A stretch of 64,000 nt of DNA from Chamaesiphon minutus PCC 6605 (GTDB lineage: Bacteria; Cyanobacteriota; Cyanobacteriia; Cyanobacteriales; Chamaesiphonaceae): the NCBI RefSeq assembly GCF_000317145.1, contig NC_019697.1:5592886-5656885 (forward strand). Direction: 5' to 3'. Shown here one piece after another: positions 1-64,000 of the stretch (positions are counted from its first letter, which is position 1; every line of letters begins with the position of its first letter). Both the position numbers and the translations under genes were made by a program. Under the pieces are notes generated by a model. It was not told the origin of the DNA. It did no database searches and was given only the letters and a program-made list of their open reading frames with translations.

Positions 1-1989
1 AACCTCACTCAATTGGCACATGATGGTAAATTAGATCCCGTCGTCGGTCGTGCCAAAGAAATCGAACGCGTAATCCAGATCCTCGGTCGGCGGACGAAAA
101 ATAATCCCGTCTTAATCGGCGAACCTGGAGTCGGTAAGACCGCCATCGCCGAAGGTTTGGCACAACGGATTGCCAATCAGGACATCCCTGATATTCTCGA
201 AGATAAGCGCGTTGTTACCCTCGACATTGGTTTGCTCGTCGCAGGTACCAAATATCGCGGTGAATTTGAGGAACGTCTCAAAAAGATCATGGATGAAATC
301 CGCCAAGCGGGTAACGTTATCCTGGTGATCGATGAAGTCCACACCTTAATTGGTGCGGGGGCTGCTGAAGGCGCGATCGATGCTGCAAATATCCTCAAAC
401 CCGCTCTAGCACGGGGTGAGCTGCAATGTATCGGCGCGACGACTCTAGATGAGTACCGCAAGCACATCGAACGCGATGCCGCTCTAGAACGTCGCTTCCA
501 ACCAGTAATGGTCGGCGAACCCAGCGTAGACGAAACGATCGAAATCCTCCACGGTTTGCGCGAACGTTACGAACAGCACCACAAGCTGAAAATCACCGAT
601 CTCGCCCTGGAAGCTGCGGCTAAACTAGCCGATCGCTATATCTCCGATCGGTTCTTACCCGATAAAGCGATCGATCTGATGGATGAAGCTGGCTCCCGCG
701 TTCGCTTGCTCAATTCCCAACTCCCTGCTGCGGCAAAAGAATTGGATAAAGAGTTGCGTAAAGTCCTCAAAGAGAAAGACGAAGCCGTCCGCTCGCAAGA
801 CTTCGATAAAGCAGGTTCTCTCAAAGACCGCGAAATCGAAATCAAAGCTGAGATCAAGAGCATCGCTCAAGCTAAGAAAACTAGCGACGAGACCGAAGAT
901 CGCGTCATGCCAGAAGTTACCGAAGAAGACATCGCTCAGATCGTCGCTTCTTGGACTGGCGTACCTGTCAGCAAGCTCACCGAGTCTGAGTCCGTCAAAC
1001 TGCTAAATATGGAAGAAACCCTCCATCAGCGGTTGATCGGCCAAGAAGAGGCTGTCAAGGCTGTCTCCCGCGCCATTCGTCGCGCTCGTGTCGGCTTGAA
1101 AAATCCCAACCGTCCGATCGCCAGTTTCATCTTCTCTGGCCCGACTGGAGTTGGTAAAACTGAGTTGACCAAAGCGTTGGCAACTTACTTCTTCGGTTCC
1201 GAAGACTCGATGATCCGCTTGGATATGTCCGAGTATATGGAACGCCACACCGTATCGAAACTAATCGGTTCGCCTCCAGGTTACGTCGGCTACAGCGAAG
1301 GCGGTCAATTGACTGAAGCCGTCCGTCGTAAGCCTTATACTGTCGTCTTATTCGATGAAATCGAAAAAGCGCACCCAGACATCTTTAATATGCTCCTGCA
1401 AATTTTAGAAGATGGTCGCTTGACTGACGCCAAAGGCCGCACGGTAGACTTCAAGAACACCTTGATTATCCTTACCTCCAACGTCGGTTCTAAAGTAATC
1501 GAAAAAGGCGGCGGCGGTCTGGGATTCGAGTTCTCGGACAACAAAACCGAAGCTACTTACAACCGGATTCGCAGCTTGGTCAACGAAGAACTCAAGAACT
1601 ACTTCCGTCCAGAGTTTCTCAACCGTCTTGACGAAATTATCGTCTTCCAACAGCTCACCAAGCCAGAAGTCAAGCAAATTGCTGACATTATGCTCAAGGA
1701 TCTGTTCACTCGCCTCACCCAGCAAGGGATTCACCTTGAAGTCACCGATCGTTTCAAAGATCGTCTGATCGATGAGGGTTACAATCCTGCATACGGCGCG
1801 CGTCCGCTCCGTCGCGCGATTATGCGTCTACTCGAAGACATCCTCGCGGAAGAAATGCTCTCCGGTCGTCTCAAAGACGGGGATACCTCGATTGTAGACA
1901 TGGGTGAAGACGGTAAAGCGATCGTTACTCCCAAGCAACAAGACAAACTACCATTAGCACCCGATTTACTAGCCCCAGTCGGCGAATAA
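1..1989 (+). CDS. clpC: ATP-dependent Clp protease ATP-binding subunit ClpC (5' end outside window)
   Basis: HSP100 AAA+ unfoldase that feeds substrates to ClpP in the cytosol. About 662 residues are visible. The frame is open from base 1, so the N-terminal Clp repeat domain (roughly 150-170 residues in this family) lies upstream of the window. The first AAA module has Walker A GEPGVGKT (about nt 118-141) and Walker [13 protein letters not shown]-type helix ([15 protein letters not shown], about nt 799) lies between the two ATPase modules. The second module has GPTGVGKT (about nt 1138) and LFDEIEKAH. The UVR motif separates ClpC from ClpB and ClpA. A strong terminator follows 26 bases after the stop. 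Nothing suggests damage. Confidence 0.96.
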
Positions 1990-2015
1990 TCGATCGAACA
2001 ATTTAATGTTAATTT

Positions 2016-2047
2016 AAAAGGCGTACTGCAAAGTATGCCTTTTTTTT
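2016..2047 (+). terminator. Rho-independent terminator of clpC
   Basis: The stem AAAAGGCGTACT / AGTATGCCTTTT has one G-T pair and a four-base loop. It runs into a T tract just after the clpC stop and ends 9 bases before the next start codon. Confidence 0.85.
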
Positions 2048-2056
2048 GATATTGTT

Positions 2057-2980
2057 ATGCATCCAGAAGAAATTTTCGATGAATTAGAAGTCTTAGTTAA
2101 TGGATTACCCTTTAACTTGCCACATCATGAAGATGGGGGTGTTTTATATCCCTTCGCTTGGAATTCTACCAGCATGGGCGAATTTAATAGCTTCAATCTT
2201 TTACAATCGAATGAGTGGATTAAACCCACCGATGTCAATGTAGTTATTAAACAATGGAAAGAGCTAGAATATGCTAAAAGCTTTAATGAGTTATCATCGA
2301 GACAGCCAGAAGTAGATGCTTGGCAAGATGGGATCGAAGCTCTAAATCGAGAAATCGATAAATTAATTAGTTCGCAGGCTTATTACTTTAGTTCAGAACG
2401 CGAACTTGGCTCGCCTAATGGGATAATAATTGCTCAAATGCAGGATGGTAATTGGGTTGGGATCTCGTCAAAAGTATACGTGGCAAGTGGTATGCCAATC
2501 GAGGTAATCGATCTCTCCCCAATAGATCGACCAACTTCAGAAATAGAACAAAAAAATTATGAAATAGTAGGAATCATTTCTCAAATTCCAGATATTGCAA
2601 TGAATGGTGATTTTGCTGATTATGCATGTAGCCATGTTCATAAGATGATTTTCGGCATGGGTGAAACTCGCGAATCTGCCTGGGAAAATACTTTAAAAGC
2701 TTCGGGAATGTTAAAGACATCTCAGTTTAATAATATTTACAAAGACCGTGATTATTTGATCGATTACTACTACTGTGATGAAACTGAGGAGGAAGTTCAA
2801 GATATTTTTGATAGATATGCAAAGATAGAGCGATTTCTGAAACAGGAATTATCTAATCCAATTGTTTATCGTATTAGTTCTTGGATTAGCGAGCATATCT
2901 ATATAATCGGCCAAGTCAAAGGAATGGAAGGAGACAAATTGGGTATTTATATCAAAAGTAATTTTGTTTACAACCCTTAG
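2057..2980 (+). CDS. Tandem NuiA-like (nuclease A inhibitor-like) protein
   Basis: 307 residues, unusually long for the NuiA family (about 135). Two halves each carry the family pattern. The N half has GLPF...YPFAWN (residues 16-35) and GNWVGISSKV (131-140), close to GNLAGISTKV remembered from Anabaena NuiA. The C half (about 165-307) has NPIVYRI (267-273), IYIIGQ (281-286) and GDKLGIYIKS (292-301), matching the NuiA C-terminal pattern NPxVYR...YVIG...LxGIxxK. NuiA inhibits the sugar-nonspecific nuclease NucA; no nucA-like gene is visible in this window. The duplication and the inhibitor role are inferences. The gene is monocistronic, with terminators on both sides. The start is the ATG 9 bases after the clpC terminator, without an obvious Shine-Dalgarno. 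Confidence 0.6.
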   Translation: MHPEEIFDELEVLVNGLPFNLPHHEDGGVLYPFAWNSTSMGEFNSFNLLQSNEWIKPTDVNVVIKQWKELEYAKSFNELSSRQPEVDAWQDGIEALNREIDKLISSQAYYFSSERELGSPNGIIIAQMQDGNWVGISSKVYVASGMPIEVIDLSPIDRPTSEIEQKNYEIVGIISQIPDIAMNGDFADYACSHVHKMIFGMGETRESAWENTLKASGMLKTSQFNNIYKDRDYLIDYYYCDETEEEVQDIFDRYAKIERFLKQELSNPIVYRISSWISEHIYIIGQVKGMEGDKLGIYIKSNFVYNP

Positions 2981-3013
2981 AAATGAAGTTAGACATTTCG
3001 ATAGTTACTGCAA

Positions 3014-3050
3014 GATACCCGACTTGTTAAAAAAGTCGGGTATCTGTCTT
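3014..3050 (+). terminator. Rho-independent terminator of the NuiA-like gene
   Basis: Perfect 12-bp arms GATACCCGACTT / AAGTCGGGTATC (3014-3025 and 3033-3044) enclose a seven-base loop and are followed by TGTCTT. Confidence 0.75.
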
Positions 3051-3124
3051 ACTGCTGCAAATGCAAACACTATTTGCTTAGTTCCCAACCGCCGCAAAAT
3101 TCATTTCAGGTCGGTTGAAGTCGT

Positions 3125-3309
3125 GTAGGGTGGGCAAGTTGAGAGCTAGAATTATTGAATCAGCACAGGAAGACTTGCCCACCATCATCAGCTTAAAGGA
3201 CACTTACTCGACTTACGAATCGCAACATTTGCGCGATCGCAATCCATAAATGGTGAGCAAATAAGTTAGATATTTCGATCGCATAAAGCGATCGACTCGA
3301 CCACCCTAC
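3125..3309. repeat. Inverted-repeat-bounded intergenic element (possible MITE remnant)
   Basis: GTAGGGTGG at 3125-3133 is the exact reverse complement of CCACCCTAC at 3301-3309. A nested inverted pair, GGTGGGCAAGT (3129-3139) and ACTTGCCCACC (3173-3183), sits inside. No ORF is convincing within it. The GTAGGGTGGGCA/TGCCCACC wording resembles dispersed intergenic repeats of cyanobacteria. It fills most of the 2981-3337 gap after the terminator. Confidence 0.4.
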
Positions 3310-3337
3310 GCATGTATGAGCTATCTTGGCATGTTAT

Positions 3338-3562
3338 CTAAAAATTACAATCGTTACTAGCAGTCGCTCGAACTAAAAGCTGTCGATCGTACTCGGTTAT
3401 TTCTTGCTTGAGTTGGCGCAGAGTTAAATTAAAACTATTGCGCCGACCGATAACTTGTCTTGGATGGAGACTAGGATCTGGAGTCTCTAGTGCCGCCAAT
3501 CGCTGCTCCAATTCCTCAATTTTAGAAAGAGTAAATCGGTATTGATGTTGGTTTTCAATCAT
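3338..3562 (-). CDS. Small coiled-coil protein, partner of the DUF6932-like gene
   Basis: 74 residues, family not recognised with certainty. The sequence is mostly helical with heptad-like spacing (IEELEQRLAALE at about 15-26 and LRQLKQEITEYDRQL at about 48-62), so a short coiled coil is likely. It is translated just after the 138-residue gene upstream, with only two bases between stop and ATG, so the two are almost certainly co-transcribed. A small helical partner tied to a nucleotidyltransferase-fold-like protein suggests a toxin-antitoxin-type pair. That role is inference only. Confidence 0.6.
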   Translation of the reverse strand: MIENQHQYRFTLSKIEELEQRLAALETPDPSLHPRQVIGRRNSFNLTLRQLKQEITEYDRQLLVRATASNDCNF

Positions 3563-3564
3563 AG

Positions 3565-3978
3565 CTATTTGGACATCATTGTTTGAGGATCTAGAGCGAT
3601 TACACCTTTTGGTCTTCCCTGACGATCGGTTTGAAAGAAATCCTCATAGAAATCTTGCTCGAATAAAGTACCGCCAAATACTTGTTGCTGAGATTCTATA
3701 TCTTCGCTAAATAAAGGATCTAGAACATCTAAATCTAGTCCGAAACTTGCATACCAACCATCAAAATCGTTAGGATCTTTTTTATCGGTAACGAAACTAC
3801 CACCAATTATAACTCGGCGACAACCAGCTTGCGCCAGCTTACGCAAGGCAGCAGCCAAACCAGTCATCAGACGCAAACGTCGATTGTTAGTACCAAATCT
3901 CTGCATCATTTCCATCCACGACACTTCGTATACCCCTGGTGGTAGATAGCCAAGCTCATTGAATGGTGGAATAGTCAT
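3565..3978 (-). CDS. DUF6932-like (nucleotidyltransferase-fold-like) protein
   Basis: About 137 residues. The pattern IPPFNELGYLPPG at the N-terminus, RFGTNNRRLRL, then RRVIIGGSFVTDKKDPNDFDGW fits, from memory, the DUF6932 family. There a G-S-x-V-T...P-x-D-x-D stretch recalls the active-site strand of nucleotidyltransferases of the MNT/MJ0435 type. The ATG at 3978 is preferred over the TTG one codon earlier. It is the first gene of a two-gene unit with the coiled-coil gene at 3338-3562. The presumed metal-binding acidic pair is D-F-D. Activity and partner dependence are unproven. Confidence 0.6.
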   Translation of the reverse strand: MTIPPFNELGYLPPGVYEVSWMEMMQRFGTNNRRLRLMTGLAAALRKLAQAGCRRVIIGGSFVTDKKDPNDFDGWYASFGLDLDVLDPLFSEDIESQQQVFGGTLFEQDFYEDFFQTDRQGRPKGVIALDPQTMMSK

Positions 3979-3981
3979 CAA

Positions 3982-4427
3982 GGCAATCGATCGCTACGGC
4001 AGGAAAATAACTGACGTTCTTAGGTTAACACAATCGACTGCAATTTCATTTACAATGATTACTCGATCTTATCCACTTACTCAATTTTATCATTCCCGAC
4101 CGCGCCGAGTATAGAATACCGCGATACACAGAAAGTGATTTGGCAAAAACGGCTATCGCTCTATCACGATCGTATTGCATAGTTTTATTCCCTAAAAATT
4201 ATTGAGGTGGAGTTCCATTAAAAGCTAATTCTTCAAAGAGAATGAGTACGAAACTCTCTGATTACCGAAAAACACTCAGCAATTTCCGCGATCGAGATAA
4301 GATCGATCGAGTAGCTAGTATGCTGCTGGTAGAGAAGCTCTTGCCAGATCGCGGGCGCATATTTGCGATTATTTACCCCTATCTTTAAACAAACCGCACA
4401 CAAAGATCTTTTTACCCAAAACATCGC
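3982..4427. other. 446-bp intergenic region, nothing firm
   Basis: Divergent promoter region between the DUF6932-like gene (minus) and the PknG-like kinase (plus). A 63-codon minus-strand ORF (4233-4424) has no recognisable family or ribosome-binding site, so it is not called. No structured RNA was recognised. Confidence 0.5.
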
Positions 4428-6698
4428 ATGTCGAAACTAACTTGTACTCGGAACAACTGTAATGGCACGATCGATGATGGTTATTGCGATACCTGTGGGA
4501 TGGCGGCTCTCAAATCCCAATCCGAACTAGATATTGCGCTAGCTGCAACTGCCAGTAATCAACCAGCTCAATCTAGCTCGTCGAGTCTCAAAACCGCACC
4601 GAATAGTGCCTCCGTCACGGGTACCGGATCGAGTCCGACTAATAATCGATCTTCGCGTAGTGGTACCCGTCGCAGTGCGCCGACAGCGGGTAAAAGCAGC
4701 CGCCGCCAACTGGGTGCGGGATTGGTTTCGATTCCCGAATTACCATCTACCGCTCCCGAATTAGCCGTTCTCGCCGAAGCGAAAGTACCGGAGAATAAAC
4801 GGTTTTGTGCGGGTTGCAATCAAGCTGTCAAAAGAGATAAAGGTTTTTGTACTAAATGCGGGCAAAAATATAATTTTGTCCCCAGTCTGGCTCCTGGCGA
4901 TGTTGTCGGCGGGCAATATGAAGTTAAAGGCGCGATCGCGTATGGTGGTTTAGGTTGGATTTATTTGGGGTTCGACAATTTACTATCCCGATATGTCGTC
5001 CTCAAAGGTTTATTGAATAGTGAAGATGCGGCGAGTGCGGCGGTAGCCCTTGCCGAGCGGCAATTTTTGGCAGCAGTCAAACACCCAAATATCGTCGGGA
5101 TTTATAACTTTGTCACCCACGCTGCCGAAGGCTACATCGTGATGGAATATGTCGGTGGTAAAACTCTCAAGGAAATTCGCAAAGAGCGGGGGACGCTGCC
5201 AGTAGCGGAGGCTATTGCTTATATTCATCGGGTACTGGGAGCATTTGCTTACCTTCACCAGCTCGGCTTGGTGTATTGCGACTTCAAACCCGATAACGTC
5301 ATGCTCGAAGGGGACGATATCAAACTGATCGATTTGGGTGGCGCGCGGAAAATTGACGATCCTGACGGTGATATTTATGGGACGATCGGGTATGCTGCGC
5401 CTGAAGCTGGTGAAGGGCCGACTGTCGTCTCAGATTTATTTACGATCGGGCGAACTTTAGCCGTATTAGTTACGAATATCTCTGGATTTAGCACCGAGCA
5501 CCAATATACGCTGCCCAGTGCTCAATCAGATAGTGTATTTGCCCAGCAAGAATCACTCTATCGCTTTCTGCTCAAAGCCACAGCACCAGCGGCAGACGAT
5601 CGCTTTCAGAATGCTGAAGAAATGGCAGAGCAACTTTTAGGCGTATTGCGAGAAGTCGTCGCCGCCGAAACCAAGACACCGCGCCCTGCGAATAGTAGTT
5701 TATTCGATGGCGATCGATTGGCACTCATCGCTAGTGGCGATTTTAGCCCGATTAAGCCTAGTTACTTACATTTACCCAATTTACTCATCGATCCCAAAGA
5801 TCCTGCCGCTAACGTCATTCTCAATGCCAGTATGACAACAGATCGAGATCGCCGGATCGAGCAATTAAAAAAAGTTGTCAAACAAGTACCGATCTCGATC
5901 GAAGCCAAACTTCGCCTAGCCACTAATTTAATCGATCGCGGCGCCACCGAATCTGCGGGTGACTTTACCGAAGCCGAACTGCTCCTAGAGCAAGTTGCCC
6001 AGCAAGATGCCTGGGATTGGCGAGTAGACTGGTATCGCGGCAAGTCTCTCCTCGCCCAAAATCGTCCCCAAGAAGCTCAAGCTGCATTCGATCGAGTATA
6101 TTTCGATCTACCGGGCGAACTCGCACCAAAACTCGCATTTGCGCTCGCCGCCGAGCAAGGGCAAAACTATCAACTCGCCGCACAGATGTACGAAATTGTC
6201 GAGCGTACCGATCTTAATTATCCCACTGCGGCCTTCGGTCTCACTCGTTGTCGGTTGATGCAGGGCGATCGCAATGCCGCTGTTACCGCCTTACAACACG
6301 TTCCGCCCACATCCAATCTTTATACTAGAGCCAAAGTCGAAATTGCCCGCATTTTAGTCGATCGACAATTACCAGTCGCCATCAATATTCCTAAACATCC
6401 CCAACCGACAATCGACGAACTCAAATCGGCAAATCAAACATTAGAATCCCTAACTTTAGAAGGCATCGAAAAATATCGACTCGATCGTCAAGTCTTAGAA
6501 ACTGCCCTCAATTTACTCACATCTAAAGCCATTGCAGCCCAGAATAATCTGACGATCTTAGGACAGCCCCTAGAAGAAATTAAGCTGCGGGAAGGTTTAG
6601 AAAAAGTTTTGCGATCGATGGCACACTTGAGTACTGGCGAGGAGAAGATTTTGTTAGTAGATGAAGCAAACCGAGTTCGACCAAAAACTTTATTTTAG
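4428..6698 (+). CDS. PknG-like serine/threonine protein kinase with zinc ribbons and TPR tail
   Basis: 756 residues with the PknG layout. An N-terminal zinc ribbon (CTRNNC...CDTC, residues 5-22) is followed by a low-complexity Ser/Thr linker and a second ribbon (CAGC...CTKC, about 126-146, rubredoxin-like). A Hanks-type kinase domain (about 155-410) has the glycine loop AYGGLGWIYLG, the lysine in VVLKGLL, the catalytic loop YCDFKPDN and DLGG in place of DFG. A helical C-terminal part (about 480-720) looks like tetratricopeptide repeats. No transmembrane segment is visible, so it is probably cytosolic. Its substrates are unknown. In mycobacterial PknG the rubredoxin part is redox-sensing; carrying that over to this protein is inference. 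Confidence 0.88.
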   Translation: MSKLTCTRNNCNGTIDDGYCDTCGMAALKSQSELDIALAATASNQPAQSSSSSLKTAPNSASVTGTGSSPTNNRSSRSGTRRSAPTAGKSSRRQLGAGLVSIPELPSTAPELAVLAEAKVPENKRFCAGCNQAVKRDKGFCTKCGQKYNFVPSLAPGDVVGGQYEVKGAIAYGGLGWIYLGFDNLLSRYVVLKGLLNSEDAASAAVALAERQFLAAVKHPNIVGIYNFVTHAAEGYIVMEYVGGKTLKEIRKERGTLPVAEAIAYIHRVLGAFAYLHQLGLVYCDFKPDNVMLEGDDIKLIDLGGARKIDDPDGDIYGTIGYAAPEAGEGPTVVSDLFTIGRTLAVLVTNISGFSTEHQYTLPSAQSDSVFAQQESLYRFLLKATAPAADDRFQNAEEMAEQLLGVLREVVAAETKTPRPANSSLFDGDRLALIASGDFSPIKPSYLHLPNLLIDPKDPAANVILNASMTTDRDRRIEQLKKVVKQVPISIEAKLRLATNLIDRGATESAGDFTEAELLLEQVAQQDAWDWRVDWYRGKSLLAQNRPQEAQAAFDRVYFDLPGELAPKLAFALAAEQGQNYQLAAQMYEIVERTDLNYPTAAFGLTRCRLMQGDRNAAVTALQHVPPTSNLYTRAKVEIARILVDRQLPVAINIPKHPQPTIDELKSANQTLESLTLEGIEKYRLDRQVLETALNLLTSKAIAAQNNLTILGQPLEEIKLREGLEKVLRSMAHLSTGEEKILLVDEANRVRPKTLF

Positions 6699-6743
6699 AT
6701 CTTTCTCTTTTGGTGCCATAACGATTGCCATTGAATTTCATAC

Positions 6744-7058
6744 TCAATCACAGCGTGGATATGTCATTATTGCTTGACTATTATTAGCTACATAAGATCG
6801 ACTGCCACCACTCTTATATCTAATGTAAATTTTACTGTTTTCATCTACCTGATAACACAACTTACTCGATTGAGAAGTTTTAATCGAATCAATGTTGTTT
6901 GTGGATGGAGAGGAGGTAGACACGCTCGTAATGGGATTGATAATAGTTGGGGATATTATCGTCTGAGCCACACAAGGTAAAGCTAACATAACTGTAGTAC
7001 TACCGAGCGATAGTGCTCTAATTATTCTTTTAGTTATTAGTAGCGTTTGAGTCATCAT
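6744..7058 (-). CDS. Small secreted hypothetical protein
   Basis: About 104 residues from the ATG at 7058, which has a CAGG box eight bases upstream; an ATG at 7076 would add six residues. The N-terminus is a clear signal peptide: basic (ITKRIIR), hydrophobic core (ALSLGSTTVMLALP) and a site near CVAQT. The mature part is Ser/Thr-rich, then has two cysteines and a C-terminal YQVDENSKIYIRYKSGG stretch reminiscent of small KTSC-like or SH3-like beta units. Family not recognised. It converges with the kinase gene. Confidence 0.6.
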   Translation of the reverse strand: MMTQTLLITKRIIRALSLGSTTVMLALPCVAQTIISPTIINPITSVSTSSPSTNNIDSIKTSQSSKLCYQVDENSKIYIRYKSGGSRSYVANNSQAIMTYPRCD

Positions 7059-7212
7059 CGATTTACCTGAAAGCATTATTTAAAATCAATGATAACCGCC
7101 TAACAATTCAATTGTATGCGATCGAGATCGGACTAAATTAGATTATATTTGTAATCGATCGCAATGTCTTACAGCGGTTTGCAAATCGATCGGGTAAGAT
7201 ACTTGTCGATCT

Positions 7213-7247
7213 CAGATCCCCAACTTCTTCCAGCCGTCGGGGATCTG
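7213..7247 (-). terminator. Stem-loop downstream of the GH57 gene
   Basis: CAGATCCCC (7213-7221) pairs with GGGGATCTG (7239-7247) around a 17-base loop, about 50 bases past the GH57 stop. There is no clear T tract, so termination is likely but not certain. Confidence 0.4.
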
Positions 7248-7295
7248 TCGTACCGCACCAAAATTAAAAGTGCTCGATCGTCTCACTCTTGTAAA

Positions 7296-8777
7296 CTAGC
7301 TGACTAGTGCCAATCCACGCCGATATAATTCTCTTGCGTACTCAGTCCAAGTTCCCTGTCCCCAGTAGCGAAAACAACTAGTTTGTACCAACAAATTGTA
7401 GAGCAAAGCTACTTGATAATCCGGGCGAGTGGTAACTGTCGGATCGGCAGCTACGAGTGTATCAAATTTTTGATGAAAGAGCGCGCTAAGTTGATACATT
7501 GGTTCGAGGACATTTTCATATCCTTGTACCCAGCTTAGATTATCAGTCCAAGATGCACCGTCCATGTGAAATTTATGGTCGGTTTTTTTCAGTGCGAAAA
7601 TTGCGTTTTCGACAGATTCGGTGTTGGATTGTTCTGGATTGACAAGTTGCCAAATTTTATGCTGTTGAACGCCCTGACAAACTGGATAATCTGCTTCGGT
7701 GATGCCGATACTTTCTAAGAGTTCTAAATATTCCGTACCGTTACAGCCGACGACACCACTATTTTGACCTTTCATTTCTTGCCAAGGACGAGGAAAGTCG
7801 CGGGGAAATTCATTCATCATCACACCGCCATTTTCACCATCGGCAATCTGGGTAACTAGACAAGGAATCGATTTGCCTGCTAATTGCTGTTTGCCCCGAC
7901 TTTTTGCTTCATAATAAGGCTGCATTTGGGCGACTAATTTGGTGTCCGATCCTTGGGTTTTAATTAAGGCGGTGATGCTAATTGTTTCGCCTTGAGAATT
8001 GCGGGCAACTAGACGATTGGGCAGGTATTTATTATCTTGAGTTAAGCTCGCACCATCGAGCTGTTCGACGGAATGCTCCTGCACCATCAACCAGCGATAA
8101 CCGCACTCTTTGAGAGCTTTGATATATTCATATAGCACATCGGGATGATTGGGGAGGTGCATTTCTGGTTGTGAAAAACCTTTGACTCGCTTGAGTGCAT
8201 CCATCCCAAACAGCGCGGCAAAATGATGTTGCCATGCTTGAATCTGTAATTTGATATCGGGAGTAGGCGTCGAAGGCACCACTGCATGGCTCCACATCGT
8301 CCCCAGCCACTCGACATAGGGCTGATACTGTCGATCGCATGTAATCTTTTTCAGGTGGTCTAGCACGTCATTTCGCCCCATCTGCTGCAATCCCCACAAC
8401 AGGTTGCCAGAATAATCCAACATGATGCGCGGGTTACACCCTTGAGCGACTAAATCGGGAATAAACTCACCCATCCGTGCATAACACCAGGCAAATACAC
8501 CAGCGTTATGATTGTCGCCTTCGCCTTGATGCTCGAACATAAATTGCAGATGTCCGATAAGTTCTCCCTGCGCGCCAGCCGGAATGGTGGGTTGGTGCAT
8601 GTGTAGCGCGCACGCAAACCCCGCACTCATGTCTCCCAAGTGTAAATTGCTAGTCGGGAGAAAGACTAGTTCGGGATGGTTGACGGCGGCATTAATTTCA
8701 GCTTCGCGCCCGCAGATACTCGGAATTTCGGCTCCGATTTGGGCTAACTCGGATGTGGAGGATGAAGTAGAAATCAC
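7296..8777 (-). CDS. Glycoside hydrolase family 57 protein
   Basis: 493 residues. The N-terminal motif ALHMHQPTIPAG (about 57-68) is the GH57 signature region (H-x-H-Q-P). GH57 enzymes act on alpha-1,4/1,6 glucans such as glycogen (amylases, amylopullulanases, branching enzymes). Here the exact reaction cannot be assigned. The start is a GTG with a good AGGAG six bases upstream (8785-8789), which decides it over later codons. It is transcribed alone. A glycogen branching enzyme of the GH13 type (glgB) lies 9 kb away, so a role in glycogen turnover is plausible. Confidence 0.85.
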   Translation of the reverse strand: MISTSSSTSELAQIGAEIPSICGREAEINAAVNHPELVFLPTSNLHLGDMSAGFACALHMHQPTIPAGAQGELIGHLQFMFEHQGEGDNHNAGVFAWCYARMGEFIPDLVAQGCNPRIMLDYSGNLLWGLQQMGRNDVLDHLKKITCDRQYQPYVEWLGTMWSHAVVPSTPTPDIKLQIQAWQHHFAALFGMDALKRVKGFSQPEMHLPNHPDVLYEYIKALKECGYRWLMVQEHSVEQLDGASLTQDNKYLPNRLVARNSQGETISITALIKTQGSDTKLVAQMQPYYEAKSRGKQQLAGKSIPCLVTQIADGENGGVMMNEFPRDFPRPWQEMKGQNSGVVGCNGTEYLELLESIGITEADYPVCQGVQQHKIWQLVNPEQSNTESVENAIFALKKTDHKFHMDGASWTDNLSWVQGYENVLEPMYQLSALFHQKFDTLVAADPTVTTRPDYQVALLYNLLVQTSCFRYWGQGTWTEYARELYRRGLALVS

Positions 8778-9228
8778 GATCGGCTCCTAATCTGACAATT
8801 TCTCTAGGATATCAAGCTATATCTACTTAGGCTCGATCGACAGTCTGAAACTTAACTTTGCCGCTGGTGGTGACGATTTATGAGTCTCAAATTCGATTAC
8901 CGCCGATAGAATATTCCAACAAAAATACTGAGATTTGTCTTTTGGCGGCAAGCCTTTTTGGAGTATTTCTTCGATCGAGAGCGCAAAACGCAAAAAAATA
9001 AAATTGCGTTTTCTGTTTTGAGTGGATCTTCTTCCTCTCTCAGGGCATGGATTTCAGGCAAATTAGATCGATTGCATAGGAGCAAGAATATTGTTATTCG
9101 ATCGGCAAGCTGAGATAAAGCACTATTCAAGATTTGGCTAGGACGCATTGCCTAAGTTGCTTTCTCTCCATTCGGACGATCGTAAACACCAAGATTGATT
9201 TCGCAAAACGGAGGCTACATCAACGCGG
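8778..9228. other. 451-bp intergenic region
   Basis: It holds the upstream region of the GH57 gene and an A/T-rich inverted repeat (AAAACGCAA at 8985-8993, TTGCGTTTT at 9004-9012). That repeat could terminate transcripts of the 9229-9863 unit. An 83-codon minus-strand ORF (8897-9148) spans the hairpin and is not credible as a gene. Confidence 0.45.
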
Positions 9229-9594
9229 CTAAATTTTATATATTGAAACTACTCCATTCACATCAAAATCAATTTCTAACCGAAATCCTTGCAACAAGCT
9301 TGTGCCTAAAAGTGGCTTTAATCCAGTAGCTAAAACTGGGACTAATTTTTCTTCCCCATCCCACAAAATAGTTGCTATGTGGATCGGTAATAAGGACTCA
9401 CTATTATCGGCTAACCGGACAGCTACACTCGAATATAGTGGCAAATTCATCGCACTGATTGCTTGGGGTGGCAAGGTAAGATAGTCATTGAAGCCAGTAT
9501 CGACCACAAAATCTATCCCGAAATTAGGTTGTCCTGGTAATAAAAACACTACCTGCACGCTCGGTCTTCCATTGATAACTTTACCTTGAATCAC
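9229..9594 (-). CDS. Clan AA (retropepsin-like) aspartic protease domain protein
   Basis: 121 residues, single domain. DFVVDTGFNDYLTLP (about 28-42) carries the retropepsin D-T-G triad with its hydrophobic lead-in. The stretch VLATGLKPLLGTSLLQGFRLEIDF (about 87-110) matches the C-terminal hydrophobic plus LLG signature of the clan. As in viral retropepsins it would need to dimerise to form an active site. It starts at GTG 9594 and overlaps the stop of the upstream small gene by four bases (GTGA), so translation is coupled. Substrate unknown; a toxin-antitoxin-like or processing role is inference. Confidence 0.75.
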   Translation of the reverse strand: MIQGKVINGRPSVQVVFLLPGQPNFGIDFVVDTGFNDYLTLPPQAISAMNLPLYSSVAVRLADNSESLLPIHIATILWDGEEKLVPVLATGLKPLLGTSLLQGFRLEIDFDVNGVVSIYKI

Positions 9595-9863
9595 TTAGCA
9601 ACCCGCTCCATTTCTCCGCCAAAAACTACCGCGACATCGTAGCCGATTCGGAGCGTAAATAATCGAGCTACAGGATTTTTAGCTTTTAACTTCATAGCTG
9701 TTTCCACACCACTTGGATCGATCCCATATTCACCCGTCTCGGCGTCGATGACAATCATCTGCCCGATATTTTCTCCATGCTCGACTTCTTGCCGGATACT
9801 ATTCTCGTAAAATTGCTTTGCTCTACCAGCAACTTCTTCCATCGTCCAAAAAATAGCTTGCAT
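9591..9863 (-). CDS. Conserved hypothetical protein, upstream partner of the retropepsin-like gene
   Basis: 90 residues from ATG 9863, chosen because GAGGAG stands five bases upstream; a GTG two codons earlier sits too close to that box. Sequence features: an N-terminal helix (MEEVAGRAKQFYENSIRQEV), a central IVIDAETGEYGID, and a C-terminal LFTLRIGYDVAVVFGG. The DAETGEYGID segment is seen, from memory, in small cyanobacterial proteins that sit next to clan AA proteases. Function unknown. The four-base overlap with the protease gene argues for a stoichiometric partner. Confidence 0.65.
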   Translation of the reverse strand: MQAIFWTMEEVAGRAKQFYENSIRQEVEHGENIGQMIVIDAETGEYGIDPSGVETAMKLKAKNPVARLFTLRIGYDVAVVFGGEMERVAK

Positions 9864-10035
9864 AATCACTCCTCTTGGTTGTCGTTACAGTTATTGTAGC
9901 TAATCCTCGAAATCGATCGTTAGTATCATGCCTCTTATTTGATAGCGCGATTGAGCCTTCTTCACAATTCGCGATCGATTTACTGAAGCACCTTTAAATT
10001 GAAGCTTGCGCATCGTCTAGCGACGATCTAACTCT

Positions 10036-10587
10036 TCATTGAAAAGACTTAGCCAGTAATATGTAAATACGTTTTAGAATCATAAATAAATTTAGCGCAA
10101 ACTGAATTGTCAAGTAATAGATTACAAGTGCCAACAACCATTGAAACGAACACGTATTAATTAAAAATAAAGTACAATTACTAGTTTTGAGAAAATAAAT
10201 CAAAAGTGTTGCCACAGTTATGATTGAAACTAATATTGAGAAAGATATATTAATGTAAATTTCTCGCAGTAACTCACGAGTTTTAATTCTTCTTTTATTC
10301 TCAACTGGATCTGTAGCTTCAGGTAAGCCTGATTTTTTATCAGAGATGTCATACACTAATAGTAACAAATTGAATAACAATGCAGAAAAAATTGACAACG
10401 AAGTTATTAGTGCGTTAACTAAAGCATCATTCAAGGACATTCCTACATGAACTATGAAGCCAGAAATAGTGAGAGGTAGAAGAAAAAATAATGTAATATC
10501 TAAATAAGATATTTTCCTGGTTATATTATTTTTTAATGTATTAATGTGATCTTTGATTATATTAGCGATTGAAATTTTGTCAAACAT
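10036..10587 (-). CDS. Four-helix membrane protein, second gene of a RexAB-like pair
   Basis: 183 residues. Four hydrophobic segments are clear (about 30-48, 57-80, 110-133 and 148-172), joined by a charged cytosolic-type loop (SDKKSGLPEATDPVENKRR, about 82-100). No enzymatic motif is seen. Its ATG lies four bases after the stop of the 310-residue gene, so the two form one unit. Lambda RexB (144 residues, four helices, ion channel) and Kiwa KwaA (four helices) share this plan, but no sequence identity is claimed. The DNA is A/T-rich compared with both flanks, which suggests acquisition. Inferred role: membrane effector of an anti-phage pair. Confidence 0.55.
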   Translation of the reverse strand: MFDKISIANIIKDHINTLKNNITRKISYLDITLFFLLPLTISGFIVHVGMSLNDALVNALITSLSIFSALLFNLLLLVYDISDKKSGLPEATDPVENKRRIKTRELLREIYINISFSILVSIITVATLLIYFLKTSNCTLFLINTCSFQWLLALVIYYLTIQFALNLFMILKRIYILLAKSFQ

Positions 10588-10591
10588 GACT

Positions 10592-11524
10592 CTACGGATA
10601 TATCTGGTCTATAATTTCACTCATGTATTCTTCAGCAACTTTGTGAATACTATCAAAGTTAGGGTGTTCATCACTATCCATAATTATCCGATCGGATATA
10701 TCATAAGAAGCTTTTGCTTTTCCTAAGTTACCCAAATCAAAAATTCGCACACTTCCATTAATCTCAACTTCAATTTTTACTGTATCATAGTCAAATTTAA
10801 AGTCACGAATTTCAATTAATTTTTTCACGTCACTTTTAGAATCAAAAAAACTTTGAACTTTATGCCATAAAGGAATTCTATTTGCTGACAAAACAACTTC
10901 CATATTAAATGCTGTTTCTTCATGCCCTTCATCAAGTCCATCAATGCTATCACTAGTAGCACTGTACTTAACACATCGAAGCTTTTGAATATTTCCATTG
11001 GATATAATTTTCTTGATCACCTCTTCATTTATTAAAGTGTTAATTTCAATACAATAGCTAGAGTACTTTTTAGAAAAATATTTATCCAAAAAGCTTCCGA
11101 AGCTGCTGCGAATACCAAACACACCTGTCCGCTGTAGAATTAGAAGTCCTTCATCAGTATCTTTTGGTAGATAAAAAAGAAAATAGAACGGCAACACATC
11201 AGCATCATTCTTCTGCTTCTTGTAATTTGTTTTATCTGTCTGCACGTCGCGGATCTCACTTGCAATACCGTACACGCCACTTTCAATAATTCCGCTAATA
11301 CTTCTGCCATGCTGTTGAACACGAATTGATTTAATGTACATTTTGTAAGTATCGTTTGTATTGCCACTTTCAACTTCCTTGAGAAAAGTATTTATGACAT
11401 CATAGATATCATTGTAGCCGTCAAATTCACTTAATTTCTTACAATAATTTGCTTGCTTCTTTTTATCGATTTTATTTGTGTATTTTTTAATTCTAATTGT
11501 ATAAATAGATAAAAAAGTTTTCAT
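10592..11524 (-). CDS. Putative RexA-like soluble protein, first gene of a RexAB-like pair
   Basis: 310 residues, no membrane segment, Lys-rich N-terminus. A core at about 109-150 runs DVLPFYFLFYLP, then EGLLILQRTGVFGIRSSF. It is followed by EVIKKIISNGNIQKLRCVKY (168-187), a GHEE motif (200-203), and ANRIPLWHKVQSFF (214-227) before a beta-rich C-terminus. The order and spacing resemble lambda RexA (279 residues), which senses phage and acts through RexB. The match is by eye and weak. No catalytic residues are recognised. Codon use is A/T-rich, unlike neighbours. The partner gene at 10036-10587 follows after four bases. Confidence 0.5.
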   Translation of the reverse strand: MKTFLSIYTIRIKKYTNKIDKKKQANYCKKLSEFDGYNDIYDVINTFLKEVESGNTNDTYKMYIKSIRVQQHGRSISGIIESGVYGIASEIRDVQTDKTNYKKQKNDADVLPFYFLFYLPKDTDEGLLILQRTGVFGIRSSFGSFLDKYFSKKYSSYCIEINTLINEEVIKKIISNGNIQKLRCVKYSATSDSIDGLDEGHEETAFNMEVVLSANRIPLWHKVQSFFDSKSDVKKLIEIRDFKFDYDTVKIEVEINGSVRIFDLGNLGKAKASYDISDRIIMDSDEHPNFDSIHKVAEEYMSEIIDQIYP

Positions 11525-11762
11525 GCAAGCTTAGTACGACCCAAATATAAAGTGTGTTTTTAGCTCTATAAAAATAGAGCATTATAATTAGCAATAATCG
11601 ATAGATATCAATCTAAAGACATTTAGAAAAGTAAAATTATTACAAGGAGAATTTTAATTTTCCGGTGAATGTGCTTATAGTACCCATATAATCATTCTAA
11701 ATCTAAATATCTGTGAATTAGTTCAAGACATAGACCTAGCAGGCAGATTAGCTCATACTTGG

Positions 11763-13994
11763 CTAAATCAAAGACTCGATTGTGCTATTAAACACATCAC
11801 TCGATCGCATTGCTCGAACTGCTTTCTCTGTGTCAGGATGATAGTAACCACCAAGATCGACAGGTTTACCCTGCGAATTATTTAACTCAGCTACAATTTC
11901 CGTTTCGAGATCGATTAATTGCTGCGCTAACTTTCCAAATTTCGCCTTGAGTTCTGGATTTTTACCCTGCTCTGCCAACGCTTGCGCCCAATACATGGCG
12001 AGATAAAAATGACTGCCACGATTGTCTAATTCATGGACTTTTGCTGATGGCGATTTGCCATTATCTAAATATTTACCATTAGCTCGATCGAGTGTTTCTG
12101 CTAAAATTAGTGCGTCGGGATTATTTGTCTTCTGTCCCAAATCTTCCAACGCTACCGCTAGAGCTAAAAATTCGCCTAAGGAATCCCAGCGGAGATGTCC
12201 TTCGGTGACGAACTGTTGGACGTGTTTGGGCGCGGAACCACCCGCTCCCGTCTCGAATAAACCACCACCAGCCAGTAAAGGCACGATCGATAGCATCTTG
12301 GAACTCGTACCTAGTTCTAAAATTGGGAATAGATCGGTTAAATAATCTCGCAAAACATTCCCCGTGACAGAAATAACGTTTTTACCCGCCTTAATTTGCG
12401 TGCAAGTAAACCGCATCGCTGCTACTGGAGCAAGAATTTGAATATCTAGACCTGTCGTGTCGTGGTGCTGTAAATACTCATTCACCTTGACGATGAGATT
12501 GGCATCGTGAGCGCGATTGGCATCTAACCAGAAAATTGTCGGACAACCTGTCGCTCTGGCGCGACTTACGGCCAGTTTTACCCAATCCCGAACTGGTAAA
12601 TCCTTCGTCTGACACATCCGCCAGATATCGCCTGTTTCTACCTGATGTTCCATTAACGTTGCGCCAGTGGACGCTAGCACCCGCACTACGCCATCAACTG
12701 GAATTTCAAAGGTTTTATCGTGAGAGCCATATTCCTCGGCTTTCTGTGCCATCAAACCCACGTTGGCGACATTTCCCATCGTCGCGACATCAAATGCGCC
12801 CTGCTCCTGACAGAATTTGATACACTCCTGATACATCGTCGCATAAGAGCGATCGGGTATCATCGCTTTCATGTCGTGCGCTTGCCCATCCGCGCCCCAC
12901 ATCTTGCCAGAGGTACGAATCGCTGCCGCCATCGACGCATCAATAATCACATCGCTAGGAACGTGGAGGTTGGTAATTCCCTTATCGGAATTTACCATCG
13001 CTAGCTGGGCACGGTGATGATAGACTGCCTGAATGTCAGACTCGATCTCATTTTTTTCTGCTTCCGGTAAAGATTGAATCTTGGCATATACATCGCCAAT
13101 CCCATTATTCGGATTTACACCCAATCTGACAAAAGTATCGGCATATTTAGCAAACACATCTCGATAATAAACCTTGACAGCGTGCCCGAATAAAATCGGA
13201 TCGGAAATTTTCATCATCGTCGCCTTAACATGGAGCGACAGCAGGATATTTTCGGATTTTGCTGCATCTATTTCTCGATCGTAGAAAGCTCGCAATGCCT
13301 TGACACTCATCACCGCCGCATCGATGACTTCCCCCGCCGTCACTGCTGTTTTCTCTTTTAGCACCGTCACCGCGCCATCTGCTGCGACTAGCTCGATTTT
13401 GACATTCCCCGCTTCATTAATAACTACCGACTGCTCGCTCCCATAAAAATCACCACTTTCCATGTGAGCGACATGAGTTTTAGAATCTTGCTGCCATTTA
13501 CCCACCCGATGGGGATTTTTTTGGGCATATTGTTTCACCGATGCAGCTACCCGTCTGTCGGAATTGCCCTCACGCAAAACTGGATTCACCGCACTCCCTA
13601 AAATCTTCGCATACCGCGCTTTAATCTCTACTTCTACTTCATTCTGCGGTTGTGCTGGATAGTCGGGAATATCGTAACCCTGAACCTGTAATTCCTGAAT
13701 CGCGGCTGTCAATTGGGGCGTCGAAGCACTAATATTCGGTAACTTGATAATATTCGCTGCTGGTGTTTTTGCCAGTTCTCCCAAGATTGCGAGATCGTCG
13801 GGTTGTTGTTGTGCTGCTGTCAACCGCTCTGGAAAAGCCGCAATAATCCGCCCAGCCAAGGAAATATCGCTAGTCTCGATCGTGACATTAGCAGCTTTGG
13901 TAAATGCTTGGACGATCGGCAAGAAAGAATATGTTGCCAAAGCTGGAGCTTCATCGGTAAAGGTATAGACGATTTTTGAGGGTTGAGCTGTCAT
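11763..13994 (-). CDS. icd: NADP-dependent isocitrate dehydrogenase, monomeric type
   Basis: 743 residues, the usual length of the monomeric IDH-II family. It oxidatively decarboxylates isocitrate to 2-oxoglutarate with NADP in the cytosol, supplying NADPH and the carbon skeleton for ammonia assimilation. The N-terminus ([20 protein letters not shown]) is diagnostic. Conserved internal stretches include [30 protein letters not shown] and [17 protein letters not shown]. Many cyanobacteria are known for the smaller homodimeric enzyme, so the monomeric form is worth noting. The gene stands alone between two AT-rich intergenic stretches. Confidence 0.93.
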
Positions 13995-14210
13995 AATCTT
14001 CGTGGATGGGTGGCTTTGGCAATGATAGATGGTTCCAAACCATTATTTTGACATCTCTGGGGAATTTGGTGGTAGCGCAGTTGGCGAAATCTGAATTTGG
14101 GCGTAATTGGTGATGGTGCTACGATATGGATAATCGAATATTCGTGGTGCGTTACCCTTCGAGACAACACACCCTGATATTTTCATGCGAATCAGATATA
14201 GTTATTATGT

Positions 14211-15536
14211 TTACCTACTACTATAAGTAACTTTGATTTCTTCAATTAAATCGTAGAGTAAAGATTCAATTTTGACGATCGTTTGTCCGCGTTGCATTTC
14301 ATTCCCGATCGATTGTGTGAAGTTTTCGGCGAGACGACGACTGAGTTTGGCACTGTCAGGATCTTCTAATAACTTAGTCATGGCTGTATAAATAGATGCG
14401 GAGATTTCTTTGACGACACGATCGACCGCTTGTGCGGGCATTTCGCCGATACCTGGGAGCATTTGGAGATTGCGATAAGCGGGAGATTCGGACAAAGCTT
14501 TTTGAAATAAGTGGCGCAAAATTGCTTCTAAATCTGGTTGAACTTTAGGAATGACCCGATATACTATAATTTCTAAGGTTAGCTCGATTAATACTTCAAT
14601 TTCGTTGATGTTATTTAAATCGACGTGAGGGGTATTAAGATAGCTACGGATGACACGAGTTATTTGTCCGTCTCTAAGGGCACCTTGAGTTTGATGGAGT
14701 GTCTGGAGAATGACACCTTCGGTGAGTTCGTTGACGATTTGACCGACAAATAAGCGATTGAGTTCTGACTTGACTAGATCTAGCTTAATTAATTTTGCTT
14801 GTTGTAACCGAATGATAACCGGAATTATTCGTAGAAATTGCGCGAATGGCAATATTAATATTAGATCGTACCAGCGGCGAATTAGAACCTGTTGCCAACT
14901 TAGCTGGCGATTGTGACGGCGAATAAAGAAAATTCTACCCAATAGTTCGCCTGCAAAAATACTGATAAATATAACATCTATCTGCCAAAAATCATCGACA
15001 TAATTACCGGACTCGTTCAATCGCCGATAGTAGTTAGTAACGATTAAAGGCTTAATTTGGCGATCGAAGAATTGGATCTCTTTATCCCAGCCAGCTTTGG
15101 TTAAATACTCTTGACTCCAGAAGGTATTAAAGGCACCTTTGGCTGATTGATTTTTGACCCGATCTCGGATATCGTCTTTAATTCTTTCTAAGTTGCCAGT
15201 TTTGCCAGCTACTTGAAAAGGATTATTTTGAATCATGCTCACACTCAAAGTGTCCAATTGTTGCAGCCAACTTTGAGTTTGCGAAGAAGCTATTCCAGTT
15301 TGCTCGACGGTGCTTTTGAGTTGTTCGACAGCATTCAGATAACGCTCGGTTTCGCGATGGGGTTGGATGCCTTTAAACCTGTCGTATGCACGCACGACGC
15401 TAGGTAAATTGCGAAAGTAAAAATCGCGACAGGGAATATAAGTCAGATCGAATATCGATACTAAAAAACTAATCGAGGCAATAATTGCCATCGATCGCTC
15501 AAACCACATGTTCTTGCGCGTAGTTGTTGCTAACAC
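14211..15536 (-). CDS. Conserved cyanobacterial membrane protein of unknown function
   Basis: 441 residues. A hydrophobic segment near residues 13-31 is followed by a long soluble region. Two further hydrophobic segments then occur at about 188-206 (IDVIFISIFAGELLGRIFF) and 225-245 (DLILILPFAQFLRIIPVIIRL). The C-terminal 190 residues are helical and soluble. The membrane core with arginine-rich edges recalls the voltage-sensor-like part of ion-transporter proteins, but no pore motif is visible. The start is a GTG; an ATG nine codons in (15509) is an alternative. Function unknown. Confidence 0.65.
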   Translation of the reverse strand: MLATTTRKNMWFERSMAIIASISFLVSIFDLTYIPCRDFYFRNLPSVVRAYDRFKGIQPHRETERYLNAVEQLKSTVEQTGIASSQTQSWLQQLDTLSVSMIQNNPFQVAGKTGNLERIKDDIRDRVKNQSAKGAFNTFWSQEYLTKAGWDKEIQFFDRQIKPLIVTNYYRRLNESGNYVDDFWQIDVIFISIFAGELLGRIFFIRRHNRQLSWQQVLIRRWYDLILILPFAQFLRIIPVIIRLQQAKLIKLDLVKSELNRLFVGQIVNELTEGVILQTLHQTQGALRDGQITRVIRSYLNTPHVDLNNINEIEVLIELTLEIIVYRVIPKVQPDLEAILRHLFQKALSESPAYRNLQMLPGIGEMPAQAVDRVVKEISASIYTAMTKLLEDPDSAKLSRRLAENFTQSIGNEMQRGQTIVKIESLLYDLIEEIKVTYSSR

Positions 15537-15676
15537 TAAAAGATATTACAAAATACTTGGATCTCGCCACTCATTCTAGAGTATTTTGGCTATAGTTATT
15601 AGGCAAACAAAGGGTTACACCAGCATTCAGGATTTAATTTTAATTTCGCAAGCCCTAACCTTAACCCCTCACCCAC

Positions 15677-17212
15677 ATGGCGATCGTGCAAGATTTTAAC
15701 TGGAACAAGCTGCAAAATGGCTCTGATATTCGCGGAATTGCCCTCGAAGGCATCCCAGACGAACATGTCAATCTCACCCCCGCAGTCGCCAAAATCCTGG
15801 GACAAGCGTTTGTGACGTGGCTCTGTGGGAAGGTAAATAAACCCAGTACGCAACTAATCGTAGCAGTAGGACGCGACAGCCGCTTATCGGGGCCAGCAAT
15901 TATGCAAGCCACGCTCGATGGCATTACCGATCTCGGTTCTGAGGCTTATGATTTTGAGATGGCTTCGACGCCTGCGATGTTTATGAGTACGATTACGTCT
16001 GGATTTGAGTGCGACGGCGCGATTATGCTCACTGCCAGTCATTTACCATTCAATCGAAATGGATTAAAGTTTTTTACCGCGCAAGGTGGTTTAGAAAAAA
16101 AAGATATTAGCGATATTTTGCAGTTAGCGGCTAGCAATAATTTTGAAATTGCCGCAGCAAAAGGGGCAATTTCTCAACGCGATTTTATGTCAGTATATGC
16201 TAACCAATTTGTCGAGCAAATTCGGCAAGCTGTCAATCATCCTACTAATTTTGACCAACCATTATCGGGACTAAAAATTATCGTCGATGCGGGTAATGGT
16301 GCGGGCGGTTTTTATGCCGATCGCGTGTTGCAGCCATTAGGTGCAGATACGACTGGGAGCCAGTTTCTAGAGCCAGATGGCAATTTTCCCAATCATGTTC
16401 CCAACCCCGAAGATCCGACAGCAATGGCGGCAATTTGTCAAGCTGTTATCGAGCATCAAGCTGATTTTGGAATAATTTTCGATACGGATGTCGATCGATC
16501 GGCGGCGGTAGATAGTATGGGTAAAGAACTCAATCGCAATCGTTTAATTGGACTGATTAGCGCGATCGTTTTACAAGAACATCCAGGTTCGACAATTGTC
16601 ACTGATTCGATTACATCCGATGGTTTGACACAATTTATCCAGCAGGATTTGGGTGGCATTCACCATCGCTTCAAACGCGGTTATAAAAATGTAATTAATG
16701 AGTCGATTCGACTGAATCAAGACGGTAAAGAATCATGGGTAGCGATCGAAACTTCGGGACATGCCGCCATGAAGGAAAATCACTTTCTCGATGATGGTGC
16801 TTATTTAGTTAGTAAATTATTAGTCGAACTCGCTAAGTGTAACTTGGCTGGCAAATCGTTAACCGATTTAATTGCCAATCTCCAAGAACCAGTCGAGAGT
16901 AAGGAGTTGAGAATCAAGATTACTACCGCTGATTTTCAAGCCTATGGAAATGAAGTAATCGATCGAATGCAAACATTTGTAGCGAGTCAATCCGACTGGA
17001 AAATCGTCCCTAATAATTATGAAGGGGTGCGGGTTGCTTGTACGTCTGAAAGTGAAGATGGTTGGTTCTTATTACGATTATCTCTGCACGATCCGGTGAT
17101 TCCTGTAAATATTGAGTCGAATATAGCAGGTGGTGTCGATCGTATCAAGCAGCGACTCTTAGCGTTTTTAAAAACTCAGGAATCACTGGATTTAGCTGCC
17201 TTCGGAGCTTAA
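15677..17212 (+). CDS. Phosphoglucomutase/phosphomannomutase family protein
   Basis: 511 residues, alpha-D-phosphohexomutase superfamily. It interconverts hexose-1- and hexose-6-phosphates through a phosphoserine. Visible motifs are RDSRLSG (substrate/phosphate loop near the N-terminus), TASHLPFNRNGLK with the phosphoryl-carrying serine, the metal loop DTDVDRSA, and ETSGHAAMKEN (sugar-binding loop). The C-terminal phosphate-binding domain is present. Whether glucose or mannose phosphate is preferred cannot be told; TASHLP (not TASHNP) places it in a plant/cyanobacterial subgroup. The product would feed glycogen or nucleotide-sugar synthesis. Confidence 0.88.
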   Translation: MAIVQDFNWNKLQNGSDIRGIALEGIPDEHVNLTPAVAKILGQAFVTWLCGKVNKPSTQLIVAVGRDSRLSGPAIMQATLDGITDLGSEAYDFEMASTPAMFMSTITSGFECDGAIMLTASHLPFNRNGLKFFTAQGGLEKKDISDILQLAASNNFEIAAAKGAISQRDFMSVYANQFVEQIRQAVNHPTNFDQPLSGLKIIVDAGNGAGGFYADRVLQPLGADTTGSQFLEPDGNFPNHVPNPEDPTAMAAICQAVIEHQADFGIIFDTDVDRSAAVDSMGKELNRNRLIGLISAIVLQEHPGSTIVTDSITSDGLTQFIQQDLGGIHHRFKRGYKNVINESIRLNQDGKESWVAIETSGHAAMKENHFLDDGAYLVSKLLVELAKCNLAGKSLTDLIANLQEPVESKELRIKITTADFQAYGNEVIDRMQTFVASQSDWKIVPNNYEGVRVACTSESEDGWFLLRLSLHDPVIPVNIESNIAGGVDRIKQRLLAFLKTQESLDLAAFGA

Positions 17213-17263
17213 TATTGGGGTGGTTGCGGGGTTTGCTTTTTAGCTTCGATCGTAGATGGTGAA

Positions 17264-17305
17264 CCCACCCCGCCCTTCGGGCACCCCTCCGAGGAGGGGA
17301 TTTTT
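17264..17305 (+). terminator. Terminator-like hairpins after the phosphohexomutase gene
   Basis: A small GCCC-TTC-GGGC hairpin is followed by CCCCTCC / GGAGGGG and ATTTTTC, about 50-90 bases past the stop. Confidence 0.6.
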
Positions 17306-17412
17306 CTGTGGAGATTGTCGATAGAGTCCTGTATTTGGATCGACATCCAATAATTATAGGATGAGATTCAATAGATTAATCTAAATTAGTATGTAGATAT
17401 CTAACTCATGTC

Positions 17413-17760
17413 ATGGATATTTTTATTCAGAAACTTCACAATATAGTCAATGAGATAGAATCAAGGCATCCTAACGATCCTGAGAAAATAGTCTTGCTAA
17501 ATAGAATGACTGAATTAATGCTTGAAGATGAGAAGAGAACCATTGATTTTCTTGAAAATTGCAATACTAATCATGCACGTATTATCTACTGGCTTAGTCC
17601 CTGGTTCGATGACATTGCGTGTCAATTTTATAGCGATAAAGTTGCAGATGCTATGATATCTTTGATTGATAAATATCCTGAAGATATCATGCTGCAATCA
17701 GATGTGCAAATAGCGATCGATGTTATTCGTAACATTCAAAAAGATAATTCGCTCCAATAA
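17413..17760 (+). CDS. Small hypothetical protein (immunity-protein-like pattern)
   Basis: 115 residues, acidic, all-helical looking. Family not securely recognised. The stretch ARIIYWLSPWFDDIACQF (about 55-72) with a downstream LIDKYPEDIM resembles, from memory, small helical proteins that accompany contact-dependent or polymorphic toxins. No toxin gene is next to it. It could be an orphan immunity or solitary accessory gene. Its composition is more A/T-rich than the mutase and glgB on either side. The ATG at 17413 has no strong Shine-Dalgarno. Function not assigned. Confidence 0.55.
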   Translation: MDIFIQKLHNIVNEIESRHPNDPEKIVLLNRMTELMLEDEKRTIDFLENCNTNHARIIYWLSPWFDDIACQFYSDKVADAMISLIDKYPEDIMLQSDVQIAIDVIRNIQKDNSLQ

Positions 17761-17859
17761 CCGTAGAGTGTACATTTCATATAGGATACTTAGGAAATTA
17801 AAGGGGATAGTTATCATAGCTCGAATCTAGTCCATCGGCTGAATCGATTGTAAAAAAAT

Positions 17860-17889
17860 GGTAGGGGTAATTCATGAATTACCCCTACC
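17860..17889 (-). terminator. 30-bp perfect palindrome, terminator of glgB
   Basis: The half-site GGTAGGGGTAATTCA is followed directly by its exact reverse complement. Read on the minus strand it is followed by ATTTTTTTAC, so it works as a terminator for glgB 23 bases past its stop. The plus-strand side lacks a T tract. Confidence 0.75.
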
Positions 17890-17911
17890 CTTAATCGAGA
17901 TTTATACTATC

Positions 17912-20224
17912 CTATGTGCCTTCGATCGCGTTGTTATCGCGCCATTCATAGGCTGCGGCGGTGCGTTCGCGATCGATCTTGAAGATCGAGACACCTAGTG
18001 GGGGAATGCACAGATCTAGCGAGAATTTACGATTGTGAATCGACCATTCGTCTGCCCATTTACCACCGAGGTTGCCCATATTGCTACCGCCATATTTGCG
18101 CGCGTCGCTATTAAATAGCTCGTGATAAAAACCGTGTTCGGGTACGCCGATGCGGTAATGTGCGTGCGGTTGCGGTGTGAAATTACAGACGACAATTACA
18201 CAATCATTGCTATTTTTATCGCGGCGGATAAAGGACACCACGCTATGGCGACTATCGGTACAATCGATCCATTCAAATCCAGGCTCCTCAAAGTCTTGAC
18301 TGTAGAGTGCGGGTTCGTGACGATAGACGTAGTTGAGTTCTGTCAAGAATTGACTCATCTGCTGGTGGGGGGCATATTGTAGCAAGTGCCACTCCAAATC
18401 CGACCAGACATTCCACTCGCTCCATTGGGCAAATTCCATCCCCATAAACAGGGTTTTTTTGCCGGGATGAGTAAACATATAGGCATAGAGACAGCGCATA
18501 TTGGCGAGTTTCTGCCACTCGTCACCTGGCATTTTGCCAATGATATTGCTCTTACCGTGGACTACCTCATCGTGCGAGAGCGCGAGCATAAAGTTCTCGC
18601 TGTGGTTGTACCACATGCTAAAGGTAATGTTATTTTGGTGGAACTGGCGGAACCAAGGGTCCATCTCAAAATAATCGAGCATGTCGTGCATCCAACCCAT
18701 GTTCCATTTGAGGTTGAAACCTAAGCCGCCTAAGTAGGTAGGCGCAGATACCATCGGCCATGCGGTGGATTCTTCGGCGATCGATAGTGCGCCTGGGAAG
18801 TAACTAAAGATGAGATGATTGGTTTGGCGCAAGAAGTCAGCGGCTTCGATATTTTCCCGTCCGCCGTACTGGTTGGCTACCCATTCACCAGGTTCGCGAC
18901 AATAATCGAGGTACAGCATCGAGCTGACGGCATCGACGCGAATGCCATCGATATGGTATTTATCGAACCAAAATAGAGCATTAGCGTAGAGGAAATTTCT
19001 GACTTCGTTGCGTCCGTAGTTAAAGATTAAAGTTCCCCACTCTTTATGTTCGCCTTTGCGGGGGTCGGCATGTTCGTAAAGATGAGTCCCATCGAAGAAG
19101 GGCAAACCGTGTCCGTCTTTGGGGAAATGTCCGGGTACCCAATCGACGATTACACCGATACCTGCCTGGTGACAGCAATCGACAAAATACATAAAATCTT
19201 CAGGGGAACCATGTCGCGATGTCGGCGCATAGTAACCCGTTACCTGATAACCCCAGGAGCCATCGAACGGATGCTCGGAGATGGGTAACAGTTCGATATG
19301 GGTAAAGCCCAAATTCTGGACGTAAGGAATTAATTTATCAGCTAATTCACGGTAGGTGAGAAACCGTGCGCCAGGATTATAGTCAGAAACAATTACTGCT
19401 GGCGAGGTGGTGCCGTCTGGTAATTGAGCTGGTTCGTTGGCTGCGGCATGTAGCCAGGAACCCAGGTGACACTCATAGACAGAAATCGGCTGGCGCAAAA
19501 GATCGCTATGGCGACGCTTTTCCATCCACTCCTCATCTTGCCATTGGTGAATGCTCAGATCGGCAACGATCGAGGCCGTTTTGGGGCGAGGTTCTTGATA
19601 AAATCCATACGGGTCGGTCTTCTCGTAAGGATGACCGTCTTGATTTTTAATTTCGTATTTATAAGAGGCACCAACTTTGAGTTCGGGGATAAATAATTCC
19701 CAAATCCCGTTCTCCCGTCTGGCCATCTGGTGCTTGCGTCCATCCCAGTAGTTAAAATCACCTATTACCGAAACGTTACGTGCGTTCGGTGCCCAAACGG
19801 CAAAATAGATACCTTTAATACCTTCAACTTCGATCGGATGTGCGCCGAGCTTTTCATAAATTCGGTGGTGATTTCCTTCAGCAAATAAGTGAATATCAAA
19901 GTCACTTAATAATGGTGAAGTAAATGCATAAGGATCGTAAATTACCCGCTCGTGGCCGCCTTCGGTAATCTTAAGCTGATAGTTGCTCAATTCGGATCGA
20001 TCGATCGTGCAACTAAAGAAGTGTGGATGATGCTCTGAGTGCATCATATACTCCTGCCGCGCGTCGGGAATCATTACCGAGACGGACTCGGCATTGGGGA
20101 TGTAACTACGCACCACCCAAACGTTTTTCCCATTTTCCTTAACTTGATGAGGACCTAATATTTCAAAGGGATTGTGATGTTTATTTCCAACAATCCGGTC
20201 GATCTGTTCTAAGGCAAGAGTCAT
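17912..20224 (-). CDS. glgB: 1,4-alpha-glucan branching enzyme GlgB
   Basis: 770 residues, full length for the bacterial enzyme. It makes alpha-1,6 branches in glycogen. It has an N-terminal CBM48-type region ([11 protein letters not shown], then a second module with [19 protein letters not shown]). The GH13 barrel has region motifs [26 protein letters not shown] (nucleophile Asp), IAEESTAWP (acid Glu) and [10 protein letters not shown]. The C-terminal beta domain ends with [10 protein letters not shown]. It is transcribed alone and is followed by a palindrome terminator. Together with the GH57 protein and the phosphohexomutase in this window it points to active glycogen metabolism. Confidence 0.97.
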
Positions 20225-20407
20225 GAATTATTAACCTAGGTTGACGCAAAAAGCTAATTAAATTATTGATAATTAAACAAACTAAAAATCGCCACCAAGC
20301 GATCGATTTGCATATGATTATTGTACGGATTTAAGTTCCGATGCTCTGTCTGCCTACTGACGAAACAGCCGATAAGCTGACATCATTGTAGCCCAATAGG
20401 GGATAGG

Positions 20408-20450
20408 GGTAGATGGGTGGATGAATGGGTGGATGGGTAGATGAGTATCG
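20408..20450. repeat. 8-bp-period tandem repeat (GGTGGATG-type)
   Basis: Imperfect units GGTGGATG, AATGGGTG and GGTAGATG follow one another in the gap upstream of glgB. The same wording in reverse complement occurs at 39515-39548 and 61494-61528. Confidence 0.6.
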
Positions 20451-20498
20451 ATAACCTAATCCTGTCAATCCTTAAATCCTGGAAATCCTGATGAGTAG

Positions 20499-21089
20499 TT
20501 AGGGATTAATCGATCGCATTTGCCATTCGCCATCGGATAGCTCATACGAGTAGCAATTCTGAGGATCGCCGCGTAGTTCTAAATGGACGACCTTTGTAGC
20601 TTCGAGCAGTAACAAACAAAAATTCACCGACGGCTGTTTCGGATCGGGTTGCGGTGGATTAAATGTCTCTGGTGCGCTCCGCTCTGCTCCAGGCGTGCCC
20701 CAATCGAACTGAATGCGCCCAGCATCGGACATCTGTTGCCATACCTGTTGACGAGCCTTACAGTCGCTAATGGCGATACATTCTGCCGTGACTAATCTTA
20801 GTGTGCCGCTCAATCGAAACTGTTCGCGCGTTTCGGGAAAATACCAACACACTTCCGCCAGTGGCGAGGCACATGCTAATAAATTTATAGCTTTCGACGA
20901 TCGCACATCTGTGACAGATTGAAGCTGGCTGCCTTGTTCTCGCCACCCCCGAAATACCAGCGTGCGATTGTGAGGACGTAAATCGAGATCGACTGTTGCC
21001 AGTTGAAAGTAACGCGCCTGGGGCGAACTACGATTGCGATGAAGGGCGCGGGCGATCGGCGATCGCCAAGGTGGTAAACTATCGTTCAC
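20499..21089 (-). CDS. Npun_F5749-type FMN-dependent PPOX flavoprotein
   Basis: 196 residues from a GTG start. It belongs to the pyridoxamine-5'-phosphate-oxidase-like split-barrel fold. The N-terminus PPWRSPIARALHRNRS and the core ARYFQLATVDLDLRPHNRTLVFRGW are typical of a cyanobacterial FMN-binding subgroup. Later segments DVRSSKAINL and EVCWYFPETREQFRLSG also match that pattern. These proteins bind FMN as dimers. The substrate is not known, and annotation as a true PdxH is not supported. It is transcribed alone, divergent from nrdJ. Confidence 0.8.
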   Translation of the reverse strand: MNDSLPPWRSPIARALHRNRSSPQARYFQLATVDLDLRPHNRTLVFRGWREQGSQLQSVTDVRSSKAINLLACASPLAEVCWYFPETREQFRLSGTLRLVTAECIAISDCKARQQVWQQMSDAGRIQFDWGTPGAERSAPETFNPPQPDPKQPSVNFCLLLLEATKVVHLELRGDPQNCYSYELSDGEWQMRSINP

Positions 21090-21320
21090 AATTAGGACTC
21101 GTCTATTTTATTGGTACAAATTAAATTGTAAACAATATACCTGTAGCGAAAATGCTCGATCGATCGTCAGGAGATCGCCACTTTAGAGAATTAGTAGTAA
21201 ATAAGTAGTAAAAAAGTTTGCAAACTTTATTTAACTCGGAGTTCCGCCATTAGAGGGCGATTCGATCCCTAGAAGTAGCGCAAATACTCAGTTTTGACAA
21301 GATTGATTTATCTTGGTTCG

Positions 21321-23708
21321 ATGCCTTATATTACTAACTCGTTCAGAAATTCACATAGCTCACTCATGGTTAGAGAACTTGACCGAGTTCGTTCCGGATC
21401 GGGATCGAGCGCGGAGATTTCATCCCAAGCTCAACAACAATTAGATTTTCCCGCTACAGCACCCACGGCAAATCCTGTCTTTTTTAGAACTTACAGTCGC
21501 TTCACTGCTAGCGGACGCGAGACATGGCAAGAAGTCTGCACCCGCACCCTCAAAGGCTTGGTCAAGTTAGGTAAATTAACCGACGCAGAGGCCGATATTA
21601 TCGATCGAATGCAACGTCAGGTCAAGGCAATGCCATCGGGACGGTGGCTGTGGGTAGGTGGGAGCGAATGGTTAGAGCAGCCCCAAAATTTTTCTGGTGC
21701 CTACAATTGCACCAGTACAAATGTCTGTGACTGGGCGGCGTTTGCCCTGATGATGGATTTGGCGATGATGGGCTGCGGAACGGGGGCGATTTTAGAACCC
21801 GATCTAATTGGCAAATTACCCGTCGTTAGAAATCAACTTAAGATCGCAATTACTAACGAAATTGGTGGCGTTCCGATCGCAAATCGTCAGGAATTAAGCA
21901 CGGTTGAAATTGCTGGTAATAATGCCACAATTCGAGTCGGCGACAGTCGGCAAGGTTGGGTAAATTCCTACAAAATCTTGCTAGAATTATCGAGTGACGA
22001 TCGCTTTAATGGCGATGTGAATGTCTCGATCGATCTGAGCAATGTCCGTCCGGCTGGAGAACAGCTCAAAGGCTTTGGTGGCATGGCAAATCCGGTGAGA
22101 TTGCCAGAACTCTACGGTCGGTGTGCGGGGATATTAAATAAGGCAAATGGCAGACAATTAAACTCGGTTGAATGTTGTTTATTGATCGATGAAGCTGCGG
22201 TAACTATTGTTGCTGGCAACATCAGAAGGTCAGCAGGCATGAGACAATATAATTCAAATGACACATTAGGCTCGACTGCTAAGGATAATCTCTGGCAACA
22301 AGACGAAAGTGGTAACTGGAGAATCGACCCAGAACGCGATTCTTTAAGAATGGCAAATCATACCAGAGTATTCCATCACAAACCGACTTTAGAAGAGTGT
22401 GTTGCCGCCGTTCAAAAGCAGTATTATTCAGGTGAAGGTGCAATTCAATGGGCTGGTGAAGCCGTCGCTCGATCGAATGCCGATCTATTAACAACACCAG
22501 AATTAAAAGCTAATTTTCTAAAAATTTATGCTGAAGGAAAAGCCGATGAATGGTTTGCAAATAACCATCCAAATCTGGATAAAATCGAGGTAGAGCACCG
22601 TTTGTCTAGGTTTGGTCTGAATCCATGCGGGGAAATTTTGGGCGCAAATTTTCACTGTAACTTGTCTGAAATACATTTGAATCAGCTCGATCCAAATAAT
22701 CATCAAGAACAGAAAGACGCTTTCACTGCTAGTGCATTAAGTGTCGCAGCATTACTCAATCATAAATTCCAAGAACCGCGATATCAATACAGTCGGGAAC
22801 TAGATCCGATCGTCGGCGTGTCGTTTACGGGTTTATTTGACTTCTTCGTTCATGCCTTTGGCTCCGAATGGTTGCAATGGTGGACGGAAGGTCGTCCGGC
22901 AACTGAGGCGGGGATTGCTTACAAGCAGAAAGAGCACGAGTATCTGAATACTTGGCGTGAAATTGTCGAGCAGACTGTCTGGGAATATTGCGATCGACAT
23001 GGGATCAAACGCCCCAATCGCTGTACCACTGTCCAACCATCGGGCACCAAATCGCTGCTCACAGGTGCATCTCCGGGCTGGCACGCGCCCAAAGCGCAAC
23101 GGTTCATCCGCCGGATCACTTTCCGCAAGGATGACCCTGTAGCCCTTGCCTGTATCGATTACGGGTATAGTGTGATTCCGTCTCAATCTGATAAGGATGA
23201 GAATGGCAATCTGCTGGACGATGCCTACGATCCGCGCTGTACGGAATGGTTGATCGAGATTCCGGTAGCGGTTTCTTGGGCGGATTTACCTGGTGCCGAC
23301 TCGATCGAAATCGGTCAATTTAGTGCGCTGGCTCAGATGGACTTCTATATGGGCGTTCAGCAGCATTACGTGCGGCACAATACCAGTGCGACGATCGAAT
23401 TGCGCGAACATGAAGTGGATGAGCTGGGCAAGCGGATTTACGAGGCAATTCGGGATGATGAGGGTTACATATCTGCGGCTCTGTTAGCGCGGTTTGACGA
23501 CCATCAGACGTTCCCACGGTTACCGTTTGAACCGATCGACAAGGCGACTTACGATGAGATGATGGCTGGAGTCATCAATCGACGTCAGACAGCCGAATTT
23601 CATACAGCGTTGAGTCGTTATGACTTGGGCAACAAGTCGGAAGAATCTGGCCCTGCGGGTTGTGATTCAGATAAATGTCTGTTACCTGATGTCAAGCCAA
23701 ATAGCTAA
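21321..23708 (+). CDS. nrdJ: Adenosylcobalamin-dependent ribonucleoside-triphosphate reductase (class II)
   Basis: About 795 residues from ATG 21321. Another ATG at 21366 (MVRELDR) is equally plausible; the TTG at 21294 is less likely. It reduces ribonucleotides to deoxyribonucleotides using AdoCbl instead of a diiron centre, so it works with or without oxygen. Key pieces are YNCTSTN, the active-site loop GLNPCGEI, TVQPSGTKSLL and a C-terminal CDSDKC pair for redox relay. The frame is uninterrupted, without an intein. No cobalamin riboswitch was recognised upstream. Two stem-loops follow the stop. Confidence 0.94.
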   Translation: MPYITNSFRNSHSSLMVRELDRVRSGSGSSAEISSQAQQQLDFPATAPTANPVFFRTYSRFTASGRETWQEVCTRTLKGLVKLGKLTDAEADIIDRMQRQVKAMPSGRWLWVGGSEWLEQPQNFSGAYNCTSTNVCDWAAFALMMDLAMMGCGTGAILEPDLIGKLPVVRNQLKIAITNEIGGVPIANRQELSTVEIAGNNATIRVGDSRQGWVNSYKILLELSSDDRFNGDVNVSIDLSNVRPAGEQLKGFGGMANPVRLPELYGRCAGILNKANGRQLNSVECCLLIDEAAVTIVAGNIRRSAGMRQYNSNDTLGSTAKDNLWQQDESGNWRIDPERDSLRMANHTRVFHHKPTLEECVAAVQKQYYSGEGAIQWAGEAVARSNADLLTTPELKANFLKIYAEGKADEWFANNHPNLDKIEVEHRLSRFGLNPCGEILGANFHCNLSEIHLNQLDPNNHQEQKDAFTASALSVAALLNHKFQEPRYQYSRELDPIVGVSFTGLFDFFVHAFGSEWLQWWTEGRPATEAGIAYKQKEHEYLNTWREIVEQTVWEYCDRHGIKRPNRCTTVQPSGTKSLLTGASPGWHAPKAQRFIRRITFRKDDPVALACIDYGYSVIPSQSDKDENGNLLDDAYDPRCTEWLIEIPVAVSWADLPGADSIEIGQFSALAQMDFYMGVQQHYVRHNTSATIELREHEVDELGKRIYEAIRDDEGYISAALLARFDDHQTFPRLPFEPIDKATYDEMMAGVINRRQTAEFHTALSRYDLGNKSEESGPAGCDSDKCLLPDVKPNS

Positions 23709-23729
23709 ATTTAGTAACGGCTATGGCTT

Positions 23730-23769
23730 GGGTCGTTCTCATGGCTGGGGCACCCAGCCGGGACGACCC
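23730..23769 (+). terminator. Stem-loop after nrdJ
   Basis: An inner stem GGCTGGG / CCCAGCC (loop GCA) sits within an outer pairing GGGTCGT / ACGACCC, 21 bases past the stop. Confidence 0.55.
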
Positions 23770-23782
23770 CACAATTTTAATT

Positions 23783-23817
23783 AATCCCTCTGACTCTGAA
23801 TCTAGTTAGGGGGATTT
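23783..23817 (+). terminator. Second stem-loop after nrdJ with T-rich tail
   Basis: AATCCCTCTGACT pairs imperfectly with AGTTAGGGGGATT and is followed by TT, a more typical intrinsic terminator than the first hairpin. Confidence 0.5.
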
Positions 23818-24099
23818 TCGATTGATTCCCGATCGATATCTAGGTCGATTATATTAAATACATAAAAATTGCGGCAAAGCTTGGGGTGAAGTAACACTTG
23901 TTTACAACTACCAGACGGAGCAGCCAGCCTCTAATTGGCTCACGGTACTAGCTTGCTTGCAATATACCATGTTTTAATTCCGACATCCTTCAACCGTTGG
24001 CTATTTATATAACTCGATCGCTCTAACTCGACTTTCCCATCAGAGAGTCAAGTTAGGGCGATTTTCGATCTACTATAGATAGAGTAGACTGGGGATAAA
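23818..24099. other. Intergenic region upstream of the DUF1499 gene
   Basis: It contains another inverted repeat (about 24017-24065, CGCTCTAACTCGACT with AGTCAAGTTAGGGCG, followed by ATTTT) just before the DUF1499 gene. No small gene or known RNA was recognised in the nrdJ-DUF1499 gap. Confidence 0.4.
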
Positions 24100-24588
24100 A
24101 TGAAGATAATAACCTCGAAACAAACTGGTAGCTTGGCCGTCATAGTCGTATCCTTAGTACTTGTTTTTATAATTTGGAGTAGCAATATGTTTGCAGGTAA
24201 GCCACCCACAAATATTGGGGTCAATAATGGTAGATTAACTGCTTGTCCGAATACTCCAAACTGTGTGAGTTCTCAAGCACCAGCTAGCGACGCCCAACAC
24301 GCGATCGCGCCATTGCCGATGAGTGGCGATGCAGCCACGACGATGGCGAATTTGAAACAGGTAATTAAAGCAATGCCTCGGACAAAAATAGTCAACGAAA
24401 CTAATGATTATTTATATGTAGAATTTGCCAGCAAATTGATGGGATATGTCGATGATGTCGAATTTTATCTCGACACTGCTAGCAACACAGTTCAAGTTAG
24501 ATCTGCTTCGCGATTGGGTCAATCCGACTTAGGTGTGAATCGCCAACGGATTGAAGATATTCGACTCGCAATGAGCAATCTTACCTGA
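24100..24588 (+). CDS. DUF1499 domain protein
   Basis: 162 residues. An N-terminal hydrophobic segment (about 10-28, LAVIVVSLVLVFIIW) acts as signal anchor. The mature part begins with the DUF1499 hallmark LTACPNTPNCVSSQA (about 47-61). It continues with MPRTKIVNETNDYLYVEFASKLMGYVDDVEFYLD and the closing VRSASRLGQSDLGVNRQRIEDIR. Members are exported or membrane-tethered, with two conserved cysteines. Biochemical function unknown. The start is supported by GGGGAT just upstream. It is followed after 74 bases by the M16 peptidase gene. Confidence 0.85.
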   Translation: MKIITSKQTGSLAVIVVSLVLVFIIWSSNMFAGKPPTNIGVNNGRLTACPNTPNCVSSQAPASDAQHAIAPLPMSGDAATTMANLKQVIKAMPRTKIVNETNDYLYVEFASKLMGYVDDVEFYLDTASNTVQVRSASRLGQSDLGVNRQRIEDIRLAMSNLT

Positions 24589-24662
24589 AATATCCGATCG
24601 AGTTAACGATCTTGAGACGAACGATCGTCACTTAGTGCATCAATTACAGATAATCAGCAAAG

Positions 24663-27500
24663 ATGTTAAAAATCAGAGATTTTTGGGTGAGTTGGCGGCG
24701 ATATCGGTTTGGGATGTTATTGTTTGGCGTGTGTTTGAGTGCGATCTTGGCATCCCCACAGGTGGCGATGTCTACACAACCAATCCCGACTGTCACCACG
24801 GAATCGGCACCCGGTGCGGAGGTAGCCAAACAACCGCTAGCTCGACCCAGTAAATCCCCAACTTTACCGACAAAAAAGCCCACCACTTTAACAGCAACTG
24901 TTAAGAAGACAGTCTTGGGGAATGGGATGACTGTTTTGACTAAAGAAGTTCGCAATGCACCCGTAGTGACGGTGCAAGTGTGGTACAAAATTGGTTCGCG
25001 CAACGAAGCTCCGGGTGTAAATGGCATCGCGCATCAGTTGGAACACATGTTATTTAAAGGAACGAAAGATCGACCGATTCAATTTGGGCGATTATTTTCG
25101 GCACTCGGTAGCAGTTTTAATGCTTTTACGAGTTACGATCAGACTGCTTATTACGGAACAGTCGAGAAAAATAAACTTTCGAGTTTATTAGTTTTAGAAG
25201 CCGATCGAATGCAGAATTCGACGATCGATACCGAGAAACTCACTGGTGAAAAACGGGTCGTCATTTCGGAATTGCAAGGGTATGAAAATAGCCCCAGTTA
25301 TCGACTCGATCGTGCTGTCAAACGCGCTGCTTTTCCAAATACTCCCTACGGATTGACTGTCGGCGGTACCAAAGCCGATGTCGAGAAATTTACCGTCGAG
25401 CAGGTGCGGTCTTACTATGATTCTTACTATGCACCGAATAATGCCACATTAGTCGTCGTCGGCGACTTCGACACTGCCAAGCTGATGGCCAAAGTGGAGG
25501 AGACATTTGGCAAAGTGCCGCGTCGAGAAATTAAAGTTACCAAGTCTCCGCCGACAAACATCAAGCCCACGCGTCGGCTAACCCTTAAAGAGCCAGGTAC
25601 TACCCAGCTCACCAACCAAGTATATCCGTTACCAGACGCCAATCATCCCGACGTACCCGCGATCGATGTGATGAATTACGTTCTCACCGAAGGACGCAGT
25701 TCGCGGATGTATCAATCGATCGTCGAAACGGGCATTGCCACTAGTCTCGACGGTGGTGCCATCAACCTCGCCGCTGGTGGCTGGTATGAGATTTCGTCGA
25801 TCGTCGAAGTCGGCAAATCGCTCCCCAAATTAGAAGCCGCGATCGAGAAAGAGATTAAGCTACTCCAAACCAAAGGAGCCACCGCTGGTGAAATCGCTCG
25901 CGCCAAAGCCCAGCTCAAAGCCGCCTACCTCCTGAGCAATCGCGATATCAACTCGCAAGCCAGACAACTCGGTAACGACCAAACCACCACTGGCGACTAT
26001 CAATTTACCGATAAATATCTCGCTGGCGTCGAACGTGTCACCCTCGCTGATGTCCAACGAGTCGCCAAAAAATATCTCCAACCCAATCTTAAAACGATCG
26101 GCTTCTTCGAGCCGACCCAAATCACCGATAAAGCGGCAGCGGCAGCTACTGGCGGCAAAACAGCCGACAATTTCGCGCCAGGTGCCCCTGTAGACCCTAG
26201 CGAACTGGCTAAATATCTCCCCCCACTCGACCCCGATACTAGCAGCCAAACTCAAGCATTGCCCCAAGAGGTGCAGCTTAAAAATGGCTTGCGCGTCTTC
26301 TTACTCCCCGATTCGAGTACGCCGACAGTTACCTTGAGTGGGAGCATTCAAGCTGGAACAGAATATGACAGTCCTAATAAAGCTGGACTGGCTTCGCTGA
26401 CTGCTGCCAACATCATGAGCGGTACCCAGACTCAAACCGCCCTAACGATCGCCAAAACCTTAGAAAGTCGCGGTGCGGGACTGGCATTTGGAGCGAGTCG
26501 CGAAGGCGTCGGCCTCGGTGGTAATGCGCTCTCTAAGGATTTACCGATTTTGCTGCAAACCTTGGGTGATGTCGTTCAAAATGCCAACTTCCCCCAACCA
26601 AAATTTGAACTCAGCCGCCAACGGGCACTAACTAGCCTCAAACTAGAGTTAGATAGTCCCAACAGCGTGGCGCGGCGCAAATTTCAACAGACGATTTATC
26701 CCAAAGATCACCCCTTTACCATTTTCCCCACCGCCGAAACGTTATCGGCACTGACAGCCGCAGATCTCCAAACTTTCTATCGCCAGCACTACCTCCCCAG
26801 CAACACGATTTTAGCGATCGTCGGTGACTTTAAGGTGGCTGAGGTCACAGCCTTACTAGAATCGACGCTGGGTAAATGGTCTACTACGGCTGAGTCAGTC
26901 AAACTCAAGTATCCCATCCCACAGCTACCCACTCAGCAGGTACTAGTTAACCCTGCTCTCCCAGGCAAAACCCAAGCGATTACCCTGCTAGGCAATAAAG
27001 CGATCGATCGCAAAGATCCGCGCTACTATTCCGCCTTAGTGCTCAATCAAATCCTTGGTGGCGATACCCTTTCCAGCCGTCTGGGTACCGAAATTCGCGA
27101 TCGACTGGGTTTAACTTACGGCATCTACAGTAGCTTTGCGGCTGGCAAACGTCAGGGTACCTTTATTATCTCAATGCAAACTGCACCAGAAGATGCCCAA
27201 AAAGCCACCCAAAGCACGATCGCCCTACTCAAAGATCTCCAAACTAAAGGAGTCACCGCCGCTGAAGTTGCCAACTCCAAACGCAGTATTGCCAGCAACT
27301 ACACCGTCGAACTCGCCTCCCCCGACGAGATTGCTGGAGCTACGCTCGGTAATGCCATCTATGGTTTGAACCCTAACGAAATTAGCGAGTTTCCGAAGAA
27401 GATTCAAGCCGTAACCTTAGAGCAAGTCAACCAGGTTGCCAAAGAATTAATTCAACCCGATCGGTTGGTGGTAGTCACCGCTGGGCCACCGAAAAAGTAA
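24663..27500 (+). CDS. M16 family zinc metallopeptidase, two-domain
   Basis: 945 residues: two M16 units in one chain. The N-terminal hydrophobic segment (about 15-36) is a signal peptide or anchor. The first unit carries the inverted zinc motif HQLEH (residues 124-128) and a downstream acidic cluster (EADRMQNS...EKRVVISELQGYENSP). The second unit (from about 535) lacks the motif and has the usual inactive partner pattern (NKAGLASLTAANIM). The R/Y region LGTEIRDRLGLTYGIYSSF is intact. It is expected in the periplasm, degrading peptides or processing proteins. The gene is followed by a strong terminator. Confidence 0.92.
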   Translation: MLKIRDFWVSWRRYRFGMLLFGVCLSAILASPQVAMSTQPIPTVTTESAPGAEVAKQPLARPSKSPTLPTKKPTTLTATVKKTVLGNGMTVLTKEVRNAPVVTVQVWYKIGSRNEAPGVNGIAHQLEHMLFKGTKDRPIQFGRLFSALGSSFNAFTSYDQTAYYGTVEKNKLSSLLVLEADRMQNSTIDTEKLTGEKRVVISELQGYENSPSYRLDRAVKRAAFPNTPYGLTVGGTKADVEKFTVEQVRSYYDSYYAPNNATLVVVGDFDTAKLMAKVEETFGKVPRREIKVTKSPPTNIKPTRRLTLKEPGTTQLTNQVYPLPDANHPDVPAIDVMNYVLTEGRSSRMYQSIVETGIATSLDGGAINLAAGGWYEISSIVEVGKSLPKLEAAIEKEIKLLQTKGATAGEIARAKAQLKAAYLLSNRDINSQARQLGNDQTTTGDYQFTDKYLAGVERVTLADVQRVAKKYLQPNLKTIGFFEPTQITDKAAAAATGGKTADNFAPGAPVDPSELAKYLPPLDPDTSSQTQALPQEVQLKNGLRVFLLPDSSTPTVTLSGSIQAGTEYDSPNKAGLASLTAANIMSGTQTQTALTIAKTLESRGAGLAFGASREGVGLGGNALSKDLPILLQTLGDVVQNANFPQPKFELSRQRALTSLKLELDSPNSVARRKFQQTIYPKDHPFTIFPTAETLSALTAADLQTFYRQHYLPSNTILAIVGDFKVAEVTALLESTLGKWSTTAESVKLKYPIPQLPTQQVLVNPALPGKTQAITLLGNKAIDRKDPRYYSALVLNQILGGDTLSSRLGTEIRDRLGLTYGIYSSFAAGKRQGTFIISMQTAPEDAQKATQSTIALLKDLQTKGVTAAEVANSKRSIASNYTVELASPDEIAGATLGNAIYGLNPNEISEFPKKIQAVTLEQVNQVAKELIQPDRLVVVTAGPPKK

Positions 27501-27517
27501 TGAATCTTTAAATACTC

Positions 27518-27553
27518 GATCGAGTTAGCACCTGACTAACTCGATCTTTTTTT
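27518..27553 (+). terminator. Rho-independent terminator of the M16 peptidase gene
   Basis: Perfect 11-bp arms GATCGAGTTAG / CTAACTCGATC with a seven-base loop are followed by seven T. Confidence 0.9.
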
Positions 27554-27819
27554 GACGATCGATACCCCATCTTTTGCCAGATAATTTCATCCTCGATACC
27601 CAAACCATTACAAGTATTAATAATTACTAGTTTCAAGCCATACTCGATCGAGGGTGGGAAGAATAAATTGTACAGTGGTTCGATGCTCCCAAGGATGCAA
27701 CTTTGGCATTCCGAGTGTACCCAGCCTGTTGTTGCCACTGCCAGCGCAATTTCAAGCCAAGTACATGCTGCGATCGTACTAACAATACCGTTTCCAATGT
27801 TTTATTAGCCATATACTTT

Positions 27820-29013
27820 ATGCAAACTGTAGTAGAAACGCCTAAAACCGATTGGCAACCAGTACTCGCGATGGCCCTGATGCAAGGTGCAATCGTGCTC
27901 TGTTGGATTGTTTATCGCATGTATATTCCCGATTTGTTGGGACAGTTTGGTTTTCCGAAAGATTCGTCAGTTATCATTTTGGCAATCGAAGGCTTTTTAG
28001 CTGTCTTAATCGAACCCCTGTTTGGCAGCTTGTCCGATCGCCAAAAGACATTATGGGGGTTAAAAGGGCCATTTGTGACGATCGGGGTGTTACTCTCCGC
28101 TGGGTTGTTGTTCGTATTGCCATCGATCGTGTTATTGGGCAATCCTGACTCGATCCGGTGGTTATTTGTGGCTCTAGTAATTCTGTGGGCGATGGCGATG
28201 GCGATGTTTCGATCGCCGATGTTAGCTCGCTTGGGCGAATTTGCCTGTCAGCGCGACTGGCCTTATGCAGCGAGCGTCTTGACATTAGTCGGTACCCTGG
28301 CTGGCACCCTCGCTTTACCTGCTTCTAAGCAAATTGTCAAAGGACTGGGGGCGGGGCCAGCATTTGCGATTAGTTCGATTATTTTGCTACTCTCAGCTAC
28401 TTTGCTCAACCGCTCTCAAACCACTCAAGTGCGATTGCCAGCCATCACCGCAGATGATTTGCAACCAGCGGCCCGAAACCTATTCTTAGTCGCGCTAACT
28501 GGCAGCACCATTACGATGGGCGTTATTTTAACCCAACAGTTGATTGGTTTAGTCGGAAGAGCGCAAACCCCAATGTTAATGACATTATTTCTTGTCGTTC
28601 AACTAGTAACCGTGCTGCCGATCGGGTTGGCGGCAAAGCGGTGGGGTAATTTACAAATCATGCTCGGTGGCTTAATCGTGTTAGCGATCGGTTTTTCGAT
28701 GCTGATATTACCCGGTTTTCATGCCGTAGCCGTGCTGTTGTTGGGTGTAGGAATGAGTTGCGTTGGTGTCGGAACGATTCCCTTTGCGTTGAGTATGGTG
28801 CCGCTATCTAGAGGCGGCTTAGGCATTGGTTTCTATTTTGGCGGTGCTTCTCTGGCTGGGGCGTTATTTAATGTCTTTATGTCTGTCTCCCGTCAATTAC
28901 CCCTAATCCCTGGATGGGCGGTGGGTTTAGTTTCACTGGCGATCGCGATGGTGGCATTATGGATCGGTCGATCGATGGTCGTCAAACAAGATCCACTCAT
29001 CCCCAATCTTTAG
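27820..29013 (+). CDS. MFS transporter
   Basis: About 397 residues from ATG 27820; the open frame extends back to 27703, but that 39-residue extension is cysteine-rich and lacks MFS character. Twelve hydrophobic segments can be traced. Between helices 2 and 3 lies the MFS-type loop EPLFGSLSDRQK (G-x-x-S-D-R). The second half begins after a hydrophilic linker (RSQTTQVRLPAITADDLQPAARN). Substrate unknown. Inner membrane. It is transcribed alone after the M16 gene terminator. Confidence 0.85.
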   Translation: MQTVVETPKTDWQPVLAMALMQGAIVLCWIVYRMYIPDLLGQFGFPKDSSVIILAIEGFLAVLIEPLFGSLSDRQKTLWGLKGPFVTIGVLLSAGLLFVLPSIVLLGNPDSIRWLFVALVILWAMAMAMFRSPMLARLGEFACQRDWPYAASVLTLVGTLAGTLALPASKQIVKGLGAGPAFAISSIILLLSATLLNRSQTTQVRLPAITADDLQPAARNLFLVALTGSTITMGVILTQQLIGLVGRAQTPMLMTLFLVVQLVTVLPIGLAAKRWGNLQIMLGGLIVLAIGFSMLILPGFHAVAVLLLGVGMSCVGVGTIPFALSMVPLSRGGLGIGFYFGGASLAGALFNVFMSVSRQLPLIPGWAVGLVSLAIAMVALWIGRSMVVKQDPLIPNL

Positions 29014-29199
29014 CTTGAAGCAGCTTTCTGCGATCGAATTAGTGCGGCTTCCGGTAATGCCACATTGATTAACTGGGTTGTCAAGGCAATTCCCTAAATT
29101 ACTGCTTGCGAACAATCCAGTGGCTTTTGTGCCTGGTGGTTACTTGTGGTGGCTGAATCGATTTGTTTTTTATCAAACACTCGGACAAGGTAGGGAAAA

Positions 29200-29553
29200 C
29201 TATGTCAATAGATCTTTAATTTCTGCAACATTCCGAAAACCAACAGCGATCGCGATTCCATCTTTGACAAAAATCGGTCGTTTTAATAACATCACATCAT
29301 CGCTAAAAGCTGCCGCCCATTGCGTCTCATTCCAAGTATCTTTAGTTTCATCGAGCGCGCGATAAGATTGACCCGAAGTATTTCGCATCGGACGTTCGCC
29401 TAAGCGTTCGACCCAACTAGCAATTTGGGTTGCGCTAGGTGGCTTTTCTTTGGTATTGATAAATTCATAACTAATGCCCTGTGCGTCTAGCCATTGTAGA
29501 GCTTTTTTGCAAGTACCACAGGTGGGAATACCATAAACTTGAATTGATGTCAT
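29200..29553 (-). CDS. ArsC/Spx/MgsR-family thioredoxin-fold protein
   Basis: 117 residues, the full length of the family. The N-terminal VYGIPTCGTCKKALQWLD carries the CxxC redox pair (C-G-T-C) typical of the Spx/MgsR/YffB branch rather than arsenate reductase proper. The later segment RNTSGQSYRALDETKDTW and VLLKRPIFVKDGIAIAVGF (cis-proline region) are family landmarks. Cytosolic. It could be a transcription-linked regulator (Spx-like) or a glutathione-dependent reductase; sequence alone does not decide. It is transcribed alone. Confidence 0.85.
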   Translation of the reverse strand: MTSIQVYGIPTCGTCKKALQWLDAQGISYEFINTKEKPPSATQIASWVERLGERPMRNTSGQSYRALDETKDTWNETQWAAAFSDDVMLLKRPIFVKDGIAIAVGFRNVAEIKDLLT

Positions 29554-29756
29554 AGCTTAACTGAATTGAGAATTGATGATTGATAATTGCAGATGCACGC
29601 TCGTCTGCAAAGCTGATAATTTAGCGACCTAAATCACGCGAAGGTTCCCTTTACAGGTATTGCGTCAAGACAAGCAAACCCCCTACTCTTTATTAAACAA
29701 GTCTTACACTTTAAGGAATATATTAGCAACTCGAATGCTCTTAATTTTTAGCACGA

Positions 29757-31631
29757 CTAGTTATGGACGTGAAATAAATTCTGATGCAAATAACTACCTG
29801 TCGCGATCGCGACTTCTAACTCAGACGCCGTTAGCGGACGACTAAATAAGAAACCTTGAACGGCATCGCAATTAATCGATCGCAAGCACTCAAATTGTTC
29901 GACTGTTTCTACTCCTTCAGCTACGACATTGAGGTTTAATTCATGTCCTAAGTTGATAATAGTTCTAACGATACATACATCAATCGAATTAGCACGAAGT
30001 CCTTGCATAAAAGATCGATCGATTTTGAGTCGATCTAAAGGTAAATATTTGAGTGCCGCCAAGGAAGAGTAACCCGTACCAAAATCATCCAAAGAGATCT
30101 TAACACCTATTTGCCGCAGAGACTGGAGAATTGAGATTGTCAAATCTAAATCTTTAATTGCAATACTTTCCGTAATTTCTATTTCCAGGGCAGTTGCAGG
30201 CAATCCGGTTTCCGCTAAAATCGTGGCAATCGTCTCAATTAAATTTCGATTTTGCAGTTGTTTGACCGAGAAATTTACCGCGATCGGAAAATCACCCAAT
30301 CCCAAATCTTGCCAGATTTTATTCTGCTGACAAGCTGTCCTAATCACCCATTCACCAATTGGCACGATCGAGCCAGTTTCTTCGGCTATTGGAATTAGTT
30401 CGGCAGGAGAGAGTGAGTTACCATGAAGATCTTGGCATCGTAATAAAGCTTCGATGCCAATAATTTTCCCGGTGAGAATATCTAGCTGTGGTTGATAATG
30501 TAGGAAGAGTTTGCAATCGGAAATTGCCCGATCTAGGATATTTTCTAATTGCAATCGATCGTTAACTGGATCGATAATTGCATCGGTATAAATTTCATAG
30601 CTATTTTTACCATTGCTTTTAGCTTGAGTGAGGGCGGTATCTGCATGCTGGAGTAAGCTTTCACTATCCAAGCTGCCACTAGTCGCAATGGCAATTCCCA
30701 TGCTAACTTTGATATAGAGTGAATTGGTCTTTAATCTCGGAAAACTTCGATCGAATACAAAAGGCAAATCGAAACAAGCGATCGTGCGGTCGGCAACTCT
30801 TTCGATCGAGGTAATATCGCTAACTGCCGGGATTATCATCACAAACTCATCTCCACTCCAACGTCCGATCGTCGCTTCGTTATCAAAGTTATGTTGCAAG
30901 CGTTCTGCAATTAATTGCAGCAAGCGATCGCCACAGCGATGACCCAAACTATCATTGATATTTTTAAACCGCGTCAGATTGAGAACAATGACAGCCAAAA
31001 ATTCACCTTGAGCAGGCATTTTTGATAATGCTAAATTCAGCCATTGACTCAATAGCATTCGGTTGGGTAAACCAGTTAAAATATCGTGATACAACCGATC
31101 TCGAACCATCTGTTCGACTCGTTGCTCCATTACTGCTAAATACATTTGACACGCTAAATTTTGAGCTAATTGTAACTCTTCATTCGTCCAGCCAGCCCCC
31201 GACTCTTTTGCCGCAGATCTAAATAACGTCAGACAACCCACACATCGATCGCGATCGCTCAGAGCTAAAATCAGCAAGGATTGAATGCCTGCGGTCTGGA
31301 ATGCTGTCAATAGGGGTGCGAGTGCAGGCAGCTTGGCAACACAATTGACTGGATAAACTTTGTCGAGTGCTGAAGCGATGGCTGGCAGAGAGTTACCATG
31401 AGGATGTAGCGGTCGATCGATTTGATGGATGACATTTTGCCATAACCGATTCTTTTCGATCGGCATCGAACTACGTGGCTGTAAGCCGTAGCTATAAATT
31501 TGAGCGTGTTGAACTAGCGGTTGAGCGAGGATGAGGAGCCTACTACCATCCGCATTGAGAGCGCGAGCGATATCTGCTAGCAATTCGGGTTTGAGTTGAC
31601 GCACAGATGGTGACGAGCACAACATCTTCAT
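29757..31631 (-). CDS. GAF-GGDEF-EAL cyclic-di-GMP signalling protein
   Basis: 624 residues, soluble. A GAF domain (about 10-170) is followed by a GGDEF domain (about 185-345) and an EAL domain (about 365-615). The cyclase signature reads RWSGDEFVMI, with serine for the first glycine of GGDEF. The phosphodiesterase side looks complete: IIGIEALLRC, LEIEITESIAI, SLDDFGTGYSSLAAL and VVAEGVETVEQ. The protein is therefore most likely a c-di-GMP phosphodiesterase, with the GGDEF part weak or regulatory; this is inference. The GAF ligand is unknown and no phytochrome-type cysteine motif is evident. Confidence 0.92.
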   Translation of the reverse strand: MKMLCSSPSVRQLKPELLADIARALNADGSRLLILAQPLVQHAQIYSYGLQPRSSMPIEKNRLWQNVIHQIDRPLHPHGNSLPAIASALDKVYPVNCVAKLPALAPLLTAFQTAGIQSLLILALSDRDRCVGCLTLFRSAAKESGAGWTNEELQLAQNLACQMYLAVMEQRVEQMVRDRLYHDILTGLPNRMLLSQWLNLALSKMPAQGEFLAVIVLNLTRFKNINDSLGHRCGDRLLQLIAERLQHNFDNEATIGRWSGDEFVMIIPAVSDITSIERVADRTIACFDLPFVFDRSFPRLKTNSLYIKVSMGIAIATSGSLDSESLLQHADTALTQAKSNGKNSYEIYTDAIIDPVNDRLQLENILDRAISDCKLFLHYQPQLDILTGKIIGIEALLRCQDLHGNSLSPAELIPIAEETGSIVPIGEWVIRTACQQNKIWQDLGLGDFPIAVNFSVKQLQNRNLIETIATILAETGLPATALEIEITESIAIKDLDLTISILQSLRQIGVKISLDDFGTGYSSLAALKYLPLDRLKIDRSFMQGLRANSIDVCIVRTIINLGHELNLNVVAEGVETVEQFECLRSINCDAVQGFLFSRPLTASELEVAIATGSYLHQNLFHVHN

Positions 31632-31657
31632 AATAGGCTTTAGGGGTTAAGCAAGAA

Positions 31658-31692
31658 GGCTTGAGGCTTGAGGCTTGAGGCTTGAGGGTTCA
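31658..31692. repeat. 7-bp tandem repeat GGCTTGA
   Basis: Four perfect copies (31658-31685) and one degenerate copy lie between the divergent GGDEF-EAL and glcE genes. Confidence 0.85.
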
Positions 31693-31805
31693 GGCAGAAT
31701 GTTTTAGGTTAAAAGGATAGATATTTTGAGGATGGGTAAATAATGATAGTCTGGATCGAGCGAGTGATGATTGCCATTTATCGTGCTATTGCAAGTTGAG
31801 ATCTT

Positions 31806-32996
31806 ATGGACGACAGCATTAATGATATCTCTTTGCCGATCGGTCTGCCAAAGAATGTCGAAGAACTTGCCGAATTAGTTGCCATTGCCAACCGAGATCG
31901 AGTGCCTGTCGCGATCGCGGGCAATAGTACTAAGCTGGACTGGGGTGGCATCGTTACAGGTGCTAAATCGCTCGTCAGTACCCAAAAACTCGATCGCTCG
32001 ATCGCTCATGCTGTCGGCGATCTAACTGTTACTGTCGAAGCAGGAATAAAGTTCGCCAACTTGCAAGAGATATTAGCCGCCGCTGGACAATTCTTACCAC
32101 TAGATCCGGCTTATCCCGATCGAGCTACGATTGGCGGTATTATTGCCACTGCTGATGCTGGCTCCCTTCGTCATCGCTACGGTGGCGTCCGCGATTTACT
32201 ACTCGGCATTAGTTTTGTGCGCGCTGATGGCAAAATTGCCAAAGCTGGCGGTAGAGTCGTCAAAAACGTGGCTGGCTACGACATGATGAAGCTGTTTACT
32301 GGTTCCTATGGCACATTAGGAATTTTGACAGAAGTAACGCTGCGAGTTTACCCATTACCCACCAATTTTGGTACCGTCATCCTCACTGGTGCCCCCGAAA
32401 AGCTGGAACGAGCGGCCAAATTTTTACTCGCTAGTACCTTAACCCCGATCTCCGCAGACGTGGTTTCTACGGCCTTTAGTCAGGCCCTAGAGCTAAGTAA
32501 TACTCCCAGTCTCGTCGTTAAATTTGCCACCATTCCCGAAAGCATCGCCCAACAATCAGCACAATTACTAGAGATCGGTAAAAGCTTGGGCTTAAAAGGT
32601 GGAATCTGGCAAGGCCCGCAAGCTGACAACCTCTGGAGTGGCATCCAAACCGGAATTTGGGGAACTACTCCCATTGGTTGTAAACTAGGCGTCAAGCTCA
32701 CCGCCGCAGTGGAAACGATCGCCATACTCGACCGAGCCACTGCTAATACATCTAAAGCTGTCATTCATCTCAATAGCGGCATCGGAGCCTGCGCTCTGGG
32801 CGATGCAAAATACATCGATCCCCTCCGCCATCATTGCGAAGCATCTGGTGGCTTTGTGTCCGTTCTCCAGGCACCTGTGGGGGTAAAGCAACAACTAAAT
32901 GTGTGGGGATACCGAGGTAATGCCGTCCCGCTAATGCAACAAATTAAACAGCAGTTCGATCCATTCGGTCTTCTCAATCCCGGACGGTGTTTTTAG
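31806..32996 (+). CDS. glcE: Glycolate dehydrogenase FAD-binding subunit GlcE-like
   Basis: 396 residues, the length of GlcE. The PCMH-type FAD-binding domain shows VPVAIAGNSTKLDWGG, a DLTVTVEAG segment, FLPLDPAYPDRATIGGIIAT and RYGGVRDLLLGISFVRADGK. VVKNVAGYDMMKLFTGSYGTLG follows, and the C-terminus has the FGLLNPGRCF signature. With GlcD and GlcF it oxidises glycolate to glyoxylate in photorespiration. glcD and glcF are not in this window, so the complex would be encoded at separate loci. It is transcribed alone. Confidence 0.87.
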   Translation: MDDSINDISLPIGLPKNVEELAELVAIANRDRVPVAIAGNSTKLDWGGIVTGAKSLVSTQKLDRSIAHAVGDLTVTVEAGIKFANLQEILAAAGQFLPLDPAYPDRATIGGIIATADAGSLRHRYGGVRDLLLGISFVRADGKIAKAGGRVVKNVAGYDMMKLFTGSYGTLGILTEVTLRVYPLPTNFGTVILTGAPEKLERAAKFLLASTLTPISADVVSTAFSQALELSNTPSLVVKFATIPESIAQQSAQLLEIGKSLGLKGGIWQGPQADNLWSGIQTGIWGTTPIGCKLGVKLTAAVETIAILDRATANTSKAVIHLNSGIGACALGDAKYIDPLRHHCEASGGFVSVLQAPVGVKQQLNVWGYRGNAVPLMQQIKQQFDPFGLLNPGRCF

Positions 32997-33155
32997 GGTA
33001 ATAGGTAATGGTGGGCTAGTTCGATGTTACTGACAACCTCATCCTATCTATCCTTCAATCCCGATAATTATTCCTTTTGGTAGAAGTAATACTGAGAATC
33101 GATCGCGTATGATGCAATAAATTATACAAATTTATTGAATAACTGGAGCGCGACA

Positions 33156-33731
33156 ATGCCTAATAACTACAACAATCCTCAAGAGCACACCGAAGCAGAA
33201 CGCCGGAGACTTGCTGAAGCAGAGCTTCAATATCAAAGAGAAAGATCGGCAGAAGACACTGGTACGGCAAATGGCTTAGTAATTGGCAGTATCTTGGTTG
33301 CCTTGGTGGGATTAGGCTCTCTAGCAGCTTACTACTTCACTAGACCCGCACCTACACCCACACCCACCACGATTATTAATACCCCGCCGACACCCGCAGC
33401 TTCGGTATCGCCAGCACCTCAAAAACAAACTACAATTATCGACCGCACGGTAGAAAAAGCGGCACCACCACAAGTCAAAGTAGTCGAAGTGGAAAAACCA
33501 GTTATCGTACCCGGTGAGACTAAAGTCATTAAAGTGCCCGGTGAGACTAAAGTCATTAAAGTGCCCACACCTGCTGCAGCACCGACAACAGCACCTAGTA
33601 CAGCGGATAAATCCAATACTCCTACTGCGAGTCCTAGCCCTTCAGTGCAACCGCCTACCCCTGCTGCTGAGGGTGCCGATGCCACAAATTCTCCAGACCC
33701 CAGCAACACCGCTCCAGCGAATAATAATTAA
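33156..33731 (+). CDS. Single-pass membrane protein with proline-rich tail
   Basis: 191 residues from ATG 33156; the TTG at 33135 is not favoured. A charged N-terminus (EHTEAERRRLAEAELQYQRE) precedes one transmembrane helix (about 43-60, GLVIGSILVALVGLGSLAAYYF). After it comes an extracytoplasmic tail rich in Pro, Thr and Ala with the repeated unit VPGETKVIK. The tail repeat is encoded by a perfect 27-bp tandem duplication. Such tails are common in cell-envelope-tethered proteins of cyanobacteria. Function unknown. Confidence 0.65.
   Translation: MPNNYNNPQEHTEAERRRLAEAELQYQRERSAEDTGTANGLVIGSILVALVGLGSLAAYYFTRPAPTPTPTTIINTPPTPAASVSPAPQKQTTIIDRTVEKAAPPQVKVVEVEKPVIVPGETKVIKVPGETKVIKVPTPAAAPTTAPSTADKSNTPTASPSPSVQPPTPAAEGADATNSPDPSNTAPANNN
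33510..33563 (+). repeat. Perfect 27-bp tandem duplication inside the proline-rich protein gene
   Basis: Two identical adjacent copies (33510-33536 and 33537-33563) each encode PGETKVIKV. Identity at every base suggests recent slippage. Confidence 0.9.
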
Positions 33732-33756
33732 GCAATTATTCAGTCTACTGAGAACC

Positions 33757-33795
33757 GAGATTCCCTACTTCTTCAAGAAGTGGGGGATCTTTATA
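33757..33795 (+). terminator. Stem-loop between convergent genes
   Basis: AGATTCCCTACTTCTT pairs with AAGAAGTGGGGGATCT around a tight loop and is followed by TT. It lies past the proline-rich gene and about 90 bases before the convergent glyS 3' end. Confidence 0.6.
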
Positions 33796-33884
33796 TATTC
33801 CAGATTGGCAAGCCGGAACCCACATTCCGCTGTTTGGAGAGAGCGAAACAATTTGCATGATTTCGCTCATAAATTGTCTGTCTC

Positions 33885-36032
33885 TTATTTAACAATCGAG
33901 CCAAAATCAGCTAATACCCGTGCATGATTGCGAACCAATCCTAATAGATTGAGACGGTTGGTTTTAATGTCTGGATTGGAGTCCATAATTAGGACACTAT
34001 CTTCGCCATCGAAGAAGTTACCAATTGCGGGGGTAAGCTGGGCTAGAGCGTCGATAAGTTGTTGATAGTTACGCGAAGCTTTTGCGGCGTTTGTCTGAGG
34101 TTCTAGGGCGATTAAACCATCATACACGGCTTGCTCGGAAGATTTTTGGAAGAGATTTGTTTGGATTACGTGGGTGGGTGCTAGTTGTTGAGTGTCTAAA
34201 TTACCTTGAGCGGCTAATTTACTCGATCGATTGACAGTTGCATAGATACTTTCTAGGGTACCGTTATCGCGAATCTGTTGGAGAAATATGGCTCGATCGC
34301 GTGTATCGAGTAAATCGGTGAGGGCGCGCTGAGTATATTCTCGATCGTTTTCGCCCAAGATGGCGTTGACGAGATCGTAATCGATCTGGCGGTCTTCTTG
34401 GAGTAAGTTTCGCAACCTTTGGATGAAGAAATCCTGCAATTGTTGGGTGAGTTCGGCAGTATTTACTTGAGTTCTAATCTGGCTGAATTCGCTGACGATG
34501 CGATCGATTAACTGTTCTAGATTGATGCCTAAGTTAGCATTCCAGACGATATTCACGATCGCATTTGCAGCTCGGCGGAGGGCAAAGGGATCGGAGGAAC
34601 CTGTCGGCAACATCCCTAAGCCGAAGATACAGACTAATGTATCGAGTCTGTCGGCGATACCGACGATTTGTCCGGTTAAAGTTTGCGGCAAGCTATCTTC
34701 GGCATTGCGAGGTAAATAGTGCTCCAATATAGCTGTGGCTACTGCTGGTGTTTCGCCATTAGCGATCGCATATTTAGATCCCATAATTCCTTGCAGTTCT
34801 GGAAATTCGCCGACCATTTGAGTGACGAGATCGGCTTTGCAAAGTAACGCTGCCCGATCGATATTTTGGCACTGATCGGGAGTTAAATTTAATTGACTTG
34901 CGATCGAGTTGGCATTTTTGACAATTCGATCGACTTTTAGTTGTACCGAACCTAAATCGGCTTGGAAAGTAACTGTATCTAGTTTCGGTAAATAGTCGGC
35001 CAAAGGTTGAGCTAAGTCAGCTTGATAGAAATATTGTCCGTCAGCCAATCGCGCGCGGACGACGCGACCATTTCCGGCGGCAATAATGTCGGACTTGGCC
35101 GGATCGCCATTAGAAATCGTGATGAAGTGCGGTAATAATTTCTGTTTGCTGGCGTCTGTAAAGATCGGGAAATATCGCTGATGCGTCACCATTACCGTTG
35201 TAATTACTTCCGGCGGTAAATCGAGAAATTCATCGTCAAATTTACCGACAACAGCAGTGGGATATTCGACGAGATTGACAACTTCTGCTAACAAATCTGG
35301 GTAAACTTCGGCAACACCACCCATGTGCGTCGCGGCAGCTTGGATCTGTTGCTGGATGTCAGCTTTGCGCTGATTTTGGTCTACATTTACAAATCCATCC
35401 GCCAAGGTTTTTAAATACTGGGGGGCTGAAACGACGGAAACTGGTTGGGGATGGAGAACTCGATGAACGTGCGAAATCCGATCGCTAGTGACGACATCTT
35501 CGCCATTGACAATTTCGATCGGTAAAATTGATTCATTCCACAGCGCAACCAACCAACGAATCGGACGGGGAAACTTTAGCTCCCCATTCGCCCAGCGCAT
35601 CAGTCGTTTGCCTTCTAATTTAAAAATCCACTGGGGAATCGACTCGGTTAAAATTTCTGTGGTATCGCGTCCAGCGATCGTTTTGGTGATAAAAATAAAC
35701 TCACCCTTATCCGTCGGACGCAATTCCAGACTAGAGACATCTACCCCTTGCTTCTTGGCAAAACCGATGGCTGCGGGAGTCGGTTGCCCATCTTTATAGG
35801 CGGCTGCGGCGGGAGGGCCTTTGATTTCCTCGACGCGATCGACCTGGCGATCGGGTAAATTAGTAATAATCGCAGAGAGTCGGCGTGGCGTAGCATAGAT
35901 CTCTACGCTACTATAAGACAAAGCTTCAGCCGTCAGACTCGCGGGAATCATCTTTTCCCACTGACGAATTGCATCGCTGACAAACCCTGCGGGCAAATCT
36001 TCAGTACCGACCTCTAACAAAAAATCAGACAT
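33885..36032 (-). CDS. glyS: Glycyl-tRNA synthetase beta subunit
   Basis: 715 residues, the normal length of the bacterial beta subunit in alpha2-beta2 GlyRS. It binds tRNA-Gly while the alpha subunit (not in this window) carries the aminoacylation site. The N-terminus [15 protein letters not shown] is diagnostic. [25 protein letters not shown], and the HD-like core and C-terminal DALR-type anticodon-binding part ([22 protein letters not shown]...[11 protein letters not shown]) follow. It is transcribed alone. Confidence 0.96.
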
Positions 36033-36159
36033 ATCGAAAAATTAATAATTACAGCTAAAAATCTAGATTTATAGAAACCAAATTAGTAGATCCGTGAGTC
36101 TCTATTATCTAACCTCTGCGTCCTCTGCGCTTGGCGCGGTTCAAAAAAAAACTTCCTAA

Positions 36160-37104
36160 ATGCGTGTCAGTCTAACACCCAATCTGCAAGTCCTCATCAT
36201 CTATAACCCTACAGCAGGACAATCGCCCAATTTCAAGAATACACTCGATCGAGTGGCAAATTTGTGGCGCGATCTGGGTTGGCAAGTCCAAATTGCTGCC
36301 ACTACCGCTCCTGGCGATGCTACCACCAAAGCGCAAACAGCCGCCCAAGCTGGCTATAATGCCGTTGTCGCTGCTGGCGGCGATGGTACGGTAAATGAAG
36401 TCATGAATGGCTTGGTAGGCACCGAAACCGCCCTGGGAGTGCTACCACTGGGCACCGTCAATATTTGGGCGCGAGAGATGGGTTTATCGATGGACATGCT
36501 CAAAGCCGCAGAAAGTATCGCCAAGTCAGAATTGACCAAAATTGACGTTGGCATGGCCGGAAATCGCCATTTTCTTCTGATGGCCGGAATTGGCTTCGAT
36601 GCTGCCGTCACGGCAACGGTAAGGTCGGATGAGAAGAAAATACTAGGTGCGATCGCCTATGTCAAGCAAGCGATTCAAATAGCTTGGAATTTTCGCGGCG
36701 TGCGCCTGAAGTTGCGCGTCGATGGTAAGCGGGTGCGCGGCAAAATTTTGATGGTAATTATCGGCAACAGCCAACTCTATGGCGGCGTTGTCAAGTTTAC
36801 CGCTCATGCGACGATCGATGATGGCTTATTAGATGTCTGCGTAATTAAAGGACGCGGCATGTTATCGGCACCGCGCAGGTTGATTTCGATCTTCGCCCGT
36901 CACTACAACCGCGATCCGCTGGTGCAATATTATCAAGCAAAACAAGTTGAAATTCGCAACAAGCGAGGTAAGCATCTCCCCGTGCAAGTAGATGGCGACT
37001 ACCTCGGTACGACCCCGATGAGTTTTCGCGTGGTGCCCGATAGTCTCTGGATTATGGTACCGCCAAATGCCGATCGATCTTTATGGCGATCGGTTGAGGG
37101 GTAG
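36160..37104 (+). CDS. Diacylglycerol kinase-type lipid kinase (YegS/BmrU family)
   Basis: 314 residues. The DAGK catalytic domain opens with VLIIYNPTAGQSPNF and has the glycine-rich nucleotide loop AAGGDGTVNEVMNGL (about 69-83), then LGVLPLGTVNIWAREM. The C-terminal beta sandwich contains GIGFDAAVTATV and the closing VQVDGDYLGTTPMSF. It phosphorylates a lipid such as diacylglycerol at the membrane face; the exact lipid is unknown. It is divergent from glyS, with 127 bases between the two starts, so they share a promoter region. Confidence 0.88.
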   Translation: MRVSLTPNLQVLIIYNPTAGQSPNFKNTLDRVANLWRDLGWQVQIAATTAPGDATTKAQTAAQAGYNAVVAAGGDGTVNEVMNGLVGTETALGVLPLGTVNIWAREMGLSMDMLKAAESIAKSELTKIDVGMAGNRHFLLMAGIGFDAAVTATVRSDEKKILGAIAYVKQAIQIAWNFRGVRLKLRVDGKRVRGKILMVIIGNSQLYGGVVKFTAHATIDDGLLDVCVIKGRGMLSAPRRLISIFARHYNRDPLVQYYQAKQVEIRNKRGKHLPVQVDGDYLGTTPMSFRVVPDSLWIMVPPNADRSLWRSVEG

Positions 37105-37197
37105 GGTTTAGGTGTTAACCCAAGTTGCTATTTATATTCGCAAGGTGGTTATGGGGGAAGGAGGAAAGGGTAAAGGAAATTAGCTAGCAAAAACGAA

Positions 37198-37223
37198 CCT
37201 GCCACGATCGAAATCGCGGCAGG
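37198..37223 (-). terminator. Terminator of the 37266-37568 gene
   Basis: CCTGCCACGAT / ATCGCGGCAGG with one wobble pair; on the minus strand it is followed by TTCGTTTTTG. Confidence 0.75.
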
Positions 37224-37265
37224 CTAAAAGTTTAAAATCTTAGGAATTATCTAAACGATTCGAGA

Positions 37266-37568
37266 TTAGCTCTCTTCGGTTGTGGTAGCTTCTGAGGATG
37301 CCTCTTCTGTTGCCGTTTCTTCAGTAGCTTCTGAATCTGCTTTCTTGATAACTGGGGGTTTAGCCTTGCTGGGTTTTGGCCCTCTCATCAATGCGAGATT
37401 CTCTGGGGGTTTGGATTCTTCTCTTTTATTGGAGTCTCTTCTGCCACCTTTATCTGCACCACGACTGGAACTACTCTTCTTACTGGGGGCTTCGGAAGAT
37501 TTGGGGTTACCGTCACTCTCAACAGGTGGATTTTGACGATCGGCTTTCTTGATTGGACGGTCTACCAT
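37266..37568 (-). CDS. Conserved cyanobacterial low-complexity protein
   Basis: 100 residues, predicted disordered. The N-terminal half is Lys/Arg/Ser-rich, the C-terminal third is a run of Glu, Ala, Thr and Ser. In between is ENLALMRGPKPSKAK, a short motif that I associate with a small conserved cyanobacterial family. A good terminator follows, supporting it as a real gene. Possibly nucleic-acid or ribosome associated through the basic half; that is a guess. Confidence 0.6.
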   Translation of the reverse strand: MVDRPIKKADRQNPPVESDGNPKSSEAPSKKSSSSRGADKGGRRDSNKREESKPPENLALMRGPKPSKAKPPVIKKADSEATEETATEEASSEATTTEES

Positions 37569-37755
37569 TGTTTGGTTGGGAATTACTATTTATATTTTAG
37601 CTGGTGAGGGCGCGATCTCTTGCAACTCGTCGGCAACAACTTCACCGCCATCTACTTTACAATACTTCCCATCCGCACGATCTCCGATCGCGCTCTTTTA
37701 CATTACTTTGCAAAGATTAGACCTTGGGGTTCCCCTCGTACTATACTGAGTCCCC

Positions 37756-38265
37756 ATGCGCGATCGACTAGAACGAATCGAATCAGTAAAAGCTGGCAGT
37801 CTCGGTGGGATTGCCGCAGGTATCGGCTATGGTTTGATGCTGAGTGTCGCTCGATTCTTGCAACACGAATATTCGAGATCGTTTGTCAGTCTAGGTTTGG
37901 AAGTCGCGATCGCGCTCGTCAGTGGCTTTTTGTTTGGTGTCACTTATCGTTATATCATCCGTACCGATCGTAATAATCATCTCAATTCTGGGGCAGTATT
38001 GGCTTTTGGCTTGGTACGCGGTTTAGCACAGGTAGATGTGAGTGAATTCGAGCTATCCCAAGTTTGGATAGATGGCTTGATAGTAGGCCAAAGTTTAGCT
38101 ATATTTGCGATCTCGCGGTATGCGATCGATTATGCTCTTAATGCCAATTGGGTTTTACCATTTACACAACAGAGTCAGCCAGAAGTAATTACTATCGATT
38201 TGTCAGAACCGACACTAAGCGAACGAAAATTTACTACCAACTCGATCGATGGATTGCCCAAATGA
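37756..38265 (+). CDS. Conserved cyanobacterial membrane protein
   Basis: 169 residues. Hydrophobic segments at about 14-31 (GSLGGIAAGIGYGLMLSV), 47-62 (LEVAIALVSGFLFGVT), 77-90 and 103-118 suggest four membrane helices. The pattern KAGSLGGIAAGIGYG, then FGVTYRYIIRTD, is typical of a small family restricted, as far as I know, to cyanobacteria. Function unknown. It is transcribed alone and converges with the SH3-like gene, only 24 bases separating the two stops. Confidence 0.7.
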   Translation: MRDRLERIESVKAGSLGGIAAGIGYGLMLSVARFLQHEYSRSFVSLGLEVAIALVSGFLFGVTYRYIIRTDRNNHLNSGAVLAFGLVRGLAQVDVSEFELSQVWIDGLIVGQSLAIFAISRYAIDYALNANWVLPFTQQSQPEVITIDLSEPTLSERKFTTNSIDGLPK

Positions 38266-38289
38266 ATCAGCGATCGACTATTAATGCAC

Positions 38290-38610
38290 TTAATAACAAC
38301 TGACATATTCACGCAATACATAGCCCAAAATTTTATAGCTACCTCGCTCTTTAGATGCTACTAAAACCCAAGGCTTGCCTTCACGATCGCTAGAAATTGA
38401 TTGGGCATATACCGTTCTGCCATTTCTAATTCGATTGACAATCTTACCATTGGGTTGCAATCTCGCATTGAGTGGAGTACCTGTGGGATCGGTAACGCGA
38501 CAGGCTCTACCAGAAGAAACGCCATCCTGCGCTTGTGATGGCAATGCAGCAGCACACATACCGATGGTGGTGGCTAGGAGCGAGATTGTGAGGACGGTAA
38601 ATTTAGACAT
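38290..38610 (-). CDS. Secreted SH3-like domain protein
   Basis: 106 residues. Signal peptide (MSKFTVLTISLLATTIGMCAAALPSQAQ, cleavage near AQ-D). The mature part is one bacterial SH3-like (SH3b) module: CRVTDPTGTPLNARLQPNG, then GRTVYAQSISSDREGKPWVLV, then GYVLREYVSCY. Two cysteines (about 37 and 105) may form a disulfide. SH3b domains usually bind cell-wall or other periplasmic ligands; the ligand here is unknown. Confidence 0.75.
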   Translation of the reverse strand: MSKFTVLTISLLATTIGMCAAALPSQAQDGVSSGRACRVTDPTGTPLNARLQPNGKIVNRIRNGRTVYAQSISSDREGKPWVLVASKERGSYKILGYVLREYVSCY

Positions 38611-38774
38611 GATGGCTAATTAACTATGTTTACAAAGACCGATGCTCGATCGTATATGTGTTAAAACATAGTTATTAGATTGAATTCCGAATAGTTGAGT
38701 AAGGCAGATTGATAAATTTACAGGTAAGCTCGATCTAAATCTTCTCAAGCAAAGCTCTCCCAATCGGGATTTAC

Positions 38775-39425
38775 CTATGTCGTCGATTCTAGTTTTTGGC
38801 CTACTTTCGGTTCGGTACCAGCCAGAATTCGCTGGATATTGGCACTATGTCGCCAGACAACGTAAATTCCACCGACGATCGCAAAAATGACTGAAGGTAA
38901 CGGTCGCTCGAACAACAGCATCCAAATTGTTACCGAAACAGCACCTACTATCGAACTCATCGAGACAATCCGACTAATCGCGATCGTGATGCTAAATACC
39001 AGCATCGTTGCTAGACCAACTTGCCACGACATAGCTAGTAAAACGCCCACTCCTGTGGCGACAGACTTACCGCCACTAAAATTCAACCAAATCGATTTAC
39101 TGTGTCCTAAAATCGCTCCTGTCGCAGCGAGTGGCACTAAATAAGCTTGCCAATCTACTGGTAATGTGGAAAATAAATCGAGCGTAAATAGGAGATTCGC
39201 AATCGTGACGGCTAATGCCCCTTTAAGTGCGTCGATTAATAACACGATCGAGCCTGGAACTTTACCCAACGTCCGCAATACATTCGTCGCCCCCGTCGAA
39301 CCCGAACCATGCTCGCGAATATCGATGCCCTGCAACAATTTTCCTGCTAAATATCCAGTCGGAAATGAGCCGAGGAAGTAGGCGATGATGAAGATACCGA
39401 AGGCGATAGTGGTGTTAGCTAGCAT
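38775..39425 (-). CDS. plsY: Acyl-phosphate glycerol-3-phosphate acyltransferase PlsY
   Basis: 216 residues from ATG 39425. The longer open frame (to 39563) is only translated repeat DNA and is rejected. It transfers an acyl group from acyl-phosphate to glycerol-3-phosphate, the first step of phospholipid synthesis at the inner membrane. PlsY motifs are GSFPTGYLAGKL, REHGSGSTGATNVLRTLGK and GHSKSIWLNFSGGKSVATGVG. Five hydrophobic segments. Upstream lies a purine-rich repeat spacer; the DUF3086 gene precedes it on the same strand. Confidence 0.94.
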   Translation of the reverse strand: MLANTTIAFGIFIIAYFLGSFPTGYLAGKLLQGIDIREHGSGSTGATNVLRTLGKVPGSIVLLIDALKGALAVTIANLLFTLDLFSTLPVDWQAYLVPLAATGAILGHSKSIWLNFSGGKSVATGVGVLLAMSWQVGLATMLVFSITIAISRIVSMSSIVGAVSVTIWMLLFERPLPSVIFAIVGGIYVVWRHSANIQRILAGTEPKVGQKLESTT

Positions 39426-39514
39426 GGAGGGGAGTTGGGAGTTGGGCGCGGGGAGCAGGGAGCAGGGGAGAGGAGGAGACTGGGGGACTAGGAGAGAAAA
39501 TTGCGCTATTACCC

Positions 39515-39548
39515 ATCTACCCATCCACCCGTCCACCCATCTACCTAT
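39515..39548. repeat. 8-bp-period tandem repeat between plsY and the DUF3086 gene
   Basis: CCCATCTA and CCCATCCACC units in a row reach to the last codons of the DUF3086 gene. This is the reverse complement of the array at 20408-20450. Confidence 0.6.
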
Positions 39549-40899
39549 ACTCCCGATAATCATCGAGCTGCCGATCGGGATCGGGTGCGAAGGCTAGCCA
39601 GAGCGGGTATTGCAGGATCGAAAGACTGATTTGGCCTTCAGAATTATCGACGATAATGAATGGCATTTCCTTGTTTGCGACAATCCGATCGACTTTTTGG
39701 ATTAGAGCTTCGGGATCTTCAAATAAGATAATCCCCCCATTGCCGCCAAAATCGGGCTTAGAGAGTCCCAAACAGTCTTGAAAGCCCCGCCGCCAGTCAC
39801 CGAGGCGTTCGGGGAGGTTGGCGAGGACGAGAGTGCGGAGATAGTCTCCATATAGCTCTCGCAGCACCGATACCGCTGCTGCGGCTACTAAGATATTCTG
39901 GAGGCGGCTGCCCATGGTACGGACGGCTCCCCGTCCATCTTTGGTAAAAAACCAGTCCGACACCTTGTCTGCATGAACTGCTTCGAGGGTGCGGCGCAAT
40001 TGCCAAGCTGGGGCGTAATAATCGGGTGCGCTGCGGTAGCGATCGATCGCAGCGCGGACTTTACCCGCAGTTGCTTTAAATGCAGGTTCGGTAAATTGGG
40101 GCGAAGAGCGATCTTTCGATGCAGGTTGAGGTTGGGGTGCGGGTGTTTTGGGGAGTGGTGTTTGCAGCCGGATTTGGGCTGGTGGTGGTTGCGGAAATTC
40201 AATCTCTTCGGCGATGACGACTAAATCTTGCAGACTACCGACGAGGTAGTCTTTGAATCCCTGGAGGCGGATCGCCACATCTTGAGATGCCCCCGCAAAA
40301 CTTTTGCTAATTTCTTCTTTGAGGCGATCTCGTCTACGTTCGAGTTGTTCGACAGATATTTGGAGTTTTTGGCGACGTTGTTCGAGTTCGGTGACTGAAG
40401 TTTGGATAATTTGTCCGAAACTCGTCTGGGTATCGACGATTTGTTGTTGTAGTTGGGCTTGAGTAGATCTAAGTTTAACGATTTCTGCGGCGATCTGAGA
40501 CTCTGTACGCAGTAGATTTGTCACTTTGGCAGTAGTCGTATCACTAAAGTTACTGCTAGCTTCTGGCTCCGGTTCCAGCTCTTGCCCGATTTCATCTAGC
40601 AATAACGCCCAATTATCGTCGAGCGTGGGCGTTTCTGCTACTGGTTCGGATGGCTCTGGCTGTACTGGCGGTTTTGGCGACGATAGGATCGCAGGTATCG
40701 GTGCGGATGGTTGCGGTTCTTCCGCAACGGGAGTTATGGACGGTTGCGCCTTTACCTCGTCGTTATTATCCCAGACATCTTCGATCGGCTCCGATCCTGG
40801 CGCAATCTCTTCTTCTACCACACTGACATCAATGATTTCTGACGATCGGTTCGGCGATTTGAGATCTGATTTGGGATTTGCAGTTCCGTCAAAGTTCAT
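39541..40899 (-). CDS. DUF3086 domain protein
   Basis: 452 residues. The N-terminal 120 residues are acidic and Pro-rich, probably disordered. A long coiled coil (about 128-200, with LRSTQAQLQQQIVDTQ and LEQRRQKLQISVEQLERRRDRL) follows. The C-terminal 190 residues (AWQLRRTLEAVHADKVSDWFF, then FGGNGGIILFEDPEALIQKVDRIV) match the cyanobacterial DUF3086 pattern. Function unknown; a structural or envelope role has no direct support here. The stop codon lies inside the CCCATCTA repeat. Confidence 0.85.
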   Translation of the reverse strand: MNFDGTANPKSDLKSPNRSSEIIDVSVVEEEIAPGSEPIEDVWDNNDEVKAQPSITPVAEEPQPSAPIPAILSSPKPPVQPEPSEPVAETPTLDDNWALLLDEIGQELEPEPEASSNFSDTTTAKVTNLLRTESQIAAEIVKLRSTQAQLQQQIVDTQTSFGQIIQTSVTELEQRRQKLQISVEQLERRRDRLKEEISKSFAGASQDVAIRLQGFKDYLVGSLQDLVVIAEEIEFPQPPPAQIRLQTPLPKTPAPQPQPASKDRSSPQFTEPAFKATAGKVRAAIDRYRSAPDYYAPAWQLRRTLEAVHADKVSDWFFTKDGRGAVRTMGSRLQNILVAAAAVSVLRELYGDYLRTLVLANLPERLGDWRRGFQDCLGLSKPDFGGNGGIILFEDPEALIQKVDRIVANKEMPFIIVDNSEGQISLSILQYPLWLAFAPDPDRQLDDYREYR

Positions 40900-41122
40900 A
40901 GAATAGATTTTGGCGTAACGATCGCCAAAATAGAAGTTGCCATGATATGGTCAGTGCAGCCTCTAAGTTAGAGATTTACACATCTTTGGCATATTCTCAG
41001 GTAAAGAGAATCGCTTACTACTCATTATATCTTACGTCGATCCGCCCAATAATTGAGAGCGGCATTCTCGATCGACAACATCATCACAGTAGCGGCGATC
41101 TGAGTTCTCGATGGCGATCGGC

Positions 41123-41539
41123 TTAAAAAACTTGCCACCGCGTTCGATTCAGGAAAAAGCCATGCTGGCGAGGATTGATACAAGTCAAACCAGTAGTTCT
41201 GGCCGTACATTTCAGCCCAGCTCTTTTCCAAGTACTACCATAATTTAGCACTGGGTATGAGCCAAAGATAGTATCGCCAGCACAACTAGGTTGCGCAGGC
41301 TTATGACGATCGAGCGATATTCCCGTCCAATCCAGCTCGCAGGGAGATTTGGGTTTGGGATTCAAACCACTGCGGATGTCGCAGCGCAGATCTTTATTGT
41401 TTGACAGGTAGCAGGCAATATTGCCACTAGGCAGCCGAAAACCGTCGCCATTTAAGTCGTTATCGATCGCCAAGCTCGGACGATCGACAGTTCCCAAGGC
41501 GATTGTTAATATACCAATAACCAACCAATTAAATTTCAT
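41123..41539 (-). CDS. Secreted DUF6636-like protein
   Basis: 138 residues. Signal peptide (FNWLVIGILTIALGTVDRPSLA). The mature part FRLPSGNIACYLSN with DLRCDI, SPCELDW, CAGDTIFG, LKCTARTTGLTCIN and HGFFLNR follows the pattern of small exported DUF6636 proteins. The six mature cysteines suggest three disulfides. Function unknown. It is divergent from rpmH. Confidence 0.75.
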   Translation of the reverse strand: MKFNWLVIGILTIALGTVDRPSLAIDNDLNGDGFRLPSGNIACYLSNNKDLRCDIRSGLNPKPKSPCELDWTGISLDRHKPAQPSCAGDTIFGSYPVLNYGSTWKRAGLKCTARTTGLTCINPRQHGFFLNRTRWQVF

Positions 41540-41658
41540 ACTTAAAACTCGTTATCGAGTACCGATCCGCGATCGGGTAGAATAGCTGTTATACTAGTCC
41601 ATTGTGGCTTTTTTGCCTACAGTGTATTAATAATTAGTTAATTCGAGCGGATCTAAGT

Positions 41659-41796
41659 ATGACAAAGCGTACTCTCGGCGGTACTAACCGCAAACAAAAA
41701 AGAACATCGGGGTTCAGAGCGCGGATGCGGTCGCGTACCGGACAAAAAGTGATCAAAGCACGTAGAGCCAGAGGACGGCATCGGTTGTCTGTGTAG
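41659..41796 (+). CDS. rpmH: 50S ribosomal protein L34
   Basis: 45 residues: [19 protein letters not shown] at the start, then [19 protein letters not shown] and a final LSV. Extremely basic and full length for L34. It starts the conserved rpmH-rnpA-PH-yidC-khpB-DUF177 cluster; rnpA begins 37 bases after its stop. Confidence 0.97.
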
Positions 41797-41833
41797 ATCT
41801 TTTCTACCAGCAGCTCGAAAATAGTAGCAACTC

Positions 41834-42205
41834 GTGTCATTGCCTAAACCCCATCGACTCAGACGCAGGCAAGATTTTCAAAAAGTTTATCAGCAAGGCA
41901 AACGCCATCAACAAGCGCATTTGACGCTTAGAAGTTTGCGACACCTGCCAGATGCCCAGACCGAAAATCTACCTGCTACTCGGTTTGGGATTTCCGTCAG
42001 TCAAAAAGTCAGTAAAAAAGCAGTGGTTCGCAACCTGCTCAAACGACAAGTGAAAGCCGCTTTGCGTCAGCTTTTGCCGCAAATTCACAGCGGGTGGTCG
42101 ATCGTCATTGGCGTCCGACCTTCAGCGCACGGATGCGAATATGTCGAAATTTTGCGAGAATTAGAGCAGTTGTTGGCAGCCGCCGAGGTACTTGATGGGT
42201 ATTAA
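41834..42205 (+). CDS. rnpA: Ribonuclease P protein component
   Basis: 123 residues from GTG 41834 (a TTG two codons later is possible). It is the protein subunit of RNase P, which trims tRNA 5' ends. Family landmarks are LPKPHRLRRRQDFQKVYQQGKR, GISVSQKVSKKAVVRNLLKRQVKAALR (the RNR region, here RNLLKR) and the closing REL. Its last 11 bases overlap the start of the PH-domain gene, as in other cyanobacteria. Confidence 0.93.
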   Translation: MSLPKPHRLRRRQDFQKVYQQGKRHQQAHLTLRSLRHLPDAQTENLPATRFGISVSQKVSKKAVVRNLLKRQVKAALRQLLPQIHSGWSIVIGVRPSAHGCEYVEILRELEQLLAAAEVLDGY

Positions 42206-42617
42206 AGAAGAAACGTTTTATGAAGGTGGTCCACATATTGGGGATCTGATTTTCAATTTATTTTTAGCAATATTCGTAATTTTCATCCCGCTGACGATCG
42301 GCGCGATTGTGAGAGCGATCTGGTTGAGATATAAAATTACCGATCGACGGATTTCCGTCACAGGTGGCTGGATGGGCAAAGATCGAACCGATCTTGTCTA
42401 TTCGGAAATTACGGACGCACTAACTATCCCGCGTGGGTTAGGATTTTGGGGAGATATGGTAGTAACTCTCAAAGATGGTAGCCGTCTAGAATTACGCTCT
42501 CTCCCTCGCTATCGTGAAATATACGATTATATTAACGAGCGAGTTCTCGCTAAAACTGGGCAGCCGCTAACCAGCGTGGCGGAGAAAGCAGAAGCGGCTG
42601 CCGCTCAAACCACCTAA
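42195..42617 (+). CDS. Bacterial PH domain membrane protein
   Basis: 140 residues from ATG 42195. A hydrophobic hairpin near the N-terminus (about 15-45) precedes a bPH-type domain (YKITDRRISVTGGWMGKDRTDLVYSEI). The end is low-complexity Ala-rich. The gene sits between rnpA and yidC, the usual cyanobacterial order, and overlaps rnpA. A role next to membrane-protein insertion is inferred from context only. Confidence 0.8.
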   Translation: MGIKEETFYEGGPHIGDLIFNLFLAIFVIFIPLTIGAIVRAIWLRYKITDRRISVTGGWMGKDRTDLVYSEITDALTIPRGLGFWGDMVVTLKDGSRLELRSLPRYREIYDYINERVLAKTGQPLTSVAEKAEAAAAQTT

Positions 42618-42641
42618 TTTAGGGATGAGGTTTTAGGTTGT

Positions 42642-42728
42642 AGGTTTTAGTGCATGGTCGATATTCACCCAACACCTAAGACCTAATACCTAATACCTAA
42701 CACCTAACACCTAATACCTAACACCTAG
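42642..42728. repeat. 7-bp repeat array before yidC
   Basis: Units of the type CCTAATA, CCTAACA and CCTAAGA (7-bp period) fill the spacer and end seven bases before the yidC ATG, leaving no room for a Shine-Dalgarno. Confidence 0.8.
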
Positions 42729-42734
42729 TTGACA

Positions 42735-43898
42735 ATGGACTTTGGAATCGGATTTATTTCCAACAATATAATGCTGCCGATCGTAGATTTTTTCTATGGA
42801 ATCGTGCCTAGCTATGGTTTGGCGATCGTCGCTTTAACCTTGGTAATTCGTTTCGCGCTCTATCCGTTGGGTGCGGGGTCGATTCGCAATATGCGAAAGA
42901 CGAAGATCTCGCAACCGCTGATGCAGAAGCGAGTTAAGGAAATTCAGCAAAAGTTTAAAGACGATCCGGCAAAGCAGCAGCAAGCCATGAGTGATGTGTA
43001 CAAGGAATTTGGCAACCCGTTAGCGGGTTGTTTGCCAGTACTATTACAAATGCCCGTCTTGTTTGCGCTGTTTGCGACCTTACGGGGATCTCCATTTTCC
43101 AATGTCGATTACAACGTTAATTTGCAAGTCGTGCCTGGGGAGCAAACCGCCCAAATTCAAACTCAAGCATTTACCAGCGAACCACATAATATTTATTTCA
43201 CCACCAACATTCACGCACCTGTAATTGCCAGCATTCCTACTGGTAATGTTTTGGCTGTGGGACAAAAAGCGCAGATTGAATTTAAAGGTGCCGATGGTAA
43301 ACCGTTTAACGAATTAGCCGCTCAATATCCCGATTCCAAACTCACTCCAGAGTGGACGGTCACTAAGGGGATGGAAAATATTAAAGTTTCCGCTAACGGT
43401 CAAATTGAAGCGATCGCACCTGGAGATGTAACCATTAAAGGCACGGTTCCCGGTATTGCTGCCGATACTGGATTTTTATTTATCGACTCGCTCGGACATG
43501 TCGGCGCGATCGATCCAGATGGCAAAATCCACTGGGATATTATTGCCATGATCGTCTTTTTTGGCTTGAGTCTCTATGTGAGCCAAAACTTATCGAGCAG
43601 CAGTGCTACTCCGGCTGCCGATGATGCTGCTGCGCAACAACAGCAAGCTGTCAATAAATTCACCCCCATAATCTTTTCGGGGATGTTTTTATTCTTCCCG
43701 TTACCTGCTGGGGTGCTGATGTATATGGCGATTGGAAACGTCTTTCAGCTCGGTCAAACTTATCTAGTCAATCGCGAACCCCTGCCACCAGAACTCCAAA
43801 AACTGGTCGAGCAACAAGAACGCGAAAAGCCTAAAGATAGTGGAGATCGCGAGGAAATTCCGTTCGAGAAGACTAATAAGAAGAAGAAAGCAACATAA
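42735..43898 (+). CDS. yidC: Membrane protein insertase YidC/Oxa1 family
   Basis: 387 residues from ATG 42735. It inserts membrane proteins, including thylakoid ones in cyanobacteria. The N-terminus [16 protein letters not shown] and the signature [20 protein letters not shown] are typical. Five membrane segments flank a loop of about 130 residues (about 125-260) with a beta-rich part ([19 protein letters not shown]) that recalls a BIG2-like module; I recall a similar loop in Synechocystis YidC. Basic C-terminal tail (KTNKKKKAT) fits ribosome docking. Confidence 0.95.
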
Positions 43899-43902
43899 AT
43901 TA

Positions 43903-44088
43903 GGCGTTAGGCTTTAGGTATTAGGCTTTAGGAACGATCGGGATAAAGTAAGCGTTAGGCTTTAGATATTAGGCGTTAGGGAAGAGCTGAAATTGAACCC
44001 CGATTGCGACGAAAGCCCAGATCCTAAAACCTAAACCTAGACCCTAAATCCTCAAGCCTAAAACCTACCCCCTAAAGCCTAAAGCCTA
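43903..44088. repeat. Inverted 7-bp repeat arrays between yidC and khpB
   Basis: The left part (about 43903-43980) reads TTAGGCTTTAGGTATTAGGC-type units. The right part (about 44030-44088) reads CCTAAAGCCTAAAGCCTAA, the reverse complement. The arrays could fold into a large imperfect hairpin. The last right-hand unit overlaps the khpB ATG. Confidence 0.8.
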
Positions 44089-44637
44089 ATGACCGACCAA
44101 CGCTTAGAACGTGGCCAACAGTGGTTGGAAACACTACTGAACCTAGCTGGAATTGCGACTACAGTAGATACTCAACAGCCAGAACATAGCAATGCGTCCA
44201 ATTATTGGCTGACGATCGATCGAGACAAACTCACACCAGTTCAGATCGAACACCTAATTGGTACCGATGGTGCAACTATTGATGCGATTCAATATTTAGC
44301 AAATGCTAGTCTCAATATTCATCAAGAAGCAGATTTACAAGCTGGATACACGATCGAATTAGACGGCTACCGCCACCGTCGCGCGATCGCGCTTAAAGCT
44401 ATCGCCGATGAAGCAGCCGAGCAGGTGCGGACGACAGGCAAAGAAGTCATTCTGCAACCGATGTCTTCGGCAGAACGTCGCCAGATGCATACTTTTTTTG
44501 ACACTGAGACAGATTATCGAGACTTGGCAACTTATAGTCGCGGACAAGAACCCGATCGGCGATTGGTCATCAAATTAGCGCAAACTCCTGACGACGAGCC
44601 ATCACAGCTAGCCGGAGACTCAGAGAACGGAGATTAA
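44089..44637 (+). CDS. khpB: KhpB/Jag-like KH-R3H RNA-binding protein
   Basis: 182 residues. A KH-like domain (WLTIDRDKLTPVQIEHLIGTDGATIDAIQYLANASLN) is followed by an R3H domain (SSAERRQMHTFFDTET...RGQEPDRRLVI). RNA-binding partner of YidC clusters in many bacteria; in Gram-positives it works with KhpA in cell-shape control. The R3H arginine and histidine are present (ERRQMH). The Jag N-terminal domain found in Firmicutes is missing, as usual for cyanobacteria. Translation starts straight out of the repeat array. Confidence 0.87.
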   Translation: MTDQRLERGQQWLETLLNLAGIATTVDTQQPEHSNASNYWLTIDRDKLTPVQIEHLIGTDGATIDAIQYLANASLNIHQEADLQAGYTIELDGYRHRRAIALKAIADEAAEQVRTTGKEVILQPMSSAERRQMHTFFDTETDYRDLATYSRGQEPDRRLVIKLAQTPDDEPSQLAGDSENGD

Positions 44638-44755
44638 AAGATTTTTATTAATTGAATATTAATCAAATCGACTTTGTACGTGCGGGAACTCAACGATTGC
44701 GACTATCTTAAGAGTAATCGCGAATCTACTTTTCTACTTCTTTCCCCTTTGACCG

Positions 44756-45280
44756 ATGGAACCACTATACATCCCCCAACTAGCCAATCGAAAGGATCGC
44801 ACCCTAGAGATTATCGTCGATCGATCGATCCCTGAATTTGAAACCCTCACGCCTGTCCGAGGAAAAATAAATGTCAAACATGGGGGCACATATTTAGAGG
44901 TCTCAGCACAGGCCGAGACAATTATCACCCTTAAATGCGATCGCTGCTTGCAACAATACAACCACCGACTAGTACTAGATACCAACGAAATTATTTGGCT
45001 TGAAGCAGAATCTGAAGAACCAGCACGACACGGTGTCGAAGTCAAATCAGAATTAGAAGACTTGGTAGAATCTTTACCGCCCGACGGCCATTTTCCACCA
45101 GATGTGTGGTTGTACGAGCAATTGTGTCTATCCGTTCCCCTGCGACAACTTTGCAATCTCAATTGTGCAGGCATCAGTCCTGTCGGAGCACCCATCCCCG
45201 AACCAGTCAAACAGGTCGAAACTCTCGATAGTCGCTGGGGCATTCTCGAAACCCTTAGGGAGCGACTCGAAAATAATTGA
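44756..45280 (+). CDS. YceD/DUF177 family protein
   Basis: 174 residues. DUF177 landmarks are VRGKINVKHGGTYLEVSAQAETIITLKCDRCLQQY (CxxC) and the acidic centre; the second cysteine pair is LRQLCNLNCAG. Two CxxC-type pairs suggest zinc binding. In other bacteria YceD is linked to 23S rRNA metabolism and is encoded next to rpmF; here it closes the rpmH-khpB cluster, as in related cyanobacteria. A strong terminator follows. Confidence 0.85.
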   Translation: MEPLYIPQLANRKDRTLEIIVDRSIPEFETLTPVRGKINVKHGGTYLEVSAQAETIITLKCDRCLQQYNHRLVLDTNEIIWLEAESEEPARHGVEVKSELEDLVESLPPDGHFPPDVWLYEQLCLSVPLRQLCNLNCAGISPVGAPIPEPVKQVETLDSRWGILETLRERLENN

Positions 45281-45295
45281 ATCTTTTGGCACATT

Positions 45296-45329
45296 AAAAA
45301 GCGATCGAAATAGATTCGATCGCTTTTTT
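45296..45329 (+). terminator. Rho-independent terminator of the rpmH-DUF177 cluster
   Basis: Perfect 14-bp arms AAAAAGCGATCGAA / TTCGATCGCTTTTT with a five-base loop and T tail; the stem uses a HIP1 word. Confidence 0.9.
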
Positions 45330-45401
45330 AGAAAAGCGGGGTTTCGCTCTAGTGTTATACCAATTCTCTAAATTACTGCTACAGATCTTTACCCCTCCCA
45401 A

Positions 45402-45422
45402 CCTCCCCTTATAAAGGGGAGG
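45402..45422. repeat. Perfect hairpin between convergent genes
   Basis: CCTCCCCTT and AAGGGGAGG pair exactly around ATA. It lies 82 bases beyond the thiO stop on the minus strand. No T tract, so it may be a dispersed repeat rather than a terminator. Confidence 0.6.
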
Positions 45423-45504
45423 AGCAGATCCTAGAGCTTTATCTGTAGTCCAACTTTTCAGATTTGGTGTTACACTTGCGCTTTACCAGAGTGGTTTTTA
45501 AAAA

Positions 45505-46593
45505 TCAACCGGGTTCAAACCGTTGCCAGTTAAAGGCGGCTAGTAAATTATCGGCTTGCTTGTGCCAGACGAGATCGGCAATTAATTTGGCAGTAATTGG
45601 CGTGAGTAAAATCCCATTCCGATAATGTCCGGTAGCCAGCGTGAGATTGGCGGCACTACTGCTGCCTAAAATGGGCAACTCGTCTGGTGTGGCGGGACGA
45701 AAACCCCACCAAGTTTCGTGCAGCGAACAGTTTTGGAGGGGTGGAAACAAGCGCATCGCATGATTCATCAATTGCTTGACACCCTGAAGGGTATTATGGG
45801 GGGCAAACCCGACATCTTCGCTAGTCGCACCGACAATAATTTTGCCATCTTGACGCGGCACGATGTAGATATCTTCGCCAAATAAGACTTGTTGTAGGGG
45901 CAGATTTTCACGTTGTGCATTGGGTACTACTACCGACAACATTTGTCCTTTTCTGGGGACGATCGGAATTGGCAGTAATTGTTGCGACCAAGCACCCGTT
46001 GCCAAGATATAGTGCTGTGCGGAGATCTGACCGCGATTTGTCTCTAGGTATCGCACTCGTCTCCGCGTGTAGTGAATGTTAGTAACTTCTACCCCTTCGA
46101 GAAAGTTCGCGCCGACAGCTTGTGCGGCAACATACAGCGATCGCATCAACGCGCGATTATCGACTTGTCCGTCGGCTGGATAGTAATAGCCACCGACGAC
46201 TGACTCGCCTAAACCCGATTGGTAGCGATGGATCGATCGAGTATCCAACCATTTAGCAGCCAGTGGCTCGGCTGTCGATGTCGGTGCCTCGTGAATGTAA
46301 GATGGTGCTAAAATTCCACACGGCCAATAGCCGCTATCTACTCCCGAAATTGATTCGATTTTGCCAATCCACTCTGGGTATAAATCACGGCTAGCCAGAC
46401 ATAAATCTAACATGGCTCCTGGTTCGATTCGTTCTGCCTGGGGAGCCAACATGCCTGCTGCGGCATGTGCGGCGGCAGATTTGAAGTCTTTACACAAAAT
46501 TGTAACTTTCGCGCCGAGTAGGCGCAATTCTATCGCAGTGGCCAAACCGATCGCGCCACCACCAATGACGATTATTTCACTACCAGGCTGCAT
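45505..46593 (-). CDS. thiO: Glycine oxidase ThiO
   Basis: About 362 residues from ATG 46593, which has GGAGA eight bases upstream; a GTG at 46608 adds five residues. FAD enzyme that oxidises glycine to iminoacetate for the thiazole ring of thiamine. The N-terminal dinucleotide loop IIVIGGGAIGLATAIELRLLG is clear. Also seen are AAGMLAPQAE, GHYRNGILLTPITAKLIADLV at the C-terminus, and DAO-family features (WWGFRPATPDELPILG). In several cyanobacteria ThiO is fused to ThiG; here it is a stand-alone protein. Confidence 0.88.
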   Translation of the reverse strand: MQPGSEIIVIGGGAIGLATAIELRLLGAKVTILCKDFKSAAAHAAAGMLAPQAERIEPGAMLDLCLASRDLYPEWIGKIESISGVDSGYWPCGILAPSYIHEAPTSTAEPLAAKWLDTRSIHRYQSGLGESVVGGYYYPADGQVDNRALMRSLYVAAQAVGANFLEGVEVTNIHYTRRRVRYLETNRGQISAQHYILATGAWSQQLLPIPIVPRKGQMLSVVVPNAQRENLPLQQVLFGEDIYIVPRQDGKIIVGATSEDVGFAPHNTLQGVKQLMNHAMRLFPPLQNCSLHETWWGFRPATPDELPILGSSSAANLTLATGHYRNGILLTPITAKLIADLVWHKQADNLLAAFNWQRFEPG

Positions 46594-46608
46594 CGATCGA
46601 TTCTCCAC

Positions 46609-46963
46609 CGCAGTTACATTTTTGAAGCTAGCTTCAATGCGATCGAGTTTAACTTAAATATTGATAGTAGCGATCGAAAAGATCGAGTGGGAGGGTGAGG
46701 ATTTACGGATGAAATCGAGCTGTAGGCGTTGGCTTAGCCTCTCGGTTTTGCCAGAGGCAAGGCTACACCAACGCGGAGCGTTCCGCAGGAAAGGAGATCC
46801 GAAGCCAGACGTGTCGCCAGACGGGTCCCTCGATTTCCAGCGTTTCACCCATCACGGAGTAGAGAGTTGGGAGCATCTTCAGCTCTCAGCAACGCCAAAG
46901 GCGAAGCGAGATCGCGCCGCTCTCACTTCGCCTGTTTGCTCGATTGTCGCGGCAAGCCTCAAC
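46609..46963. other. 355-bp intergenic region with a cyanobacterial palindromic repeat
   Basis: A hairpin at 46726-46774 (GCGTTGG with CCAACGC outside, GCCTCT with AGAGGC inside) is followed by CGGAGCGTTCCGCAGG-type wording. This resembles dispersed cyanobacterial repeats. Short open frames here are just translated repeat. No gene is supported. Confidence 0.55.
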
Positions 46964-48700
46964 TTAAGCGACATTCATCAGCACGTTCGCGCTCTCTGGA
47001 TTGGGTGCGAGCGTCACAGATGGTAGATCCAACTGTTCGGATTGCAGTAATGCTGTTGCTAAGTTTTGGGAGAACCCAATAATGCGCTGACAACTTTCGG
47101 CGTGCCAAACGCGGAAGTTACCATCGATATTACCTGCAACTAACGGCCCCATTAAGTAACAGTTTTTGCTAGCTTCAAAGTTTTTATCAATTATAAAACC
47201 ACGGTTGGATTCATTGGGGATGCAGATCTGTCGCCGAATCAGATTTTGAATTAATGGCGAAGATGAAGTAGTCACGTCTTGGAATCCGCCGCAATTAATT
47301 ACTACACCAATGGGAGTATCGAGCACTTTTTGTTGGCGATCTTCGGGATCGAAATATTCGCAGTTACAACCGCCAGTGGTTAATGGCAAATACCGAACAA
47401 ACTTACCTTTGCATAATTCTAACTTGCGCTCGGCGATCGCCCTCTCGACGACATCTAAGTATTCGCCACCAGCACGCCGTTGATACTTACCAATTTCGAC
47501 AGCATACTTAGACACAAATTGACATTGTTCGCCAAAATTGAGTCTATTTAATGCTTCCATCACTAGTTTGGAAATATCACTATAAATATCAGAAATGTTT
47601 ATGCCAACAGATGTCGCGTGCGCCACATCCTGTTTGACAGCTTCTAAAATTTGTTTGGCTGTAAAAGAGTCGGATTTAAGTAGCGCGGCTAAATGTTGGG
47701 GCGTGTAATCGAGCTGAATTGGTGCTGTTTGGATGCGATGGGGGAATGTCGCATTGGGAGACAGGATGAAGAATTTCTCAATCAGACTAGTTGCCGCTTT
47801 GGAGTTATGGATGCTGTAAAGTACGTCTAGAGTACCTGCATTCGAGCCGACAATTAGGACTTGACGTTGGGATGGCGATTCTAACTGCGCTAATGACTGG
47901 CAAAGTCGATCGATATTCTCGTCTAACGATGGCTCGTACATGTTATCGATGTAGCAAGGATCTGACTTTTGTCGATCGCCACTAACTCTTTCAAAAGCGA
48001 TATTTGGCGGACTGCCGATCGCCAGCACTAGTTTATTTGTCACAAAGTAATGATTGGTTTCAGTTGCGACAAAATCTACTCGATAACCATCTGCAAGCTG
48101 TTGAACGTCGATCGCATCTGCGGTGAGGAGGTCGATCTCGATTAGCCCTTTAGCAGTTGCTGTTGCTAACAGATTTGCCATGCGTTCTTGCAGATACAAC
48201 CCAAAGGTATGTCTGGGAATAAATAGATCGTCCCACTGACCTCGATCGATTGCATCGGCATTATCGCTCAGCCACTTAGCTGACATTTTGCCTTGGTTAT
48301 ATACCTGCGGATCGAAGATCGGAGCGCGATTTGCATTCAACCAGTCGATAAAATGTTCGCGTTCTAATTGCTGGGGAATGAACTCTTTGAGTGGGGAAAT
48401 TAGTAATGAATTGCGTCCCGATCTTTTACCATATGGAATACCAGTCCAGAAATCACCAGACTTTTCAGTAACGACAATCTTAACTGGTCGAGCTTGATAA
48501 TCGCCCAAATTAGCTCCTAATGCTACCGTCCGCTCTTCGACTGTAGACTGTTTCTCCAATAGTGAGATATAGTTAATTAGAGTATATGCTGACGAAATTC
48601 CAGCACCAATAATTGCTAAATCGTAACATTTATCTGCCGCTGTTGGCTGTTGCTGCGAATCGGTTAGCAAAATTAAGCCTGAATATTCCAAGGTCGCCAT
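46964..48700 (-). CDS. FAD/NAD(P)-binding protein of unknown specificity
   Basis: 578 residues. An N-terminal Rossmann loop DLAIIGAGISSAYTLINYI (about 27-45) is followed by GDFWTGIPYGKRSGRNSLLISP, the hallmark of the FAD-NAD(P)-binding family related to ornithine/lysine N-monooxygenases. A second nucleotide loop, QVLIVGSNAGTLDVLYSI (about 285-302), and a late GVVINCGGFQDV complete the pattern. It may be an N-hydroxylating or other flavin monooxygenase; no substrate can be named. No siderophore genes are adjacent. The NeuD-like gene lies upstream on the same strand, after a 560-base gap. Confidence 0.75.
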   Translation of the reverse strand: MATLEYSGLILLTDSQQQPTAADKCYDLAIIGAGISSAYTLINYISLLEKQSTVEERTVALGANLGDYQARPVKIVVTEKSGDFWTGIPYGKRSGRNSLLISPLKEFIPQQLEREHFIDWLNANRAPIFDPQVYNQGKMSAKWLSDNADAIDRGQWDDLFIPRHTFGLYLQERMANLLATATAKGLIEIDLLTADAIDVQQLADGYRVDFVATETNHYFVTNKLVLAIGSPPNIAFERVSGDRQKSDPCYIDNMYEPSLDENIDRLCQSLAQLESPSQRQVLIVGSNAGTLDVLYSIHNSKAATSLIEKFFILSPNATFPHRIQTAPIQLDYTPQHLAALLKSDSFTAKQILEAVKQDVAHATSVGINISDIYSDISKLVMEALNRLNFGEQCQFVSKYAVEIGKYQRRAGGEYLDVVERAIAERKLELCKGKFVRYLPLTTGGCNCEYFDPEDRQQKVLDTPIGVVINCGGFQDVTTSSSPLIQNLIRRQICIPNESNRGFIIDKNFEASKNCYLMGPLVAGNIDGNFRVWHAESCQRIIGFSQNLATALLQSEQLDLPSVTLAPNPESANVLMNVA

Positions 48701-49263
48701 TTTTGGTAAGTATTTATACTATAAATTTAGTTTATTGTCTTTATCAATTTAGATACAAGCGACTACTTAGCCAGTCCGGAACTCTTGAGCAATCTTGCGG
48801 ACAATATAGAAATTGATTTCGTTTTCGAGTGCTTTTTGCTTGGAAAGTCTAACATTGCTACACTCAATCATATCCTTTCTATTATTAGTCGATATCCGCT
48901 AAATCAGTGATTTTTAAGAATGTATGAACGAAAACTACAATCATCAATTGACAGAATCGAGTTCTCCACCCTCGTTTCTTAAATGCTCGATCGTGTCTGA
49001 GTAAATATTTTAGGCTCTGGGCAATTGAGAGCGATCGACTAGCAATCGATCGCTCTTATCGATCGCGATCGAATTACCAAACAACCTATAGCTAAAGCTT
49101 CTAACCGACTAGACGTTAATACGTAGCTGAATGTGTCCATCGTCGTAGAGCTGTAACTCTCGAACCGATCGCCGCGATCGAATTAAGTATAGCTGCGGAT
49201 CTTAATTACTAAAATGGTCAAATTGTCAAGTAAGTAACAGATTTTTAGATAACTAGCTCAATT
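48701..49263. other. 563-bp intergenic region
   Basis: It holds a possible 34-codon minus-strand gene (48767-48871, listed separately) and an inverted repeat AGAGCGATCGA / TCGATCGCTCT (49028-49038, 49046-49056). That hairpin could end transcripts from the NeuD-like gene. Otherwise no feature was recognised. Confidence 0.45.
48767..48871 (-). CDS. Possible small protein of 34 residues
   Basis: An ATG preceded by GAAAGGAT opens a 34-codon frame with a charged, helical-looking product (core KQKALENEINFYIVRKIAQE). It ends 66 bases before the FAD/NAD(P) protein start on the same strand, so it could be its leader gene. No family recognised. Chance cannot be excluded. Confidence 0.25.
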   Translation of the reverse strand: MIECSNVRLSKQKALENEINFYIVRKIAQEFRTG

Positions 49264-49935
49264 TTAGGTGACTATACCCGTCATCGCCGCTCGGTAGTTG
49301 GGCGCGTCGCGAAATTTAATGACTTTAGCGGGGTTACCGACAACAGTAGCAAAATCGGGAACATCTCTAATCACCACCGCACCCGCACCGACAGTACACC
49401 ATTTGCCAATCTCGATACTAGGAATTACCACTGCTCCAGCTCCGATATGCGTCCCTTCACCGACGCGAACGTGACCGCACAAAGTCGCATGTGGCGAGAC
49501 ATGAGCGTAGTCGCCGATCGCATTATCATGATCGATACTTGCAGCGGTATTAATTAATACATGCGCACCAATCTCGGCACCAGCTTGGACGATCGCGCCT
49601 TGGAGCACGACAGTACCCACATCTATTTTCGCTTTAGCCGAGATAATTGCCGTGCCATGAATGGCTCTGCCATAGTTTGCATCGATTAAGCACGCGAGTT
49701 CGGCACGTCTGAGATTATTGCCAACACTAATAATCAACGGCGCGTCCAATTTGGGGAAGCCTTCGCCGATTAAGCGAATACCATCGCGGATTTGCATCCC
49801 CTTAAATTTTGCATCGGGAGGGTTGTCATCAAACATGCCAACTACTTCTACGCCCAAACTGTTAAGGATGTCCGTAATGACCTTTGAGTGTCCACCAGCT
49901 CCATACAAATACATGTATTTAGTAGCCAGATCCAT
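49264..49935 (-). CDS. NeuD/PglD-like sugar O-acyltransferase
   Basis: 223 residues. An N-terminal PglD-type Rossmann part (YLYGAGGHSKVITDILNSLG, then VVGMFDDNPPD) precedes a left-handed beta-helix of hexapeptide repeats. The helix shows IISAKAKIDVGTVVLQGAIVQAGAEIG, the catalytic-type His in NTAASIDHDNAIGDYAHVSPHATLCG and GAGAVVIRDVPDFATVVGNPAKVI. It acetylates or otherwise acylates a nucleotide-linked amino sugar for surface glycans. No other glycan genes are adjacent, so the sugar is unknown. Confidence 0.88.
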   Translation of the reverse strand: MDLATKYMYLYGAGGHSKVITDILNSLGVEVVGMFDDNPPDAKFKGMQIRDGIRLIGEGFPKLDAPLIISVGNNLRRAELACLIDANYGRAIHGTAIISAKAKIDVGTVVLQGAIVQAGAEIGAHVLINTAASIDHDNAIGDYAHVSPHATLCGHVRVGEGTHIGAGAVVIPSIEIGKWCTVGAGAVVIRDVPDFATVVGNPAKVIKFRDAPNYRAAMTGIVT

Positions 49936-50102
49936 ATAGATATATATAATTAATCGAGGTTAGATAAGTTCGCTGTTAACAGCTTAAGTTAATTATGTGC
50001 TGCCTAAAACAGACATTTTAGGGTGAGTTTTCAATAAACCATCGGAATCTAGTCGCGATGTTACTGCTCTGATTAGGAGTGTACCCAGCTATGGATTTTA
50101 AT

Positions 50103-50135
50103 GCTCGCGCAACCTATCGATTTTAGATCGCGAGC
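50103..50135 (-). terminator. Possible terminator of the DUF2232 gene
   Basis: GCTCGCG / CGCGAGC with a 19-base loop, followed on the minus strand by ATTAAAAT, about 30 bases past the stop. Confidence 0.4.
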
Positions 50136-50165
50136 GTCTGGTTGGGCAAGGAGTAAGACGAACGA

Positions 50166-50765
50166 CTACAACTCCAATAACGTCTCGACCCATGCTGGTG
50201 GTTTGGGCAGAGGATTGCCCAGCCGCTCGAACATCAGGATTGCGACTAGATGAACGACAAACACATAGACAAAATTACTCAGCAGAATTAACGAGATCGC
50301 CAAGATTTGAATTACGAGCAGACTAGGCTCGGCGAGAATACCCAATTGGACGAACAGCCACTCCGAAAGGTCGCGAATTCTCGCCATCAGGTACATCCAC
50401 AGATCTTCACCTAATAATGCCGAAGTCAACCCAAAGCGAAAGAACACCCCCAGACAGTCTACTAGCGCGCCTAGTGAAATCGATGTCAACCAGCTAGCCT
50501 GCCGTCGCCAACAAGCACCCAATTGAACGCCCATTACCCCATAAGGCATCACGAACAAAATACTGCGCACTGGCCCCATTAGCACCGACAATAATAATCC
50601 AGAGACTAGCGCGCTCATCCATCCCGCACGATTGCCCCATCGGAGATAAATTAAAGCGATCGGAATTGGGAAGAAGATCCGGAAGATCGGCCCGACTGGA
50701 AAATAATAATTCAATAACCACAACAAGCTAGCAGTACTGGCCAAAAATGCCGTTTCCACCAACAT
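50166..50765 (-). CDS. DUF2232 membrane protein
   Basis: 199 residues from ATG 50765; a TTG at 50819 is possible but adds only a Pro/Ser-rich stretch. Five to six hydrophobic segments. The pattern VETAFLASTASLLWLLNYYFPVGPIFRIFFPIPIALIYLRWG and GMSALVSGLLLSVLMGP-like follow-up is the DUF2232/YybS type (predicted membrane transporter-like). Here the conserved RWGNRAGWMSALVSG is seen. Function unknown; no ribosomal L9 or DHH gene is adjacent as in Firmicutes. Confidence 0.8.
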   Translation of the reverse strand: MLVETAFLASTASLLWLLNYYFPVGPIFRIFFPIPIALIYLRWGNRAGWMSALVSGLLLSVLMGPVRSILFVMPYGVMGVQLGACWRRQASWLTSISLGALVDCLGVFFRFGLTSALLGEDLWMYLMARIRDLSEWLFVQLGILAEPSLLVIQILAISLILLSNFVYVFVVHLVAILMFERLGNPLPKPPAWVETLLEL

Positions 50766-51020
50766 AATTGGAGGTAGTTGGGGCGACGGGGGGGATTTGG
50801 AATCGAGGGGAGATTTCAATGGATTACCGCGATCGCGTCTGGCGATCGGCTAAATGAGTTATGATGGAGATTCAGTATTGAGAGCTAGTCAGTTCTAATT
50901 GTAGATCGACTCACTCCGAATCTAGATACTCAATTTCTCGATTAATAAAATTGCGTGCGATCGCCTGCGATCGACGTTGTGGTGAATCCGAACTCAGCGC
51001 AAAACCAGCATAATTTAGAC

Positions 51021-51629
51021 ATGACCGCAAATACCGCAAATATCTCCGAGCCGATCGCGATCGATCCCGATCGAATCGAGATTCGCGCTGTACGAGAGGA
51101 AGAAATACATTGCGTCGCGGAGATCGTTACTCGTAGTTTTCATTTCGATCGCGGGTGGATGGGATGGTTTACACCCCTGTTCAAACTAGGCATTGCTGAA
51201 GATTTACGCCATCGTCTACGCTCTCATACCGCTGGATCGAGTCACGATAAACCCCAGCAGCAAGTGTGCTCGATTGCTGTATATGCAGATCGCGGCCAAT
51301 CGCAGGTCATCGGCACGATCGAAGTGGGAATACGCACTACCAATTATCGTCAACCCAAACCCCATCGCTATCCTTATATTTCTAATCTGGCTGTGAGCCG
51401 AGATTTTCGGCGACGCGGGGTCGCACAACAACTACTGATCGGTTGTGAAGAATTGACTAAATCGTGGGGATACACAGAAATCTTCTTACATGTGATGGGC
51501 GATAATCAGCGCGGTCGCAATTTGTATCAAAAACTAGGTTACGAGATCGTATCTAGTGAGTTTGTCTGGTCGATTATTCCCTGGCACCGTCCCGAACGAC
51601 TATTTTTGCGAAAGCAGCTTGAGGATTAG
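51021..51629 (+). CDS. GNAT family N-acetyltransferase
   Basis: 202 residues from ATG 51021; the frame stays open to GTG 50955, and neither start has a good Shine-Dalgarno. The GNAT core is clear: IEIRAVREEEIHCVAEIVTRSF at the start, then YISNLAVSRDFRRRGVAQQLL (acetyl-CoA loop R-R-G-V-A) and the late FLHVMGDNQRGRNLYQKLGYEIV. The acceptor substrate is unknown. It is divergent from the DUF2232 gene. Confidence 0.85.
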   Translation: MTANTANISEPIAIDPDRIEIRAVREEEIHCVAEIVTRSFHFDRGWMGWFTPLFKLGIAEDLRHRLRSHTAGSSHDKPQQQVCSIAVYADRGQSQVIGTIEVGIRTTNYRQPKPHRYPYISNLAVSRDFRRRGVAQQLLIGCEELTKSWGYTEIFLHVMGDNQRGRNLYQKLGYEIVSSEFVWSIIPWHRPERLFLRKQLED

Positions 51630-51819
51630 GCTTTAAGCTTTGTAGCAAAAAATAAAGATATCGTATCGTTAGTAATATATAGAGGACATCCGCTAAGTTG
51701 CTTAATTGAGATGACAACTCCGTCGCATTTAATGAATATTGGTCACTTAGCGATCGATCGATCCTAAATTTGAGTAACATATTGTTAACGTGCGAGAATT
51801 TAGTGGAGAACACCAAATG

Positions 51820-52347
51820 TTCGATAGTCAGACAGCTCGAAGATTAATGTCCATTTTCGCTCTAGCCAGTTGCTCGATCGCAATTATTCCTGTTGCAGCT
51901 AGATCGCAGAGTTTACCTGGATTTACGCTATTTAGTGGTGTCGAGCAATCCGATCGACTCAGCTATCGCCTCGACTCCGGCAATCGGAGCGTGACCGATC
52001 GCTATAAGCTCGCAATTCCTGGCTCCAAAATCAATCGCTTGGGTGCAGCGCAAATTACGATCGGTTATCCAGAATATTACAAAGGTAAATTTGACGATAA
52101 GGCTGTAGAAGTAATGGTCGGTGATAAATCGATCCCCATTCAATCCGTACAGTGGGATCTAGAAGGTCGAACGATCCAAATCGATCTGGCTCAAAGAATC
52201 AAAACCAAAGGTGATATCGAAGTCGTCCTCAATAACGTTCAAAACCCCGATAGTGCTGGCATGTTTAATTTTACCTGCCAGGTAAAAAGTAGTGCAGAGT
52301 TTCCGTTGGCTCGATCCTGCGGTACCTGGATTTTGAGTCTCGATTAG
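51820..52347 (+). CDS. Secreted DUF2808 protein
   Basis: 175 residues from ATG 51820, which has GGAGA nine bases upstream; the frame extends back to 51790 without support. Signal peptide (LMSIFALASCSIAIIPVAARSQS). The mature part follows the cyanobacterial DUF2808 pattern: FTLFSGVEQSDRLSYRLD, LAIPGSKINRLGAAQITIGYPEYYKGKFD, and VEVVLNNVQNPDSAGMFNF. Exported protein of unknown role. A good terminator follows. Confidence 0.83.
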   Translation, partial: FDSQTARRLMSIFALASCSIAIIPVAARSQSLPGFTLFSGVEQSDRLSYRLDSGNRSVTDRYKLAIPGSKINRLGAAQITIGYPEYYKGKFDDKAVEVMVGDKSIPIQSVQWDLEGRTIQIDLAQRIKTKGDIEVVLNNVQNPDSAGMFNFTCQVKSSAEFPLARSCGTWILSLD

Positions 52348-52389
52348 AGGCTGTTGCCGCTCGGTTCGAGAATTCATAGCAGATCTTAA

Positions 52390-52420
52390 CGACACAGACA
52401 TTTTTTGTCTGTGTCGCTTT
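52390..52420 (+). terminator. Rho-independent terminator of the DUF2808 gene
   Basis: Perfect 11-bp arms CGACACAGACA / TGTCTGTGTCG with a five-T loop, followed by CTTTTG. Confidence 0.85.
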
Positions 52421-52608
52421 TGTTTGGATGTAGAGGGCAACATAGCCGATCTCTATACGATCGCCACAACAATCTACTTTCTTTGAAAGAAACCAGTCTA
52501 TGGTGAGGGATCTGAACGAAAAGGTGGGAATGATAGGCATATGCGGTCGAACCTAAAATCTAAATTTTTTCAACTCTAAATTTTGTTGAGTACACTTAAG
52601 AACAGTCT

Positions 52609-53877
52609 ATGCCGAGTAAATCCTTGTATAAATCAGTAGAGTACGATGAATCCGCCTCAGAGCTGGATTTGAATGGCATAGACATGGATGAAGATAGTTT
52701 GCGAACGTCTTTGCCAGAGTTGTTTGAAGAAGATCTTGATAGTACTGCCGTGCCAGCGGCTGTCAAAAATATTTACTACAGTAAAGACTTGGTGCGCTTA
52801 TACCTCCAAGAAATTGGCAAAGTGCGCTTGCTACTCAGAGATGAAGAAATATCTGAAGCAAAAGTCGTCCAGAGCTACGTTCAATTGCTAGAATTGCGGA
52901 CTAATGCTGCCGAACAGGTCAAGCTGGGTAAAAGTGATGACCTCGCAATCTTACAATACGTCGAAGCGGTCGAAATCCACGATCGCTTGACCGCACAATT
53001 AGGGCATCGCCCCTCCCCCGAACGGTGGGCGAGTACTGCCGGGATCGCCCTAGCCGAACTCAAGCCGAGATTGGCCGCTGGCAAACAAAGATGGGCAGAA
53101 CTAGCCCAAATGACAGTTGCCGAAATCGATGCCCTTCAGTTAGCTGGTACCCGTGCCAAAGAGCACATGATTAAGGCGAATCTCCGACTAGTTGTCTCGG
53201 TTGCCAAAAAATACCAAAATCGCGGCTTGGAACTGTTGGATCTAATCCAAGAAGGTACGATGGGATTGGAGCGAGCAGTAGATAAATTCGATCCGACTAA
53301 AGGGTATCGGTTTAGCACTTATGCTTACTGGTGGATTCGTCAAGGAATTACCCGTGCGATTGCCACTCAAAGCCGAAATATCCGCCTCCCCGTACACATT
53401 ACCGAAAAACTCAATAAAATTAAAAAAGTTCAGCGCGAACTGAGTATCGAAACCGGACGCCCACCCAGATTAGAGGAAGTAGCCAAGGCTCTAGATATGA
53501 CACTAGTGCAATTGCAAGAAGTCTTGATGCGCGTCCCACGCTCGGTATCATTAGATGTCAAGGTGGGCAAAGATCGGGACACAGAACTGGGAGATCTGCT
53601 CGAAGCCGATGAAGTGACGCCAGAGCAAATGATGATGCGCGAGTCACTCCAGGGCGAACTGGTGCAATTACTAGCTGATTTGACCGATCGAGAGCGCGAA
53701 GTTATCTGTCTGCGATTTGGATTAGGATACAATCAGGCGCATTCTCTAGCCGATATCGGACGGGTACTAGAACTCTCCCGCGAGCGCGTCCGTCAAATTG
53801 AATCTAAAGCCCTCCAAAAACTCCGCCAACCCAAACGCCGCAACCGCGTTCGGGACTACTTAGAATCAATGAATTAA
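52609..53877 (+). CDS. sigC: Group 2 RNA polymerase sigma factor SigC
   Basis: 422 residues. Sigma-70 family, group 2, close to the primary factor. A long acidic N-terminus is followed by region 1.2 (DLVRLYLQEIGKVRLLLRDEE). Region 2 shows NLRLVVSVAKKYQNRGLELLDLIQEGTMGLERAVDKFDP and GYRFSTYAYWWIRQGITRAI (-10 recognition). Region 3 follows, and region 4 has the HTH LADIGRVLELSRERVRQIESKALQKLR. The RVRLLLRDEEISEAKVVQSYVQLLELR segment matches SigC of cyanobacteria, linked there to stationary phase, heat and nitrogen responses. Assignment to SigC is from memory. Confidence 0.88.
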   Translation: MPSKSLYKSVEYDESASELDLNGIDMDEDSLRTSLPELFEEDLDSTAVPAAVKNIYYSKDLVRLYLQEIGKVRLLLRDEEISEAKVVQSYVQLLELRTNAAEQVKLGKSDDLAILQYVEAVEIHDRLTAQLGHRPSPERWASTAGIALAELKPRLAAGKQRWAELAQMTVAEIDALQLAGTRAKEHMIKANLRLVVSVAKKYQNRGLELLDLIQEGTMGLERAVDKFDPTKGYRFSTYAYWWIRQGITRAIATQSRNIRLPVHITEKLNKIKKVQRELSIETGRPPRLEEVAKALDMTLVQLQEVLMRVPRSVSLDVKVGKDRDTELGDLLEADEVTPEQMMMRESLQGELVQLLADLTDREREVICLRFGLGYNQAHSLADIGRVLELSRERVRQIESKALQKLRQPKRRNRVRDYLESMN

Positions 53878-54340
53878 ATTAATTGATAATCGATCGCTGG
53901 GTTGTTAGGGTGAGATGACATCGCCGCTCTAACAATAACCCATCTAAAAATTAGAAGTTACAAAGTCATACCATGTTTTAAGAATGGGTTAAAGATAATT
54001 CACTAATTGCTTCTACCAAATTTTGCCACTTATAATGGCTATTAAGGTAATTCTGAATCGAATATTGATATTAATGCGATTTTATCGATACTGGTCCAGA
54101 TGAATTCAGCAGAATAGCCACAATCGAACCTGCAATCGTCATAAAAATTTTATAGTTAGATTGGAGAGATTTTGAGTAAGTCGTGAATACCTGATAATCT
54201 GCTCATTCGATCGTTAAGTCTCGATCCACTATTTAGCTTGAGCAAAGTAATTATACTGACGCTGTAACGAGAGACAATCGATGATAATTCGATAGCGGCG
54301 AGTGGGTTGAGATGCTAGGCCAAAGCAAAGTTTCTAGAAC
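53878..54340. other. 463-bp intergenic region
   Basis: A weak stem (TTGTTAG with CTAACAA) about 30-50 bases after sigC may terminate it. The remainder carries no recognisable gene or RNA; it includes the promoter of the J-domain gene. Confidence 0.4.
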
Positions 54341-54955
54341 ATGAAAAGTAATATTACTCTTGATAAATCTTATGAGTTATTTGGCTTGACTCGATCGGCC
54401 TCGATTGACGAGATTAAATCAATTTATCGTCAAATGGCCAAAGAAATTCATCCCGATCTCAATCCCAACGATGTAACTGCACTCGATCGATTTAATACTC
54501 TCAACCAAGCCTATCAACTTCTGCTCGATGCAGCCCAATCGGTAAATAATATCGATCCAGAGGCTACTGACAAAGCTACTGCGAATGAGAATATGGATGC
54601 TAGAGTCGATGGTGTCAGGATAACTTATATTGTCGATCCGCCGCTATCTCCTGAAGACTTACAGCTCAAGCAAGAAATTTTTGCAAGCTTGGAAAAAATA
54701 CTTCGTCGAGGTGATTTTAGACAAGCAGTCACGACTATAGATCTATTAGTTAGAGTGATTCCTAACCGTAATGAAATAGTAAAAAAGCAATCGGAGGTGT
54801 ACTTTAAATACGCACAGGAGTTAGTGAATGGCCGCAGACAACTGAATTTGGCACGTACTTATCTCAAGGAATCTGTCAAACTAAATCCTCACGATCCACA
54901 GCATTGGGAAGCTGTAAATCGGCAATTCAATCGCATCGAGCGACTTTTAAAATAA
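54341..54955 (+). CDS. J-domain protein with helical-repeat tail
   Basis: 204 residues. The N-terminal J domain (YELFGLTRSASIDEIKSIYRQMAKEIHPDLNPND) keeps the HPD tripeptide needed to stimulate Hsp70 (DnaK). The C-terminal part (about 105-200) is helical, TPR-like: FASLEKILRRGDFRQAVTTIDLLV and LARTYLKESVKLNPHDPQHWEAV. No Gly/Phe or zinc-finger region, so it is a class C J-protein. The client is unknown. Confidence 0.8.
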   Translation: MKSNITLDKSYELFGLTRSASIDEIKSIYRQMAKEIHPDLNPNDVTALDRFNTLNQAYQLLLDAAQSVNNIDPEATDKATANENMDARVDGVRITYIVDPPLSPEDLQLKQEIFASLEKILRRGDFRQAVTTIDLLVRVIPNRNEIVKKQSEVYFKYAQELVNGRRQLNLARTYLKESVKLNPHDPQHWEAVNRQFNRIERLLK

Positions 54956-54998
54956 GTTATAGACACAAATAAATATCGATGCTAACGGCTACTTTTTA

Positions 54999-55598
54999 TC
55001 AATTAGAAAATAGCTTGTTAACTTCAATACTCAGATCGGGAAATGACAGTGGTGAAATATTTCCTATCGCTAATTTAGTTTCAGATTGATAGGTATCATT
55101 GACCGATCCGCTGCCTTGTGGAATCGCCAAATCGCGAAAGACAATTAATTCGGGAATCTGTAAATTCACTACCCAATATTCTTGAATTCCAGCTTCAGCA
55201 TAGACGCGTTTCTTTTTATTGACATCTTTATGCAGCGTCGAGTCGGCATATTCGATCGGCCAGAAAATGTCGGCTGGATAAGGATGGTGGTTTAAATATT
55301 GACTATTAGGCGAGCGGATAATAGCAATATCTGGCTTTGGCTCCGAGTTATTGGAGAGAGTGATGGGGTGACCCTCTCTCACTTCAGCGCGAGCTTTGAG
55401 TAAGGTTCGGAGATATTCAACTGATTCGCTACAATGAACGGAATGAGGCATTCCTTCTGGTTCCATATCGACTATGAGTCCTTCTAATAACTCCACTCGT
55501 CGTTGGGGTACATTTTCCCTTGGCGCATCGCTCAGTATCCCTGTCGCAACTAATTGGTGATATTCGGCGAGCGTCCACTTGGCAATATTTATTGTCAT
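54999..55598 (-). CDS. Uma2 family (DUF820) putative endonuclease
   Basis: 199 residues. The N-terminus KWTLAEYHQLVATGILSD and RRVELLEGLIVDMEPEG are typical of Uma2. The PD-(D/E)xK core is PDIAIIRSP followed by IEYADSTLHKDVNKKKRVYAEAGIQEYWVV. Here the usual E-V-A-D-S reads E-Y-A-D-S. Very common, multicopy family in cyanobacteria, restriction-endonuclease fold, true role unknown. It is transcribed alone, divergent from the aminotransferase. Confidence 0.85.
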   Translation of the reverse strand: MTINIAKWTLAEYHQLVATGILSDAPRENVPQRRVELLEGLIVDMEPEGMPHSVHCSESVEYLRTLLKARAEVREGHPITLSNNSEPKPDIAIIRSPNSQYLNHHPYPADIFWPIEYADSTLHKDVNKKKRVYAEAGIQEYWVVNLQIPELIVFRDLAIPQGSGSVNDTYQSETKLAIGNISPLSFPDLSIEVNKLFSN

Positions 55599-55634
55599 CG
55601 TTGAGATCCTCGAACTCTAGTTTAATTCTAACAA

Positions 55635-56414
55635 GTGGGCAATTTATATTGGTATTGCGGAGAACTAATTGCTGCTGACACGATCGAGTTAAAGATCGAC
55701 GATCCTGGCTTATTATATGGGGCGACAGTTTTTACCACGTTTAAAACTGCTACACTCTCTACTTATCTTTACGAACTGCATTGCGATCGATTAAGATTCT
55801 CGATCGATGATTTAGATTGGTGTCAGCCTGACTGGGCAAAAGTTCGATCTGGGGTAGCGTACTTAATGCCACATTTTTCCATACTGCGAGTTACGATCTT
55901 TTTCGACGGACGAGAATTAATTACTGGACGAGAATTACCGCCTAATTTAGCCAATTGGCAACAAGAAGGGGTAACTGCAATAATTGCAGATGGGCAACTT
56001 ACGCGCTCGCTCTCCCAACACAAAACAGGTAATTATTTAGCTCCCTGGTTGGCTCTCAAACAGGCAAGAAATAATAATATTCAAGAAGCAATTCTGATAA
56101 ACGATCGTGGCGACTGGCTCGAAACTACCACTGGCAATCTCTGGGGGTATCGCGACGGCTGCTGGTATACTCCACCGCTAAGTGCGGGAATTTTACCAGG
56201 TATCGCTCGATCGCAAATTTTGGCAACACTCATACAGCAAAATCGTCAAGTCCTAGAGATCGAATGGACACCAGCATGGGTAAAGGATTTAGAATCGATC
56301 GGCTATAGCAATTCGGTAATCGATTTTATCCCGATTCATACTGTCATCACTCCTGTGGGTACTCTAAATTATGCAGCTTCACATCCCGCAATAGCGGAAG
56401 TTCGTAGTTTATAG
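55635..56414 (+). CDS. Class IV aminotransferase (PabC/IlvE-like)
   Basis: 259 residues from GTG 55635. PLP enzyme of fold type IV. The N-terminal DDPGLLYGATVFTTFKTA (about 22-39), the likely PLP lysine in HKTGNYLAP (about 127-135), and the LETTTGNLWGYRDG phosphate-binding loop are present. It may be aminodeoxychorismate lyase (folate synthesis) or a branched-chain or D-amino-acid aminotransferase; the sequence does not decide. The final 40 codons are duplicated, diverged and in frame just after the stop (56415-56519). Confidence 0.8.
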   Translation: MGNLYWYCGELIAADTIELKIDDPGLLYGATVFTTFKTATLSTYLYELHCDRLRFSIDDLDWCQPDWAKVRSGVAYLMPHFSILRVTIFFDGRELITGRELPPNLANWQQEGVTAIIADGQLTRSLSQHKTGNYLAPWLALKQARNNNIQEAILINDRGDWLETTTGNLWGYRDGCWYTPPLSAGILPGIARSQILATLIQQNRQVLEIEWTPAWVKDLESIGYSNSVIDFIPIHTVITPVGTLNYAASHPAIAEVRSL

Positions 56415-56519
56415 GCGATCGGCTACAGTAATTCGGTAATCCACCTGTTCCCGATTCATACTGCGATCGCTCCCGTGGGTAAACTAGAATATAGAGTCCA
56501 ACACCTAGACGATCGATAA
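56415..56519 (+). pseudogene. In-frame duplicate of the aminotransferase 3' end
   Basis: Starting right after the TAG stop and exactly 120 bases downstream of its homologous copy, this stretch reads AIGYSNSVIHLFPIHTAIAP in the same frame, then VGKLEY, ending at TAA 56517-56519. The first copy reads IGYSNSVIDFIPIHTVITP from 56298. Either a tandem duplication left an extra tail behind a stop, or a stop interrupts a longer C-terminus. Confidence 0.8.
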
Positions 56520-56834
56520 AGCCAGCAAGGCTACGTCGAGATCGAAGCCAGGAGACAGGAATACCAGCGGAAACGATGAGAGTACCTACTTATACGCCTT
56601 TATACTCCAGACTCTTCACTCCAGACTCCCAACTTTAATTCAAAAAGCCCTATCAATAAAATGAGAGAAAGGTTAACATAAGTTAATAGAAAGAAAAAAT
56701 ACAGTAAATTGCCGATTACCTACGGCAGGCTATGCCAACGCGCGGACTGGAGGAAACAACGGTTGGCAAACGGTTAATACCAGGTACAGTCAACAGTTAC
56801 CAGTCACCAAATACCAATATAGGAGAACCTTCGA
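56520..56834. other. 315-bp intergenic region upstream of ftsH
   Basis: It contains repeat-like wording (GGCAGGCTATGCCAACGCGCG near 56725) and the AGGAGA box (56821-56826) of ftsH. No gene is supported. Confidence 0.5.
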
Positions 56835-58682
56835 GTGAATAATAAGCGGTGGAGAAATGCCGGACTATACGTCTTACTGGCAGTTGTGGCGATCGCTCTG
56901 GCAACTACCTTCTTGGAAAAGCCAGCCCCAGCCCAAAAAACATTAAAATATAGCACCTTTATCCAAGAGGTCAAGCAGGGTGATATCGAGAACGTTGGCT
57001 TGAGTGCCGATCGCTCGCGTGCTGTCGTGACGGCTAAAGATGGCACCAAAGCACTCGTCAATTTACCTCCCAACGATAACCAATTAGTCAACATTTTGAC
57101 TGAAAACGTTAAGGGCAACATTTACGTTTTACCCCAGAATGATGAAAGCGTCTGGTTCCGCGTTCTGAGTAGTTTATTCTTCCCAGTATTACTGCTGGTG
57201 GGTCTATTCTTCTTGCTGCGTCGCGCCCAAAGTGGCCCTGGCAACCAAGCGATGAACTTTGGTAAATCCAAAGCCCGCGTCCAAATGGAGCCACAAACCC
57301 AAGTTACTTTTGGTGATGTTGCTGGTATCGACCAAGCGAAATTGGAACTCAATGAAGTCGTAGACTTCCTCAAAAATGCCGATCGGTTTACCGCTCTCGG
57401 TGCCAAAATTCCTAAAGGTGTCTTGTTAGTAGGCCCTCCAGGTACTGGTAAAACCCTCTTGGCTCGTGCGGTTGCAGGCGAAGCTGGCGTACCATTCTTT
57501 AGTATTTCCGGTTCGGAATTCGTCGAAATGTTCGTCGGTGTGGGTGCCTCCCGCGTCCGCGACTTGTTCGAGCAAGCCAAAGCGCAAGCTCCTTGTATCG
57601 TCTTCATTGATGAAATCGACGCAGTAGGTCGTCAACGGGGCGCAGGCTTAGGTGGCGGTAATGACGAGCGGGAACAAACCCTCAACCAATTACTGACCGA
57701 GATGGACGGATTTGAGGGCAATACGGGGATTATTATCATCGCTGCTACCAACCGTCCTGACGTACTGGATTCCGCACTATTGCGCCCAGGTCGTTTCGAT
57801 CGCCAAGTTGTGGTCGATCGTCCCGATTACGCTGGTCGTCTCGAAATCCTCAACGTTCACGCTCGTGGTAAAACACTCGCCAAAGACGTCGATCTCGAAC
57901 GCATTTCCCGTCGGACTCCCGGCTTTACAGGTGCAGACTTAGCCAACCTTCTCAACGAAGCGGCAATTCTCGCCGCACGTCGCAGCTTGACCGAAATCTC
58001 CATGGATGAAGTCAACGACGCGATCGATCGGGTATTGGCAGGGCCAGAGAAAAAAGACCGCGTGATGAGCGAGAAGCGCAAAACCCTCGTTGCTTATCAC
58101 GAAGCTGGTCACGCTCTAGTTGGTGCCCTAATGCCCGACTACGACCCCGTTCAAAAAATCAGTATCATCCCACGCGGTAATGCTGGCGGTCTAACTTGGT
58201 TTACTCCTAGCGAAGATCGGATGGAATCTGGCCTATACAGCCGCTCCTATCTGCAAAACCAAATGGCGGTCGCTTTAGGCGGTCGGATTGCCGAAGAAAT
58301 CATCTTTGGAGAAGAAGAAGTTACCACAGGTGCTTCTAATGACCTCCAACAAGTGGCTCGTGTCGCTCGCCAAATGGTAATGCGGTACGGGATGAGTGAA
58401 AAACTCGGTCCTGTCGCGCTGGGTCGTCAACAAGGCAATATGTTCCTCGGTCGCGATATCGCTTCCGAACGCGATTTCTCCGAAGAAACTGCGGCAATCG
58501 TCGATGATGAAGTCAGCCACCTAGTAGCAGAAGCCTACCGTCGGGCGAAGGATGTCTTGCTCGGTAACAAGCAGGTCTTAGACAAACTAGCCAATATGTT
58601 GGTCGATAAAGAAACTGTCGATGCTGAAGAACTTCAGGATTTACTCGCTACCAACGATGTCAAAATGGCAGCGATCGCTTAA
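56835..58682 (+). CDS. ftsH: ATP-dependent zinc metalloprotease FtsH
   Basis: 615 residues from GTG 56835, with AGGAGA eight bases upstream. Membrane AAA+ protease: TM1 (about 9-27), a periplasmic/lumenal segment, TM2 (about 110-130), an AAA domain with GPPGTGKT and [15 protein letters not shown], the second region of homology [19 protein letters not shown], and the zinc motif [17 protein letters not shown]. In cyanobacteria FtsH complexes degrade damaged photosystem II D1 protein; which of the usual four paralogues this is cannot be settled here. A strong terminator follows. Confidence 0.97.
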
Positions 58683-58768
58683 TTTAAAAGCTAACAAAGT
58701 AGCATTGCCCACCATCTAGGTTTCAGGCATTACCGATATCACACATATCGGTGCCGATTATTCGATTG

Positions 58769-58810
58769 AAAAAGCCCTCATTAGACTCAATAGTCAGTGA
58801 GGGCTTTTTC
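58769..58810 (+). terminator. Rho-independent terminator of ftsH
   Basis: Perfect 12-bp arms AAAAAGCCCTCA / TGAGGGCTTTTT with a 17-base loop. Confidence 0.9.
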
Positions 58811-58927
58811 GTTAAAAGTAGGATGATTTCATCCTAATTTAAAAAACGATCCTGACAGATAGCTCGATCGCGATCGAGCCGACCCAAAAGGCGGTATTAT
58901 GCAACAGACAACCGGATAGAGGTATTT

Positions 58928-59506
58928 ATGTCTTGGAAACATAAGTTGGCTGCGGCAACGATCGTTTTGAGTAGCACGAGCATTACGCCGAACGTTCAAG
59001 CCCAAACGGCCAATCGCGGGTTTTCGGATTTTGTCTCCGGGGCAGGTACGATCTTATATCTGGGAGGCGGTTCGTTATTGCCACTACTTACCGATGGAGC
59101 TGATGGCGGACAACATACGCTCAGAATTCTCGATGCCGTCGGTACGAGTGCCGCATTATGTTACGGACTCAAAGAAGTCATCCGCTCGCCGCGCCCTGAT
59201 AACGAACGCGAACTCGATAGTTTCCCTAGTTGTCATGCGACAACTGCCTTTGCGTTGGCACGGGTTCAAAGTCATTACCACCCCGACTATGCGATCCTCT
59301 GGTATAGCGGTGCTGCCTTAATTGGTTATTCGCGGATCGATCTCAATCGCCACCGTGCTATCGATGTTTTAGTTGGTGCGGGTTTGGGTTACTTAGTTGG
59401 TGAAATCGAACTCGGCCAAAAACGCGGTTTGTTGTTGTTTCCGCTGATTCGTCAAGACGCTCAAGGCAATACGGTCTTGGGCTTACAAGTCAAAGGTGAG
59501 TTCTAA
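58928..59506 (+). CDS. PAP2 superfamily phosphatase
   Basis: 192 residues. Signal peptide (KLAAATIVLSSTSITPNVQAQ). PAP2 acid-phosphatase signatures are present: KEVIRSPRPD (K-x6-R-P), SFPSCHAT (P-S-G-H variant with Cys for Gly) and SRIDLNRHRAIDVLVGAGLG (S-R-x5-H-x3-D). The catalytic histidines and arginines are intact. Likely a periplasmic or membrane-side phosphatase of lipid phosphates or similar. AGAGG lies seven bases before the ATG. Confidence 0.86.
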   Translation: MSWKHKLAAATIVLSSTSITPNVQAQTANRGFSDFVSGAGTILYLGGGSLLPLLTDGADGGQHTLRILDAVGTSAALCYGLKEVIRSPRPDNERELDSFPSCHATTAFALARVQSHYHPDYAILWYSGAALIGYSRIDLNRHRAIDVLVGAGLGYLVGEIELGQKRGLLLFPLIRQDAQGNTVLGLQVKGEF

Positions 59507-59694
59507 ACTAGCTAAGAGCTAGCTAAATAGTAATAAAATTGTCTAAATCGGACATTGATTACCAATTAGTGGTTAAATTTTTAGTATTCAATTTTTATCT
59601 GCCAATATTCTTAATATTTGCTGGAAAAAGTGGCAGATACTTCCAAAGCAGTCTAGAGTAAGAAGTAGTGGAGACCATCGGTCGGAGGTTGTGA

Positions 59695-60318
59695 ATGAGT
59701 CAGCAGAATCCTTACGAGCAGCTAGGTGTAGCAGAAGATGCCACCTTTGAAGAGATTCAAGCTGCAAAACAACGTGTAATTGCCCAATTAGGTGGCGATC
59801 GACAGTTACAAGATAATATCGAAGCAGCCTATGATGCGATCTTAATGGAACGTCTCAAGCTGCGTCAGCAAGGTAAGATTAAGGTGCCAGAAGGGATTAG
59901 ATTTCCGGAGAAGTTGCCCTCAGCAGCTCCTAAATTCACATCTTTATCCGTTCCAAATTCGCCAAGCTGGTTGGGGGATACTTTCGAGCGTCCGAGTCAA
60001 TCGCAGCTTTTAACAACTTCTGGTGTATATACAGTGTTAGGTGGGGCGACATTAGTACCCAGTATTGCTTATAGTATGTTACCGACGATCCTCGCTTTTG
60101 GGGCTGGATTTAGCCTTTATTTTATCAATCAAAAGCAACGTCGTTTTAAGCGCGCCGTTTTGGGCACGCTTGTTGCGTTGCTCGTCGGTATCGTGGTAGC
60201 AAATTTATTAGTCAATTATGCGCATCTACCAGTAAATCAAATTGGCCTTCGCGGTGAGATTTTTGCTGGATTGTTAACTCTAATCCTCTTATGGGTGGCA
60301 AGTAGTTTCACAAAGTAA
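59695..60318 (+). CDS. CPP1-like family membrane protein
   Basis: 207 residues. The N-terminal J-like region NPYEQLGVAEDATFEEIQAAKQRVIAQL lacks the HPD motif. Three to four membrane helices follow (about 103-120, 128-145, 155-175, 185-203). This is the layout of the chloroplast CPP1 / cyanobacterial homologue family; plant CPP1 protects protochlorophyllide oxidoreductase. Carrying that role to this protein is inference. GGAGG lies nine bases before the ATG. Confidence 0.85.
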   Translation: MSQQNPYEQLGVAEDATFEEIQAAKQRVIAQLGGDRQLQDNIEAAYDAILMERLKLRQQGKIKVPEGIRFPEKLPSAAPKFTSLSVPNSPSWLGDTFERPSQSQLLTTSGVYTVLGGATLVPSIAYSMLPTILAFGAGFSLYFINQKQRRFKRAVLGTLVALLVGIVVANLLVNYAHLPVNQIGLRGEIFAGLLTLILLWVASSFTK

Positions 60319-60387
60319 CCCAAGTTAGTAACTAATTTAGGGTGAGCACAGATACCTGGCTTCTAGAAGTTAGGTATTTGGAATTCC

Positions 60388-61380
60388 TTAACTCGTTCTC
60401 TTCACTAAAATAGCGACAGCCGCCACAATCTTCTCTGGCTGGTCGATCCAGACAAAATGACTGCTGCGATCGGCTGAAATTTGCTGCGTATTAGTAGATA
60501 GTTGGAGCAGCGCGAGATGAATTCGATCGCGAACTCGATCTGCTGCGGATAGAGAGAATAATTTAATGCCAAATAACGGACGCAAAAAAGTTTGTGATTT
60601 AATACTAACTATCGGCAGATCGCCTAAGCGATCTGCTATTTTTAATTGACGACTGCTAGTATCTAAATTCCACATTTCTCGCCCCATTGTCAGCCAATGT
60701 CGAGCAAAATAAAATGACCTTTTGACATATTGTCGATCGAGTGCGGGAAACTTTTTAAGTTCGGGTTTAATTAACTCAAATACGCCAATTTCGCCTAATA
60801 CTCTGACAATGCCTAATGCCGCACCGATCGCCACAAATCCAAAACTCAGTGTAAAAAATCCCTTGAGCAATCCGACGCTCAATGGTAGCGATAGCATCGA
60901 ATCCTCATGCAAACCATCGGTCAATACTATCCCCTGCACTCGATCGGGATATCGATGGGCGTATAAACGCAAATTATAACTACCAAAAGAATCGCCCACT
61001 AAAATATACGGTGGGTGAATTTCGGCAATAGTTAATAACTCGTCCAATTCATCAATAATTTGTTGACTGTTACGCGGTTGCAACGAACTAGAACTCCAAC
61101 CATATCCAGCTCGATCGTAAATACAGACTCTGGTAATTTTGGCTAGTTCATCGATTAATAAATATCCCTCTACTCCCCCTAAACTAGCATCGACGACAAC
61201 CGTAACCTCTCCCGTACCGCGCAAGCAAATGTGCCTAACTCCTCGATCGTTCAGAGTTACCAATTTACCTGGCGGCAAAAGAGATCGTCGATCGCGATAA
61301 CTAGCAATCTGATGGTAAATTGTAGTAGCAGCAAGGCCAATAATCTCCACGATCTGGATCGGTGACAAGCTATGAAACAT
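60388..61380 (-). CDS. Alpha/beta hydrolase
   Basis: 330 residues from ATG 61380; the longer frame (to 61509) runs through a tandem repeat and is rejected. Alpha/beta-hydrolase fold: VVVDASLGGVEGYLLIDELA, CIYDRAGYGWSSSSLQ, the nucleophile elbow ILVGDSFGSYNLRLYAHRYP (G-D-S-F-G) and a late HFVWIDQPEKIV supplying the catalytic His. An N-terminal hydrophobic stretch may anchor it. Substrate unknown. Confidence 0.85.
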   Translation of the reverse strand: MFHSLSPIQIVEIIGLAATTIYHQIASYRDRRSLLPPGKLVTLNDRGVRHICLRGTGEVTVVVDASLGGVEGYLLIDELAKITRVCIYDRAGYGWSSSSLQPRNSQQIIDELDELLTIAEIHPPYILVGDSFGSYNLRLYAHRYPDRVQGIVLTDGLHEDSMLSLPLSVGLLKGFFTLSFGFVAIGAALGIVRVLGEIGVFELIKPELKKFPALDRQYVKRSFYFARHWLTMGREMWNLDTSSRQLKIADRLGDLPIVSIKSQTFLRPLFGIKLFSLSAADRVRDRIHLALLQLSTNTQQISADRSSHFVWIDQPEKIVAAVAILVKRTS

Positions 61381-61385
61381 ACTGG

Positions 61386-61434
61386 ATAGTGAATAGTGAA
61401 TAGTGAATAGTGAATAGTGAATAGTGAATAGTTG
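61386..61434. repeat. 7-bp tandem repeat ATAGTGA
   Basis: Six perfect copies (61386-61427) and one degenerate copy, starting five bases upstream of the alpha/beta hydrolase ATG, in the divergent promoter region shared with pgeF. Confidence 0.95.
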
Positions 61435-61493
61435 ATAGTAAACTTGAACGCAACTTTCCTGTTCTATTGTTCCCAGTCTCCCCGTCTCCCCGT

Positions 61494-61528
61494 CCCCTCG
61501 TCTCCCCATCTACCCATCCACCCCTACC
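61494..61528. repeat. 8-bp-type pyrimidine-rich repeat upstream of pgeF
   Basis: CTCCCCGT/CTCCCCAT units pass into CTACCCATCCACCC, like the arrays at 20408 and 39515, and end about a dozen bases before the pgeF ATG. Confidence 0.55.
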
Positions 61529-61539
61529 CCCTAACCCCT

Positions 61540-62319
61540 ATGTGGCAGTGGCAAAATTCGTCGGAATTACCCTACTTAACATGCGATTTACTCGCCGATT
61601 GGCAGCATGGCTTTTTTACCCGTCAGTTTGCCCCCCGCGAACCCCACGAACTTACGCCATTTTTAGCTGCTAATGCCAGTACCCATCGTCTCAAACAGAT
61701 CCACGGCAAAATCGTCCTGACACCGAGCGAAATTGCCACTACTGCCGACATCGAAGTAGAGACGGGATATGCTCTAGGCGATGGAATTGCAACAGAAGCA
61801 GCCGTGCAAGCGGTCTGGGTGGCGAGTGCCGATTGCAATCCCATTCTGATCGCCAATCGCCACACGGGTCATGTTGCGGCGGTACATGCAGGCTGGCGCG
61901 GTACCTCCTTGAAAATTGCCACTGTCGCAGTCGAGCGATTACTGTCACAGGGTGGCAGCCTTGAAGATATTATCGTCGCGATCGGTCCCGCGATCGCAGG
62001 TGAAGTGTATCAAGTAACGGCCCAAGTCGGGTTAGAAGTATGCGCCTCGATCGACCCAGAATCGCTCACAGGCGATCTTGACACCGATTTAAAGGTTGTC
62101 ATGGCAATGCCCAATTCACCTTTATTGCCGGACGGGCAAGCGGGCAGAGTACGCTTAGATGTTCGTCGGGTCAACCAGTTGCAACTCGAAGGTTTGGGTC
62201 TAGCTCCACACCAAATTGCGATCGCGCCTCACTGTACTTTTCAGGAACCGGACTATTTTTTCTCGTACCGTCGCGAAAAACTTAAGAAGATCCAATGGTC
62301 GGGCATTGTCAGTAATTAA
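61540..62319 (+). CDS. pgeF: Peptidoglycan-editing factor PgeF / multicopper polyphenol oxidase-like protein
   Basis: 259 residues from ATG 61540; earlier in-frame codons (61432) only translate repeat DNA. YfiH/DUF152 fold. Signatures are ADCNPILIANRHTGHVAAVHAGWRGTSLKIA, IGPAIAGEVYQV and a late HCTFQEPDYFFSYRR, giving the conserved Cys/His zinc site. In E. coli the protein removes L-Ser misincorporated into peptidoglycan; purine nucleoside and laccase activities are reported for relatives. No Shine-Dalgarno, as the repeat abuts the start. Confidence 0.88.
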   Translation: MWQWQNSSELPYLTCDLLADWQHGFFTRQFAPREPHELTPFLAANASTHRLKQIHGKIVLTPSEIATTADIEVETGYALGDGIATEAAVQAVWVASADCNPILIANRHTGHVAAVHAGWRGTSLKIATVAVERLLSQGGSLEDIIVAIGPAIAGEVYQVTAQVGLEVCASIDPESLTGDLDTDLKVVMAMPNSPLLPDGQAGRVRLDVRRVNQLQLEGLGLAPHQIAIAPHCTFQEPDYFFSYRREKLKKIQWSGIVSN

Positions 62320-62535
62320 ACTTGCTCATTCGGGTTAAGAAGAGCCTGGAGACTGGAAATCGGCGGCGGGACTCGAACAAAGCAAATATCCTTAACCCGT
62401 TAGCGTAGCCTCTCCGACAGGAGCAACTTAGGTTAAACTTGCTATTTCGATCCCAACGATAAATCCCTCGATTTGTGCCATTTACAGACAGACATCGAGG
62501 GATCGATCGAGATAAATTTCTAAACTAGGCTACAA
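62320..62535. other. Intergenic region between pgeF and moeB
   Basis: Minus-strand wording GTTCGAGTCCCGCCGCCG (62362-62380) looks like a tRNA T-loop and 3' acceptor, but the T-stem does not pair, so it is a fragment. A repeat piece (TAGCGTAGCCTCTCCGACAGGAG, about 62401) and the moeB terminator follow. Confidence 0.4.
62462..62503 (-). terminator. Stem-loop downstream of moeB
   Basis: AATCCCTCGAT (62462-62472) pairs with ATCGAGGGAT (62494-62503), with a loop of about 20 bases. It lies about 30 bases past the moeB stop. Confidence 0.55.
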
Positions 62536-63708
62536 CTAATACTCCAGTACTGAAGGATCTACTTCCCGACTCCAAGCCTGAATGCCACCTTTGACATTCG
62601 TGCCCTCAATTCCAGCTTCCTTGAGGATGGCTAGAGCTTTGGCCGAGCGACCGCCCATTTTACAATGAGCGATGAGACGATGACCGTTGAGAGCGGCTTT
62701 GACCTGCTCTACACCCTTACCCTGTTCGATATCTGGGAGGGGAATTAGGATCGAGCCAGGAATTTTAGCAATGTCATACTCATTGGGATTACGAACGTCA
62801 ATTAAGACAAAATCGTCAGCACCACTATCGATGAGTTGTTTGAGTTCTGTTACTGTCATTTCTGCTAGCATACTTTGTTGTTCGGCTTCAGCCGCCTTCG
62901 CTTGCGGAATTCCACAAAACTGTTCGTAATCGATTAATTTCTCAATTACCGGACGGACGGGATTGGGTCGCAGTTTCAACTCGCGGAACTTCATGTCTAG
63001 GGCATTATATAACATCAAGCGACCGCTGAGCGTCGTCCCCTGACCGAGGATAATCTTGATCGTCTCCGTCGCCTGAATCACACCGATGATGCCAGGAAGA
63101 ACGCCTAAAACCCCTCCTTCGGCACATGAGGGCACCATGCCTGGTGGCGGGGGTTCTGGATACAAATCGCGATAGTTTGGTCCACCCTGATAGTTAAAGA
63201 CCGTCGCTTGTCCTTCAAACCGGAAAATCGACCCATATACGTTGGGCTTATCTAATAAAACGCAAGCATCATTGACTAGATAGCGCGTGGGGAAGTTATC
63301 TGTCCCATCTACGACAATATCATAAGGACGAATGATGTCTAACGCGTTCGCCGAACTCAATGCCGTCTCATAGAGGTCTACTTGACAGTAGGGATTTATT
63401 TCATGAATCCGGTTTTTCGCCGATTCAATTTTGGGTTTGCCAACCCAAGAAGTGCCATGAATGACTTGACGTTGAAGATTGGAATGGTCAACAACATCAA
63501 AATCGACAATGCCCAGGCGACCGATGCCTGCGGCAGCTAAATAGAGTAATAATGGCGAACCAAGTCCCCCCGTACCTACACAGAGTACGCTGGCGGCTTT
63601 GAGACGTTTTTGACCGTCTAAGCCCACTTCTGGGAGGATCAGATGCCGCGAATAGCGGGCATATTCTTCAGGTAGTAACTGGATTTCGTCCAGATTCGGA
63701 TCGAGCAT
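62536..63708 (-). CDS. moeB: Molybdopterin-synthase adenylyltransferase MoeB with C-terminal rhodanese domain
   Basis: 390 residues. The ThiF/MoeB/E1-like part (1-270) has RYSRHLILPEVGLDGQKRLKAASVLCVGTGGLGSPLLLYL (ATP loop) and VDGTDNFPTRYLVND, with PSCAEGGVLGVLPG holding the transfer cysteine. The rhodanese domain (about 285-388) has FVLIDVRNPNEYDIAKIPGS and the persulfide loop HCKMGGRSAKAL. It adenylates the C-terminus of MoaD or ThiS and can donate sulfur. In cyanobacteria and plants this MoeZ/CNX5-type fusion is usual. It is transcribed alone. Confidence 0.94.
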   Translation of the reverse strand: MLDPNLDEIQLLPEEYARYSRHLILPEVGLDGQKRLKAASVLCVGTGGLGSPLLLYLAAAGIGRLGIVDFDVVDHSNLQRQVIHGTSWVGKPKIESAKNRIHEINPYCQVDLYETALSSANALDIIRPYDIVVDGTDNFPTRYLVNDACVLLDKPNVYGSIFRFEGQATVFNYQGGPNYRDLYPEPPPPGMVPSCAEGGVLGVLPGIIGVIQATETIKIILGQGTTLSGRLMLYNALDMKFRELKLRPNPVRPVIEKLIDYEQFCGIPQAKAAEAEQQSMLAEMTVTELKQLIDSGADDFVLIDVRNPNEYDIAKIPGSILIPLPDIEQGKGVEQVKAALNGHRLIAHCKMGGRSAKALAILKEAGIEGTNVKGGIQAWSREVDPSVLEY

Positions 63709-64000
63709 AGCTAGTTTAGTTAAAGCTGATGATTGGTGAGTTCAACAGCGATCGCCAAGAGGTGTGGTATCTAGAAACTAGCACTCCGACCGTCGCCGTT
63801 CGCGTTGGTGTCAGCATCGCCTACCGTTAAGCACGGCGGTAGATCTACCAAATCGGTCTCCATTCAGATGTCTTTAAATCGGACACTGTTTACCAGACTG
63901 ATGGTTAATATTCTACCTCGTTTGCGCAGCATCTTCCCTGAAGAATAGTGTCGCGGCTCGATCGTTGTCTTCAGGGCGATTCATGGCAATTGTATCGATT
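63709..64000. other. Terminal intergenic region
   Basis: Upstream region of moeB with repeat-like palindromic wording (CCGTTAAGCACGGCGG near 63820). No gene seen before the window ends. Confidence 0.4.

Follow-up and report, generated by a model that had tools for sequence, protein, structure and literature searches.

A YNP-ending double NuiA-like protein of Chamaesiphon minutus PCC 6605 with two repeats that are predicted to interleave

The 307-residue protein encoded at positions 2057-2980 (plus strand, stop codon included) of a 64,000-nucleotide stretch of the Chamaesiphon minutus PCC 6605 genome, the whole of which is referred to below as the window, is composed of two repeats that, by profile comparison, are both relatives of the nuclease inhibitor NuiA, and by its sequence it falls within a clade of double NuiA proteins whose chains end in ...YNP. 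The explanation that we put forward as a whole, namely an interleaved NuiA double with a YNP tail directed at a different target and with its LRV partner missing from this genome, stands in our judgment at about even odds.

The open reading frame was confirmed as real from its frame and translation, is intact and ends in the conserved tail. It begins 67 bases behind a gene that reads from its sequence as a Clp-type ATPase (13-1989). A terminator-like hairpin of 12 pairs followed by a T run lies behind this upstream gene (2016-2043, plus strand), 13 bases before the start codon, such hairpins having been found at 2 sites in the stretch scanned versus 1.3 expected by chance. The double NuiA gene has a G+C content of 36.3%, versus 45.7% for the window and 51% for the Clp-type neighbour. 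Elsewhere in the window, the N-terminal part of a minus-strand open reading frame (60388-61509) reads as a short repeated peptide of the YSLFTIH type, and its listed start codon may therefore sit too far upstream.

A preliminary description of the window had pointed out NuiA-type signatures occurring twice in this single chain, GNWVGISSKV at residues 131-140 (2447-2476) and GDKLGIYIKS at residues 292-301 (2930-2959, both on the plus strand), and had considered NuiA to be normally a single unit of about 135 residues. Both signatures are present, the NuiA of PDB entry 2o3b has 135 residues, and the duplication and the relationship with NuiA were borne out by Pfam on the C-terminal half, by profile-profile comparison on both halves and by structure prediction. 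The Pfam NuiA family (PF07924) matched residues 242-297 only (2780-2947, plus strand; 29.4 bits against a gathering cut-off of 22.1) and had no match in the N-terminal half of the window protein, and it matched both halves of several homologues, including L003, L092, L093 and L094. NCBIfam returned no family for the window protein, for two of its relatives or for one LRV giant. The proposed alignment of the halves with each other stood at the level of profiles, which gave a probability of 96.45% (16 rows), but not at that of single sequences, where the direct local score of 35 was equalled by 275 of 2000 shuffles and was no better than chance. When compared with a profile of 29 canonical NuiA sequences, the 16-row profiles of the N-terminal and C-terminal halves reached probabilities of 98.2% and 98.35%, respectively. 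Removal of the two most canonical rows left 96.7% for the N half, 97.9% for the C half and 95.9% for one half against the other, and profiles restricted to the window protein plus the four rows closest to it still scored 95.2% and 97.9% against NuiA. None of 100 column shuffles matched any of the four NuiA scores obtained with these reduced-row profiles, and reversed alignments, used as a control, stayed below 1%.

When the lobes were compared separately, the NuiA signal was located in the back lobes, the last ~65 residues of each repeat, with 97.7% for that of repeat 1 (residues 78-142; 2288-2482) and 98.4% for that of repeat 2 (residues 241-304; 2777-2968), all features here being on the plus strand. 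The front lobes alone (residues 1-70, 2057-2266, and residues 163-240, 2543-2776) did not rise above 30 shuffles against the NuiA profile, their sequence signal not being significant, and the order of their helices and strands fits NuiA.

An AlphaFold model of the window protein, built from 16 sequences, had a pLDDT of 85.6 and a pTM of 0.86 and showed a succession of helices and strands that occurs twice, a succession that we take to be that of the NuiA fold in both repeats. Foldseek had NuiA 2o3b_B at the top of its list (E 5.6e-5), although the superposition was poor (rmsd 17.4, TM 0.20/0.43). VIA-align superposed 130 of the 135 residues of the same chain at 3.2 A with a Z of 11.8, and among 999 chains aligned it was the only one with a Z of at least 5, followed by another NuiA, 1j57, with a Z of 4.2. 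The aligned range ran from residue 1 to residue 304 of the model against residues 3 to 135 of 2o3b_B. A second model, of a paralogue from another subgroup that is 24% identical to the window protein, gave a similar picture against NuiA 2o3b (Z 11.1, 105 residues, 3.0 A), with residues 2 to 301 on residues 2 to 135 of NuiA. Since NuiA has only 135 residues and the match spans residues 1 to 304, a rigid unit of this kind ought to be built from the front of repeat 1 and the back of repeat 2, and the register of the end agrees in the HMMER alignment, where the Thr135 position falls on Val304. From the alignment ranges of the two models, in which the swap was read from the first and last residues aligned by VIA-align and which share one set of 16 sequences, we infer that the repeats are interleaved as a domain-swapped pseudo-dimer. 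Two other structural matches were not believed, namely PCNA clamps, with a Z of about 4, and the Dip protein of phage phiKZ, which had a Foldseek E of 0.006 at a probability of 0.21 and Z values of 3.9 and 4.4, structural Z values under 8 being commonplace according to the aligner's own note.

A composite unit across both repeats makes a two-headed inhibitor less likely. The preliminary description had suggested that a double inhibitor could bind two nucleases or a dimeric one, and this proposal fared poorly because a single NuiA-like match spans both repeats in both models, ...VYNP replaces the Thr terminus and the link with NucA-type nucleases is not significant. The corresponding arrangement, in which each repeat would fold separately as a NuiA domain like beads on a string, draws on the profile matches of both repeats, on their presumably NuiA-like helix and strand order and on the presence of a NucA-type nuclease in the genome, but the structural match covers 1 to 304 in one model and 2 to 301 in the other rather than one half, and we regard this arrangement as unlikely.

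The residues that bind the nuclease bear on the same question. Glu24, Asp75, Trp76 and Thr135 of NuiA are reported by Ghosh et al. in 2007 to contact NucA. Among 29 canonical NuiA sequences, Glu is invariant at position 24 (29 of 29), Asp occurs at position 75 in 16 and Trp at position 76 in 28, and position 135 carries Thr in 28 sequences and Ser in the remaining one. The Thr135 position of the window protein is occupied by Val304 and is not terminal, the chain continuing into the YNP tail (residues 305-307; 2969-2977, plus strand; end ...VYNP), three residues past that place. The canonical HMM left the front lobe, where Glu24 would be sought, unaligned, and an HHEDGG loop nearby (residues 23-28; 2123-2140, plus strand) may stand for the Glu24 loop of NuiA. 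HED or HEN loops recur in part of the YNP clade, in seven rows of a motif listing, where one protein is present twice, and in L105 in alignment A4. As for Trp76, phmmer placed a DE of the window protein on the NuiA DW in a weak match (E 0.37), at a position outside the HMM alignment.

Double proteins outside the YNP clade that retain the Glu24 loop have it in repeat 1, and the terminal Thr or Ser ends repeat 2. At the Thr135 place of repeat 1, the aligned rows had Ser once (L147) and Thr in no case. The front of repeat 2 could be aligned in five new rows only, of which two had a gap at the Glu24 place, two had Gln and one, L148, had Glu. Neither observation is what two separately folded heads would call for. 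In the more NuiA-like double proteins, where the first repeat supplies Glu24 and the Thr135 equivalent ends the second, one inhibitory face is to be expected, not two. The first 12 rows suggested a link between Glu24 and Thr135, since the repeat 1 acid accompanied a Thr/Ser end in 9 of 9 rows (two with Asp) versus 0 of 3 without one (p 0.0045, calculated without a tree). Nineteen further non-YNP rows were added afterwards. In these, four of the five acidic rows have the Thr/Ser end, the fifth, L161, having Thr at that place and nine more residues, and 13 of the 14 non-acidic rows lack it, the exception being L149. All 31 rows together comprise 13 with both features, 16 with neither and one each way. 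On the tree, the link amounts to about three co-losses in favour, none against and one tie (median p 0.25). A link of Glu24 with Thr135 across the repeats, drawn from sister groups and not from the YNP clade itself, is thus suggestive but not significant.

No NucA-like nuclease had been seen in the window, and the genome search agreed, as the one PF01223 (NucA-type) match of the genome is located outside the window (G000:C1:2995116). Canonical NuiA, with 54 matches of at least 66 bits in 45 genomes, has its start no more than 2 kb from a PF01223 match in 22 of the 54 cases (63 listed nuclease positions were compared by script and the rest by eye), and PF01223 was found in 43 of the 45 genomes with canonical NuiA versus 38 of 150 others (p 3e-18); in G167, the PF01223 match was a fragment below the cut-off. 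PF01223 accompanied relatives of the window protein in 6 of 12 genomes, the set found by searching with the window protein (in which G129 and G181 hold members outside the YNP clade), versus 75 of the other 183 (p 0.56). In the wider set of 15 genomes, comprising all window-type members seen in the 195 genomes searched, whether whole or broken, the proportion was 9 of 15 versus 72 of 180 (p 0.17), the six window-type genomes without a PF01223 match including one that is only 66% complete. By neither count do window-type proteins have a significant link with NucA-type nucleases, though a link may exist; this also speaks against a two-headed inhibitor of separately folded repeats. In the window genome, the canonical NuiA (L001 1489-1884; G000:C1:773495), which ends in VET, and the single NucA-type nuclease are more than 2 Mb apart, versus adjoining pairs in many relatives.

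NuiA is a competitive inhibitor whose binding site overlaps that of DNA (PMC5758888). The window protein might still inhibit the NucA-type nuclease of its genome, with the YNP tail and the HED loop replacing Thr135 and Glu24 and the protein serving as a backup to canonical NuiA. Common ancestry with NuiA, a nuclease in the same genome and PF01223 matches in 9 of the 15 window-type genomes lend themselves to this reading, but the VET-ending canonical NuiA is already in the genome, PF01223 was not matched in six of the 15 window-type genomes (the incomplete genome mentioned above being among the six), and the Thr135 place holds a non-terminal Val, so that we consider it very improbable. An end unlike the nuclease-blocking end of NuiA suggests that the protein probably binds something else, NucA being an unlikely target.

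In a tree of 64 rows, a single branch with a support of 99 set apart all 33 proteins whose chain end is YNP or close to it. The tree was built by a quick method with SH-aLRT support only, after the addition of 30 double open reading frames (2 of 32 having been dropped as duplicates), and it includes rows of the same organism under both a genome handle and a named record (L164, for example, is identical to L107). The nearest neighbour of the window protein is a protein from a Pleurocapsa MAG (L107). In rows that HMMER aligned to the end, the YNP tail lies three residues past the Thr135 place, L007 being longer, and in three YNP rows (L009, L163 and L165) Thr is kept at that place without being the chain end. 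Very similar YNP-clade genes were present in three genomes of one genus (L086 6528-7448, L087 6394-7314 and L088 7095-8015), where they stand behind what appear from reading to be psaA and psaB, with one or two short open reading frames between in two of the three, and have no LRV neighbour. Two double NuiA proteins (L092 5727-6935 and L094 6335-7450) carry extra N-terminal parts of ~110 and ~75 residues, respectively, in which Pfam found no match at E 0.01.

In other genomes, the double NuiA gene has a recurrent neighbour. A giant LRV gene was present in 9 of 195 genomes (E 1e-30), and a double NuiA gene or remnant lay directly behind it in all nine, one case being a remnant: the gene directly follows the giant in G064, G119, G126, G139, G153, G154 and G186, and the gene or its fragments follow it in G147 and G142. 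The giants are LRV/HEAT-repeat proteins of about 1250-1390 residues when whole (L101 3821-7939; L102 3978-7982; L127 5566-9318), Pfam having detected LRV repeats with HEAT matches in those of L101 and L102. At 10 of 11 named loci, an LRV-like open reading frame is found upstream on the same strand, with Scytonematopsis L105 as the exception; LRV identity was scored for L101 and L102 only and judged from printed ends at the others, and the genome and named-locus counts overlap, L099, L100, L102 and L109 matching contigs of G126, G153, G186 and G142 in length. The upstream frame is split at L104, L107, L108 and L109, and the combined loci are fragmented in several genomes. As many as three double NuiA genes follow one another at L101, where the second of the three lacks the YNP type of end. 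LRV (PF01816) accompanied relatives of the window protein in 7 of 12 versus 25 of 183 genomes (p 7.5e-4) and the wider window-type set in 9 of 15 versus 23 of 180 (p 7e-5), a clear link between window-type proteins and LRV.

The window genome has no LRV match and contains only a 332-residue frame with weak similarity to the giant, and the gene upstream in the window is the Clp-type ATPase, not an LRV giant. That a gene or remnant follows the giant in nine of nine genomes, that several such loci are fragmented and that the partner is missing here would also suit a protein dedicated to the giant as a structural or chaperone-like subunit with no enzyme inhibition, the window copy being a non-functional stray. 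This we hold to be improbable, because the window frame is intact with a conserved tail, and YNP members with no LRV neighbour (L105 and L086-L088, for example) would be better explained by an LRV-free function.

Searches with the window protein recovered relatives in 12 of 195 genomes, its own included, and no match in eight genomes of the same genus and two of the same family (several incomplete, down to 77%). Plasmids gave no match, viral contigs gave 12 pattern matches, none confirmed, and a first scan of genome contigs with the single window protein gave 15 pattern matches and no relative. An A+T-rich gene with no counterpart in ten close relatives and no LRV giant points to an acquired orphan, and the window gene is probably a horizontally acquired, orphaned member of its group.

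With somewhat less than even confidence, we propose that double NuiA proteins in general arose by fusion into domain-swapped pseudo-dimers with one composite inhibitory face, to which repeat 1 contributes the Glu24 element and repeat 2 the terminal element, that the YNP branch has given up the nuclease plug for a new tail and, with its giant LRV solenoid, acts as an inhibitor or adaptor of something other than NucA, and that the window protein is an LRV-free, acquired member. In the explanation given about even odds above, the first ~70 and the last ~65 residues of the chain would come together as one composite NuiA unit, leaving the middle as a second, degenerate unit. The protein most likely binds one target through the composite unit, which would present the C-terminal tail as NuiA presents Thr135, with YNP lying beyond that place, and the tail could plug a pocket in something other than the NuiA target, probably in an enzyme. 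The degenerate unit, or the LRV solenoid in other species, might hold or localise the complex. With the LRV partner missing here, the window protein may act alone or be the leftover of a horizontally acquired module. If this is true, cyanobacteria use NuiA more widely as a protein-binding module, one that has undergone duplication and interleaving, has been joined to pentapeptide repeats and has LRV solenoids as partners, and one composite face rather than two heads is a directly testable structural claim.

Among the matches listed in a mostly open-access literature search, no paper was found on a double NuiA or on a NuiA/LRV pair. As an anti-phage defence system the window protein was rejected, since PADLOC 2.0.0 at E 0.1 assigned it no family; the LRV giant of L101 and the pentapeptide fusion likewise had none, and an LRV-linked relative had a single weak match (PDC-M02A, E 0.0082). 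The pentapeptide fusion is encoded in the window genome itself (L003 538-2304, in the G000:C1:220500 region) by a 589-residue frame in which pentapeptide repeats are joined to a double NuiA, with HetL as the best NCBIfam score of the pentapeptide part, below the cut-off; a similar fusion occurs in G342 (L093), and a 677-residue frame with NuiA matches in G147. Like the window protein, this fusion has two tandem NuiA repeats, but these lie behind the pentapeptide repeats, with Glu24 in repeat 1 and a terminal Thr, and the protein falls outside the YNP clade.

The LRV-linked double NuiA proteins of Calothrix NIES-4105 (L101), Aliterella atlantica (L102) and Nostoc 210A (L103) share the YNP clade with the window protein and are 24-40% identical to it in alignment A4, but their genes stand behind a giant, often as two YNP paralogues in a row, whereas the window copy is alone. 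The canonical NuiA of the window genome belongs to the same family but has about 131 residues, one repeat and a VET end, and it scored 151.6 bits in the same Pfam search that gave the window protein 27.6. NuiA is familiar as a one-domain inhibitor of one nuclease (see PMC5758888 and PMC8924478). The window protein resembles the NuiA of Anabaena (PF07924; PDB 2o3b, 1j57 and 1ktu) in its homologous repeats and the same predicted fold, with the Z of 11.8 to 2o3b_B given above. It differs from this single-domain protein with a Thr end in having two repeats, predicted to be interleaved, and a ...YNP end, and window-type proteins, unlike canonical NuiA, do not significantly accompany NucA-type nucleases.
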